Positions 1 to 28,874 of a stretch of DNA of 28,874 bases are shown in pieces. The DNA is from a virus. Where the stretch lies: positions 1 to 28,874 of IMG/VR virus record IMGVR_UViG_3300037502_001663. One strand, 5' to 3'. The notes below the pieces were generated by a model, which saw only the letters and a list, made by a program, of their open reading frames with translations, had not been told where the DNA came from and did no database searches. The position numbers were made by a program, and so were the translations under genes. Position 1 is the stretch's first letter. Each line of letters opens with the position of its first letter.

Positions 1-1929
1 GATGATGTCAGCCTTGATCTTCTCGGCCTCAACCTCTGCCAGCATCGCAGCCGGGTCAGACGGCTTGTTCTGCTGCATCTGCTCCATAAACGCCGCAACT
101 TCTTCTGGATTGATCTCTTTCCAGAACTTTGCCGGGTCTTGGAAGCCGGCAAGCTGCGTCACTTCTGCCAAAGCATCGCGCAGCTGAACGAGATCAACGA
201 GCGGGTTGTAAGGCCCATAGGTCTGAATGACCTCTTTCTGCTGCGCGATGATCTGCATCAGAAAGGCCATGCGCTGCTCGTCGGAGCCACGACCAAGCGC
301 GATGTTGATCGTCATATCCATGCCGGCGTCCCACGCACGCGGGTCGATCGGCACGAACTGGTTGCGGAGACGGATAATCTTCGGCTTATCCTGATGCTGC
401 ACAACCAGCTTCAGCAAGCCTTGGAAGCAGCGTTTCAGGCCATCAGCAAACAGGCGCGCGATCATCTCGATGCGTTCCTGCGAGGATGTCAGCTGCGCCT
501 GCACAGCGGCATTTGTGGTCGATTGCAGCACGTCAGCATCAAGACCCTGCGATGCGCGCGAGATGCCCGTGCGCTGCGTCTTGATCTCGTCGATATAGGC
601 CATCACGCCAAGAGCCTGCTGACCGACAAACGGCGTTGCAAGAGGCTGCACAGCGCCAACTTGACGAGTTCGGATCACAGCACCCGTCTCGACGTTCATC
701 ACGTCATCAAGATTGACCTGACCTTCGACGACAACAGTGCGCGGATGGATCGACTGCGCCAAGCTGTCGAGCGTGTTCCGCATGATCGACGACTTGATGA
801 GCTGCAAATCCATCGTCTGATCTGCGATCGACTGACCGAAGATCGTGTGAGGCGTCGGATCAGGCGAGAGGATTGCAAACGGCGCATGTTGCACAACTTC
901 GTCATGCAAAATGTAAGCACCATTGCCGACAGAGCAAACTTTATGCAGCTCGGCAATGCCGTCGCCGTCCTTGTCTACGCGAACATAGCTCTCGACGTAG
1001 AAAACGCGATCGGTTGTCTCGTCCGTCGCGTTCGTGATGCCAAAAAACGACTGATCGGCAGGATTTCGGACAAGAACCTCGAGATTTTCTTCAAATCCGC
1101 CTGTTCCTGCGTTTTGTTCGATGATGTCGCGGTCATAACCCATCGCCACCAGCTCGGAGACCGTCGCCAGCTTGCGCCGACCGCAATAGATTGCGTCGTC
1201 GATGTTCGTCGCTTCGCTGTCGATCAAGAACTGCTCGGGCGGGATGCACTCGACGACATAGCGAGGCGTCCGCTTCACGCGCCTGATCTTGATGCTGTAG
1301 AACGGGATGCCGACTGCGCTGTCGAACTCTTCGATCATTTCGTCGATCGTCACGTCAGGCTCGGCCTGAATAAGCATCATCTCGTCAGCTGTCAGCCCTG
1401 AATAGCTGTAATACTCGACGCTCTCGTCATCGACCTTATACCAAGTCAGAACGCCGGTCTTGAGGATCAAAGCGTCCTTCATGGCATCGTGCAGGATGCG
1501 GAAACCGGGGTTTTCCTGCATGAAAATGTAGTTAATCAGGTCCGTCGCCTGTTCAGCTGCCGGAATGTCCTCTGGCATTTTCGGCACGAACTCGACGACC
1601 TTCTCAGGCCCCGTGAAGATGCGAAGCAGAGACGGAAGAAGCGCCAGCACGGTATCGCGCACTTCAGTCAATACGACTTGCGAGAGACCGTCTTCCTCGT
1701 TGCCGAACTTGTCGCCAAGGTAGTAAGCCATCGCAGCTTCGCGCTCTGGCGCGAGATAGCTGTCGATGTAGGTCTGCGCCGTCTCAATCGCCTGACGCAA
1801 AACGAAGGCGAACTCGTCGTCATCCATCGGGCCGTTGTCAGGGACAAGCAAACCCGTATCGCCGTTCAGGACGCGCTCTTTCGGGATCGGCGTATAGCTA
1901 GGGTCGTATTTACCGGGGAGCATTGCCAT
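1..1929 (-). CDS. Phage portal protein (partial, runs off left edge)
   Basis: An uninterrupted minus-strand reading frame of about 643 codons runs to position 1 with no stop, so the C-terminus is outside the window. Portal proteins form the dodecameric ring at the head vertex through which DNA is packaged and ejected. I recognise it as the large (P22-like/podoviral) portal type from overall character: an acidic N-terminus, a long alpha/beta middle with 'HAPFAILSPDPTPHTIFGQS' and 'DLQLIKSSIMRNTLD', then 'QRTGISRASQGLDADVLQ', and a Gln/Met-rich helical C-terminal part. This order is typical of that family. It lies at the end of the packaging operon, after the terminase genes. There are two possible starts, ATG at 1929 and ATG at 1923, each with a purine-rich site at suitable distance; the upstream gene's TAA at 1935-1937 lies in that site. 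Family call fairly sure; subfamily is inference. Confidence 0.85.
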   Translation of the reverse strand, partial: MAMLPGKYDPSYTPIPKERVLNGDTGLLVPDNGPMDDDEFAFVLRQAIETAQTYIDSYLAPEREAAMAYYLGDKFGNEEDGLSQVVLTEVRDTVLALLPSLLRIFTGPEKVVEFVPKMPEDIPAAEQATDLINYIFMQENPGFRILHDAMKDALILKTGVLTWYKVDDESVEYYSYSGLTADEMMLIQAEPDVTIDEMIEEFDSAVGIPFYSIKIRRVKRTPRYVVECIPPEQFLIDSEATNIDDAIYCGRRKLATVSELVAMGYDRDIIEQNAGTGGFEENLEVLVRNPADQSFFGITNATDETTDRVFYVESYVRVDKDGDGIAELHKVCSVGNGAYILHDEVVQHAPFAILSPDPTPHTIFGQSIADQTMDLQLIKSSIMRNTLDSLAQSIHPRTVVVEGQVNLDDVMNVETGAVIRTRQVGAVQPLATPFVGQQALGVMAYIDEIKTQRTGISRASQGLDADVLQSTTNAAVQAQLTSSQERIEMIARLFADGLKRCFQGLLKLVVQHQDKPKIIRLRNQFVPIDPRAWDAGMDMTINIALGRGSDEQRMAFLMQIIAQQKEVIQTYGPYNPLVDLVQLRDALAEVTQLAGFQDPAKFWKEINPEEVAAFMEQMQQNKPSDPAAMLAEVEAEKIKADII

Positions 1930-1934
1930 CGTCC

Positions 1935-2492
1935 TTATCCCTTCTTCCGAACGCGCCACCATTGCCAGCCATTCTCAGAGCCGACCTCGCGCCCGGTGAA
2001 AACTGTATCCACAGCTTTCTTTACACCATCCATCGGGTAGTCGTCACCGCCCATGACGCCGCCAGCCTTCACCTTCGGCCACCATGCCTCGATGTCAGCC
2101 ATCACGTCTTCATATTCGTGGCCGGCGTCAATCCACACGAAATCAACAGTCCCATCTCCAAACAGATGCGCCGCAGGAGCCGAAGCCATGCGATGCACAT
2201 GCAAATCAAGACCGTCGATGCGGTCCATGTTTTCGTTGAAGATGTCAAACACGCGCTCGAGATCGGGATCGGCCTTGTGAGCTGGCTCATTCGATCCGCC
2301 CCAATGATCGACACAGTGAAAGGAAATTTCCTTACCGCTGTTGACGATCTCAACGCCCATAAACGAAGCAGACTTTCCCTTCCAGCATCCAAGCTCGACG
2401 AACACAGCACCATCTTCAGCTGCCTTAACCGCAGCGCGGTAAGGCTTGCTGAAATTGAACCAGCCGTCGATCTCGTCGAAAAAGTGCTTCAC
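1935..2492 (-). CDS. Class I SAM-dependent methyltransferase (Methyltransf_24-like)
   Basis: A 185-aa protein with a Rossmann-type methyltransferase layout. The SAM-binding glycine motif is ELGCWKGKS (residues 33-41), an acidic VDHW follows at 61-64, and IDAGHEYEDV (121-130) plus GGDDY (148-152) match the 'D-G-x-H-x-Y ... H/D-D-Y' pattern of the Methyltransf_24/CmcI-like family, which methylates small molecules or sugars rather than DNA. It starts at GTG (2492), whose bases overlap the TGA of the upstream DUF6496-like gene (GTGA overlap), so it should be translationally coupled. A glycosyltransferase lies two genes upstream, so a joint role in modifying a surface glycan or a virion protein is a reasonable inference, but the substrate cannot be read from sequence. 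Confidence 0.8.
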   Translation of the reverse strand: MKHFFDEIDGWFNFSKPYRAAVKAAEDGAVFVELGCWKGKSASFMGVEIVNSGKEISFHCVDHWGGSNEPAHKADPDLERVFDIFNENMDRIDGLDLHVHRMASAPAAHLFGDGTVDFVWIDAGHEYEDVMADIEAWWPKVKAGGVMGGDDYPMDGVKKAVDTVFTGREVGSENGWQWWRVRKKG

Positions 2493-2647
2493 TTCTTCTT
2501 GCTCTTACCGGCTTCACTCAAAGCAATAGCCATCGCCTGCTTCTTCGACTTAACGACCGGACCCTTCTTCGATCCGCTGTGTAGCTTGCCTTCGGCGTAT
2601 TCGCCCATGACCTTGCTGATTTTCTTGTCAGCTTTCGACTTCTTCAT
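2489..2647 (-). CDS. Small basic phage protein, DUF6496-like
   Basis: A 52-aa Lys-rich ORF starting at ATG 2647 behind a strong GGAGG site seven bases upstream. The sequence runs MKKSKADKKISKVMGEYAEG ... LHSGSKKGPVV ... QAMAIALSEAGKSKKK, the pattern I know from the short DUF6496 proteins found in many phages and bacteria. Function is unknown; the high charge suggests nucleic-acid or capsid contact, which is inference. It overlaps the end of the glycosyltransferase gene by 20 bases and its TGA overlaps the GTG start of the methyltransferase gene, so it is an embedded member of the same operon. Confidence 0.8.
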   Translation of the reverse strand: MKKSKADKKISKVMGEYAEGKLHSGSKKGPVVKSKKQAMAIALSEAGKSKKK

Positions 2648-3323
2648 TTAGCGCCTCCATCTTTTGCGCTGCCTCTGCCACGTCTTGCGGCTCGTCTGGC
2701 CGGCACTCAACCGCATGATCGTGCGTGAACTCCATCGTGCCGATATGCTTCACGTCTTTCGACAAATCATGGTCGATGTAGACCTTGAAGCCGTTAGCCT
2801 GTGCGAGCTTGCAAAAATAAATATCCTCGCCCACCCACACATTGCCTGACGGAAGCCACGCCAAATTGAACCAAGGCAGCGGGCATTTCCGAAACACGTC
2901 CATCTTGATAAGCATGCAGCCCATACCGACTGCATCGACTTCTTCCAGCCCTGTGCTTTCGCTGTCCGTGTAGATGCACTCGAGATTTGCAAAGTCACGG
3001 AAAGCAACAGTCTTCACAGGGATGCGGCGTGTCGCATAGTTCGCCGCAACGATGTCCTTGTCGTGCTTTTGCAGCTTCCAGAACGTGTTTGCCGGAAACC
3101 GCATGTCAGCATCGAGAAACAACACATAATCAAAATCAGCGGCAAACGCCTTGCGAACCAAGTTCTGCCGCTGATCTGCGATGAGCGTGCCGCTCAATAT
3201 GTTGATGTTGAACGTGCCGCCTTGCGGAAGACCTGCATAGATGTTGGCTGTCAACATCGCCAAGTCTTTCGCAAAGCCAGAACACACCGTCTCCCGCGCC
3301 GGTATGCAAATGGCGACCTTCAC
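2628..3323 (-). CDS. GT-A fold glycosyltransferase (family 2-like)
   Basis: A 231-aa protein. N-terminal MKVAICIPAR is the usual beta strand of GT2 enzymes. The metal/nucleotide-sugar DxD motif is LFLDADMRF (DAD at 71-73), and GEDIYF (165-170) fits the acceptor-side 'ED' motif. A late His (DHDLSKDVKHIG, 185-193) could complete the metal site. Such enzymes move a sugar from a nucleotide donor to a protein, DNA base or glycan. There is no membrane segment, so it should be soluble. The start is GTG (3323), three bases after the stop of the upstream Cys-rich gene, with GAGGG as the likely ribosome site. Its position in the head operon next to a small-molecule methyltransferase is unusual and suggests a virion or host-surface modification pair. 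The acceptor is unknown. Confidence 0.8.
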   Translation of the reverse strand: MKVAICIPARETVCSGFAKDLAMLTANIYAGLPQGGTFNINILSGTLIADQRQNLVRKAFAADFDYVLFLDADMRFPANTFWKLQKHDKDIVAANYATRRIPVKTVAFRDFANLECIYTDSESTGLEEVDAVGMGCMLIKMDVFRKCPLPWFNLAWLPSGNVWVGEDIYFCKLAQANGFKVYIDHDLSKDVKHIGTMEFTHDHAVECRPDEPQDVAEAAQKMEALNEEVES

Positions 3324-3326
3324 GAC

Positions 3327-3803
3327 TTAGCCCTCTTCGTATTCTTCGCCTTCGTATTCGCCCTCGTCGCTTTCGTCGTATTCCTCGGCTTCGTCGTCAT
3401 CCTCGCCGTCTTCGTCTTTGATCGGCCCTCCGACGATCCATGCGTCACAGGTTCGCTCTGCGGCGCATTTGAAGTCAAAGATTTCACAAAAGCCGAGATC
3501 GCCAGCTTCAATCGTGTCCATAGGGTCATCAGCTTGCCCTTCTCCTCCAAGGCCCTGCGCGATGCAGGCCATCATCTTCTCGGTCTGGTTAAACGCAGCA
3601 CAGTTGCCGCAGCGCATCGACATCGCCTCTTCGACAGGCACGTCCCACTTCGCTGCCATCTGCTGCCAGTATTCGTCGTCAGGCGAACGCGGGTTCATCG
3701 GGCCATAGTTAGCCTTGTCGATCGCCTTGCCACGGTTCTGAAGGTTGATCGTGATGTCGCGCGTAGCGACCGGACAAGCGCCGCCTTCCATCTCTTCAGC
3801 CAT
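3327..3803 (-). CDS. Cys-rich conserved phage protein with acidic tail
   Basis: A 158-aa protein not assigned a function. It has seven cysteines (residues 10, 65, 68, 80, 106, 113, 119), arranged as RCGNCAAF, MMACIAQG and GFCEIFDFKCAAERTCDAW. This spacing resembles small metal- or Fe-S-binding phage proteins seen near portal/terminase genes. The last 30 residues are almost all Asp/Glu/Gly/Tyr, a disordered acidic tail. ATG 3803 is preferred over GTG 3806, because it overlaps the TGA of the preceding small gene (TGATG). The acidic tail could mimic DNA or contact a basic partner, such as the neighbouring Lys-rich proteins; this is inference. Confidence 0.75.
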   Translation of the reverse strand: MAEEMEGGACPVATRDITINLQNRGKAIDKANYGPMNPRSPDDEYWQQMAAKWDVPVEEAMSMRCGNCAAFNQTEKMMACIAQGLGGEGQADDPMDTIEAGDLGFCEIFDFKCAAERTCDAWIVGGPIKDEDGEDDDEAEEYDESDEGEYEGEEYEEG

Positions 3804-3958
3804 CACTTGCCCTTCTTTTTCGCGGCGCGCATGTTATCGACCAAATTCGGATAGGGACGACCAGCCTTCGCAGCCATCGACTTTGCAGACGCCTTCTGCT
3901 TCGGCGTCAGCTTCTTGTCAGACTTTGTCGGGTCTTTCGTGTCCCAAACCTTTTTCAT
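3803..3958 (-). CDS. Small basic conserved phage protein
   Basis: A 51-aa Lys-rich ORF, MKKVWDTKDPTKSDKKLTPK followed by ...KSMAAKAGRPYPNLVDNMRAAKKKGK. Its ATG (3958) overlaps the upstream TGA (ATGA) and its TGA overlaps the next ATG (TGATG), so coupling on both sides supports it as real. I recognise the general 'KLTPKQKASAKSMAAKAGRPYPNLVDN' style from phage structural operons but know no function. Together with the DUF6321-like and DUF6496-like genes it makes a set of three very basic short proteins in the head operon. Confidence 0.75.
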   Translation of the reverse strand: MKKVWDTKDPTKSDKKLTPKQKASAKSMAAKAGRPYPNLVDNMRAAKKKGK

Positions 3959-4206
3959 CCGAGTAATCCTCTTACTGGCATATTGATGCGGGCGTCACGC
4001 TGAAGCTCGTCAAAGTATCGGCGCAAACCAAAATCTTCTGGAACGTATCTTTCTGAAGCGTCCCCATAGAACTGATACATGGGCATGTTTGAGTGAGCCG
4101 GACCAAATTGCTGCGAAAGAGCTTCTGGACCGGGTGGGCCTAACCGTCGCGGGTCATATTCAAAAAAGAAGTTTCCCGTGTCGGGGAACGGCATAAGTCT
4201 GTCCAT
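3955..4206 (-). CDS. Hypothetical phage protein
   Basis: An 83-aa protein, MDRLMPFPDTGNFFFEYDPR ... LRRYFDELQRDARINMPVRGLLG, of no family I recognise. It is rich in Pro, Tyr and Phe and has no membrane segment. ATG 4206 is chosen over the GTG at 4212, because the AAGGA site is about nine bases from the ATG but only three from the GTG. It ends in an ATGA overlap with the next gene. Position between the DUF6321-like gene and a basic small protein suggests a head-operon accessory role. Confidence 0.65.
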   Translation of the reverse strand: MDRLMPFPDTGNFFFEYDPRRLGPPGPEALSQQFGPAHSNMPMYQFYGDASERYVPEDFGLRRYFDELQRDARINMPVRGLLG

Positions 4207-4208
4207 CG

Positions 4209-4517
4209 TCACTTATCCTTCTTTTCGTTCCGCTTGCTGATTGCCGCCGCCTTCTTCTTAGCGTCAGCCTTGCTCGAGGCTCCCCACGCCTGCAATGACT
4301 TCAGCAAGCGCGTCGGCTCTCCGTCCTTGTATTCCGGTCCCGGCATGTTTCCCATGCGCGCCAAAAACGACGCACGACGCGGGTTGTCGCCAGACTTCAC
4401 AGGAGGCTTCAGATCGGAACCGGGATTAGCCGCCTCATAAGACTTGCGGCCCTTCTCGTTCAAGCCACCCTTGGCGTTCTTGCCAGCCTTGCGTGTCCAT
4501 GCAGGCGTCTTAGCCAT
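4209..4517 (-). CDS. DUF6321-like basic phage protein
   Basis: A 102-aa protein beginning MAKTPAWTRKAGKNAKGGLN with ...GRKSYEAANPGSDLKPPV..., ...RRASFLARMGNMPGPEYKDG... and ...TRLLKSLQAWGAS. This matches the consensus I know for DUF6321 (a short protein next to terminase genes in many phages). The start is ATG 4517, behind an AGGAG site seven bases upstream; the longer reading frame to 4568 lacks this support. It is strongly basic at both ends. Molecular function is unknown. The short gap to the large terminase (4518-4571) holds nothing recognisable. Confidence 0.85.
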   Translation of the reverse strand: MAKTPAWTRKAGKNAKGGLNEKGRKSYEAANPGSDLKPPVKSGDNPRRASFLARMGNMPGPEYKDGEPTRLLKSLQAWGASSKADAKKKAAAISKRNEKKDK

Positions 4518-4571
4518 GAGCGGTCTCCTGTTTGCGCCGAAAATACGTTGATTGCGTCCGCAACGCAAACA

Positions 4572-5981
4572 CTAGACGATGCCTTTGATGTGACGCTTGA
4601 GCGCCTGACCGGGTATCCACTTCGGCGCACGACCTCCGACCATCGCAGCTTGAGACGCAAACGTCAGGCACAACGCATCTGCCAAGTCAGGCGAACGCAT
4701 ACGACGCTTTCTCATGCTGTCCTTGCTCTCAACCTGAACCTTGCCGCTCGATGTGAACGAATAACGCGGCGCAACAAGCTCATGCCGCAGCTGGTCGTCT
4801 GCCGGCAGCTTCACTGCTCTCGTCGTCAGCCAATCCTTCACACTCAACCATAATTCATCACGCAGCTTGTTCGCGTTCGGGTTCATAGCCGACGCCTCTG
4901 CCACGTTCACATCTCGCACGTTGTAACCCATCTCGCGCAATCGGTCAGCCACACCAGAACCAAGACCGATCGTATCGACGCAAATCTCGTCAGGGTTGTC
5001 GATTTTCATTTCGTTCACGATCGCGCCCACAACTTGCATCGTGTCGAGACCGCCCCACGACTTCACGTCAAGCACAACATTCCCCTTGCGCTTCACAAGA
5101 GCCGTTCTGTCAGTGCCGAACCGCGCAACGTCAAGGCCATAAACAAGAGGATCATTAGCGCCAGCAACAATGTCACGCCCAATCGCCCCATCGACCAGCT
5201 CTGCCGGTATGAGCGTGTCGTCGTCGGCAAGTGCGAACTCGCCAAGAACACGAATACGAAAAGCGTTGCTGTCTTCACCATACGTCGCCTTGATCTGCTG
5301 AACGAAGTCAGCAGAAACGAGCGGAATATTCAAACAGGAGACGTGCATCCGATACCAATCGGACGCAAGATCGTGATGCGTTTTATAAAACAATCCGCTA
5401 TTTCTAGTCGGGTTGCTAATCAGGATCGTCGATGCCGAGTGACCAGACATCGAACCCGCCGCCGCCTCGAAAACCTGTTCAGGAACGGCTGATGCTTCGT
5501 CCACCACCAGCAAAACGTGTTCGGAGTGGACACCAGCCAAAGCCTCGGGTCGCTCCGTCGAAGAAGTCCTAGCCGAGATAAACGAACTCTCAGGCGCACC
5601 TTTCAGCACAACACGATCGGAAAAGACCTCAAAGCTCTCGCGCAATACTGGCGGCAGCTTGTTGATCCACGTTTTCAGTTCCGAATACAGCGCATCGAAC
5701 AGCTGTGCTGATGTCGGCGCAGTCACGACGCTCTTCTGCGGGTAGCGCGTCGTCATGTGCCATATCAAAGCCCACGAACACGCCGTCGATTTGCCAACAC
5801 CGTGACCGGCGCGCACAGAGATACGACGCTCGCCACGCGCCAATGCGCTCAGAAAATCCTTCTGCCAAGGAAGAGGCTTCGCCTCCAACACATTCTCAAC
5901 AAAACCGACAGGATCGCGCTCATACCGTTCAATGAACGCAACGAAATCGTTACCGCTTTCCTTTGCTGCCGTCGATGACAT
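4572..5981 (-). CDS. terL: Terminase large subunit
   Basis: A 469-aa DNA-packaging motor. The N-terminal ATPase has Walker A RAGHGVGKST (57-66) and Walker B VLLVVDEAS (156-164, catalytic Glu 162). SNPTRNSG (189-196) fits the coupling motif. The C-terminal RNase H-like nuclease shows YGLDVARFGTDRTAL (first Asp 284), ICVDTIGLG (Asp 336) and SPDLADAL (430-437, last acidic cluster). All three nuclease acids are visible, so the enzyme should both translocate and cut concatemers at the portal. It starts at ATG 5981 after a GGGGGAGG run. It is separated from the small terminase by about 2.4 kb of inserted genes. Confidence 0.96.
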   Translation of the reverse strand: MSSTAAKESGNDFVAFIERYERDPVGFVENVLEAKPLPWQKDFLSALARGERRISVRAGHGVGKSTACSWALIWHMTTRYPQKSVVTAPTSAQLFDALYSELKTWINKLPPVLRESFEVFSDRVVLKGAPESSFISARTSSTERPEALAGVHSEHVLLVVDEASAVPEQVFEAAAGSMSGHSASTILISNPTRNSGLFYKTHHDLASDWYRMHVSCLNIPLVSADFVQQIKATYGEDSNAFRIRVLGEFALADDDTLIPAELVDGAIGRDIVAGANDPLVYGLDVARFGTDRTALVKRKGNVVLDVKSWGGLDTMQVVGAIVNEMKIDNPDEICVDTIGLGSGVADRLREMGYNVRDVNVAEASAMNPNANKLRDELWLSVKDWLTTRAVKLPADDQLRHELVAPRYSFTSSGKVQVESKDSMRKRRMRSPDLADALCLTFASQAAMVGGRAPKWIPGQALKRHIKGIV

Positions 5982-6162
5982 GAACCTCCCCCTTCGGCGG
6001 GTTGAGCATGTATGTAAGCCCCGCCATCGCCTGCAACAAGTAAAGCCTTGCGTCCTCGTCCCGCGTCACATCTACCTGATTTGCCAGATTGCACAACGCG
6101 CCAGCAAGCTGCGCCAGCTCGCTCTCCTGACCTACTACCACCACTTCGTCTTCCTCATCCAT
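5950..6162 (-). CDS. Small hypothetical phage protein
   Basis: A 70-aa protein with an acidic N-terminus (MDEEDEVVVV) and a predicted helical centre (ESELAQLAGALCNLANQVDV). It overlaps the first 32 bases of the large terminase gene and starts two bases after the stop of the metallophosphoesterase gene, with GGGGA upstream. No family recognised. The coupling makes it likely to be expressed. It might assist packaging, but that rests only on location. Confidence 0.65.
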   Translation of the reverse strand: MDEEDEVVVVGQESELAQLAGALCNLANQVDVTRDEDARLYLLQAMAGLTYMLNPPKGEVHVIDGSKGKR

Positions 6163-6164
6163 CG

Positions 6165-7217
6165 TCAGTCCCCATACATCGACCGCAGACTATCCATGCT
6201 GATGAAGTTATGCCCGACGATGTGACCGCCGCGTAACTCAAGATCAAAGATGCCATAGGACCAGCCCGTCGTCGCCGTCCCTGCATACGGCGCAACATAG
6301 CCTGTCGGCATCGCGCTTCCCAAGTTCAGCACCTCGATGTGCTGCGACGGACCGATCTTCGGCACTTGCTTAAACACAGCCCTGTGCGTGTGACCCCACA
6401 CGATCGAGAACAACGCATCATTCCCAATCTGCTGCTCTGAGTTCTTGCCCGAATACGCCCGCCCCATGATCGTCTTCGGCGCATGCACAAACCCGACGCC
6501 ACCGATAAACAGAAACTCACCATAAGGCTTCGCGCGCCAGTCATACCGCGCAAACACATCCTGCAACGCCTCAACGAACATGCCGTCAGCTTCGGGGTGC
6601 AAGTCCTGGAACCGATAAACACGGTCCTCATGGTTCCCCTCAACCACATGCAACTGGATACCGCTGCCCGAAATTTCCTTGTGGATAAGTCCTAAAGCCT
6701 CTTCCAAACTTTCGAGATCGCGCTTGTAGGACGGCTTCAGCGCCGCGCTCAAAGACCCGATCGGCTCATGGCTCGAGCAACTATGAAAGTCGCCAAAGTC
6801 ACCGATCTGCACAACCTTGTCAGGCTTCGTCTTCGCAATGTGCCGGCCAAACCACTTGAACCGCTGCTTGTCCTGCGTCGGGCTGTCATGCACATCACCG
6901 ATCGCGCAAACCCTGATCGTCTCTCCTTCAGGGTTGCTTCCCGCCCGCACCGACACACGCAACTTTGGCGCGGGCGAGAACTCAACATCACGCGGAACAA
7001 GCGTGATTTCGTCTAAAAACAGCTGATAAAGCTCAGGATGTGACCGCTCGATCGGTCCGCCCGCTCGCAGGCGCGTGTAGATCGTCCCCGTGCTGACGTT
7101 CAACTTCTTCGCCGTCAGCTGGATCGCATCGCTCTTCGGATGCCCCGCCCGCAACGCCTTCACCAAAGCATTGACCGTCTCTTCTGCAAGAGCTTTCGGT
7201 ATCGGCGGCTGCGGCAT
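6165..7217 (-). CDS. HTH-calcineurin-like metallophosphoesterase
   Basis: A 350-aa protein in two parts. Residues 12-52 look like a helix-turn-helix (DAIQLTAKKLNVSTGTIYTR). From residue 102 onward is a calcineurin-type metallophosphoesterase with all the metal-site motifs: GDVHD (107-111), GDFGD (139-143), GNHED (194-198), VHAPK (244-248) and GHTHR (275-279). These enzymes use two metal ions to hydrolyse phosphoesters, including nucleic acids, cyclic nucleotides and protein phosphates. The DNA-binding head suggests a nucleic-acid substrate or recruitment to DNA; this is inference. Its first 185 bases overlap the 3' part of the upstream small gene in another frame, and no strong ribosome site is visible at ATG 7217. 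Confidence 0.85.
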   Translation of the reverse strand: MPQPPIPKALAEETVNALVKALRAGHPKSDAIQLTAKKLNVSTGTIYTRLRAGGPIERSHPELYQLFLDEITLVPRDVEFSPAPKLRVSVRAGSNPEGETIRVCAIGDVHDSPTQDKQRFKWFGRHIAKTKPDKVVQIGDFGDFHSCSSHEPIGSLSAALKPSYKRDLESLEEALGLIHKEISGSGIQLHVVEGNHEDRVYRFQDLHPEADGMFVEALQDVFARYDWRAKPYGEFLFIGGVGFVHAPKTIMGRAYSGKNSEQQIGNDALFSIVWGHTHRAVFKQVPKIGPSQHIEVLNLGSAMPTGYVAPYAGTATTGWSYGIFDLELRGGHIVGHNFISMDSLRSMYGD

Positions 7218-7383
7218 CCAGATGGTCCGTCTCTACACCCGGCGGGCTTCCCGTGCGTGACCATTGCATCAGCACGCTCCAAAGTCCATGCGTCGGGCCA
7301 AGGTCCGCCGCGTAAGTCCATCCGTTCGCTGCGTATTCGGGAACGTCAGCATGTCTGACGTATCGGAACCAGCTAACGGACAT
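7033..7383 (-). CDS. Small phage protein with WFRY motif, 3' half overlapping
   Basis: The N-terminal 45-50 residues (MSVSWFRYVRHADVPEYAAN, ...GWTYAADLGPTHGLWSVLMQW) resemble short phage proteins with the pattern 'WFR(Y/F)VR..DV..Y...GW.....LG..HG..S.LM.W', whose function is unknown to me. The ATG at 7383 lies inside the last codons of the DNA methyltransferase gene (11-base overlap). The frame stays open for 116 codons, but the last 61 lie over the metallophosphoesterase start in another frame and look low in character (charged, Gly/Asp rich). So the 5' half is well supported and the 3' half is an overprint. Confidence 0.6.
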   Translation of the reverse strand: MSVSWFRYVRHADVPEYAANGWTYAADLGPTHGLWSVLMQWSRTGSPPGVETDHLDAAAADTESSCRRDGQCFGEGVAGGASEERCDPADGEEVERQHGDDLHAPASGRTDRAVTS

Positions 7384-8422
7384 CGAACAAATCAGCGTTC
7401 GCTGCCTTCTCGTCCTTAAAACGCTCCATCCGTGCGTATATGTCACCGATATACGTTTCGTCCTGCTCAATCCCAATCACGCGAAAACCTTCTTGAACGG
7501 CAGCTTGCAAGGTCGTGCCGCTGCCAGCAAACGGGTCAAGCACAGTCCCGCCCTTTGGCGTCACTAACCTCACCAAATACGCCATCAACGCAATCGGCTT
7601 GACAGTCGGATGCTTCGACCCGGCGCGATCAGCCTTGGAGGCTTTGGGGCAATAGAAAAAACGAGCCGCGCTGCCGCTGTCGCCAAAACGCATAGCAGGC
7701 CCACCAACCCAAAACATGCCGGACTTCCCGCCATGCGTTCCTTCGTCCGCACTGCGCGCCCGACCTGCCCCATGCGGTGACGGAAAACCCGCCAACACCT
7801 CATCACTGCCGTCATGGATCAGATTAGCGGGCCAGCGACCAAGCGCAGATGAACCGACTTCCCTGCCTGCAAAATCGCCATAGGCATTTTTCGCCATCTT
7901 GCTTGAAGACCAGCTTCCAGCGCCACCTAATCGGGGGTCATCAACGCTTGGGTCTGTTGGGATGCGCGATGCGTCGATATTTAGCGCCCCAGTGCCATGC
8001 GTCAGCACATTCTCCGCAACCGTGCCAATCAGCGGCTTACGCGCAACGCATATCGGCTCATGCGCTGGTTTTAGCGCCGTTCCCCATCCTTGCCATTCGC
8101 CGTCTAGGTTCTTCGACTTCGGAAAGCCGGAGCCATAAACCCACATGATCTGATCGCGGATTTCAAAGCCAGCATCTTCAATGGCGACCGTCATCCTGTG
8201 ATACGTCCGGCTCCCGCTGAACGCCAGCAAATGCCCGCCCGGTTTTAGAACGCGCAACGCCTCGCGCCACAGATCAACGTCATAGGCAATTCCAGACGCA
8301 TCCCATGACTTACCCATAAACCCTAGCTCATAGGGCGGGTCAGTCACGATTGCGTCGATTGAGGCGTCAGCCAGATCGCGCAGCTTCTCCCGGCAGTCCC
8401 CATGCAACACTTCCCACTGCAT
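7373..8422 (-). CDS. DNA methyltransferase with DPPY motif (probable N6-adenine)
   Basis: A 349-aa amino-methyltransferase. Catalytic motif IV is DPPY (28-31) and SAM motif I is DPFAGSGTT (FAGSGTT at 298-304), so the order is catalytic first and SAM second, the beta class. 'KHPTVKP' before motif I is typical for this class. DPPY usually goes with N6-adenine methylation. No restriction enzyme is nearby, so protection of phage DNA against host restriction is the likely role. The insert between the motifs probably carries target recognition. ATG 8422 shares a base with the TGA of the small terminase (TGATG) and follows GGAGAG. It sits between the two terminase genes. Confidence 0.9.
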   Translation of the reverse strand: MQWEVLHGDCREKLRDLADASIDAIVTDPPYELGFMGKSWDASGIAYDVDLWREALRVLKPGGHLLAFSGSRTYHRMTVAIEDAGFEIRDQIMWVYGSGFPKSKNLDGEWQGWGTALKPAHEPICVARKPLIGTVAENVLTHGTGALNIDASRIPTDPSVDDPRLGGAGSWSSSKMAKNAYGDFAGREVGSSALGRWPANLIHDGSDEVLAGFPSPHGAGRARSADEGTHGGKSGMFWVGGPAMRFGDSGSAARFFYCPKASKADRAGSKHPTVKPIALMAYLVRLVTPKGGTVLDPFAGSGTTLQAAVQEGFRVIGIEQDETYIGDIYARMERFKDEKAANADLFDVR

Positions 8423-9123
8423 CACTTCTCTCCATTTTTATTTTTTAATTTTTTGGCGGGGCGTCGTTTAGGCTTGCCGGGGGGTGGGGGGTCTGACGGT
8501 TTTTCGTCCGTAGACGTAGAAGGGTGCGCCGCCAGCGCCGCCCCTCCCCCATCGGGGGAGCCGGGGGGGGCTGCGGCATCGACAGCCAGCGGGACCGCCT
8601 CGATCGCCGGCATCGACGCACCCGACCTTTCACCTGAAAAGGTTGGATCGCTAGTAATATCAATGGCTTGTGCGTCGATATACCCGAGATCGTTACCCGA
8701 TCGACGTGCAGACAGCGCACGCAGCGCATCGAGATGCAGCTGATGTGTGTGCGTGACGTTCGCTTCGACGATCTGCTTATCGCCATAAACCTTTGGCAAC
8801 AAACGAGAAGCCGTCCACTTCATTGCGTCGATGGCAACGCGAGCTGCGTCTGGTGGAACCTGACCGCTGATAACCTGTTGAGATAATTGAGCAATTTCGT
8901 CTGCGTGGTTCAACGCTCGCTGCTGGATCGCGCGCGCGTAGCGGTGCTCAAATACCGCGTCTTCGCTGATCCAACGCCATACGAAACCGAATGAAGGCAT
9001 GTCGTCGTCATTGCAGATGCTCTTTACCGATCTGCCTTCTGCGATGCGCTGACAGATTTCTTCCATGAGTTCGGGCGACTTGATTGACGGACGACCTACC
9101 TTCTTCGTCTCAACTTCGCTCAC
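8422..9123 (-). CDS. terS: Terminase small subunit-like protein
   Basis: A 233-aa protein. The N-terminus VGRPSIKSPELMEEICQRIA and ...GRSVKSICNDDDMPSFGFVWRW... is the helix-turn-helix found in small terminases that recognise pac/cos DNA. F..RYARAIQQRALNHADEI and WTASRLLPKVYGDK complete the family pattern. The C-terminal 60 residues are Pro/Ala/Lys-rich and disordered, with poly-Pro encoded by G-runs at 8458-8575, ending in a Lys-rich tail that may contact the large subunit. The start is GTG 9123, which overlaps the upstream TGA (GTGA) behind GAGGAAA; this is better than the TTG at 9156. Confidence 0.85.
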   Translation of the reverse strand: MSEVETKKVGRPSIKSPELMEEICQRIAEGRSVKSICNDDDMPSFGFVWRWISEDAVFEHRYARAIQQRALNHADEIAQLSQQVISGQVPPDAARVAIDAMKWTASRLLPKVYGDKQIVEANVTHTHQLHLDALRALSARRSGNDLGYIDAQAIDITSDPTFSGERSGASMPAIEAVPLAVDAAAPPGSPDGGGAALAAHPSTSTDEKPSDPPPPGKPKRRPAKKLKNKNGEK

Positions 9124-9326
9124 TTCGCTTTCCTCTTCCCACTGATCGGGAACCAAATCACATTCCCTGTCACCTTGATCGTCCTTAGCCGACCATTGCT
9201 CTGCACGGCTATAACGCGCACAGACGGCTTCTCCGGTTCGACCAGCACGTCATCCATCAAATCCGCAAGAAGCCTGTCTACGGCCTCCTGTGCCTCGTTT
9301 TCGTCAATTCCACGGAATGTCATCAT
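9120..9326 (-). CDS. Hypothetical phage protein
   Basis: About 68 aa, starting at one of two adjacent ATGs (9326 or 9323) behind GGAG. The N-terminal half is acidic and helical (GIDENEAQEAVDRLLADLMD). The C-terminal half looks like beta strands with positive charge (SVRVIAVQSNGRLRTIKVTG). It overlaps the previous gene by 23 bases and the small terminase by four. No family recognised; a small DNA-binding or terminase-accessory role is possible from context only. Confidence 0.65.
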   Translation of the reverse strand: MMTFRGIDENEAQEAVDRLLADLMDDVLVEPEKPSVRVIAVQSNGRLRTIKVTGNVIWFPISGKRKAK

Positions 9327-9843
9327 CCAGCTCCGCAATCCCTCCGACCTTCTCGACGGTCGCGCCGGGAAACAGGCTCTTCGTCTGGCTGATGACCCTG
9401 TTCCCCTGAAACTCGTCCCACACTAGCAGCAGCTCTGCCAAAGTCACGACATGGCCTGCGTCCGTGCTGTCGTGCGCGACCTTGTTCACGTCAGCCCTGT
9501 CGAGGACGACCGTGTATGTCGTGCCTCTGTGCTTGGTAGACCAGACGCCTTCAGGATGCTGCTTGTGACCGGCTTCGGTCGCTGCCTTGTCGAGCGCGTG
9601 CCAGCCACGGATCACGACCGCAGCCTTGCTGACGACAGCCTCAAGATCGTTCGCCCTGATCGCCTCGTCGAGCTTGGCTCTGGCTGACGAGAACTTCGCC
9701 GCCATCTCCGGCGAGACGAGACGCGGGAGACGACCGACGCCCCACTTGCCTTCCATCTCGACGGCCACCCGATCGACAGGCTCGAGCGCATCTTGCACTG
9801 GCCCTTTGTCGATGATCGGCAGCGGCGTCATCGCCCTCTCCAT
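9304..9843 (-). CDS. Hypothetical phage protein with SSB-like acidic C-terminus
   Basis: About 179 aa from ATG 9843, which overlaps the upstream TGA (TGATG); ATGs at 9855 and 9831 are alternatives. No domain recognised for the body, which has a helical centre (FSSARAKLDEAIRANDLEAV) and a likely beta segment (RGTTYTVVLDRADVNKVA). Its last residues, ELDDDIPWN, are close to the DDDIPF tip of bacterial SSB, the peptide that recruits replication and repair enzymes. This is seen directly; a role in binding SSB partners is inference. The gene follows the primase-helicase and a small winged-helix-like gene. Confidence 0.75.
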   Translation of the reverse strand: MERAMTPLPIIDKGPVQDALEPVDRVAVEMEGKWGVGRLPRLVSPEMAAKFSSARAKLDEAIRANDLEAVVSKAAVVIRGWHALDKAATEAGHKQHPEGVWSTKHRGTTYTVVLDRADVNKVAHDSTDAGHVVTLAELLLVWDEFQGNRVISQTKSLFPGATVEKVGGIAELDDDIPWN

Positions 9844-10121
9844 CACCCTGCCCATTCGGCCTCCGCCAAGCGATAGGAATACCGATCGCGCTGCTCGACG
9901 AGGCCAGCCGCAACGAGCGCATCAACCGACCGATAAAACGCTTTGCGCTTGTTGTCCCCTTGCGCGTCTGTGGTTTCGTAAAACGCGGTTCGCCATTCCT
10001 TCTCAGAGACGACATCTGCCCCTGTCTTCTCATGCGCTGCCTTGAGCGCCTTCATCGCCTGCCAGCGCCTGAACGTGACTGCTGGCTCCTTTTTCAAACC
10101 GTATTTGTGAGTGATACGCAT
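9843..10121 (-). CDS. Small winged-helix-like phage protein
   Basis: 92 aa from ATG 10121, chosen for its AAGGAG site eight bases upstream. The same frame is open to an ATG at 10208 and has another at 10181, so a form with up to 29 more residues is possible. The C-terminus (KRKAFYRSVDALVAAGLVEQ ... YSYRLAE) has the shape of a winged helix: helix, turn, recognition helix, beta wing. A similar module ends many RepA-type primase-helicases. It may be a DNA-binding partner of replication, or bind the adjoining repeat cluster; neither is shown. Confidence 0.7.
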   Translation of the reverse strand: MRITHKYGLKKEPAVTFRRWQAMKALKAAHEKTGADVVSEKEWRTAFYETTDAQGDNKRKAFYRSVDALVAAGLVEQRDRYSYRLAEAEWAG

Positions 10122-10147
10122 GGTCAGTTCTCCTTCGTTAGAGCCAC

Positions 10148-10390
10148 TGTCCACTATGTCCGTTATGTCTGATTTGTCCATTGCGCTTTCATCCTCCCTC
10201 AACACCATCCTTCAGCACCTACCCGAAAAATCCGGACACTCGGACACCCCTAAGGGTGTGTCCGTGTCCGTCCGGACATTTACGTTCGCCAAAAACTGTC
10301 CGGTTTTTTGTCCGGAACTGTCCGGAAAATCCTAAGCATTTGAAATCCAACACCATTTCGCCCACATGCTTATTTGTCCGGACTGTCCGA
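10148..10390. repeat. Cluster of TGTCC(GGA)/(TCC)GGACA repeats, candidate origin or operator array
   Basis: About a dozen copies of TGTCC or its complement lie within 243 bases. Phased copies at 10148, 10157, 10166 (TGTCT) and 10175 are exactly nine bases apart. GGACA-oriented sites are at 10231-10238 (TCCGGACA) and 10239-10246 (CTCGGACA). TGTCCG sites start at 10259 and 10265. A near-complete palindrome GTCCGGACA is at 10270-10278. TGTCCGG(A) is at 10297, 10309, 10319 and 10375, and TGTCCGA at 10384. A stem ACACCC/GGGTGT (10244-10259) sits in the middle. Most of the cluster is in the non-coding gap after the primase-helicase stop (10332); the ends reach into the two flanking genes. Iteron-like spacing beside a replication gene suggests an origin; a regulator array is the alternative. 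Confidence 0.75.
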
Positions 10391-12482
10391 GGTCTTTGAC
10401 CGCCCGATCGAAGGTTCTCCGCGCGCTGTCGCCTTCAAGATGGGACATTGCGTCGAAATATGTCCTCCAAACTTCAAGCTGGACGACCGATTTATCAGCC
10501 GGAATTTGGTCTAGTCCGACCTTCTTGCCCTGCTCCTCGATCGCCATCTTGAGAGCATCAAGAGCCTTCTGCTGGTTCACCGACATGCGCTTCTTGCGCT
10601 TCGGTTCATGCGCCTCGTTCAGCGGATGCACGACCAGCGATGTCGCGTCAGGGTCGATCTGGCTGACGTGCATGAGGTCGAGACGGAACGACCATGAGAG
10701 ACCATCCATGCCGTCCTTCTGCTTCGTTGACTTGACCGTGCAGACGGGTTCTTCGGCCTCGTCGTCAGAGATGCGCGTCAGCTCGAGTTCGGCATCGACG
10801 GCTGCTAGAAGTGCCGACGACCCACGCATCCCACGGCTCTCATCCTTGCCGGTGTGATGGACGACGCAAACTGTGCAATCCAGCGCATCTTGCAGCGCCG
10901 CCATGACGCTGACGAACTGCATCATCTCCGCTGACGAGTTCTCCTCGCCGCCTGCATAGGCTCTGGCGAGCGTATCGACGAAGATCACGGCAGGCTTGAT
11001 GTTGCGCTCACGGATCACCTCAATCAGCGCATTGAGATCGTCGAGGCTGCTGCGAAGGTTCATCTGCGCCTTGACGAAATGCACTGGCAGATCGTCGGGA
11101 AGGTTGTATCGCTGCATGAGAGCATCACGCCGCCGCCGTAGACCAGCACCGCCTTCCAGCGCCAAATAGACGACATCGCCCTGCTCGACGCTGCACCCAA
11201 ACGCTTCACGTCCTGCTGCAACCATCGCCGCTAAATACATGGCGAAGAATGATTTTCCTGCGCCAGACTTGCCGTAGATTGCTGAGAAGGACTTAGCCGG
11301 CAGCATGTCCTTAACGAGCCATTTGACCTTCACATCCTGCAGGTCGTGCCACGGCACTAGGTCGATGCGACGTTTCGGCTGCTCGACCAGCATCCGTTCA
11401 ATAGCCTGCTCTGCTGTAGCAATCGGCGCTACATCGACAGGCTGCTGAAACAGACGCTCTGTGACTGTGGGCTGCTTCGGTAGGACAGCCCGTGCTGCGG
11501 CCTTACGATCGCCGTTGTGGTCGAAGATGGCGACGAGATCGAACGGATCGCTGACGCGGTTTGAGAGCGGATCGGCAGCGCCGTGATGCGAGAAGACGCA
11601 CCAATCGCCACGCGCGCCACGAAAAACGACGACGCCCGGTGTGCCGCTTTCTGAGCCGGGACGTATGTAGCGATATTTGTCGCCTTCCTTGAATACGAAC
11701 TTATAGCCTTCGCTCTCGAGCTTGCCGCGAACCCACTCAAGACTGTGCTGCTTGTTGAAAGCGTCGATGTCGCCGGATGATTGATTAACAGGATTGCTGA
11801 CGATCGACTGCTCGACCTGTTCCCGCTTCTGACGCTCCTTCGCCCATGCCATAGCCTCGCTGACCGGGAAGGCATGACCATCCTCATTCACATCAGCTAG
11901 GAAGGCGTCAGGCTGCTCTACGCGAGGCAGATACCACGGCTGCGACCATTTGCTGTTCTCGGTCACATCAGCCAGCCAGACGCCCTGTGCGTGAAGCTGC
12001 GCGAGTATCCAATGGACGCAGGCTTCCAGCTCCTTCTGCGACTTCAGACGCGCCGGAATGACGATGCGGTATTTCCAATGAGGCTGACCGCCTCCATTGA
12101 CCGGGCGATAACTGTGCGACGTGTGAGCGATATAAGCGATATTCATACGGCGCAGTGCTTGGCAAACCTCCAGCATCGGAGGCGCGCCAGAGATGATCTC
12201 GCCTGTTTCGGGGTCGATGCGGCTGTCGCCGTCGAGAATGAGGAGTTCAGCTGTGCGGAGGTTTTCATCCGCACGCTTCGGGGCGACGAGATCGCCGCCA
12301 CGGATGTAATAGCTGCCGTCCTTACCGCCCTGCTTTGGTGAGCGCAGGCGAGCGGCGAGCTGCTGGAACGTGTAATCCTTGACCGTGAGAGCCGTGTCCG
12401 TGCGGCCACCCACAGCAAATGCGAGCTTCATGCAATGCTCGGTGATGCTTTTGTTTGTGTTTTCTGATACTGCTTCGGTCAT
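10332..12482 (-). CDS. Primase-helicase: AEP-like N-terminus plus RepA/AAA_25 helicase
   Basis: A 716-aa replication protein. The N-terminal part has LLILDGDSRID (D84, D86) and HTSHSY (T121-x-H123), matching the D-x-D and S/T-x-H motifs of archaeo-eukaryotic-type primases. The C-terminal part is a RecA-fold helicase: Walker A GKSGAGKS (404-411), Walker B VIFVD (499-503), and VHHTGKDESRGMRGSSAL (541-558), the sensor segment typical of RepA-like hexameric helicases. A short C-terminal region after residue 630 may be a winged helix. It would prime and unwind phage DNA. A terminator-like hairpin lies upstream and the TGTCCGGA repeat cluster begins within its last codons. The ribosome site at ATG 12482 is weak. 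Confidence 0.9.
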   Translation of the reverse strand: MTEAVSENTNKSITEHCMKLAFAVGGRTDTALTVKDYTFQQLAARLRSPKQGGKDGSYYIRGGDLVAPKRADENLRTAELLILDGDSRIDPETGEIISGAPPMLEVCQALRRMNIAYIAHTSHSYRPVNGGGQPHWKYRIVIPARLKSQKELEACVHWILAQLHAQGVWLADVTENSKWSQPWYLPRVEQPDAFLADVNEDGHAFPVSEAMAWAKERQKREQVEQSIVSNPVNQSSGDIDAFNKQHSLEWVRGKLESEGYKFVFKEGDKYRYIRPGSESGTPGVVVFRGARGDWCVFSHHGAADPLSNRVSDPFDLVAIFDHNGDRKAAARAVLPKQPTVTERLFQQPVDVAPIATAEQAIERMLVEQPKRRIDLVPWHDLQDVKVKWLVKDMLPAKSFSAIYGKSGAGKSFFAMYLAAMVAAGREAFGCSVEQGDVVYLALEGGAGLRRRRDALMQRYNLPDDLPVHFVKAQMNLRSSLDDLNALIEVIRERNIKPAVIFVDTLARAYAGGEENSSAEMMQFVSVMAALQDALDCTVCVVHHTGKDESRGMRGSSALLAAVDAELELTRISDDEAEEPVCTVKSTKQKDGMDGLSWSFRLDLMHVSQIDPDATSLVVHPLNEAHEPKRKKRMSVNQQKALDALKMAIEEQGKKVGLDQIPADKSVVQLEVWRTYFDAMSHLEGDSARRTFDRAVKDLGQSGQISMWAKWCWISNA

Positions 12483-12517
12483 GCCGTGCTACCCGATCCC
12501 CCCTAGTGCGGCGAACT

Positions 12518-12550
12518 AAAGGGCAGGCCATACCCGTGAGCCTGCCCTTT
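12518..12550 (-). terminator. Intrinsic terminator-like hairpin
   Basis: AAAGGGCAGGC at 12518-12528 pairs perfectly with GCCTGCCCTTT at 12540-12550 around an 11-base loop. On the minus strand it follows the SSB-like gene and ends in only three U's, so it may attenuate rather than stop transcription into the primase-helicase gene. On the plus strand it is followed by TTTTTCTTT and would be a stronger terminator, although no plus-strand gene is seen nearby. Confidence 0.65.
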
Positions 12551-12558
12551 TTCTTTGC

Positions 12559-13182
12559 TTAGAACTCGTCGTCTGACGCTGCAACAGGCTTCGGAGCCGG
12601 AGCAGGCTTAGGAGCTGGCGCAGGCGCAGGAGTTTCGGCAGCGCCGTCCATTGCATCGGGACGAGCCACCCACGACACGATCGACCACTTCGGAGCCTTA
12701 AAACGCAGCTCACCTTGCGGAGAGTTGATCTTTACGGTCTCGAGACCGGCCACCTCAACCACAGGAACCTTGCCGGGGTTTGCACCATGATCGGCAAGAA
12801 ATTGATTGTGGAGAGTGTCGATCGAGCGCAGCAGCGTCTTCGACGAATGGCTGAACTCACGCAGGCCGAGAGACTTCGAGTAGATGCGGATGCGGAACGC
12901 CTGCTTGTGTTCGGGCGACGGCTGCGCCGGGAGACGTTCGCCGTATTTGACCATGTGGAAGTCAGGCGCACCCGACGAGAACGACAGCCAGCCCACTTCG
13001 ATGTTGTCGAAGTCGAAGATAGCTTTGAACGGGAGAGCGACTTCCTCCTCGACGTTCTCCCACATGCCGTCCGTGCCTTGTTCCCGCTTGCGTGCGATGA
13101 AGTCGCCAGACTTCGCATCGAACTTCACGATCGGCAGGATGTCGCCAGACGAGCGACCTTCAGTATTGAACCCTAATGCCAC
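12559..13182 (-). CDS. SSB-like / single-strand DNA-binding phage protein
   Basis: A 207-aa protein starting at GTG 13182 behind AAAGGG. Residues 1-170 look beta-rich (GDILPIVKFDAKSGDFIARK, ...VGWLSFSSGAPDFHMVKYG). They are followed by a Pro/Ala/Lys linker (PAPAPAPKPAPAPKP) and the acidic tip ASDDEF. A core, flexible linker and acidic aromatic-ended tip is the layout of single-strand DNA-binding proteins, and the gene sits between a RuvC-like nuclease and the primase-helicase. I cannot assign an OB fold by eye, so an annealing protein working with the upstream RecE-like exonuclease is the main alternative. Confidence 0.65.
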   Translation of the reverse strand: MALGFNTEGRSSGDILPIVKFDAKSGDFIARKREQGTDGMWENVEEEVALPFKAIFDFDNIEVGWLSFSSGAPDFHMVKYGERLPAQPSPEHKQAFRIRIYSKSLGLREFSHSSKTLLRSIDTLHNQFLADHGANPGKVPVVEVAGLETVKINSPQGELRFKAPKWSIVSWVARPDAMDGAAETPAPAPAPKPAPAPKPVAASDDEF

Positions 13183-13235
13183 GATAGAACCCTTTCGTTC
13201 TTAGACCATAGTGCTGCTGAACCCCGCAGCCGGGA

Positions 13236-13700
13236 TTAGTAAGTCGCGCCATACCAAGCGATGAGCGCGGCATCTGACCGGCCATCGTCACGTTTGCGCG
13301 CAAATAGAGATGCGTGTGCGGGGAAGAGTTCGACGGCACGCAGACGCGCTCCGTCTTTGCCGCCACGCAGGCTGACGGCTTTCTGCCACGCTTGAGGCGT
13401 GACGTAGTTCAATGGGACGTTGAGGCCAGCCAGCACGCCTTCGACGAGGCCGACGCCACGACCGAACTGGAACATTGAGCTGACGCCCTGACCCGGCATC
13501 GCGCCGACCTTCTCGATCCATGCGACGTTCGGCTTGAAGTCACGAATAGCTGCGGCAACGAAATGCGGACTGATCTCACGCTTCAGCTTGCCGCCGCGTT
13601 CGATCTCAATGACAGGCATATCGACGATCTCGAGCGTGCCGGCTTCCATGTTGAAGAACGCCAGTGCGCCTGATGCGCCGGGGTCGATGCCGACGATCAC
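13236..13700 (-). CDS. RuvC-like Holliday junction resolvase
   Basis: A 154-aa RNase H-fold nuclease close to the usual RuvC length. Acidic residues are visible at GIDPG (Asp 6), WIEKVGAMPGQG (Glu 63) and RDDGRSDAALIAW (Asp 138/139 and 143), the order expected for RuvC. TPQAWQK at 101-107 is also typical of this family. It would resolve branched recombination or replication intermediates before packaging. The start is GTG 13700, which overlaps the TGA of the XRE gene (GTGA). A 53-base gap to the SSB-like gene holds only that gene's leader. Confidence 0.9.
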   Translation of the reverse strand: MIVGIDPGASGALAFFNMEAGTLEIVDMPVIEIERGGKLKREISPHFVAAAIRDFKPNVAWIEKVGAMPGQGVSSMFQFGRGVGLVEGVLAGLNVPLNYVTPQAWQKAVSLRGGKDGARLRAVELFPAHASLFARKRDDGRSDAALIAWYGATY

Positions 13701-13915
13701 CGCTCGACCTCGACAAGCACGTCAGCGCCGACAGCCTCGAGAAGCCGCAATGCTGTGTCTAGGTGGATGCCGCCACCATTGTTCTTCACGAACCAATAAG
13801 CTCCATGCGACAGGCCAGCATCGGCGCACAGCTTTCGCTGCGATAGGCCCTGCCTGACGCGCTCTTTCTCGATGAACCGAACGATGTCTTCGGCTGACTG
13901 AATTTCGATGGTCAT
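13697..13915 (-). CDS. XRE-family helix-turn-helix regulator
   Basis: A 72-aa protein from ATG 13915, which overlaps the TGA of the methyltransferase gene (ATGA); the longer upstream reading frame is only overlap. The helix-turn-helix is ERVRQGLSQRKLCADAGLSH ...YWFVKNNGGG, followed by DTALRLLEAVGADVLVEVE, the common Cro/C1-type layout. The body is nearly all HTH, so it probably acts as a dimeric DNA-binding regulator of the replication operon it sits in. Its operator is not known; the repeated element ahead of this operon (14809-14831) is a candidate. Confidence 0.8.
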   Translation of the reverse strand: MTIEIQSAEDIVRFIEKERVRQGLSQRKLCADAGLSHGAYWFVKNNGGGIHLDTALRLLEAVGADVLVEVER

Positions 13916-14772
13916 GCAGTTACCTCCACCTCGGCCAGAAGCGGCACACCGCCGTAAATGCGCTGTCTGGCTATCTCTGCATATTCGGGATTGAGTTCGC
14001 ACAGGACGGCGTTGCGTCCGTGCATGGCAGCGACCATCCCTGTTGTTCCAGAACCGCCGAACGGGTCAAGGACAGTGCCGCCGATGGGGCATCCGGCAAG
14101 GATGCAGGGTTCGATTAGGTCTGGCGGATAGACCGCGAAGTGAGCGCCCCTGAACGGCTTTGTCGTGACAGTCCAAACGCTGCGGCGGTTTCGCTTTCCA
14201 TCAAATTCACGCATGCCAATCGGGCGCGTATGAACCTGATCCGTAGCCAGCAATGTCTCGTTCTTTTTTCCGCCAAAAGCTGATTTGTATCTTGCCGCGC
14301 TGCCTTGCGGGTCGGCACTTTCCTCGCGCATCGCCTCGCTGTCGAAGTAATACCTTTCCGACTTGGCCAGCAGGAAAATGTATTCATGCGCCTTCGTGCA
14401 GCGATCACGCACGCTCTCAGGCATCGGGTTCGGCTTGTGCCAAATGATGTCTTGCCGCAGATACCAGCCGTCAGCTTGCAAGGCCAAGGCAACACGCCAC
14501 GGGATGCCAACAAGCTGTTTTGATGCGCCGTAACTATCGCCAAGGTTCAGCCATAACGTGCCGTCATCACGCAGGACACGACGCACTTCACGGAACACAG
14601 CGACCATCTCAGCCACAAAATCGTCTGGCGTCTGCTCAAGGCCAATCTGCCCATCGACGCCGTAATCGCGCAGCCCGAAGTAAGGCGGCGACGTAACGCA
14701 GCAATGAACAGAAGCATCAGGCATTGCCTTCAAAAGCTCCCGGCAGTCTCCAACTTGAATTGACACTGACAA
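13912..14772 (-). CDS. DNA methyltransferase with SPPY motif (N4-cytosine or N6-adenine)
   Basis: A 286-aa beta-class amino-methyltransferase. Catalytic motif IV is TSPPYFGLRDYG (SPPY at 28-31), and SAM motif I is DPFGGSGTT (FGGSGTT at 238-244). SPPY is more usual in N4-cytosine enzymes but also occurs in some adenine enzymes. It is the first gene after the promoter/operator element at 14809-14852, so it leads the replication operon. The start is probably TTG 14772, nine bases after GGGAGG; a GTG at 14766 is the alternative. No partner endonuclease is present, so self-protection or regulation by methylation is likely. Confidence 0.88.
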   Translation of the reverse strand: MSVSIQVGDCRELLKAMPDASVHCCVTSPPYFGLRDYGVDGQIGLEQTPDDFVAEMVAVFREVRRVLRDDGTLWLNLGDSYGASKQLVGIPWRVALALQADGWYLRQDIIWHKPNPMPESVRDRCTKAHEYIFLLAKSERYYFDSEAMREESADPQGSAARYKSAFGGKKNETLLATDQVHTRPIGMREFDGKRNRRSVWTVTTKPFRGAHFAVYPPDLIEPCILAGCPIGGTVLDPFGGSGTTGMVAAMHGRNAVLCELNPEYAEIARQRIYGGVPLLAEVEVTA

Positions 14773-14808
14773 CGAACCAATCCTCCCTGCTTCGCTTGTG
14801 TTAGCTAG

Positions 14809-14852
14809 AACGCCTTGCGCTCTAGACGCAAATACTGACGCCTAGAGCGCAA
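14809..14852 (-). promoter_or_regulatory. Promoter/operator of the replication operon (copy 1 of 3, plus a second imperfect site)
   Basis: Reading leftward on the minus strand from 14831 is TTGCGTCTAG-AGCG-CAAGGCG, a 17-base palindrome (TTGCG, 7 bases, CGCAA) followed by AGGCG. The same element lies ahead of the early regulator operon (20812-20834; one difference in 23 bases) and the integrase (20994-21014). A second, imperfect site begins at 14852, 21 bases (two helical turns) upstream. The arms TTGCGCTCTAG (14815-14825) and CTAGAGCGCAA (14842-14852) also form an 11-bp inverted repeat. TTGCGT could serve as a -35 hexamer with a weak -10 (TAGCTA) 18 bases on. Confidence 0.7.
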
Positions 14853-14854
14853 AC

Positions 14855-14863
14855 TTATCCACA
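14855..14863 (+). other. Perfect DnaA box (TTATCCACA)
   Basis: An exact match to the bacterial DnaA-box consensus lies three bases from the imperfect operator and six bases after the exonuclease stop. Another exact copy (reverse orientation, 6680-6688) is inside the metallophosphoesterase gene. One such nonamer is not rare by chance in 29 kb, so the call depends on its non-coding position and on the phage's own DnaA domain IV-like gene. Confidence 0.4.
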
Positions 14864-14868
14864 GCTTT

Positions 14869-15681
14869 TTACCAAGCAGGGTCCAGCAGCGCCCATGACG
14901 GGACCGAGATCGTCTGGATGTCGGGCGAGTAGCCGTGCCAGACGGAAGGCTCGCTCGCCTGCCTGAAGGCGGCAGCAGCCTTCTCCATCAGCATGCGGCC
15001 AGTGTGCAGGCTGGCTTCGTCGAGACGGTAGATGCCGATCGCATAAGGCGGCTCGCTCTCCACCGCAATGAACGTGAAATGGTCAGCGTCCCATCCCGTG
15101 ACTTCACGATAGCCCTGAAGGTAGTGCGCCGCCTGCATGTGATATTTGAAGCCAGCGATGTTGCGGGCGAAGCCATCAGGCGATGCGTCTTGCGTCGTCT
15201 TGATGTCGATGATCCCGTCGCCTTTGTAATAATCAAAACGCGCCTTGCACGGGATACCGCCATGCGCCTGCCACAGCATCGACACTTCCGACTGCCCGTC
15301 CTTCAGCAGCTCGCGCGCTTGCGGATGCTTGTAGACGGCATCGGTAATCGCCGCAGCTTTGTCATAGGCATCGGCATCGAGGATCAGCTTGCCGGCGTTC
15401 TCACGCTCGAATAGCTCAAGCGTTTCCTTGCCGACCTTCGTGCGCTTATCAACCTTCGGCGCGCGGGCGATCTCCGTGTCGGCTTTCTCCGGCTCGAGGA
15501 TCATCGTGTGAACCGCTGTGCCGAGACGCATCGCTGCTGTCGGCTCCATCGGCTTTTCTTTCTGCGCCAAATAGTGCGCTGCCGATCTCAGCAAATGCTT
15601 CGCACCGCTCGCAGAGAGCGCGTCGATCGCGTGATAGTCGGGGGCTGGCATCCCCGTGTAGACGCCCGGTGTGATTGTCAT
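14869..15681 (-). CDS. RecE-like exodeoxyribonuclease (PD-(D/E)XK)
   Basis: A 270-aa protein from ATG 15681 behind GGGAGAG. The opening GVYTGMPAPDYHAIDALSAS and ...GAKHLLRSAAHYL is typical of phage RecE/exonuclease VIII-type enzymes. The nuclease core shows His 58 (RLGTAVH), Glu 132, RFDYYKGDGIIDIKTT with Asp 159 and Lys 161, and the helix KYHMQAAHYLQGY (179-191). Such enzymes resect one strand of double-stranded DNA ends for single-strand annealing. No RecT/Erf-type gene is obvious, so the SSB-like protein downstream or a host protein may supply annealing. Confidence 0.85.
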   Translation of the reverse strand: MTITPGVYTGMPAPDYHAIDALSASGAKHLLRSAAHYLAQKEKPMEPTAAMRLGTAVHTMILEPEKADTEIARAPKVDKRTKVGKETLELFERENAGKLILDADAYDKAAAITDAVYKHPQARELLKDGQSEVSMLWQAHGGIPCKARFDYYKGDGIIDIKTTQDASPDGFARNIAGFKYHMQAAHYLQGYREVTGWDADHFTFIAVESEPPYAIGIYRLDEASLHTGRMLMEKAAAAFRQASEPSVWHGYSPDIQTISVPSWALLDPAW

Positions 15682-15775
15682 TTCTCTCTCCCTCATTGGC
15701 GCACATCAGCGCCGCCGTGAACAAGCCGACCAGATTTCCGACGAGCAGACCGACGACGAACCAGAGAACGCTCAT
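15449..15775 (-). CDS. Small membrane protein (DUF3789-like N-terminus), long 3' overlap
   Basis: The first 30-35 codons read MSVLWFVVGLLVGNLVGLFT AALMCANE: one transmembrane helix with Gly spacing, as in the short DUF3789-type phage proteins. ATG 15775 overlaps the TGA of the HTH gene (ATGA). The frame is open for 108 codons, but the part after about residue 31 runs out of frame over the start of the exonuclease for 233 bases and is just Arg/Ser/Gly/Asp-rich. The membrane segment is well supported; whether the long tail matters is unclear. Confidence 0.55.
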   Translation of the reverse strand: MSVLWFVVGLLVGNLVGLFTAALMCANEGERNDNHTGRLHGDASPRLSRDRRALCERCEAFAEIGSALFGAERKADGADSSDASRHSGSHDDPRAGESRHGDRPRAEG

Positions 15776-15963
15776 TGCGTCTGCTGGTGCTGCGGCTGTT
15801 GCTGACCGTGAACGATCCGATCCATGTCGATCTTGCGGATCAGGATGCGACGACCAATGCGAACGGACGGGAAAACTCCGGCTTCGATGTAGGAGTAGAG
15901 GCTTCGTTTCGAGATGCCAAGAACTTTGGCCGCTTCGGCCACACTTATGCACAGGGACGACAT
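15772..15963 (-). CDS. Excisionase/MerR-type helix-turn-helix protein
   Basis: 63 aa from ATG 15963. CISVAEAAKVLGISKRSLYS YIEAGVFPSVRIGRRILIRK is the HTH_17 'excisionase family' fold: winged HTH with the SVRIGRR turn. The His/Gln tail (GQQQPQHQQTQ) is disordered. It is transcribed away from the plus-strand repressor, a Cro/xis-like position. It could act as excisionase for the integrase five kb away or as an early regulator. No clear ribosome site is seen. The longer reading frame to 16080 has no start support. Confidence 0.8.
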   Translation of the reverse strand: MSSLCISVAEAAKVLGISKRSLYSYIEAGVFPSVRIGRRILIRKIDMDRIVHGQQQPQHQQTQ

Positions 15964-16083
15964 GACAGCGTAAAATCGTGTTGTGTGTTGGGGGAAACAG
16001 AATGTGCAGCACCCGCAACCAGCCCACAACAGCGAGCGTGAAGAAGATGCGCGCATAAGTATTCTCCGCACAAACGGCACAAA
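15964..16083. promoter_or_regulatory. Divergent control region between excisionase-like gene and repressor
   Basis: A 120-base gap between two divergent regulatory genes, so it must hold both promoters. Two direct repeats, CCGCACAAA (16066-16074) and CGGCACAAA (16075-16083), sit right before the repressor ATG and could be operator half-sites. The repeated TTGCGTCTAG element found elsewhere is not present here. No -35/-10 pair stands out clearly. Confidence 0.45.
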
Positions 16084-16488
16084 ATGAGCACGCGAAAAAA
16101 CGAGACAAATGGCTGGATACGAGATGCTTTAAAGCAGCATGGTTATTCGCAGCGCGACCTTGCGCGCGCATGGGGAATTGCTGATCCGAGCGTGTCTCGA
16201 TTTATCTCTGGCGAGGAAGGCGTCGATCCGCCGCTGTCGCGTGCTGTGACGCTCGCCACAATGATCGGGATTTCCCTAGATGACTTGGCGCGCGGATTAG
16301 GGTTGAAGGGACGGCGCGTCGAGCCGTCCGTTCATGTTGAGAACACAGCGCCGGCTGTCGGCACATTCAGCATGACCGTGCAAGAACCCGGCGTCGTGCG
16401 CGTGCTGATGTGTCAGGACGTTTCGTCTGAAACGGCGTCAGAGTTGATCGCCATCCTCGGGGGGAAGCGGGCGAAGGTTAAGACGTGA
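16084..16488 (+). CDS. CI-like lysogeny repressor (short form)
   Basis: A 134-aa protein with an N-terminal XRE helix-turn-helix (IRDALKQHGYSQRDLARAWG, IADPSVSRFISGEEG) and a second helical part (LSRAVTLATMIGISLDDLAR). The last 50 residues form a small beta-like domain (GTFSMTVQEPGVVRVLMCQD). It lacks the Ser/Lys LexA-type peptidase domain of full-length CI, so RecA-triggered self-cleavage is not expected. It stands alone on the plus strand, divergent from the excisionase-like gene, the usual repressor position. No ribosome site precedes ATG 16084, so it may be made from a leaderless message. It overlaps the convergent gene by 51 bases. Confidence 0.75.
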   Translation: MSTRKNETNGWIRDALKQHGYSQRDLARAWGIADPSVSRFISGEEGVDPPLSRAVTLATMIGISLDDLARGLGLKGRRVEPSVHVENTAPAVGTFSMTVQEPGVVRVLMCQDVSSETASELIAILGGKRAKVKT

Positions 16489-16650
16489 CTTGCCCTTCTT
16501 GCTGACGATCGGCTCGACCTTTGGAAGATCGACGGCAGCATATTCTCCGCACCAATAGGCGGCAGCAACCTTCACTGCTTGCGGGAAGCGAAGGCAATGG
16601 CCGATAGATGTGCCGCGATAGTATCGGCACGACGAGCAATTATTCGACAT
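16438..16650 (-). CDS. Small zinc-finger-like phage protein
   Basis: 70 aa from ATG 16650 behind AAGGAG seven bases upstream. MSNNCSSCRYYRG, GHCLRFP and YWCGEY give four Cys in a CxxC ... C ... C pattern, common in short phage zinc-binding proteins. The C-terminus is basic and Pro-rich. It is last in the early small-gene operon, and its 3' end runs under the 3' end of the repressor gene. Function unknown. Confidence 0.75.
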   Translation of the reverse strand: MSNNCSSCRYYRGTSIGHCLRFPQAVKVAAAYWCGEYAAVDLPKVEPIVSKKGKSRLNLRPLPPEDGDQL

Positions 16651-16738
16651 CAATGATCTCCTTCACCAGCACGACGATCAGAACAGCTGCCGCAGCTGCT
16701 ATTGCCACAACGAAAAAACTCAGCGTGATGTTGCTCAT
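16640..16738 (-). CDS. 32-aa single-pass membrane peptide
   Basis: ATG 16738 overlaps the upstream TGA (TGATG) and the stop overlaps the next gene's start. MSNITLSFFVVAIAAAAAVL IVVLVKEIIDVE is one continuous hydrophobic helix with a charged end. Coupling on both sides supports expression. Function unknown; small membrane peptides in lysogeny-side operons sometimes affect superinfection, but nothing here shows that. Confidence 0.6.
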   Translation of the reverse strand: MSNITLSFFVVAIAAAAAVLIVVLVKEIIDVE

Positions 16739-16971
16739 CACTCAATCTCCTCTATTGCACACTCCGCTGCATAGCGAACTTCAAAACGCTGCTTGTAGTT
16801 TCCTGTTTTGAAATATCGCAGCGCAGCCAGCGCGCGCTCCTTGTCACGCCGCAGCCTTTCGATCTCGTCGGCAGCTTCCGTGTAGGTCTGATAGACCATC
16901 GGGAAGCGATGCCGATCGACGACTTCAGCACCCTTACGCATGCGAAGAACGACATCTGTTTTCTGCGTCAT
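16738..16971 (-). CDS. Hypothetical protein with TEAADEIERLR helix
   Basis: 77 aa from ATG 16971, which shares a base with the upstream TAA (TAATG) and follows GGAGGGGAAG. The core YTEAADEIERLRRDKERALA is a charged helix that also occurs in the two duplicated genes at 17144-17440 and 17586-17828 (AAADEIERLR). The rest (KTGNYKQRFEVRYAAECAIE) is not shared. It is probably a distant member of the same reshuffled set. Function unknown. Confidence 0.7.
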   Translation of the reverse strand: MTQKTDVVLRMRKGAEVVDRHRFPMVYQTYTEAADEIERLRRDKERALAALRYFKTGNYKQRFEVRYAAECAIEEIE

Positions 16972-17147
16972 TACTTCCCCTCCCTAAGCGCGGCGCGGGC
17001 AAAGAAGTCTCCGTTGCGGTATTTCCTGCGCCACGGAACAAGGTCACGAAGATCAGCGATTGTTAGCTTGTCTAGCCCAATGCGCTTGTCGTTGATGACC
17101 CAAAAATGTTTTCCGTCGATAGGTCCAGTTAATCCAAGCGGTTTCAT
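16971..17147 (-). CDS. 58-aa hypothetical protein
   Basis: ATG 17147 overlaps the upstream TGA (ATGA). MKPLGLTGPIDGKHFWVIND ... LDKLTIADLRDLVPWRRKYR ... ends FFARAALREGK. The last residues copy the ARAALGEG ending of the neighbouring genes and come from a 15-base shared DNA repeat (16986-17000), so the gene end was probably exchanged with theirs. The body is of no family I know. Confidence 0.65.
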   Translation of the reverse strand: MKPLGLTGPIDGKHFWVINDKRIGLDKLTIADLRDLVPWRRKYRNGDFFARAALREGK

Positions 17148-17440
17148 TCCTTCCCCTCCCCAAGCGCGGCGCGGGCGGTATATAGCTCTGCAATTTCCGT
17201 TGCAACATCACGACACTCACAATTAGCCTCGAAATACCCACCCGTTTTGCGGCAACAAAGTGAGTTGCAAAGTCCCGTCAGAATATGGGCAATGTCGCCA
17301 ATTAGCTTATTATCGGGACGCAGCGCCTTACGCAGCCGCTCTATTTCGTCGGCGGCAGCCCAATACATCGTTTCGTTTGCAGGAAGCAGATATTCATTTT
17401 CTTCCGCTGATTGCCGAAGCTCTTTAACAATGTCGCTCAT
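17144..17440 (-). CDS. Duplicated small protein, copy A
   Basis: 98 aa from ATG 17440, behind GGGGAAGGA; the longer open frame to 17602 is not needed. Residues 3-37 (DIVKELRQSAEENEYLLPAN, ETMYWAAADEIERLR) are identical to those of copy B (17586-17828) across 106 bases with five synonymous differences. After that it diverges: a Cys-rich part (LCNSLCC, ANCECRD), and the shared ending TARAALGEGKE. Predicted helical and soluble. Function unknown. Confidence 0.75.
   Translation of the reverse strand: MSDIVKELRQSAEENEYLLPANETMYWAAADEIERLRKALRPDNKLIGDIAHILTGLCNSLCCRKTGGYFEANCECRDVATEIAELYTARAALGEGKE
17330..17435 (-). repeat. 106-bp coding direct repeat, copy A
   Basis: This matches 17718-17823 base for base except five positions (95% identity). 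In the reading frame the changes are GAG/GAA, CCT/CCG, ACG/ACA, GCT/GCA and GCC/GCA, all synonymous. Confidence 0.95.
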
Positions 17441-17589
17441 TCCTTCCCCCACCCAAGCGCGTCTAGGCGTAGTATGATCGCCATGATTGCAGAGAACATC
17501 CAATCCGCCATATCCGCGCCTAAAAAATATTGGATAATTGCGGTGATTGATAACGCGAATGCACAGAACCAGATAATCGTTGTCATCAT
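17437..17589 (-). CDS. 50-aa membrane protein between the duplicated genes
   Basis: ATG 17589 (or 17586) overlaps the TGA of copy B (ATGA), and its TGA overlaps the ATG of copy A. MMTTIIWFCAFALSITAIIQ and MADWMFSAIMAIILRLDALG are two hydrophobic segments, probably two membrane helices. The last residues LRLDALGWGKE look like a decayed form of the neighbouring RAALGEGKE ending. Function unknown. Confidence 0.6.
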   Translation of the reverse strand: MMTTIIWFCAFALSITAIIQYFLGADMADWMFSAIMAIILRLDALGWGKE

Positions 17590-17828
17590 TCTCCCTCCCC
17601 AAGCGCGGCGCGGGCTTTATTGATCCGCGATCTCAACGCAGACGGGTCGGCCATCAATCCATCCTCCATTTGCGTTAGCAAATAAAGGGCATGCGGCAAA
17701 AGTAATTCCACAGCCTCACGCAGCCGCTCTATTTCGTCGGCTGCTGCCCAATACATTGTTTCGTTTGCCGGAAGCAGATATTCATTTTCTTCCGCTGATT
17801 GCCGAAGTTCTTTAACAATGTCGTCCAT
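17586..17828 (-). CDS. Duplicated small protein, copy B
   Basis: 80 aa from ATG 17828 behind GGAGGAG; it overlaps the end of the dCMP deaminase gene by 17 bases. Residues 3-37 equal those of copy A. After this it continues EAVELLLPHALYLLTQMEDG and ends SRINKARAALGEGE, the same ending encoded by the 15-base repeat at 17601-17615. The long helical middle suggests a small oligomer. Function unknown. Confidence 0.75.
   Translation of the reverse strand: MDDIVKELRQSAEENEYLLPANETMYWAAADEIERLREAVELLLPHALYLLTQMEDGLMADPSALRSRINKARAALGEGE
17718..17823 (-). repeat. 106-bp coding direct repeat, copy B
   Basis: This is the partner of 17330-17435, lying 388 bases away in the same orientation. The 50-aa membrane gene and the differing 3' parts lie between. 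Confidence 0.95.
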
Positions 17829-18264
17829 GTTCTCCTCCCTGCACATCTTCGACTTCTAGCTCGACGCCAGCCTCCTTCATCATCTGACGCGCGACGACAA
17901 AGTTCTCGTATTCCATATTCGTCAGACCGGGACCGCACACGATCTTGCTGACGCCGGCATTGATGAGCATCCGTGTGCAGTTGGCGCAGCACAGATGCGT
18001 GACATAAACCGTCGCACCGTGAAGCGTTTGCCTCGCCGCATGTGCGACGAGGTTTTCTTCAGCGTGTGCAGTCCAGAGATATTTGCCGGGTCGCTGCATG
18101 CGGCACGGCTGGTCATCGACGCCTCGAGGCAGACCGTTGTAACCCGTCGATAGGACGGCGCGTGATGTCGGATCGACAGCCACAGCACCGACCTTCGTAG
18201 ACGGGTCTTTCGACCAGCCTGCAACATGCGCCGCAAGATCAAGGAAGCGTTGATGCCACTTCAT
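17812..18264 (-). CDS. dCMP deaminase (cytidine/deoxycytidylate deaminase family)
   Basis: A 150-aa zinc deaminase. The active-site helix TAHAEENLVAHAA has HAE at 67-69 (zinc His and proton-shuttle Glu), and THLCCANCTRML gives the CxxC zinc ligands (93 and 96). WSKDPSTKVGAVAV and STGYNGLPRGV near the start are typical of the dCMP deaminase branch, which makes dUMP for dTTP synthesis. The usual Pro before the first zinc Cys is replaced by Cys 92, which should be tolerated. ATG 18264 overlaps the upstream TGA (ATGA). Confidence 0.92.
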   Translation of the reverse strand: MKWHQRFLDLAAHVAGWSKDPSTKVGAVAVDPTSRAVLSTGYNGLPRGVDDQPCRMQRPGKYLWTAHAEENLVAHAARQTLHGATVYVTHLCCANCTRMLINAGVSKIVCGPGLTNMEYENFVVARQMMKEAGVELEVEDVQGGEHGRHC

Positions 18265-18500
18265 AGCTTCACCGCGATGTATTCGTAATCATTCACGGCA
18301 TGCTTTTTCTGGATCAGCGTGATCTCGCGCTGGTAGAAAAGCTCGTAAGCCATATCAGCCAGAAACCCTAGCTCACGCTGCTTCACTGTCGGCTCATGCC
18401 GTGATGGGGCATAACGATCAAACGCAAGATCACCGCGATGGTAGGTATAGCGATAACCTTTCTTCGCGCTTTTGAACCACGCATGAAATTCATTCATCAT
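18261..18500 (-). CDS. Hypothetical small phage protein
   Basis: 79 aa starting at ATG 18500 (or 18497), with GAGG seven bases upstream. It is rich in aromatic and basic residues (MMNEFHAWFKSAKKGYRYTY, ...GDLAFDRYAPS...), then has a helix (KQRELGFLADMAYELFYQRE). No family recognised. It ends in an ATGA overlap with the dCMP deaminase gene, so the two are co-translated. Confidence 0.7.
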   Translation of the reverse strand: MMNEFHAWFKSAKKGYRYTYHRGDLAFDRYAPSRHEPTVKQRELGFLADMAYELFYQREITLIQKKHAVNDYEYIAVKL

Positions 18501-18509
18501 GGCGTGACC

Positions 18510-18668
18510 TCACGAACAGACCGTCGAGCAGTTCTGCCCGTTCTGGCAGCACGTCACGCAGACGATCACTTTGCCGTTCACGAAATAGGTCGATGTCGAA
18601 CAGGCGACAGCGACAGTCGGGGCCAGTAGGAACACAGTCAGTCCAAGTGCAGTTAATAAACGGCGCAT
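18510..18668 (-). CDS. Cys-rich exported small protein
   Basis: 52 aa from ATG 18668 behind AAGGAG. A clear signal peptide MRRLLTALGLTVFLLAPTVA VA ends at AVA, followed directly by Cys 23. The mature part has six cysteines (23, 37, 40, 41, 47, 51), with VCVTCCQNGQNC and STVCS. I recall similar short 'ITVCTTCC' phage proteins but no function. The Cys after the cleavage site could be lipid-modified, although the lipobox is poor; otherwise disulfide-bonded in the periplasm. Confidence 0.7.
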   Translation of the reverse strand: MRRLLTALGLTVFLLAPTVAVACSTSTYFVNGKVIVCVTCCQNGQNCSTVCS

Positions 18669-18680
18669 CTTCTCTCTCCT

Positions 18681-18935
18681 TCAGTTGATGCTGGCGTCTT
18701 CGGGAATGTCATTGATCTCGAGTAACGCGGCGAGCAAAGCATCGGCGCAGTCTTCGTGACCATTGACGTATAAGGCTCCAACAGCTGCCTTTATGATTTC
18801 TTGAAAAACAGCGCATGCTGGTGTTTCTGTGTGGTCGCTGATGTTCTCAGCGAGCGTGATGACGACATTTGCAATCTGCGCGCAGCGGACGCGCACGTTG
18901 CTGCTGAAGTCGGCGTTAATGGTTTGTTCGTCCAT
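18681..18935 (-). CDS. Hypothetical protein
   Basis: 84 aa, acidic and helical (CADALLAALLEINDIPEDAS at the end), with no recognised family. It overlaps the upstream gene by 20 bases. It has a weak ribosome site, so the start is not certain. Location in the early operon is the only hint. Confidence 0.65.
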   Translation of the reverse strand: MDEQTINADFSSNVRVRCAQIANVVITLAENISDHTETPACAVFQEIIKAAVGALYVNGHEDCADALLAALLEINDIPEDASIN

Positions 18936-19149
18936 CTGCCATCGCTTTCAGTGTTGAGTTCGCACGCATGCCGCACGGACTGTCCTTGTATTGCTGCTCC
19001 GTGCAAGGAAGCTGGCAGTTGCAGGAATAAAACTCAAGCGCCCGCTGGCACATCTGCAAGGCTTCGACAGCGACCCTGAAGCCTTGTGCATCGACAGGGT
19101 CTTGCGATGTGCGCGCCAAGAACTCAAACTGCTCGATCAGGCTCTTCAT
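18916..19149 (-). CDS. Hypothetical protein with Cys-rich centre
   Basis: 77 aa from ATG 19149, which overlaps the TGA of the upstream DUF6378-like gene (ATGA). The N-terminus is helical (MKSLIEQFEFLARTSQDPVD). CQRALEFYSCNCQLPC and SPCGMR provide five cysteines, possibly a metal site. No family recognised. Confidence 0.65.
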   Translation of the reverse strand: MKSLIEQFEFLARTSQDPVDAQGFRVAVEALQMCQRALEFYSCNCQLPCTEQQYKDSPCGMRANSTLKAMADGRTNH

Positions 19150-19541
19150 GTCGCAGCGTCCTTGAGAGAGGCCAGCTCTTCCTCCGTCAGAACGGGAGCC
19201 TGCTTTGCCAGTTGCGCCAGCAGCTCGTCTTCCATGTTCTTGACGATCTCGACGCGACGGACCTCACCAAGACCATCGAAATGCTGTCCGGCGAATGTCC
19301 CGACAAAGGCGAGGTAGTTCACGCCGTCGAGGATGTTGTCGTCGTATGTCGGCGTCTCGATGTGCCGAGCCAGCTTCGTGCAGAGATGGATCATGCTGAT
19401 CTCATACGGCGTCACGTTGCGGTTCAGCATGATCGACGCGAGCGATGCGATGCGGGCGAAGTTCTTTTCTGGCGAGGCATATTTCTTCTGCCTCTCGTCC
19501 ATCGTCTCAACAGCCTGCTTTAGAGTGTCGCGGTAGTGCAT
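19146..19541 (-). CDS. DUF6378-like phage protein
   Basis: 131 aa from ATG 19541 behind GGAGG seven bases upstream; the open frame to 19724 lies over the upstream gene. The segment KYASPEKNFARIASLASIML ...ISMIHLCTKLARHIETPTYD ...DGVNYLAFVG matches the DUF6378 pattern found in many phages. The fold has been compared with all-alpha NTP-binding proteins, but no activity is certain here. It is next to the DnaA domain-like gene. Confidence 0.75.
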   Translation of the reverse strand: MHYRDTLKQAVETMDERQKKYASPEKNFARIASLASIMLNRNVTPYEISMIHLCTKLARHIETPTYDDNILDGVNYLAFVGTFAGQHFDGLGEVRRVEIVKNMEDELLAQLAKQAPVLTEEELASLKDAAT

Positions 19542-19960
19542 GCCTTGTCCTCCGATTTTTCTTTCATGATGGCTCTGATGCCCCACAGAACCGTTGTGTG
19601 GTCGCGCTGCGTGAAGCGTCCGATCTGTGGCAGGCTCATTCCGTCCTCCCACAGCTTCAGCCAGACTTTCCGACGTGGCGGGTGCATGACAGCGCGCCGA
19701 TCTTTTGCCCATAGCTTTTCCCATGTTGTGTCGAACTCCTCGAGAATAGGAAGGACGATCGCTTTGCGGCGGATCGAAAGCGGGCAGTTCTTCAGCCGTC
19801 TGCGCTGCATATCCTCAACGGAGATCGGCGTCTCTGGCACAGGCTTCGGCATCACATAATCTTCAACAGGTTTGGGAGCCTTGACATTCTTCACAGCTGG
19901 CGCTGGAGCTGAGTTAAGCCGTGCGCGGACTGCTTTGTAATGGTTGATGAGGTTTGTCAT
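19520..19960 (-). CDS. Free-standing DnaA domain IV-like DNA-binding protein
   Basis: A 146-aa protein. Residues 108-130 (MSLPQIGRFTQRDHTTVLWG IRA) match the DnaA signature helix-turn-helix, with R119-D120-H121-T122-T123, the residues that read the DnaA box. An upstream basic helix (RRKVWLKLWEDG) fits the first part of domain IV. There is no AAA+ ATPase domain, and the first 60 residues are a Pro/Lys-rich linker. It could bind DnaA boxes on phage or host DNA, to help or to block DnaA. It starts in an ATGA overlap with the upstream gene. Confidence 0.8.
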   Translation of the reverse strand: MTNLINHYKAVRARLNSAPAPAVKNVKAPKPVEDYVMPKPVPETPISVEDMQRRRLKNCPLSIRRKAIVLPILEEFDTTWEKLWAKDRRAVMHPPRRKVWLKLWEDGMSLPQIGRFTQRDHTTVLWGIRAIMKEKSEDKACTTATL

Positions 19961-20151
19961 CCGTAGTTCTCAATCACGAATTTCTTTGCGCCTTCTAGGG
20001 TGTAGGTATGCGTCAGATGACCATGCACACTGACGGCGCGATACGAGCGTTCTGCTCTGCTGATGCGGACAGGCTCAATGAAGCCTGCCTCCTTTCCGAA
20101 ATAGAAGACGGTCCAAGACCCGTCATCGTTCTTGCGAATTTCTATCGCCAT
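19957..20151 (-). CDS. Small hypothetical phage protein
   Basis: 64 aa from ATG 20151, overlapping the TGA of the HTH/OB-like regulator (TGATG). It appears to be a beta-rich small fold: IEIRKNDDGSWTVFYFGKEA, then SYRAVSVHGHLTHTYTLEGA. No family recognised. The overlap with the regulator gene implies fixed co-expression. Confidence 0.7.
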   Translation of the reverse strand: MAIEIRKNDDGSWTVFYFGKEAGFIEPVRISRAERSYRAVSVHGHLTHTYTLEGAKKFVIENYG

Positions 20152-20672
20152 CACTCGTCCTCCTCGACCCACTTGAAGGCGTAGAGATCAGCTGCGTGAT
20201 GATCGTTCTCGCGCACAATGAGCGTGACTTCATCACCGTTGCAGATGCCTGCATCTTTCAGCTTGTCTACAACGTGCGGAACAATGAATACGATAAGCGC
20301 GTCATCTGTCACGCCGAACGAATAGTCAGCGTTCTGGTGGATGCGCGTGATCTCAACGCGCTGCTTCCATGATTTCTTAGGCTCAAGAACAGGCTTCGGG
20401 TCTGGCTTGTAGGCACGCACTGGCTCCTCCTGAACAGGATCAAACTTGCGTTCACGCGCCTCAATCTCTTCTTGGCGCAGCTCCCATGCGCTCTTCGGAC
20501 GCGGGTTGCTTTCAATGAACTCAATGAGATCGTCGATGCGTGAAGCAGACGGCGCGTGCTTGTAGTTCAGCCAGTTGTAGACGGTCTGATCTATGACGCC
20601 CATCTGGCGAGCCAGCTGCGGAACTGATCCGGCTTTGTTAAGAGCTGTGACGACGAGTTGTGCTGGAAACAT
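20151..20672 (-). CDS. HTH regulator with OB/cold-shock-like C-terminus
   Basis: A 173-aa protein. Residues 5-40 form a Cro-type HTH (NKAGSVPQLARQMGVIDQTV YNWL). A charged, Pro-rich linker follows (residues 55-105). The last 65 residues (ADYSFGVTDDALIVFIVPHV ...GDEVTLIVRENDHHAADLYA) have a pattern similar to a cold-shock/OB domain (FGF, VFVH, GD.V). It is the first large gene of the early operon and is preceded by the 20812-20834 operator, so it may regulate itself. HTH part sure, OB part tentative. Confidence 0.75.
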   Translation of the reverse strand: MFPAQLVVTALNKAGSVPQLARQMGVIDQTVYNWLNYKHAPSASRIDDLIEFIESNPRPKSAWELRQEEIEARERKFDPVQEEPVRAYKPDPKPVLEPKKSWKQRVEITRIHQNADYSFGVTDDALIVFIVPHVVDKLKDAGICNGDEVTLIVRENDHHAADLYAFKWVEEDE

Positions 20673-20690
20673 TGCGTAGGGTTCCTTTTG

Positions 20691-20780
20691 TTACGGTAGG
20701 AAGTTTTCTGCGACGACCATCAAGACGAATGACCAGAACAGGCCGATCCAGAGAATGTGTGGGATGCGTATTTCGTTCAT
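20691..20780 (-). CDS. 29-aa leader-like membrane peptide
   Basis: ATG 20780 follows AGGAG eight bases upstream. MNEIRIPHILWIGLFWSFVL MVVAENFLP is one membrane helix. It is the first ORF behind the promoter/operator at 20812-20834 and 18 bases before the HTH regulator gene. The strong ribosome site is the main support; it could be a leader peptide or a tiny membrane effector. Confidence 0.55.
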   Translation of the reverse strand: MNEIRIPHILWIGLFWSFVLMVVAENFLP

Positions 20781-20811
20781 GACGTTGTCTCCTCTTCCGA
20801 GAACAACACTT

Positions 20812-20834
20812 AACGCCTTGCGCCCTAGACGCAA
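20812..20834 (-). promoter_or_regulatory. Promoter/operator of the early regulator operon (copy 2 of 3)
   Basis: Minus-strand TTGCGTCTAG-GGCG-CAAGGCG plus TT matches the element at 14809-14831 in 22 of 23 bases. It is a 17-base palindrome (TTGCG, seven bases, CGCAA), 31 bases before the 29-aa ORF. TTGCGT may be the -35; the -10 is unclear. Confidence 0.7.
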
Positions 20835-20868
20835 GAATTATTTTCAAGAGGATGGCCCGAAATGGGGT

Positions 20869-20910
20869 GGGGGCGTTCTGTCGGGAGGAGAGGAGATACA
20901 GAACGCCCCC
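20869..20910. other. Perfect 13-bp hairpin with purine-rich loop
   Basis: GGGGGCGTTCTGT (20869-20881) and ACAGAACGCCCCC (20898-20910) pair without mismatch around a 16-base loop, CGGGAGGAGAGGAGAT. No U-run follows on either side, so it is not a usual terminator. It lies between the early-operon operator and the integrase promoter and could be a structured RNA, a protein-binding site or part of the att region. Confidence 0.7.
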
Positions 20911-20970
20911 GGCGTCGGGAGGACGCGCCAACGGGGAGCATGGCTCTACCCGTCAGGGGAAGATGCCATA

Positions 20971-20987
20971 TGTGCGCGTGTCGCACA
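20971..20987. promoter_or_regulatory. 17-bp palindrome TGTGCG-N5-CGCACA
   Basis: A perfect 6-bp inverted repeat around CGTGT, six bases before the integrase promoter element. Its size is that of an HTH-dimer operator, but its sequence differs from the TTGCGTCTAG element, so it may bind a second regulator. Confidence 0.5.
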
Positions 20988-20993
20988 ATCTAC

Positions 20994-21022
20994 TTGCGTC
21001 TAGCACACAAGGCGACTATTGT
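20994..21022 (+). promoter_or_regulatory. Integrase promoter with operator (copy 3 of 3)
   Basis: TTGCGTCTAG-CACA-CAAGGCG (20994-21014) repeats the element of the two minus-strand operons with three differences in 21 bases. TTGCGT (20994-20999), a 17-base spacer and TATTGT (21017-21022) give a reasonable sigma-70 promoter pointing at the integrase 26 bases on. Confidence 0.65.
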
Positions 21023-21047
21023 TCGGGGTAACGGGAAGGAGAAACCC

Positions 21048-22124
21048 ATGAACGTGACCCTGTTTGAACGTAGCCCCGGCGTCTGGCGCATCCGCATCGA
21101 GACCAAGGAAAACGGTAAGCGGAAGTTCCGCACCGAGACGCTAAAAGGCACTGCGCTTGATGCCGAAGCCCGCAAGATCGAAATCCTGAAAGATCACCGC
21201 TCTGGCGATCTCGTCCACATCACGGACGACACCGTGAAGCAGCACTGGACGAAATGGCAGAACCGCCGTGTCGCCCTCAACCAGATCAGCGAGCTGACCT
21301 TCCAGAGCCAAGAAAACCTCATCAAGCCGTTTCTTGCCGACTACGGATCACGCCGCCTGCGCGACATCACGAAGGACGACATCGAGGACTTCTACCTGAC
21401 CCGCATCCGCAAGGTTGCTGCCGGGACGATGACGATCACGCATCACCATCTCAAAGCCATGTTCAATCAGGCTGTGACAGCCGGCGTCCTGACCAAGAAC
21501 CCGATGAAGCGGGTCTCCGCTCCCAAAGGCGACAGCGAGGCGCGTAAGCCTCTTGAAAAGAGACACATCAAGGCGCTGCTTGCTTACGCAGCAGACAAGC
21601 CGTTCCTTGGCCGCATGGTCCGTCTGGCTCTTGCCACAGGCATGCGTCGTGGCGAGATGTGCGCCCTGCGCTGGTCCGACATCGACATCGAGACCGGCAT
21701 CATCCATGTCGCCAGAACGGTTGTTCGCGTCGGCGCGAGCGAATACGAGAAGAAGCCAAAGACGGCGAAGTCGATCCGCTCAATCCGCATGCCGAAGTCC
21801 CTATGGGACGAGCTGAAGGCGGCAGCTGGCAAGCCAGACAAGCACGTCCTTCAGACCGTTTGGGGCGATCGTCCGACGCTCTCTTACATGACCAGCGCCA
21901 TGAAAGACGCCCTGCGTGCGATCGGCCTCGACGAAGGCTATTGCCTGCACTCCACCCGCCACGCTCATGCCACACATCTGCTGCGCGAGAAGATGCCGCT
22001 GAAGGCTGTCTCAGAACGCCTCGGCCATGCCAACGTCGAGGTGACGATGACCGTCTATGCCGGCGTCCTGACAGGCGACGATCAGGAGCTTGCCGACAGC
22101 ATGGACCGCATCGTGAACGGGTAA
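21048..22124 (+). CDS. int: Tyrosine recombinase / phage integrase
   Basis: 358 aa from ATG 21048, which has GGAAGGAG just upstream; the open frame to 20862 crosses the promoter and is not used. Residues 60-155 form the core-binding SAM-like domain. The catalytic domain shows Arg 200 (LATGMRRGE), a Lys in KPKTAKSIR (near 241), HSTRH (His 301, Arg 304), His 327 (RLGHANVEVT) and nucleophile Tyr 337 (TVYAGV). All active-site residues are present. The short N-terminus probably binds arm-type sites. It is convergent with the late operon and shares the operator found in the two other lysis/lysogeny operons. Confidence 0.95.
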   Translation: MNVTLFERSPGVWRIRIETKENGKRKFRTETLKGTALDAEARKIEILKDHRSGDLVHITDDTVKQHWTKWQNRRVALNQISELTFQSQENLIKPFLADYGSRRLRDITKDDIEDFYLTRIRKVAAGTMTITHHHLKAMFNQAVTAGVLTKNPMKRVSAPKGDSEARKPLEKRHIKALLAYAADKPFLGRMVRLALATGMRRGEMCALRWSDIDIETGIIHVARTVVRVGASEYEKKPKTAKSIRSIRMPKSLWDELKAAAGKPDKHVLQTVWGDRPTLSYMTSAMKDALRAIGLDEGYCLHSTRHAHATHLLREKMPLKAVSERLGHANVEVTMTVYAGVLTGDDQELADSMDRIVNG

Positions 22125-22130
22125 TGACCC

Positions 22131-22168
22131 GGCTTTACCCGTGCCGGGTAACGGTTTCGGGTAAAGCC
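22131..22168. other. Inverted repeats after integrase, candidate terminator or attP arm
   Basis: GGCTTTACCCG (22131-22141) pairs perfectly with CGGGTAAAGCC (22158-22168) over a 16-base loop. A competing pair ACCCGG/CCGGGT (22127-22132, 22144-22149) overlaps it. No strong U-run follows. The segment is built from GGGTAA units (22119, inverted 22135, 22146, 22159, and again 22311), so it may hold integrase arm sites rather than, or as well as, an end-of-transcript. Confidence 0.55.
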
Positions 22169-22282
22169 TTCACTAACATGCAATGATATCAATGCACTTA
22201 GAGTGATATCCCACCTTCATGTGAGAACCGGCCTCGCGTGCTATCTAGTTGATTTTCGTGCAATCAGCGATGCGGTAAGTGC
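22169..22282. other. Non-coding gap next to integrase
   Basis: 114 A/T-richer bases without a gene. TGATATC occurs at 22184-22190 and 22204-22210, 20 bases apart in the same orientation. Together with the GGGTAA units on both sides this is the most likely place for attP, but no core can be named from this window alone. Confidence 0.4.
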
Positions 22283-22310
22283 AAAAAAGAACCCCCTTTG
22301 CAGGGGGTTC
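22283..22310 (-). terminator. Intrinsic terminator of the late operon
   Basis: GAACCCCC (22289-22296) pairs with GGGGGTTC (22303-22310) over a six-base loop. On the minus strand the stem is followed by six U's (22288-22283). It lies 26 bases after the last late gene and protects the integrase from late readthrough. Confidence 0.9.
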
Positions 22311-22336
22311 GGGTAACGGATCGCAATAGGTTGGAT

Positions 22337-24409
22337 TTAACGCCGTTTCTGAGGTTCTTCGACCCTGACGCCCATAGCCTGAAGACGGGGAGAGATCGCC
22401 CCATAATACTCATTCAGCTCTGGTCGAATTTCCTTCTCGTCAGCATAGATCGTCCCAAGACGACCTAACCACGGACCAAGACCGTTCGGATTGTTCTGAG
22501 CGATCTTTGTGCCGTCAGTCACCCACTTCACGAAGCGCGGACTTTCCATCAGCTTCAGCATTGTGCGCCCGCTGACAAGGCCGACGACTGTGCCTGCCGT
22601 CAGCCCTTGCGCCGGAGTTCCGTCGATTGAGCTGCCGACGCTTTCGATCGCGCCAGCACCGAGCAGGGTCCAGATTGCATTGTTTGTCGTGTTGCTGAAA
22701 TTCAGCTTTCCAGACGCAGCCTTGCCGGCAGATGCGATCTTGAACAAGTCCTCGAGATCGTCCAGCGACCGCTCATATCGGGAGCCACCAAACAGCACCT
22801 TCTTCGCGCTGTTCGACATCTTTTCCCAATTATTCGCAAATGTCAGCATGTCGAAGTCAGCGACCTCGTCGATGCTGCCCGTTGCGCCAGACCGCTTCGT
22901 GCCGAGCTGCTGGATCGTCGAGGCGACAACCGTGTCCCATTCTTCAGGTTTAAGGTTGCGGCGCAGCTTGGCTAGGTTTGACACGCCTTCGCGCGTGCCG
23001 CTCAATGCGAAATTTGCAGCCTGAACGTCTGTGCCTTTTTCGGCAAGCTGCGTCAGGAAGTCGATGTTCCCTGTGCCACGCTGCATCCGCACATAGCGAT
23101 CCATCAGCTGCGAAGCCTTCTCAGCATCAGGGCCAGCAGCCTTAGCTGCCGCGTTGATGTCTTGTGCAAGCGCACCGTAAGCACGGGTCCAGAACTCACC
23201 GCCAGCACCGCTGTAGCCGCTGATGTCGGGACGCGCCAAATCCTGACCGAGAGCTGTGCGCTCCTTGCGGATCGTCCCGAACTGGATGCCGCCGCTTTGG
23301 TCAACGTCTGCCGCAACACGCTTCAAACGCTCAAGCGGACCACGCAGGATCGGTCCCATCGTATTCGGATCGGCAGCAAGGCGTTGCTCATATTCAGAGA
23401 TCAGCGCGCGCACGTTCGGCGCATCAACGCGCGTCGTCGGACCGATCGCGTTATCAAGCGCCGTGTCGAGCTGGCCGATGCGCTGCTGGAAGCGTTCGCC
23501 AGCGCCTTGTGCTGACTGTCGCAAGAAGCTGCCGAGAGGCCCACGTTCAAAGATGACCTCGCCACCCGGCCCTGCGGCTTGCTGTGCCACCTGTGCGCCA
23601 CGACGAGCGAAGTCAGTGCCAAGCTGCTCATACGCTTGCTGCACAGGACCGCCGATCGGGGAAGCCGTCGATGCCGCTTCAACACGCTGCACCATTGGAT
23701 TGTTTGATGCGACACCGAGCGGCAAGAAAACGCCCTGACGTTGCCCTGCTTGCGCCACATCTTCGCCTTTTGTGACCATGCCACGAAAGCGTTGCGACAC
23801 AGGGCCGGCAATAGCCTGCACAGCGCGAGGAATTGCCTCACCCACTGCCTGACCTGAAGCGTTTAAGCCAATGTCTAGCGCCGTGTCGCGCAGCACCGCA
23901 CCGGGAGAACGAGTGCTTTGAACGCCGAGCGTTTGACTTGCAAGCATGTCCCAAAGCGTGCGCGCGCCGCCACCGCCCAAACCAGCACCAGCAACCGTTC
24001 CCCCCGGTCCTAATGTTGTTCCGGCAGCTGCGCCCATTGCGCCGCCAACAGCTTCAACAATCTCAGGGGTTGCGCCAGCAATATCGCCAACAGTCGGAAG
24101 CGGGATGCCGAACATGCGCGAGTTTTGCTCGTTGAACATCGTCGGACGGCCCGTCTTCGGATCAGTGAAAACGAAATTCCCGTCACCATACGGTTGCGCG
24201 TCAGGGTAATACTGACGGATCGTTGCGAGCTTATCTTGTGATGTGCGAGCTGTTCCAGCAGCCATGCGCGCAGTAGCGCCTGCTCCTGTCGTCTTGTCGA
24301 TCGCTTCGTCGTAAAGCCGACCAGCTTCGGAATTAATTTCTTCGCGCGACATCGTTTCTGGAAAACGCACACGCCCTACGCCGGGAATGTTGACGACTGT
24401 TTCGGCCAT
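22337..24409 (-). CDS. Large internal virion / DNA-ejection protein
   Basis: A 690-aa protein starting at ATG 24409 behind GGAGG. The N-terminus (IPGVGRVRFPETMSREEINS) is the short beta-hairpin plus helix seen at the start of many phage structural proteins. A Gly/Ala-rich stretch (about 120-160: EAVGGAMGAAAGTTLGPGG ...) looks membrane-active, and the middle is alpha-helical and Gln/Arg-rich. A second Gly/Ala segment sits at about 590-620. This matches podoviral internal virion or pilot proteins that form a channel across the envelope. No enzymatic motif is seen. It is the last gene of the late operon. Confidence 0.65.
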   Translation of the reverse strand: MAETVVNIPGVGRVRFPETMSREEINSEAGRLYDEAIDKTTGAGATARMAAGTARTSQDKLATIRQYYPDAQPYGDGNFVFTDPKTGRPTMFNEQNSRMFGIPLPTVGDIAGATPEIVEAVGGAMGAAAGTTLGPGGTVAGAGLGGGGARTLWDMLASQTLGVQSTRSPGAVLRDTALDIGLNASGQAVGEAIPRAVQAIAGPVSQRFRGMVTKGEDVAQAGQRQGVFLPLGVASNNPMVQRVEAASTASPIGGPVQQAYEQLGTDFARRGAQVAQQAAGPGGEVIFERGPLGSFLRQSAQGAGERFQQRIGQLDTALDNAIGPTTRVDAPNVRALISEYEQRLAADPNTMGPILRGPLERLKRVAADVDQSGGIQFGTIRKERTALGQDLARPDISGYSGAGGEFWTRAYGALAQDINAAAKAAGPDAEKASQLMDRYVRMQRGTGNIDFLTQLAEKGTDVQAANFALSGTREGVSNLAKLRRNLKPEEWDTVVASTIQQLGTKRSGATGSIDEVADFDMLTFANNWEKMSNSAKKVLFGGSRYERSLDDLEDLFKIASAGKAASGKLNFSNTTNNAIWTLLGAGAIESVGSSIDGTPAQGLTAGTVVGLVSGRTMLKLMESPRFVKWVTDGTKIAQNNPNGLGPWLGRLGTIYADEKEIRPELNEYYGAISPRLQAMGVRVEEPQKRR

Positions 24410-24421
24410 GCTTCGGCCTCC

Positions 24422-25768
24422 TTACCTATAGGTGCGGGTGCGCGGATCGTAGGTATAGACAGGCGTGTTGTCGCCGCTTCCAGAGGCTTGCGGAGTTGCA
24501 CCACCAGCTTGCGAAGTTTCTGCGCCTGTCTGGCGAAGAGCTTGAGGCACGTTGCCGCTTAAGCGACCTTCAAGATCACGACGAGTGCCGGTTAGAAGCG
24601 CACGCAGAGCAGCTGACTGCCCTCTGAAATATCCAGTGCCACCATAACCGCGAACGATCGTGCTAAGGCGCGTCGGATCGTTCAGCAAATCCATGATGAT
24701 GCGTTCGTCAGGACCGTTTAAAACGCCGAGATTGTTTGCCTCTTTCGCTTTTAGCTTGAACTGGTTGTAAAGCGTTGATTGACGACCGCCAGCTTCGCCC
24801 ATTGCTCCGACTTGGAAACCGTTTTTCTCAACGTCTTCGACAAGCGCAGCAATGTTGTTTTCAAGGTCTTTGATCGTCGTAAGCTGTGTTCTGATCTTCT
24901 CAGCTTCACCGGGCGTCACGACATACGGAGACGATCTGACGTTATCGCCGCCAGTTGGAGCTGTAGGACGTTCACGCAAGTTTGCAGGAGGCAAAAAGCC
25001 AGCCGATGCAGGATCAATACCGGGCTGCATCTCGATGACCTTCGTGCCATCAGGACGCACAACCTCAGTCGGCGTTGACTTCGTTGCAATCTGCCACGCA
25101 GCCGCATAACGCGGCGAGTTGCGGAGTGCTTCAGCTTCAGGCCCTTGCGCGTTGCCGGCTTCAAGGATTTGCAAAGCCATGCCACGCTCGCTTGTGCCGT
25201 ATGGGCTTTTATTCGATTGAGCGATAGCAACAGGGTTGCCTTTTTCGTCCCATTTATAAACGGTCCCGCCGCTTTCAAATGTTTTCGGCGTAGCAAGATT
25301 TCTCTGACGCTCCATAATCTCAAGCTGCGTTGCAAGCGTCTGCTGCGGATCGCGCGTGCGGATCGTGCGGATCGCCTGACGAACATCAGACACACCAAGA
25401 CCAGCCGGGTTGAACCCGTATTTCTGCTGAAACGCGACAGGGTCTTTCAAATCTTCGCGGATGCGCTTGTCATCCTGCATCTCTTCCATGCGGGACTGAT
25501 ACTGCGCCTGCATGAGACGCCGCTGCGCTGAGTTATAGAGATCAGTATTCAGGCTGCTCCCGGCTTGACCGAGTTGCGCCAGATACGCAGCGCGTTGCTG
25601 TGGCTCCATAGGCTGACCGGCAGCAAGAAGAAGCGCGCTCATGTTGCCGATCGAGTTCCACGCAGCCTGCCGCACGTCGCCCATAGGAACGCCGTAGCGC
25701 GGGTCAATGTTGTTAGGGTCAGCGTATTGACCGCCGCCCGTGAAAAAATCGAGGAGACCCTGAACCAT
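24422..25768 (-). CDS. Internal virion/ejection-type protein
   Basis: A 448-aa protein. ATG 25768 shares a base with the upstream TAA (TAATG). The N-terminus contains MVQGLLDFFTGGGQYADPNN and SIGNMSALLLAAGQPMEPQQ, then a long Gln/Arg-rich helical region and a disordered Gly/Ser/Thr tail (TSQAGGATPQASGSGDNTP). Many podoviruses have such a helical middle-sized protein beside the large pilot protein. No motif with a known activity. Function is inferred from context. Confidence 0.6.
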   Translation of the reverse strand: MVQGLLDFFTGGGQYADPNNIDPRYGVPMGDVRQAAWNSIGNMSALLLAAGQPMEPQQRAAYLAQLGQAGSSLNTDLYNSAQRRLMQAQYQSRMEEMQDDKRIREDLKDPVAFQQKYGFNPAGLGVSDVRQAIRTIRTRDPQQTLATQLEIMERQRNLATPKTFESGGTVYKWDEKGNPVAIAQSNKSPYGTSERGMALQILEAGNAQGPEAEALRNSPRYAAAWQIATKSTPTEVVRPDGTKVIEMQPGIDPASAGFLPPANLRERPTAPTGGDNVRSSPYVVTPGEAEKIRTQLTTIKDLENNIAALVEDVEKNGFQVGAMGEAGGRQSTLYNQFKLKAKEANNLGVLNGPDERIIMDLLNDPTRLSTIVRGYGGTGYFRGQSAALRALLTGTRRDLEGRLSGNVPQALRQTGAETSQAGGATPQASGSGDNTPVYTYDPRTRTYR

Positions 25769-26280
25769 TATTTACCTCCGCCGAATATCCCGCCGAACAT
25801 GCTTTGCAGCAAGCCGGGTTGAGGCGGACCGTAGCCGCCAGTTGAAGCGTCAGGAGCAACCGGACCTTGCGGCATCGGGCCATCAAGAAGACCGCGTGTG
25901 TAAAAGTCGTTCACCATCTGCCCGTCTACGTTAATGAGCCGAGAACGCACTTTTGACAAGTCACCGCCAGCGAACTGATCTGCGTATGCCTGTGCGCCCG
26001 GACCAGCATCACCTAAGCCCCGTGTGTAGCCTTCCACGTTCCAAGCCGCAGGCATCGGAGGCCCTTGCATTTCAAGCGGACCTTGGACCGGCATTGAGCC
26101 GGGAGCAGGACCGACAGCGCGTGCAGGACCGGGAAGCGGCGGCAGCTGTGCCTGTGGATTTGCAAACGCCGGGATGTTCGGGATCGTCTGACCCTGCACG
26201 CCTGTAACGGCAGAAGAAAGACCGCCGAGACGCTGCCCTTGCTGCATACGGTTCTGGCGAATGATGTCGAGAATGTTCAT
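25768..26280 (-). CDS. Pro/Gly-rich virion-associated protein
   Basis: A 170-aa protein. A short N-terminal helix (MNILDIIRQNRMQQGQRLGG) is followed by a long Pro/Gly/Gln-rich, likely disordered part (LPPLPGPARAVGPAPGSMPV) and a Gly-rich end (LLQSMFGGIFGGGK). ATG 26280 overlaps the upstream TGA (ATGA). A minor structural or linker protein of the ejection set is likely; no family recognised. Confidence 0.6.
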   Translation of the reverse strand: MNILDIIRQNRMQQGQRLGGLSSAVTGVQGQTIPNIPAFANPQAQLPPLPGPARAVGPAPGSMPVQGPLEMQGPPMPAAWNVEGYTRGLGDAGPGAQAYADQFAGGDLSKVRSRLINVDGQMVNDFYTRGLLDGPMPQGPVAPDASTGGYGPPQPGLLQSMFGGIFGGGK

Positions 26281-27074
26281 CCGAGAAGCCCTCTCATTTT
26301 AGGAAGCGGGCGAAACTGACCGCGATTTATTTGCATTTGCGGCATCCGCTCTTCCTCTTCTGGCTGCTGCGCCAGCTTTGCGAGCTGAAGCAAACCGCTG
26401 GCAATGCCGGCAGCACCCTTCGACATATCGGCACGCTGCGCCATGTCGATCTTCTGTTGCGCCGCCTGTTCTGTCGTCAAAGGCGTAGGAGCATCGACAA
26501 GGCTTGGCGCGATCGTGTTACCAAGCCAGCGAGCTGCCGTGCCAAGGTCTGCTGAATAGACAGGCTTTTGAGGCGTAGCCGCAGCAGGTGCAGACGCGGC
26601 AGCAGGAGCTTGTGCCGCAGCCGTGTCTACAGCCGTTCCATCAAGAAGATTGATGCCTTGAGCGATCGAACCGACCTTTGCGGAATAGTTAGGGTCTGTC
26701 GCATAGCCAGACTTTTGCAACTCTGCGAGTTGTGCATCCAAGCCTTGCGCCTGACGCAAGCCTGAATATCGCTTGTTCTCATTGATGAACTTCGCATAGT
26801 CGGCAGCACTGTCAGCCATCGAGCCATACTGGCGAAAGCTGTCTGCTGTGCGATACATGCCGCCGTCGCCATATTCGCTTGTGGCAAGCGTCTGACCGCC
26901 AGAACGTCCATGCGACTTGATGCCGAAATAGTTTTGACCGGGCGCACTTTTGCCGTAACCGCTTTCAATCGCAGCTTGAGCAATGATGATGCGCGGATCG
27001 ACGCCCGTAGCGCGAGAAGCCTCAAGCGCATAAGGCGTCATCTGTTGAACAAAACGTCTGCGGAAGTCTTCCAT
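26277..27074 (-). CDS. Glucosaminidase-type virion-associated peptidoglycan hydrolase
   Basis: A 265-aa protein. Residues 8-140 match the FlgJ/GH73 glucosaminidase fold: DPRIIIAQAAIESGYGKSA with catalytic Glu 37, NYFGIKSHGRSGG, and SFRQYGSMADSAADYAKFIN. It lacks a signal peptide, and it sits among virion proteins, so it probably cuts the cell wall during DNA entry rather than at lysis. The C-terminus is an Ala/Pro linker followed by a charged tail (EEEERMPQMQINRGQFRPLP). ATG 27074 overlaps the upstream TGA (TGATG). Confidence 0.85.
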   Translation of the reverse strand: MEDFRRRFVQQMTPYALEASRATGVDPRIIIAQAAIESGYGKSAPGQNYFGIKSHGRSGGQTLATSEYGDGGMYRTADSFRQYGSMADSAADYAKFINENKRYSGLRQAQGLDAQLAELQKSGYATDPNYSAKVGSIAQGINLLDGTAVDTAAAQAPAAASAPAAATPQKPVYSADLGTAARWLGNTIAPSLVDAPTPLTTEQAAQQKIDMAQRADMSKGAAGIASGLLQLAKLAQQPEEEERMPQMQINRGQFRPLPKMRGLLG

Positions 27075-27760
27075 CAGATCACCTCATGCCACTGCTGGCG
27101 AATAGCATCACCGATCAATCCGAGACGCCGCTTCACTTCAGCTTTACGCTCTTCCGGCAAATTCTCAATCCGCACCTTGTTCTCATCGAGATACGCCGTG
27201 CAGTCCCAACAGTCACGCCCTGTCTTTTCACCAAGGTTGTAACCGGGCGGGAAGTCAGCGTTCATCTCGTCGAGATAATCGAACACATGTTCGGTCGTCC
27301 AGTTCTCGATCGGATGAACGACTTGGATGCCATTTACGATGTCGCCGTTGCGAAACTGCGACTTGCGCTTGTCCTCAAGACGAGTGCCGCGAATGATGCG
27401 TTCGACGCCCATCTGCATCATTGCGTTGTGCAGCGGATACCAAATGTTTGCAGCACAGCACGACAGATAAGGCTGGATCAACGGACCATCGTTCTCCGTG
27501 ATCGACTTGCCTGCTGTCGTGTTGTTAATCGGAACAACATCAGCCGGCCATCCGAACTCTGCGATGTTTGCAGGCTGGTTCGCTTTAATCTCAATAAAAT
27601 TAGGGAGACGTGATTTCCACATCTCCATGTATTCCTCCATCTCTGGATAGGCCGCACCAGAGTTGAGCCACACGACAGGCAGCGTCTCCCACTGGTCACG
27701 GAACAGGTAAAGACAGGCCAAGCTGTCTTTACCGCCAGAGAATTGAAGGACTGTCTTCAT
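27074..27760 (-). CDS. PAPS reductase-like PP-loop protein with Fe-S-type Cys pairs
   Basis: A 228-aa protein. QFSGGKDSLACL (7-18) is the PP-loop that binds the adenylyl group. CC at 101-102 and CWDC (184-187) are 81 residues apart, close to the CC-x~80-CxxC motif that holds a [4Fe-4S] cluster in APS reductases. The C-terminal ECG(L/I)H catalytic motif of true reductases is missing; the protein ends soon after RRLGLIG. It is probably an ATP-using sulfur-transfer or adenylylating enzyme like DndC/TtcA-type relatives rather than a sulfate-assimilation enzyme. It is embedded in the late operon with overlaps on both sides (TGATG, TAATG). Confidence 0.8.
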   Translation of the reverse strand: MKTVLQFSGGKDSLACLYLFRDQWETLPVVWLNSGAAYPEMEEYMEMWKSRLPNFIEIKANQPANIAEFGWPADVVPINNTTAGKSITENDGPLIQPYLSCCAANIWYPLHNAMMQMGVERIIRGTRLEDKRKSQFRNGDIVNGIQVVHPIENWTTEHVFDYLDEMNADFPPGYNLGEKTGRDCWDCTAYLDENKVRIENLPEERKAEVKRRLGLIGDAIRQQWHEVI

Positions 27761-28650
27761 TAGAAGATCGTTGCCAGAGAAGCGCCGATCGAAGCAACCG
27801 TGCCAGCAGCTCCGAGACCAGTCATCAGAGCATTACCGCCGCCGCCAGTTCTTGTCTGCGTCTGCGTGCTTCCGTAAGGCGTTGCCGATGTTGCGCCGAG
27901 ACGCAGATTGAGCATTTCGATCGGATAGTTCCGTTGCTCAAGATAACGGTTATAAGCGTCATCAAGCTGCGCTTGCTGCATGGCCTGACGTTGTGCGCCA
28001 ATACCTTCGAGGCCCGCATAATCCATATAACGAGCTTGCTGACGTTGCTGTGCAAGGTTCGCCAGCTGGCTGCCTGCCGATAAACGAAGCTGCTGCGCTT
28101 GTGCTGCGCGTGCTTGATCTGCACCGAACTGTTGTGCAGCTTCGTTGAAGGCTTGAGACCGCAGCTGTGCAGAAAGATCACCAATGCCGCGTGAACCTTC
28201 AGCTGCCGCCACACCTTCTGCAATACCTTGGCGAGAACCGCCAAACGCTCGAGCCGCAGCAGCCTGATCTCCGATGCGAGACATATTCGCGCGCAGAGCG
28301 CGGTTCGCGTTGTCGATAGCTCGAGTTTCTACGTTCTCAACATACGGGTTCATGTAACCCTGAATGTTTGCGTTTAAGAAGCTCGTCGGCGTGTATCCGG
28401 CAACTCCTCGCGTGATGTCTGAAGCCTGCCCATACTGGCCCATTTCAGAGCCGTAGCCGCTTAAAATCTCCGAAAACGCACGTTCTTGCTCTGGAGAAAA
28501 TCCTGCGACTGTTTGACCACCATAAGCCTGATACGGTCGCTTAGATATTTCGTCAGCGATCGCAAGGTTTTCTTTTGTTACGCCTTCAAGCCAAGCAGGA
28601 AGCTCAGTCTTGTTCGTAACTGTTTGCGTCTTTCCGCCACCGCCGCCCAT
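27760..28650 (-). CDS. Virion internal/tail-associated protein
   Basis: A 296-aa protein with a Gly-rich start (MGGGGGKTQTVTNKTELPAW), which I know from a group of phage structural proteins, then long Ala/Gln-rich helices (ARAAQAQQLRLSAGSQLANL). The C-terminal end is a hydrophobic Gly/Ala segment (GLGAAGTVASIGASLATIF) that could insert in a membrane. This suggests an ejection protein. ATG 28650 overlaps the upstream TAA (TAATG). Function from context and composition only. Confidence 0.65.
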   Translation of the reverse strand: MGGGGGKTQTVTNKTELPAWLEGVTKENLAIADEISKRPYQAYGGQTVAGFSPEQERAFSEILSGYGSEMGQYGQASDITRGVAGYTPTSFLNANIQGYMNPYVENVETRAIDNANRALRANMSRIGDQAAAARAFGGSRQGIAEGVAAAEGSRGIGDLSAQLRSQAFNEAAQQFGADQARAAQAQQLRLSAGSQLANLAQQRQQARYMDYAGLEGIGAQRQAMQQAQLDDAYNRYLEQRNYPIEMLNLRLGATSATPYGSTQTQTRTGGGGNALMTGLGAAGTVASIGASLATIF

Positions 28651-28874
28651 TATTCGTCCCTCTTTCTAGGGTGATACTCCATCACGATCATTGTTTTCTT
28701 CCAGCCTTTAGCCTTCAGAAACTTCTCGTAACCGGGCCTGACCAAAGCCCTTCCAAACTCTGCCCCCATCTCTTCGTGACCCCATTTTTGAACCTTCTCA
28801 AGAAGTTCAAGAACGGCATCAAGCTCGCCGGCTGACATAACGCCGTGGATATATCGCTTTTGGGGAGCATCAAC
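28650..28874 (-). CDS. Hypothetical phage protein (partial at right edge)
   Basis: The frame is open from the right edge to the TAA at 28650, at least 74 residues. The ATG at 28838 has no ribosome site, so the gene probably begins outside the window. The visible part is charged and helical (ELDAVLELLEKVQKWGHEEM) and ends with basic residues (EYHPRKRDE). No family recognised. It is the first visible gene of the late operon. Confidence 0.6.
   Translation of the reverse strand, partial: VDAPQKRYIHGVMSAGELDAVLELLEKVQKWGHEEMGAEFGRALVRPGYEKFLKAKGWKKTMIVMEYHPRKRDE

Follow-up and report, generated by a model that had tools for sequence, protein, structure and literature searches.

Viral genes labelled cysH are among the most often reported auxiliary metabolic genes and have been taken to mean that viruses drive sulfur cycling, with 167 cysH genes reported in one paper (PMC10914622) and cysH as the most frequent sediment gene in another (PMC9301287). 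A CysH-like protein can also occur without the catalytic cysteine. This has been described for CasCysH of type IV-B CRISPR systems, which has the PP-motif SGGxDS and was proposed to act as an ATP alpha-hydrolase (PMC8175902). In phages, the closest described genes are the "PAPS reductase" genes of the Bcep22-like Burkholderia phages (BcepIL02 gp67, JC1 gp65, and those of DC1, CSP3 and BcepMigl), which have been published only as metabolic moron genes for sulfate reduction.

The protein studied here belongs to the same family as these Bcep22-like proteins, whose genes likewise lie between those of two virion proteins and which have the same four cysteines and PP-loop, as checked on BcepIL02. 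Judged by its published description, CasCysH is closest in logic to this phage family, since a PP-motif without the catalytic cysteine is present in both. However, CasCysH is part of a type IV-B csf/CRISPR operon, whereas the phage gene has virion, ejection and lysis genes as neighbors. Four predicted Fe-S cysteines and a methyltransferase partner are features of the phage family beyond the CasCysH description. In the open-access literature searched, the phage family was found only under "PAPS reductase" annotations, with no non-reductase description, no remark on the missing cysteine and no link to a methyltransferase. A Thermus phage paper does mention a possible role of such phage proteins outside sulfur metabolism (PMC11437467).

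The window protein and its relatives

The window, i.e., the whole stretch of DNA that was analyzed, is a fragment of 28,874 bases that constitutes an IMG/VR virus record. The open reading frame of interest starts with ATG and encodes a protein of 228 amino acids, with the following features:

27074..27760, minus strand: PP-loop / CysH-like protein of the [4Fe-4S] type (PF01507; AlphaFold2 pLDDT 93.6; purifying selection)
27722..27739, minus strand: intact PP-loop SGGKDS, residues 8-13 (S8, G9, G10, D12 and S13 invariant in 36 relatives)
27455..27460, minus strand: Cys101-Cys102, predicted Fe-S ligands (invariant in 36 relatives; placed by hhalign on the CC of APS reductases)
27200..27211, minus strand: Cys184-Trp-Asp-Cys187, predicted Fe-S ligands (invariant; aligned with CEPC of APS reductases)
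27074..27199, minus strand: C-terminal part, which lacks the catalytic motif ECGxH (missing in relatives too, present in host CysH)

The Pfam model PF01507 (PAPS_reduct) matches the window protein with 52.6 bits at a cut-off of 22.5. The two cysteine pairs are separated by 81 residues. No ECGxH was found in the protein, and its C-terminal helix (residues 203-227) contains no cysteine. The protein is acidic, with a predicted pI of 5.0, and carries no added nucleic-acid-binding domain.

The same arrangement is found throughout the family. Of 96 collected relatives (80 distinct), with identities down to 28%, 95 combine SGG[KR]DS and CC-X75..90-CxxC with the lack of ECGxH; the single exception, locus L099, is a PP-loop protein that is only distantly related. 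The four cysteines and S-G-G-x-D-S are invariant across 36 diverse relatives. Because of this invariance and the retention in 95 of the 96 proteins, the motifs in the window protein are not due to chance. An earlier sequence-only reading had interpreted SGGKDS plus CC-X81-CxxC as the pattern of the [4Fe-4S] sulfonucleotide family and had pointed out the missing ECGxH tail. Both descriptions are borne out by the residues, with CC and CxxC matching the APS-reductase ligands in hhalign. No group of ECGxH-bearing homologs that includes the window protein emerged, and the cysteine pairs are not lost in its closest relatives. The dN/dS values between close pairs (0.08-0.22) indicate strong purifying selection on the family.

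In IMG/VR, 283 candidate loci encode a relative, of which 80 were kept, and the close ones are 55-91% identical to the window protein. GTDB genomes gave only 13 loci, including L099, which is outside the family proper. Named phages with a relative are ctyzp037 (58% in the alignment), the Bcep22-like Burkholderia phages (37% identity) and Aeromonas phage phiA008. In L099 and in L202 (871-2202, minus strand), from a Crocinitomicaceae genome bin, a domain that appears ParB-like by eye is fused to another PP-loop protein, which has a CxxC but no CC.

Comparison with reductases and thiolating enzymes

As yardsticks, we used the PF01507 proteins of the genomes that carry relatives and those of E. 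coli K-12. In the true APS/PAPS reductases among them the PP-loop is eroded and the C-terminal end is ECGLH or ECGIH, the reverse of what is seen in the phage family. The fold, the PF01507 domain and ligand positions of the APS-reductase type are common to both. By hhalign, the Fe-S ligands of APS reductase coincide with the CC and CxxC of the phage family, so the predicted cluster site is shared with these enzymes but the catalytic tail is not. The NCBI reductase models missed the window protein, with scores of 26.8 bits versus a cut-off of 165.1 for cysH (TIGR00434) and 20.3 versus 235.3 for APS_reductase (TIGR02055). In a maximum-likelihood tree, the phage family forms one side of a branch with 100/100 support and the reductases do likewise with 99/98. 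The phage clade is apart from APS/PAPS reductases, CysD and DndC, with the branches deeper than the family weakly supported (87/83). The motif GxRRxE/Q..R of CysH, CysD and DndC is changed to G[QTV][RK]xxD in the phage family, in which Asp130 is invariant. Since the phage clade is separate from the APS/PAPS reductases, the label "PAPS reductase" for the relatives in Burkholderia phages is probably wrong.

The sequence-only reading had suggested comparing a predicted structure with APS reductase, DndC and TtcA. The nearest solved folds to the AlphaFold2 model (pLDDT 93.6) were CysH and APS reductase, with a Foldseek TM of about 0.57. They were followed by ATP sulfurylase, FAD synthase, NcsA, YcfA and TtuA. 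A BFVD model with 56% sequence identity to the window protein is labelled CysH, which shows the current annotation habit for this family.

A link to DndC and phosphorothioation, also raised from the sequence alone, had to be given up. The window protein resembles DndC as a PP-loop protein with a predicted [4Fe-4S] site and with a CxxC that is followed by Thr. However, the DndC model TIGR03183 scored only 13.1 bits against a cut-off of 290.4, and the DndC cysteine set is missing, as found in a by-eye comparison with three DndC proteins above the cut-off and one DndC-like protein. DndC itself has a single cysteine in WCTDRLK, additional ECPV and SCGxSRFGCxxC elements, and about twice the size. 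Its partners are DndD, DndE and a desulfurase. Searches of 18 carrier records, several of which are incomplete, gave neither DndD nor a cysteine desulfurase (Aminotran_5), and no APS kinase either. As these 18 records yielded no cysteine desulfurase, a phage-encoded sulfur donor was rejected, and any sulfur would have to come from the host.

TtcA, NcsA and TtuA are larger, tRNA-binding enzymes. They resemble the phage family in combining an intact PP-loop (SGGxDS) with an Fe-S cluster, which is predicted in the phage proteins. TtcA aligned with the window protein at an hhalign probability of 86%, and NcsA and TtuA were found by Foldseek. These similarities are at the level of the fold only, and the four cysteines of the phage family are arranged differently from the cysteines of these enzymes.

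The PP-loop fold is also shared with QueC and the QueC-like Cap9. The profile similarity to Cap9 is weak (E 1.4e-6), as it is to QueC, and is confined to the region around residues 138-190. The window protein had no match to the QueC family PF06508 (Pfam at E 0.01 gave only PF01507) and contains no CxxCxxC zinc motif. With similarity that is weak and partial, kinship to QueC or Cap9 was rejected.

Position in the ejection-protein operon

The PP-loop gene is flanked by the following genes:

27760..28650, minus strand: DNA-ejection / internal virion protein, upstream gene (phrog_4287, E 1.5e-29; same neighbor in most IMG/VR relatives)
26277..27074, minus strand: glucosaminidase-type peptidoglycan hydrolase, downstream gene (PF01832, 102 bits; PHROG endolysin)
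28650..28874, minus strand: cluster c4, a short gene preceding the ejection gene and truncated by the window end, conserved in the operon (at position -2 in 64 relatives)

These assignments agree with the placement between a lysin and a virion protein given by the sequence-only reading. The stop codon of the ejection gene overlaps the PP-loop start in TAATG, and the PP-loop stop overlaps the hydrolase start in TGATG, with one base shared in each case. From these overlaps we infer coupled translation at both junctions; a Shine-Dalgarno-like GAGGTGA of its own is present for the hydrolase gene as well.

Most IMG/VR relatives lie in a gene series that begins with a virion structural (stabilization-type) protein, runs through a 76-aa gene and one of about 120 aa to the ejection protein and the PP-loop gene, and often continues with a peptidoglycan hydrolase. 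In the Bcep22-like phages and in plasmid prophages, the order is a GNAT acyltransferase, a virion protein, the PP-loop protein, another gene and a giant DarB/PLxRFG/LPD38-type protein. GNAT genes two positions upstream of the PP-loop gene were seen in L007 (10535-10969), L273 (2171-2596) and L274 (2619-3062). Giant LPD38/PLxRFG proteins, like the DarB-like protein of the Bcep22-like phages, are encoded downstream in the plasmid prophages L273 (6346-8666) and L274 (7649-8579). The cluster c4 gene looks GNAT-like by eye only and was rejected as a GNAT, since hhalign against the Bcep22-like GNAT found nothing.

To avoid counting carriers alone, the ejection protein was searched independently. Among its close relatives, 11 neighborhoods contain the PP-loop gene and 12 lack it; for distant relatives the numbers are 0 and 38. 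The sample leans toward carriers because the query alignment was built from them. The PP-loop gene is thus an accessory insertion in the ejection-protein operon. The virion proteome of JC1 lists products from both flanks but not the PP-loop homolog (PMC9144972). Thus, of the earlier description as lying inside the virion operon, the location among virion genes stands, and a role as virion component was rejected, the JC1 homolog being undetected in purified virions.

Other genes in the window include a predicted Anp1-like glycosyltransferase (2628-3323, minus strand; PF03452, 32.1 bits); the virion region of ctyzp037 has an annotated glycosyltransferase too. By eye, two proteins read as DNA methyltransferases (7373-8425 and 13912-14772, both minus strand) and one as a deoxycytidylate deaminase (17812-18264, minus strand). 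A tyrosine-recombinase-like integrase, also recognized by eye, is encoded on the opposite strand (20862-22124, plus strand), which suggests that the phage is temperate.

Methyltransferase partner and proposed function

A class I SAM methyltransferase recurs as the partner of the PP-loop protein. Like the accessory status of the gene, this partner is not visible in the window itself. In a Comamonas prophage (L094, 7311-8699) the PP-loop domain is fused behind such a methyltransferase, and in two other prophages a methyltransferase of this type is encoded by the gene next to the PP-loop gene. Fusions with the methyltransferase ahead of the PP-loop domain, or adjoining genes on either side, were also seen in L231, L221, L226 and others. 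A search of IMG/VR with the methyltransferase alone gave 26 strong matches (over 140 bits), of which 12 are fused to a PP-loop domain, 11 are adjacent to one on either side and 3 are cut by the contig end. Linkage is thus found in all 23 informative loci, which are loci and not independent events, as some are near-copies and the query was taken from PP-linked loci. Weaker matches are unlinked to a PP-loop gene, except for three with a remote, partial match. The CWDC signature of the window protein's own group is present in one of the methyltransferase-linked PP-loop proteins (L233). The majority of the window protein's close relatives have no adjacent methyltransferase. The model of the methyltransferase (pLDDT 92.3) resembles geranyl diphosphate C-methyltransferase, AtmM, RebM and MitM, which suggests an enzyme of the small-molecule type.

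We propose, with moderate confidence, that the window protein is a phage-specific N-type (PP-loop) ATP pyrophosphatase on a CysH fold, with [4Fe-4S] ligands of the APS-reductase type but without the catalytic tail, and that it serves as an ATP-dependent activating or sulfur-transferring tailoring enzyme late in podovirus infection. It is probably an uncharacterized ATP-driven modification enzyme made at that stage. The protein would bind ATP at the PP-loop and adenylate its substrate on a carbonyl or phosphate group. The [4Fe-4S] cluster predicted on the four cysteines may bind host sulfide or persulfide, as in TtcA, NcsA/TtuA and DndC, or hold the substrate. The outcome would be a sulfurated or otherwise activated product, which in many phages the partner methyltransferase would then methylate. 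By analogy, sulfur transfer is the likeliest chemistry, with simple activation or ligation as a less likely option. Counting against this explanation are the change in the GxRRxE..R motif of the known members, the missing desulfurase in the 18 carrier records, the weak deeper branches of the tree, and the fact that an adjacent methyltransferase is lacking in most of the close relatives.

Alternative functions differ in how well they account for these observations. A genuine APS/PAPS reductase, i.e., a cysH auxiliary metabolic gene by which assimilatory sulfate reduction is raised during infection, would fit the Pfam and PHROG labels, the nearest folds, the common Fe-S ligands and the naming of relatives as PAPS reductase in the literature (PMC9144972, PMC10269572). 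We rejected this assignment and regard it as very improbable because the catalytic cysteine is missing in 95 of 96 relatives, the PP-loop is intact rather than eroded, the clade is separate, the reductase models score far below their cut-offs, and the carriers gave no APS kinase. Thiolation of phage or host nucleic acid (as phosphorothioate DNA or as a thio-base of DNA or tRNA) might protect packaged DNA or shield it against a host defense. Its late timing would resemble that of Mom of phage Mu. DndC, TtcA and NcsA/TtuA are all built with a PP-loop and a [4Fe-4S] site, the folds of NcsA and TtuA are among the matches, the operon is late, and the tree places DndC on the same side, if weakly (87/83). 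DndC membership fails, however, on model score, cysteine set and DndD partner, and a cysteine desulfurase is missing from the 18 records as well. The lack of a nucleic-acid-binding domain, the acidic character of the protein and a methyltransferase of the small-molecule type also speak against it, so that thiolation of nucleic acids is possible but rather unlikely.

In several phage groups with differing ejection proteins, the gene keeps its place immediately behind that of an ejection or internal virion protein, which would agree with modification of a virion protein, such as the upstream ejection protein, before packaging. The reaction could be an adenylation or ligation like the nucleobase-protein conjugation that involves Cap9, to which the profile similarity mentioned above extends. 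Yet close relatives without the gene keep the same ejection protein family, so such a modification would be optional; Pfam gave no QueC match, and the fixed order may simply be inherited operon order. We therefore consider this improbable. The same accessory distribution, 11 carriers against 12 non-carriers nearby and 0 against 38 further away, would suit a neutral passenger or moron at an insertion hotspot with no role in phage growth. This is hardly credible for a gene with dN/dS values of 0.08-0.22, catalytic residues invariant over large divergence, viral copies in the hundreds (283) and a recurring link to a single family of methyltransferases.

For the proposed tailoring enzyme, which would act late in infection and be neither a virion component nor an enzyme of sulfate assimilation, the acidic pI and the small-molecule-type partner make us lean toward a small molecule or a nucleotide as substrate; bulk DNA is a less likely product than a nucleotide, a cofactor or a small molecule. 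More tentatively, we suggest a hitherto undescribed two-enzyme phage pathway that would yield a modified small molecule or nucleotide in late podovirus infection. It would consist of a sulfur-inserting or activating PP-loop [4Fe-4S] enzyme and a SAM methyltransferase dedicated to it, either fused or encoded next to it, sometimes with a GNAT two genes upstream. Some of the viral "cysH" genes reported for sulfate assimilation might belong to this pathway. The GNAT of the Bcep22-like phages and plasmid prophages is possibly a third enzyme of this pathway.

The recurrent fusion to one methyltransferase family offers a concrete handle on the chemistry of the PP-loop protein. The family would also be caught by the same Pfam model as cysH. 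Because a residue that the canonical reaction requires is missing from it, some of the genes counted as viral cysH may be miscounted. Looking for ECGxH together with an eroded PP-loop would be a simple way to sort viral cysH calls.
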